A stretch of DNA of 5,801 nt from Lachnospiraceae bacterium (GTDB taxonomy: Bacteria > Bacillota > Clostridia > Lachnospirales > Lachnospiraceae). Position numbers and translations under genes: made by a program. How positions within the stretch are numbered: the stretch's first letter is position 1; each line of letters begins with the position of its first letter. This document shows positions 1 through 5,801 of the stretch, one piece after another. The notes below the pieces were generated by a model, which saw only the letters and a program-made list of their open reading frames with translations, did no database searches and was not told the origin of the DNA. The stretch is from the NCBI GenBank assembly GCA_900753685.1, contig CAAEAB010000081.1, positions 1 through 5,801 of the forward strand, given 5' to 3'.

Positions 1-1
1 A

Positions 2-259
2 CGACGTGAAATTCAAAACATGCGTATTCGCAGCGGAAGAATGACCAGGGATTATGTAGATCATATATCCGGCATCAGCCCAGGAATTTACTGGCTTTTT
101 CGTTGCTTTCTGGCTGTAGCTTTCTTTGTGTCAGGTATTACCTTTCCAATGATTTCTTCCAGCCAGATCCCAAAGGAGTTGACAGAGATTCCCGATTATG
201 TATCCGTAAACTATACGATAGAAGATGTTTCAGCTTTTATTGATAGTCTGGCAAATTAG
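2..259 (+). CDS. C-terminal part of a small single-pass membrane protein, unknown function
   Basis: The reading frame is open at the left edge (reading R-R-E-I-Q-N before the first in-window ATG at 20) and ends with TAG at 257-259, so the true start may lie upstream. Counting from that ATG, a basic N-terminal stretch (about residues 1-22, many Arg) is followed by one hydrophobic segment (about 23-45, WLFRCFLAVAFFVSGITF). A 35-residue mildly acidic tail follows and is predicted to be outside the membrane. The positive-inside rule suggests a cytoplasmic N-terminus. I recognise no catalytic motif. In related clostridia, M23 or M50 membrane peptidases often precede the radical SAM gene. This could be a stub or remnant of such a protein, but nothing in the residues proves it. 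Its 3' end carries the promoter of the next gene. Confidence 0.55.
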   Translation, partial: RREIQNMRIRSGRMTRDYVDHISGISPGIYWLFRCFLAVAFFVSGITFPMISSSQIPKELTEIPDYVSVNYTIEDVSAFIDSLAN

Positions 260-277
260 ATGAGAATATGGTATACT
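248..277 (+). promoter_or_regulatory. Extended -10 promoter for the radical SAM-rng operon
   Basis: TATACT at 272-277 is preceded by TG one base upstream (269-270), giving the extended -10 form TGGTATACT. A 4/6 match to the -35 consensus, CTGGCA at 248-253, lies 18 bp upstream inside the end of the preceding gene. Transcription would start near 284, leaving a leader of about 24 nt with the AGGAG ribosome binding site at 297-301, six bases before the ATG at 308. This is inferred from sequence only. Confidence 0.55.
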
Positions 278-307
278 GAATGCAATGCGTAGAAAAAGGA
301 GTGTGCT

Positions 308-2179
308 ATGAAAAAACTTGCTTTAACCGATGATATTCTCCTTAAGATTGAGAAGCCTGCGAGATATCTCGGCAATGAATATAATGCTGTATATAAAGAC
401 CCGTCCTCGGTGGATATCCGGTTTGCCATGTGCTTTCCGGATGTGTATGAGATTGGCATGTCTTATCTCGGTATTCAGATTATTTATGATATGCTGAATC
501 AGCGGGATGATGTTTACTGTGAGCGCCTTTATTCGCCATGGATGGATTTAGACGCTGTTATGAGAGAACGGCATATTCCGCTGTTTGCCCTGGAGTCCCA
601 GGATTCGATCAAGGATTTTGATTTCCTTGCAATAACGCTTCAATATGAGATGTGTTATACAAATGTCCTCCAGATTTTGGATTTAAGCCGGATTCCTCTG
701 AAATCCAAGGACCGCACGGCAGACCATCCCTTTGTGATCGGCGGCGGTCCATGCGCTTATAATCCGGAGCCGTTGGCAGAATTTTTCGACATTTTTTATA
801 TCGGCGAGGGTGAAACTGTCTACAATGATTTGATGGATGTCTATAAGCAATGGAAAAAAGAAGGCAGAAGCCGAAGGGAATTTTTAATCGAAGCGTCAAA
901 GATTCCCGGACTTTACGTTCCATCGCTGTATGAGGTGACTTATCATGAGGATGGAACCATTCAATCCTTCTCCCCGGTGGAACCGGATATTCCTGAAAAA
1001 ATCAAAAAACAGGTAGTCACGGATTTAAGTCATACCTACTATCCGTCAAAACCTGTGGTCCCTTTTATCAAAGTGACCCAGGACAGGGTTGTTCTTGAAA
1101 TCCAGCGAGGCTGTATCCGGGGCTGTCGTTTCTGCCAGGCCGGAGCGGTTTACCGTCCAAACCGGGAGCGGGATTTGGAATTTTTAAAGAAATATGCCCA
1201 TGATATGCTGATGTCTACCGGACATGAAGAAATTTCCTTAAGCTCCTTAAGCTCCAGCGATTATTCGCGTTTAGAAGAGCTGACTACTTATCTGATTCAG
1301 GAGTTTGGTATCAAGGAACGGGTGAATATTTCCTTACCATCTTTGCGTATCGATGCTTTTTCCCTGGATGTGATGAGCCAAGTGCAGGATGTAAAAAAAA
1401 GCAGTCTGACCTTTGCGCCGGAAGCAGGTTCCCAGAGAATGAGAGACGTCATCAACAAAGGTCTGACTGAGGAGGACATTTTTTCCGGCGCTATGGAGGC
1501 CTTTAAAGGCGGCTGGAACCGGGTGAAGCTTTATTTTATGCTTGGTCTCCCGGGAGAAACCTATGAGGATATCGAGGGCATTGCCAAATTATCCAATGAT
1601 ATTGCAGCCCTTTATTATACGATTCCAAAGGACAAACGTCCGGGGGCTAGGGTGGATGTGGTGTCCAGTACTTCATTTTTTGTTCCAAAGCCCTTTACAC
1701 CTTTTCAGTGGGTGGCTCAAAATACGACGGAGCAATTTAAAGACAAACAGTATTTCTTAAGCCGGAAGATGAAGGAACAGCTCAACCGAAAGAGTATGCG
1801 CTATAACTGGCATGATTTTGATCTGACAGCCCTGGAAGGCTTTTTAGCCAGAGGGGACCGAAAAGTCGGTGAAGTTATTTATAGAGCCTATAAAAAAGGG
1901 TGTATGTTTGATTCCTGGTCCGAGTATTTTCATTATGACCGATGGCTGGAAGCCATGGATGAATGCAGAATCGATCCGGCATTTTATACTGGCCGTACTC
2001 GCGAGTATGATGAAATCCTTCCATGGGATTTTGTTGACGCCGGAGTGACAAAAGAATTTTTATGGCGGGAATATATTCAGTCACAGAAAGAAATCGTGAC
2101 GCCAAACTGCCGCAGGCAATGTTCTGGCTGTGGCTGTCGGATTTACGAAGGAGGTGTCTGCTTTGAAGGTAAGAATTAA
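308..2179 (+). CDS. TIGR03960-type radical SAM protein with N-terminal B12-binding-like domain
   Basis: This 623-residue protein has the layout of the TIGR03960 family. An N-terminal cobalamin-binding-like region (about residues 20-230, including PFVIGGGPCAYNPEPLAEFFD and YIGEGE) is followed by a radical SAM core. The [4Fe-4S] ligands are visible as C269-x3-C273-x2-C276 in RGCIRGCRFCQAG. Further core motifs are the SLSSSDY stretch and SLTFAPEAGSQRMRDVINK. The last 24 residues form a separate Cys-rich tail (C601, C605, C608, C610, C618), which could bind another metal or cluster. The enzyme is expected to be cytoplasmic and to cleave S-adenosylmethionine reductively; its substrate is unknown to me. 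The start is the ATG at 308 with AGGAG six bases upstream. It overlaps the DUF2344 partner by 17 nt, fitting the known pairing of the two families. Family assignment is firm, biochemical role is not. Confidence 0.93.
   Translation: MKKLALTDDILLKIEKPARYLGNEYNAVYKDPSSVDIRFAMCFPDVYEIGMSYLGIQIIYDMLNQRDDVYCERLYSPWMDLDAVMRERHIPLFALESQDSIKDFDFLAITLQYEMCYTNVLQILDLSRIPLKSKDRTADHPFVIGGGPCAYNPEPLAEFFDIFYIGEGETVYNDLMDVYKQWKKEGRSRREFLIEASKIPGLYVPSLYEVTYHEDGTIQSFSPVEPDIPEKIKKQVVTDLSHTYYPSKPVVPFIKVTQDRVVLEIQRGCIRGCRFCQAGAVYRPNRERDLEFLKKYAHDMLMSTGHEEISLSSLSSSDYSRLEELTTYLIQEFGIKERVNISLPSLRIDAFSLDVMSQVQDVKKSSLTFAPEAGSQRMRDVINKGLTEEDIFSGAMEAFKGGWNRVKLYFMLGLPGETYEDIEGIAKLSNDIAALYYTIPKDKRPGARVDVVSSTSFFVPKPFTPFQWVAQNTTEQFKDKQYFLSRKMKEQLNRKSMRYNWHDFDLTALEGFLARGDRKVGEVIYRAYKKGCMFDSWSEYFHYDRWLEAMDECRIDPAFYTGRTREYDEILPWDFVDAGVTKEFLWREYIQSQKEIVTPNCRRQCSGCGCRIYEGGVCFEGKN
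2148..2154 (+). promoter_or_regulatory. Shine-Dalgarno site that sets a TTG start at 2163
   Basis: AAGGAGG lies inside the last codons of the radical SAM gene and is separated by eight bases from TTG at 2163-2165. A longer in-frame reading from GTG at 2130 would place this motif inside the coding sequence and would add residues before MKVRIKFAKEG, where proteins of this family normally begin. The site therefore favours the TTG. Confidence 0.8.
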
Positions 2180-2846
2180 ATTTGCTAAAGAAGGTATTAT
2201 GCGCTTTATCGGCCATCTGGATATGATGCGATATTTCCAGAAGGCTTTCCGGCGTTCCGGAATCGATATACAGTATTCTCAGGGTTACAGTCCCCATCAG
2301 CTCATTTCCTTTGCGGCGCCTCTGGGTGTCGGATTAACCAGTACCGGCGAATATATGGATATTGTCATGGGTGAATGTCCGTCTTCAGACGAACTGGTAC
2401 GCCGGATCAATGAACAGATGGTGGACGGCGTCCGCATCTTAAGCGCTGTCGCCTTACCGGATGACAGCAAAAATGCCATGTCCATCGTGACGACGGCGGA
2501 CTATCGCCTTACATTCCGTGAAAATATGGCGCCGGATTTTGAACTGGCTTCGGCTATTGGGCGATTTATGGCCCAGAACGAAATCATGGTCACAAAAAAG
2601 ACGAAAAAAAGTGAAAAGAGGATGGATATCAAACCAATGATTCATGCTTTTTATGCAGAAGAGCAAGGTTGCTTTATGAATGTGGCAACGGGCAGTACAC
2701 AAAATCTGAAGCCGGAGCAGGTCATGGCGGAGCTTTATCGATTTATGGATAGAGAGTTTGATCCATTTGCTATCTATATTCATCGTCTGGAAACCTACGG
2801 CACAGATATGAAGACACTTGAAAATTATGGTGGTAGAATAGAGTGA
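2163..2846 (+). CDS. DUF2344 / TIGR03936 radical SAM-linked protein
   Basis: With the TTG start the product is 227 residues. The N-terminal signature of DUF2344 is clear: KFAKEGIMRFIGHLDMMRYF (residues 6-25), then R30/R31, GYSPHQLISFAAPLGVGLTS (41-60) and GEYMDI (62-67). A basic patch, KKTKKSEKRMDIKP (about 135-148), lies before the C-terminal part. No signal peptide or membrane segment is seen, so it should be cytoplasmic. The family was named for its constant linkage, as neighbour or fusion, to TIGR03960 radical SAM proteins, and here it overlaps that gene by 17 nt. Sequence similarity to tRNA-modifying or RNA-binding proteins has been suggested for the family, but no function can be read from this sequence. 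A joint RNA- or ribosome-related role with the adjacent RNase G is inference from context. The stop overlaps the next start (GTGA). Confidence 0.92.
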   Translation: MKVRIKFAKEGIMRFIGHLDMMRYFQKAFRRSGIDIQYSQGYSPHQLISFAAPLGVGLTSTGEYMDIVMGECPSSDELVRRINEQMVDGVRILSAVALPDDSKNAMSIVTTADYRLTFRENMAPDFELASAIGRFMAQNEIMVTKKTKKSEKRMDIKPMIHAFYAEEQGCFMNVATGSTQNLKPEQVMAELYRFMDREFDPFAIYIHRLETYGTDMKTLENYGGRIE

Positions 2847-4042
2847 TTCAAAAAATGTCGAAAGAGGTTATAATTACACACTATAAAAAGCAATATTTGA
2901 TTGCACTTCTCAATGACGGCAAAGCGGCTGAGATATTTATAAAGGCTCCGGATGCACTGGAAATCGGCGATATATATATAGGAAAAGTCCAAAATATCGT
3001 TGAAAATATTCAGGCGGCCTTTGTAGAGATTTCACCGGGAATTATTGGCTATTATTCCTTGAAAGCCAATCCAGACCATTTATTCGCCCGGCCTTCAAAG
3101 GGAAAACTGAAAGCCGGTGATGAAATCCTTGTCCAGGTGGAACGGGGAAGTATCAAGAGTAAAGCCCCTGTGTTGACAAGTAAAATCCAGCTTACCGGCG
3201 ATAATATGGTTTTTCTTGGAAATCAGAAGTTTATCGGTATTTCTAAAAAAATTAATGAAAAGGACAGGCGGACTGAATTAAAAAAACTCGGACAGGTATT
3301 AACCCACAAATCCAATACGGGTATTATTTTCCGTACAAACAGCGCAAAAACGGCAGATCAGTGTCTGAGCGATGAATACGCCGCACTTTTAGTTGATTAT
3401 AATAATATTATGTCAACTTTTTGTAGTCGTATCTGTTTTTCAAAGGTTTATTCCGCAGCTTCCGACTGGCTCAAATATGTTCACACCCTGCCTGAGTCTT
3501 CTCTGCGGATTTTGACAGATATTCCAGAGGTTTATGAAAATCTTGGAAACCGGTATGGAAACGGTCCGGATGCTCCTTGCTGTCAGCTTTACAAGGATGA
3601 GGAATATCCTCTGGTGAAATTAAAAAGTATGGAAACGCAGCTTGGACGGGCACTTTCAAAAAATGTATGGCTTAAATCCGGGGCCTCCCTTGTCATTGAG
3701 CCGACAGAGGCGCTGACGGCGATTGATGTCAATACAAGCAAGGCGGAAATTCACAAAAAAAATGAAGAAATTTTTTTACAGATTAATCTGGAAGCTGCAG
3801 CGGAAATTTGTAGACAAATCCGGCTTCGCAATCTATCTGGTATGATAATTGTAGATTTTATTAACCTGTCTTCAAAAAAAGCGGAAGAGCAGTTAATGAC
3901 CGAACTGAGAAAATTGTCTAGACAGGATCCGGTTCAATTGAATGTCATTGACATGACGCCGCTTGGGCTAGTGGAAATGACGCGGAAACGAACATATCGG
4001 CCGCTTTATGAACAGATAAAGGAGGCGGAAACCTTTGAATGA
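2843..4042 (+). CDS. rng: Ribonuclease G/E family endoribonuclease
   Basis: This 399-residue protein matches the catalytic half of RNase E/G, which cuts single-stranded A/U-rich RNA during mRNA turnover and rRNA processing. An S1-type RNA-binding domain spans about residues 38-120 (GDIYIGKVQNIVENIQAAFVEI). The 5'-monophosphate sensor region is at 160-165 (GIIFRT, with R164 and T165). The metal-binding catalytic aspartates are D295 in AIDVNTSK and D338 in IIVDFINL, equivalent to D303 and D346 of E. coli RNase E. The protein ends soon after DMTPLGLVEMTRKRTYRPL, so the CPxCxGxG zinc-link motif and C-terminal domain of proteobacterial enzymes are absent. The GTG at 2843 overlaps the upstream TGA and has GGTGG nine bases before it. 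An ATG at 2855 (MSKEVIITH, 395 residues) is an equally plausible start because family members often begin near there. It overlaps the PAP2 gene by 8 nt. Confidence 0.93.
   Translation: MIQKMSKEVIITHYKKQYLIALLNDGKAAEIFIKAPDALEIGDIYIGKVQNIVENIQAAFVEISPGIIGYYSLKANPDHLFARPSKGKLKAGDEILVQVERGSIKSKAPVLTSKIQLTGDNMVFLGNQKFIGISKKINEKDRRTELKKLGQVLTHKSNTGIIFRTNSAKTADQCLSDEYAALLVDYNNIMSTFCSRICFSKVYSAASDWLKYVHTLPESSLRILTDIPEVYENLGNRYGNGPDAPCCQLYKDEEYPLVKLKSMETQLGRALSKNVWLKSGASLVIEPTEALTAIDVNTSKAEIHKKNEEIFLQINLEAAAEICRQIRLRNLSGMIIVDFINLSSKKAEEQLMTELRKLSRQDPVQLNVIDMTPLGLVEMTRKRTYRPLYEQIKEAETFE
4018..4025 (+). promoter_or_regulatory. Shine-Dalgarno site that sets a TTG start at 4035
   Basis: AAAGGAGG lies in the last codons of rng, nine bases before TTG at 4035-4037. 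The only nearby ATG (4039) is in another frame and meets a stop after seven codons, so the TTG is the credible start. Placement inside rng implies that translation of the PAP2 gene is coupled to rng. Confidence 0.8.
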
Positions 4043-4517
4043 AGAAAGATATACCGGTTTAATTCACTGGGCTGAAAGGAAACCGATACGAAAAAAAATA
4101 CTTTGTTTTTTTAGCAGATTTCTTCCGATATGCCTGGCGGTAATCTATATATGCTGTCTGATTATTTGTTTTTTTGTCTATCCCGTATTACTTTTACGTT
4201 TACTTTTGCGTCCGGCCCTTTGTTTTTTGATAGTCACCCTTTTGCGTCGACTGCTGAAATTCCCACGTCCCTATGATGTCTATGAGTATATTCCCCTCTG
4301 TGATTATCATCCGGGAAAAAATTGCAGCTTTCCAAGCCGGCATACAGCCAGCGCAGCCATCATTGCCTTGGAGCTTTTCCGACTTTGGAGTAGATTGGGA
4401 TGCTTTCTGTTAATTTTGGCTTTATTCATCGGCCTGATCCGTATTTTATGTGGAAATCATTTTATTAAAGACGTTTTAGCGGCTTATGCCATTGCTTTAA
4501 TTTGTAGCATTCTGTGA
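4035..4517 (+). CDS. Small PAP2-family membrane phosphatase
   Basis: This is a 160-residue, strongly hydrophobic protein with about four to five membrane helices (roughly 28-50, 52-70, 104-117, 121-138, 146-160). All three parts of the PAP2 acid phosphatase signature are visible. Motif 1 is R71-x6-R78-P79 (Arg replacing the usual Lys). Motif 2 is P100-S101-R102-H103, a PSRH variant of PSGH. Motif 3 is R136-x5-H142-x3-D146. H103 and H142 would be the proton donor and nucleophile. Family members dephosphorylate lipid phosphates such as phosphatidic acid, phosphatidylglycerophosphate or undecaprenyl pyrophosphate; which one applies here cannot be told. At 160 residues it is shorter than many relatives but complete for the active site. 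It overlaps rng by 8 nt and ends the operon. No clear intrinsic terminator follows, so some read-through into the next gene is possible. Confidence 0.88.
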   Translation: MNEERYTGLIHWAERKPIRKKILCFFSRFLPICLAVIYICCLIICFFVYPVLLLRLLLRPALCFLIVTLLRRLLKFPRPYDVYEYIPLCDYHPGKNCSFPSRHTASAAIIALELFRLWSRLGCFLLILALFIGLIRILCGNHFIKDVLAAYAIALICSIL

Positions 4518-4532
4518 ATTTAAATTAGCTTT

Positions 4533-4552
4533 AAATATTTTCGAAATATTTT
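4533..4552 (+). repeat. Direct repeat AAATATTTT, one helical turn apart, upstream of promoter
   Basis: AAATATTTT occurs at 4533-4541 and 4544-4552, separated by CG, a period of 11 bp. It lies about 45-64 bases before the predicted transcription start of the first kinase-like gene, where A/T-rich UP elements contact the RNA polymerase alpha subunits. It may strengthen that promoter; a regulator site is the alternative. Confidence 0.45.
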
Positions 4553-4561
4553 GCCGAATAA

Positions 4562-4590
4562 TTGACATTTTCTGAAAATTATAGTATTAT
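4562..4590 (+). promoter_or_regulatory. Strong sigma-A promoter for the first cytidylate-kinase-like gene
   Basis: A perfect -35 box TTGACA (4562-4567) is followed after exactly 17 bp by TATTAT (4585-4590), a 5/6 match to the -10 consensus. Transcription should start near 4597, giving a leader of about 42 nt. The flanking DNA is very A+T-rich. This makes the gene independently transcribed from the rng operon. Confidence 0.8.
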
Positions 4591-4622
4591 AAAACTAATT
4601 AATAAATAAAAATTCAAAAAAC

Positions 4623-4633
4623 AAAGGGGGGGG
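4623..4633 (+). promoter_or_regulatory. Poly-G ribosome binding site
   Basis: AAA followed by eight G residues (4626-4633) ends five bases before the ATG at 4639. A homopolymer of G pairs with the anti-Shine-Dalgarno pyrimidines in several registers. The in-frame GTG at 4633 overlaps this tract and would lack its own binding site, so ATG 4639 is preferred. Confidence 0.65.
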
Positions 4634-4638
4634 TGTTT

Positions 4639-5238
4639 ATGGGTAACAATTATATTATCACCATTGGCCGGGAATATGGCAGCGGCGGTCTCGAAATTGG
4701 TAAAAAGCTTGCTGAAAAGCTTGGTATTGGATTCTATGATAAAAATCTGATTGATGCTGCGGCGGAAAAATGCGGTATTCACATCGATGTTCTTCATAAG
4801 GCAGATGAAAAAGCAGCGAATCCATTGACAAATCCGTTTCTACATCCGGGATATGAGGCTGGTACAGTGAATGATCGACTGTTTTGGACTCAATCGGAAG
4901 TGATTCGTGAATTAGCTGACAAAGAATCCTGTGTCATTATTGGACGATGTGCAGATTTTGTTTTACGTGAACATGATAATGTTTTGAGAATCTTCATTCA
5001 GGCTCCGCTGGCTGATCGTGTAGCACGTATATCTGAAAAGTACCTGATTGAAGTTCCATCGGAGGCTAAAAAAGAAGTTTTGCGAAATGACAAGCTTCGC
5101 CGGTCTTATTATCAGTTTTACACAGACAGCAAATGGGGCGGAAGAGAACATAAAGACCTGGTAATTAACAGTAGTATTCTTGGTATTGACGGAACCGTAG
5201 AATTTATAAAAGATTTTGTACAACGGAAGTTTAATTGA
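4639..5238 (+). CDS. Cytidylate kinase-like family protein, intact paralog
   Basis: The 199-residue product has the length and motifs of the Cytidylate_kin2 family (AAA_33/Cmk-like P-loop proteins). The nucleotide-binding loop is ITIGREYGSGGLEIG (residues 7-21), where the usual GSGK lysine is replaced by Gly, as is typical in this family as I recall it. Other landmarks are FYDKNLIDAAAEKCG (32-46), a Walker B-like strand CVIIGRCADFVLR (98-110), and the conserved SYYQFYTDSKWG (156-167) with DLVINSSILGIDGTV (173-187), which correspond to the lid and nucleotide-monophosphate region of cytidylate kinase. True Cmk makes CDP from CMP; whether this protein phosphorylates CMP or has another target is unknown. 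It is predicted to be cytoplasmic. It has its own strong promoter and a terminator just downstream. A truncated paralog lies 260 bp further on. Confidence 0.9.
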   Translation: MGNNYIITIGREYGSGGLEIGKKLAEKLGIGFYDKNLIDAAAEKCGIHIDVLHKADEKAANPLTNPFLHPGYEAGTVNDRLFWTQSEVIRELADKESCVIIGRCADFVLREHDNVLRIFIQAPLADRVARISEKYLIEVPSEAKKEVLRNDKLRRSYYQFYTDSKWGGREHKDLVINSSILGIDGTVEFIKDFVQRKFN

Positions 5239-5271
5239 CAAAAAACATAACACTACCGCAAATACACAAAC

Positions 5272-5307
5272 GGGTTGCCGGAAACGGCAGCCCATTTATT
5301 TTATTCT
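5272..5307 (+). terminator. Rho-independent terminator after the first kinase-like gene
   Basis: GGGTTGCCG (5272-5280) pairs with CGGCAGCCC (5285-5293) in a nine-pair stem with one G-T wobble, closed by a GAAA tetraloop. A T-rich run (ATTTATTTTATTCTT) follows at once. It lies 33 bases after the stop codon and separates the two kinase-like genes into different transcripts. Confidence 0.9.
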
Positions 5308-5318
5308 TAACAATGCCG

Positions 5319-5367
5319 GACTGGTTCTTTTTACTTTTTGACTGGTTCAATAGGTCGGGCAACTGGT
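5319..5367 (+). repeat. ACTGGT repeated three times at exact 21-bp spacing (possible operator)
   Basis: GACTGGTTC occurs perfectly at 5319-5327 and 5340-5348, 12 bp apart. A third shorter copy, ACTGGT, begins at 5362. The ACTGGT cores start at 5320, 5341 and 5362, always 21 bp (two helical turns) apart, so all three present the same DNA face. The second copy covers the position expected for the -35 box and the third merges into the extended -10. Direct repeats with a 21-bp period are the geometry used by LytTR-type response regulators, but the bases do not clearly match their consensus. Confidence 0.5.
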
Positions 5368-5372
5368 ATAAT
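5364..5372 (+). promoter_or_regulatory. Extended -10 promoter for the second cytidylate-kinase-like gene
   Basis: TGGTATAAT contains a perfect TATAAT (5367-5372) with the TGn extension. The sequence at the proper -35 distance (5344-5349, GGTTCA) is poor. A better TTGACT at 5338-5343 is 23 bp away, too far to act as a normal -35. This combination of a strong -10, poor -35 and repeats in the -35 area is common in activator-dependent promoters. Transcription should start near 5379, giving a leader of about 119 nt, much longer than that of the first paralog. Confidence 0.65.
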
Positions 5373-5391
5373 TGTATTTAAATTGTATTTA
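5370..5391 (+). repeat. Perfect 11-bp tandem duplication at the predicted transcription start
   Basis: AATTGTATTTA occurs twice back to back (5370-5380 and 5381-5391). The first copy shares bases with the end of TATAAT, so the repeat unit covers the predicted start of transcription. It may have arisen by slippage or be a binding site in the initially transcribed region. Confidence 0.6.
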
Positions 5392-5497
5392 AAAAACACA
5401 TTTAGTACATCAATTTCCGTTGACTTCCTGAAATAAAAAGGCTCCTATGTAAGTGTAAGGAAAAGGTATATTGCAACGAAAAAAAGGGGGCTTTTAT

Positions 5498-5767
5498 ATG
5501 AGTAGCAATTATATCATTACAATCGGTCGAGAGTTTGGCAGTGGCGGCCTTGAAATTGGTCAAAAACTGGCAGACAAACTTGGAATTAAATGTTATAAAT
5601 GTTATGACAAGGAATTGATTAACATGGTTGCCGAAGAAAAAGGATTCAAAAAAGAAGTCCTTGAAAAAATGGATGAAAAGAAAGGAAGCTTTCTTATCGA
5701 ACCATCCCTCGGGCTGTTTAAAACCAGGTCATATCCTTTTCGGCTACCCCATTTTGTATCCGTGTAA
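5498..5767 (+). CDS. Cytidylate kinase-like family protein, second paralog, N-terminal part only (gene split by inversion)
   Basis: The ATG at 5498 has AAAAAGGGGG seven bases upstream. The first 30 residues match the intact paralog at 25 positions, including the P-loop ITIGREFGSGGLEIG. Similarity continues through CYDKELI and VLEKMDEK to about L71 (codon 5708-5710, aligned with L68 of the first copy). After that the frame reads only a non-homologous tail to a TAA at 5765-5767, giving 89 residues instead of about 200. The missing downstream part of the family appears on the opposite strand directly after the junction. As written the product lacks the Walker B-like and lid regions and should not be a functional kinase. 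It could be the OFF state of an invertible gene, a fixed broken gene, or an assembly product. Confidence 0.75.
   Translation: MSSNYIITIGREFGSGGLEIGQKLADKLGIKCYKCYDKELINMVAEEKGFKKEVLEKMDEKKGSFLIEPSLGLFKTRSYPFRLPHFVSV
5588..5605 (+). repeat. 9-bp in-frame tandem duplication in the second paralog
   Basis: AAATGTTAT occurs twice in a row (5588-5596, 5597-5605). It turns the expected LGIKCYDKEL into LGIKCYKCYDKEL, adding three residues relative to the first paralog (LGIGFYDKNL). The insertion is in frame, so it does not by itself break the gene. Confidence 0.75.
5678..5695. repeat. 7-bp inverted repeat just before the inversion junction
   Basis: AAGAAAG (5678-5684) is followed after GAAG by its reverse complement CTTTCTT (5689-5695). 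The small hairpin ends about 13 bp before the junction. It may be chance, a pause site that favours template switching, or part of a recombination site. Confidence 0.4.
5708..5713. other. Inversion junction inside the second kinase-like gene
   Basis: Forward-strand homology to the intact paralog runs to about 5710, and reverse-strand homology to a later part of the same family starts at 5713-5715. The switch is therefore confined to roughly CTCGGG. The surrounding CCCTCGGG is nearly self-complementary (CCC/GGG arms), a short sequence that could be shared by both ends of the inverted segment. The second end lies beyond the window, so the repeat arms cannot be compared. Confidence 0.65.
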
Positions 5768-5801
5768 AATTCATAATAAGATGAACGCACTTTATCTATA
5801 T
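5713..5801 (-). pseudogene. C-terminal part of a cytidylate-kinase-like gene on the opposite strand (inverted fragment)
   Basis: Read on the minus strand from the window edge to 5713, this fragment encodes I-D-K-V-R-S followed by SYYEFYTDTKWGSRKGYDLV and L-N-S. It aligns without gaps to residues 150-178 of the intact paralog, with 19 of 29 positions identical, including the family-typical SYYxFYTDxKWG and DLVxNS motifs. The reading after LNS (PRDGSIRK...) is simply the antisense of the forward gene and is not homologous. The fragment has no start of its own here and enters from outside the window. The best explanation is that it is the inverted continuation of the gene starting at 5498. The alternative is the broken end of a third paralog facing it. 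Confidence 0.75.

Follow-up and report, generated by a model that had tools for sequence, protein, structure and literature searches.

The window, as we call the whole 5,801-nucleotide stretch of DNA analysed here, probably ends in a fold-back chimera that arose in library preparation, amplification or assembly and was left at the contig end. We put the probability of this reading at about 0.6. At this end, two pieces of a single cytidylate kinase-like gene, CK2, lie on opposite strands and meet on a short inverted repeat. The initial annotation had read the same arrangement as a possible phase-variable switch. We introduce the evidence for the structure of the join and then weigh the explanations for it.

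Gene order and nearest relatives

The features of the window are collected in Table 1. The named genes upstream of CK2 are open reading frames (ORFs) and are unbroken. The nearest named genome is Frisingicoccus caecimuris DSM 28559 (locus L001), with a CK1 protein identity of 93% and a DNA identity of about 77% over the region of the window. Neither the 5 genomes of the F. caecimuris genus nor 397 genomes drawn from its family yielded a same-species copy. The best match across these genomes was still F. caecimuris, at a DNA identity of 75–76%, where one of the DNA scans scored 2 candidates per genome only. Scanning viral contigs with CK1 turned up no relative. The window ORFs that were scanned include none assigned to a recombinase family. 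An exact 15-base inverted pair (4216–4230 and 4614–4628, 383 bases apart) extends from the end of the PAP2 gene to the stretch before CK1, and is probably a chance occurrence in T- and A-rich sequence.

Table 1. Features of the window, in gene order, with the pieces of CK2 at its end.
Feature	Position	Strand	Basis or remark
TIGR03960 radical SAM gene	first in window order		profile/ORF scan
TIGR03936/DUF2344 partner gene	after the TIGR03960 radical SAM gene		profile/ORF scan
RNase E/G gene	after the TIGR03936/DUF2344 partner		profile/ORF scan
PAP2-superfamily gene	after RNase E/G, before CK1		profile/ORF scan
CK1, intact cytidylate kinase-like paralogue adjoining CK2	4639..5238	+	PF13189, E 2.2e-53; 93% to F. 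caecimuris
CK2 N-terminal part (cytidylate kinase-like)	5498..5728	+	P0015 residues 1–74; PF13189 positions 1–56; codons to R at 5726–5728
Truncated 89-residue frame	5498..5767	+	stop at 5765; 56 of 176 PF13189 profile positions covered
9-base tandem duplication, two copies of AAATGTTAT	5588..5605	+	adds three residues in frame (KCYKCY for KCY), near the CK2 P-loop end
Junction, inverted-repeat arm of about 15 bases	5713..5728	both	L-F-K-T-R on +, L-V-L-N-S on -
Reversed CK2 segment	5713..5799	-	P0015 residues 161–189, match 29/29

Two pieces of CK2 on opposite strands

The intact form of CK2 is represented in the protein database by P0015, a protein of 210 aa with 32 member sequences on 20 contigs, the longest of 87,141 bases. 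The plus-strand frame that begins at 5498 encodes the N-terminus of the Cytidylate_kin2 domain (PF13189, E 3.4e-17). It falls short of a whole domain, covering profile positions 1–56 of 176, against 1–175 in P0015. The minus-strand piece matches the C-terminal part of the same domain (positions 147–174, E 1.5e-4), with a score of 22.4 bits, which is under the Pfam cut-off of 28. Over its first 72 residues, the window frame is 94% identical to P0015, from which it differs by a three-residue insertion and one substitution. From this match we infer that P0015 comes from the same species as the window. The 29 residues on the minus strand are identical to P0015, and the next different sequence among 120 proteins compared reaches 79%. 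The minus-strand piece is therefore CK2's own segment and no third paralogue. Both pieces derive from one gene, as the initial annotation had held, and the truncated product of 89 residues that it described stands as well.

The tandem duplication at 5588–5605 went unmentioned in that annotation. It lies 107 bases before the junction arm. The resulting KCYKCY occurs in none of the 266 database proteins fetched, which are the matches listed by three overlapping searches (the best 120 of 1,672, the best 120 of 132, and all 32).

The junction and its probable inverted-repeat arms

On the plus strand, homology to P0015 (L-G-L-F-K-T-R) reaches base 5728 and is followed by unrelated residues up to the stop. 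On the minus strand, the match to P0015 runs without mismatch from 5799 down to 5713. By the codons of both strands, the two readings overlap by about 15 bases, and the junction is therefore a short inverted-repeat arm. The jump to the minus strand, which had been placed within about six bases (5708–5713), is present in the sequence; the two homologies overlap at 5713–5728 with no gap between them. The earlier statement that no long arm repeats are visible needs correction when the window is judged against P0015, since one arm of about 15 bases is the junction itself.

The left arm can also be worked out from other proteins, independently of the window. Reading P0015 in frame 0 together with P0028, a broken CK2 form, in frame +1 gives (C/T)TGTTTAAAACC(A/C)G. 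The reverse complement of this deduced arm reads (L/R)-V-L-N, compared with L-V-L-N at P0015 residues 185–188. Intact CK2 very probably carries two inverted arms of about 14–15 bases, some 330 bases apart, the right one being read from residues only. One arm lies in the window, and the second would fall beyond it. The window ends at 5801, inside the reversed segment and 73 bases past the arm.

When genes were simulated at the composition of the L001 CK2, 4 of 2,000 contained an exact inverted repeat of at least 14 bases. The window and L001 were also cut into 70 overlapping tiles of 630 bases; 4 of these 70 contained inverted repeats of at least 15 bases, amounting to 3 distinct repeats. The simulation makes such arms look rarer than real sequence does, and their presence in real tiles means that they can arise by chance. 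In the CK2 genes of L001 and of locus L005, exact inverted repeats reach no more than 9 bases. The exact placement of the join on an inverted repeat indicates that this repeat produced it, whether in the living cell or in the tube. The length of 89 bases from 5713 to 5801 was also considered as an assembler k-mer size. It gave no clean fit to the usual values and would not discriminate between the explanations.

CK2 in relatives and its broken forms

The uninverted form that the initial annotation proposed to look for in relatives was found in other assemblies, namely in P0015 and in F. caecimuris. The order in L001 is CK1, an intact CK2 of 210 residues, and rplU. In L005, a second copy after CK1 is 56% identical to P0015. 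Of the 32 loci, only these 2 have a second copy next to CK1. The rplU gene was located in 7 of the 32 loci, and in 6 of these 7 (L002, L003, L004, L007, L009, and L016) it directly follows CK1 with no CK2 between, a count to which the other 25 loci, which could not be judged, do not contribute. CK2 is therefore a duplicate that relatives do without. A related protein, P0016, has 222 residues, of which the first part is like P0010 and the last part clearly different. It may have arisen by recombination between two paralogues, or as a further assembly chimera.

Several database entries are broken forms of CK2. P0028 is found on 16 contigs, the longest of 469,812 bases, and P0121 on a contig of 20,195 bases. 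Read from their residues, both fit one extra A in the tract just after the left arm, and they may be the two halves of one allele. Read in the same way, P0122 and P0029 have different frameshifts and lie on contigs 537 and 2,299 bases long, and P0127 has an internal deletion (3 member sequences, 16 contigs, the longest of 201,236 bases).

As a control, the search with the 89-residue protein was repeated with CK1. Short proteins were kept at an identity of at least 90% over at least 25 residues to chosen full-length references; 14 of 151 were kept and 137 dropped. The kept proteins are 6 CK1 and 8 CK2 entries. Two of the CK2 entries (P0028 and P0057) were retrieved solely by searching with full-length CK2, for which there is no corresponding CK1 search. 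Comparing equivalent searches leaves 6 broken entries for each gene, in assemblies that may be redundant. Contigs longer than 19 kb carry 3 of the 6 CK2 entries (P0121, P0125, and P0127), whereas none of the 6 CK1 entries lies on a contig above 5.1 kb. This contrast is weak, and P0125 lacks a new tail and may have been truncated by the end of its contig. Broken entries exist for CK1 too, which implies errors among the broken sequences in the database. Given the broken CK2 entries on long contigs, the gene may be on its way out, repeatedly lost in some strains, and a true inversion allele would not be absurd.

Explanations for the join

In the fold-back reading, the intact gene would carry the two arms about 330 bases apart, and a strand terminating at its 3' end within the right arm would anneal to the left arm and then be extended. 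The other strand of the resulting molecule would read N-terminus, arm, and reversed loop, as in the window. With little other coverage there, the assembler could have lengthened the contig with part of such a read. The join itself has the form of a fold-back chimera, two nearby inverted segments meeting at complementary bases (5713–5728, with the right arm deduced from residues). From its odd length we infer that the window is a whole contig. In that case the join would be no further than one read length from the contig end, a position accounted for by a chimeric end read but not by a real inversion. Two oddities stand close together near the end, the join and the 9-base duplication, against open genes upstream. 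The tail of the flipped product is seen in 0 of the 266 proteins fetched, and the 23-base junction has no match among the viral contigs scanned; both results speak for the chimera. Against it, 330 bases between the arms needs a long fragment. Assemblers usually require more than one supporting read, which also counts against a chimera. In addition, the other broken CK2 forms on long contigs make a real broken allele more likely than usual.

Artefacts of this type have been described. Under the PDSM model (PMC10908179), sequencing libraries contain chimeric reads that arise at natural inverted repeats and carry the sequence between the repeats as its reverse complement, and related artefacts are reported in PMC6941819. 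Among chimeras from multiple displacement amplification, 406 of 475 were inverted, and 337 of these 406 joined segments within 10 kb, with junction complementarity of 2–21 bases (PMC1855051).

A less likely alternative is that the segment of about 330 bases between the short arms really was inverted, once, for example by replication template switching. The window would then show a broken allele of a dispensable duplicate that is being lost from some strains, and no switch. The arms fit this explanation, as do the missing CK2 in 6 of the 7 loci and the further broken forms P0028, P0127, and P0121. For yeast genes, PMC8604942 documents the inversion of spacers flanked by short inverted repeats, albeit with spacers of a few bases and not about 330. 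The absence of the flipped tail from the fetched proteins weighs here in the other direction, as no second instance of the flipped form is among them. The position 73 bases from the sequence end would be left to chance, and, with CK1 also found broken, some of the broken entries are errors. A real flip would be one more way in which this duplicate kinase-like gene is broken within a single gut species, and would make repeated loss of CK2 directly testable.

The programmed switch proposed by the initial annotation is unlikely. In such an intragenic inverton, a recombinase would flip the segment and alternate a 210-residue kinase-like protein with a truncated one of about 89 residues. An internal kinase-like protein would be an unusual target for an inverton. 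Inverted arms very probably flank the coding segment, one seen and the other deduced from protein residues, and the unflipped form exists in P0015. Intragenic inversions have already been reported in bacteria (Chanin et al. 2024, as cited in PMC11868660). The lack of a named recombinase among the scanned window ORFs, of exact inverted repeats above 9 bases in the CK2 genes of L001 and L005, and of the flipped tail in the fetched proteins argues against a switch, as does the closeness of the join to the sequence end. Both orientations were not seen in one sample, the unflipped form coming from other assemblies only. The switch is not supported, and fold-back chimeras give the same picture near a sequence end (PMC10908179, PMC1855051). 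The predicted plus-strand tail also needs correction: LGIDGTVEFIKDF belongs to CK1, and the tail expected from P0015 is like AAFGIDTTVKILENIICEKFS.

It would be a far-reaching and hardly probable extension to regard CK2 as a contingency locus in gut Frisingicoccus, repeatedly switched off by A-tract slippage, by internal deletion, and by a segment of about 330 bases that flips reversibly between 15-base arms. Least credible of all is the idea that the minus strand carries a separate third paralogue. Tandem paralogues (CK1 and CK2) do occur here, but the match of 29/29 residues to CK2 itself led to the rejection of this candidate, and in the sister locus L001 the gene next after CK2 is rplU.

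Comparison with known systems

Intragenic invertons reportedly consist of a coding segment bounded by inverted repeats. The CK2 end is like those of Chanin et al. 2024 in that its coding segment very probably lies between inverted repeats. It differs in that no recombinase, second orientation, or arm conservation was found in the window ORFs, fetched proteins, and sister CK2 genes. The spacer inversions attributed to template switching share with the window a segment between short inverted repeats that is reversed inside a gene (PMC8604942). In examples from that source, the spacers are a few bases long and the arms 10–16 bases, compared with about 330 bases between the arms here.

Seen as an artefact, the window carries a warning: close to the end of a contig, two segments joined at a short inverted repeat look the same as an intragenic inverton. 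The PDSM chimeras were described in human DNA libraries, whereas the present join is known from assembled sequence. PMC10908179 only speculates on distant arms, and a distance of 330 bases exceeds what is demonstrated there. The order of the parts is the same in both cases, a part on the original strand being followed by the reverse-complemented stretch that separates two inverted-repeat arms. The chimeras of PMC1855051 come from amplified single-cell DNA and offer a parallel if the present sample was amplified as well. As in those chimeras, the two CK2 segments are inverted relative to each other, less than 10 kb apart, and joined where their bases are complementary.
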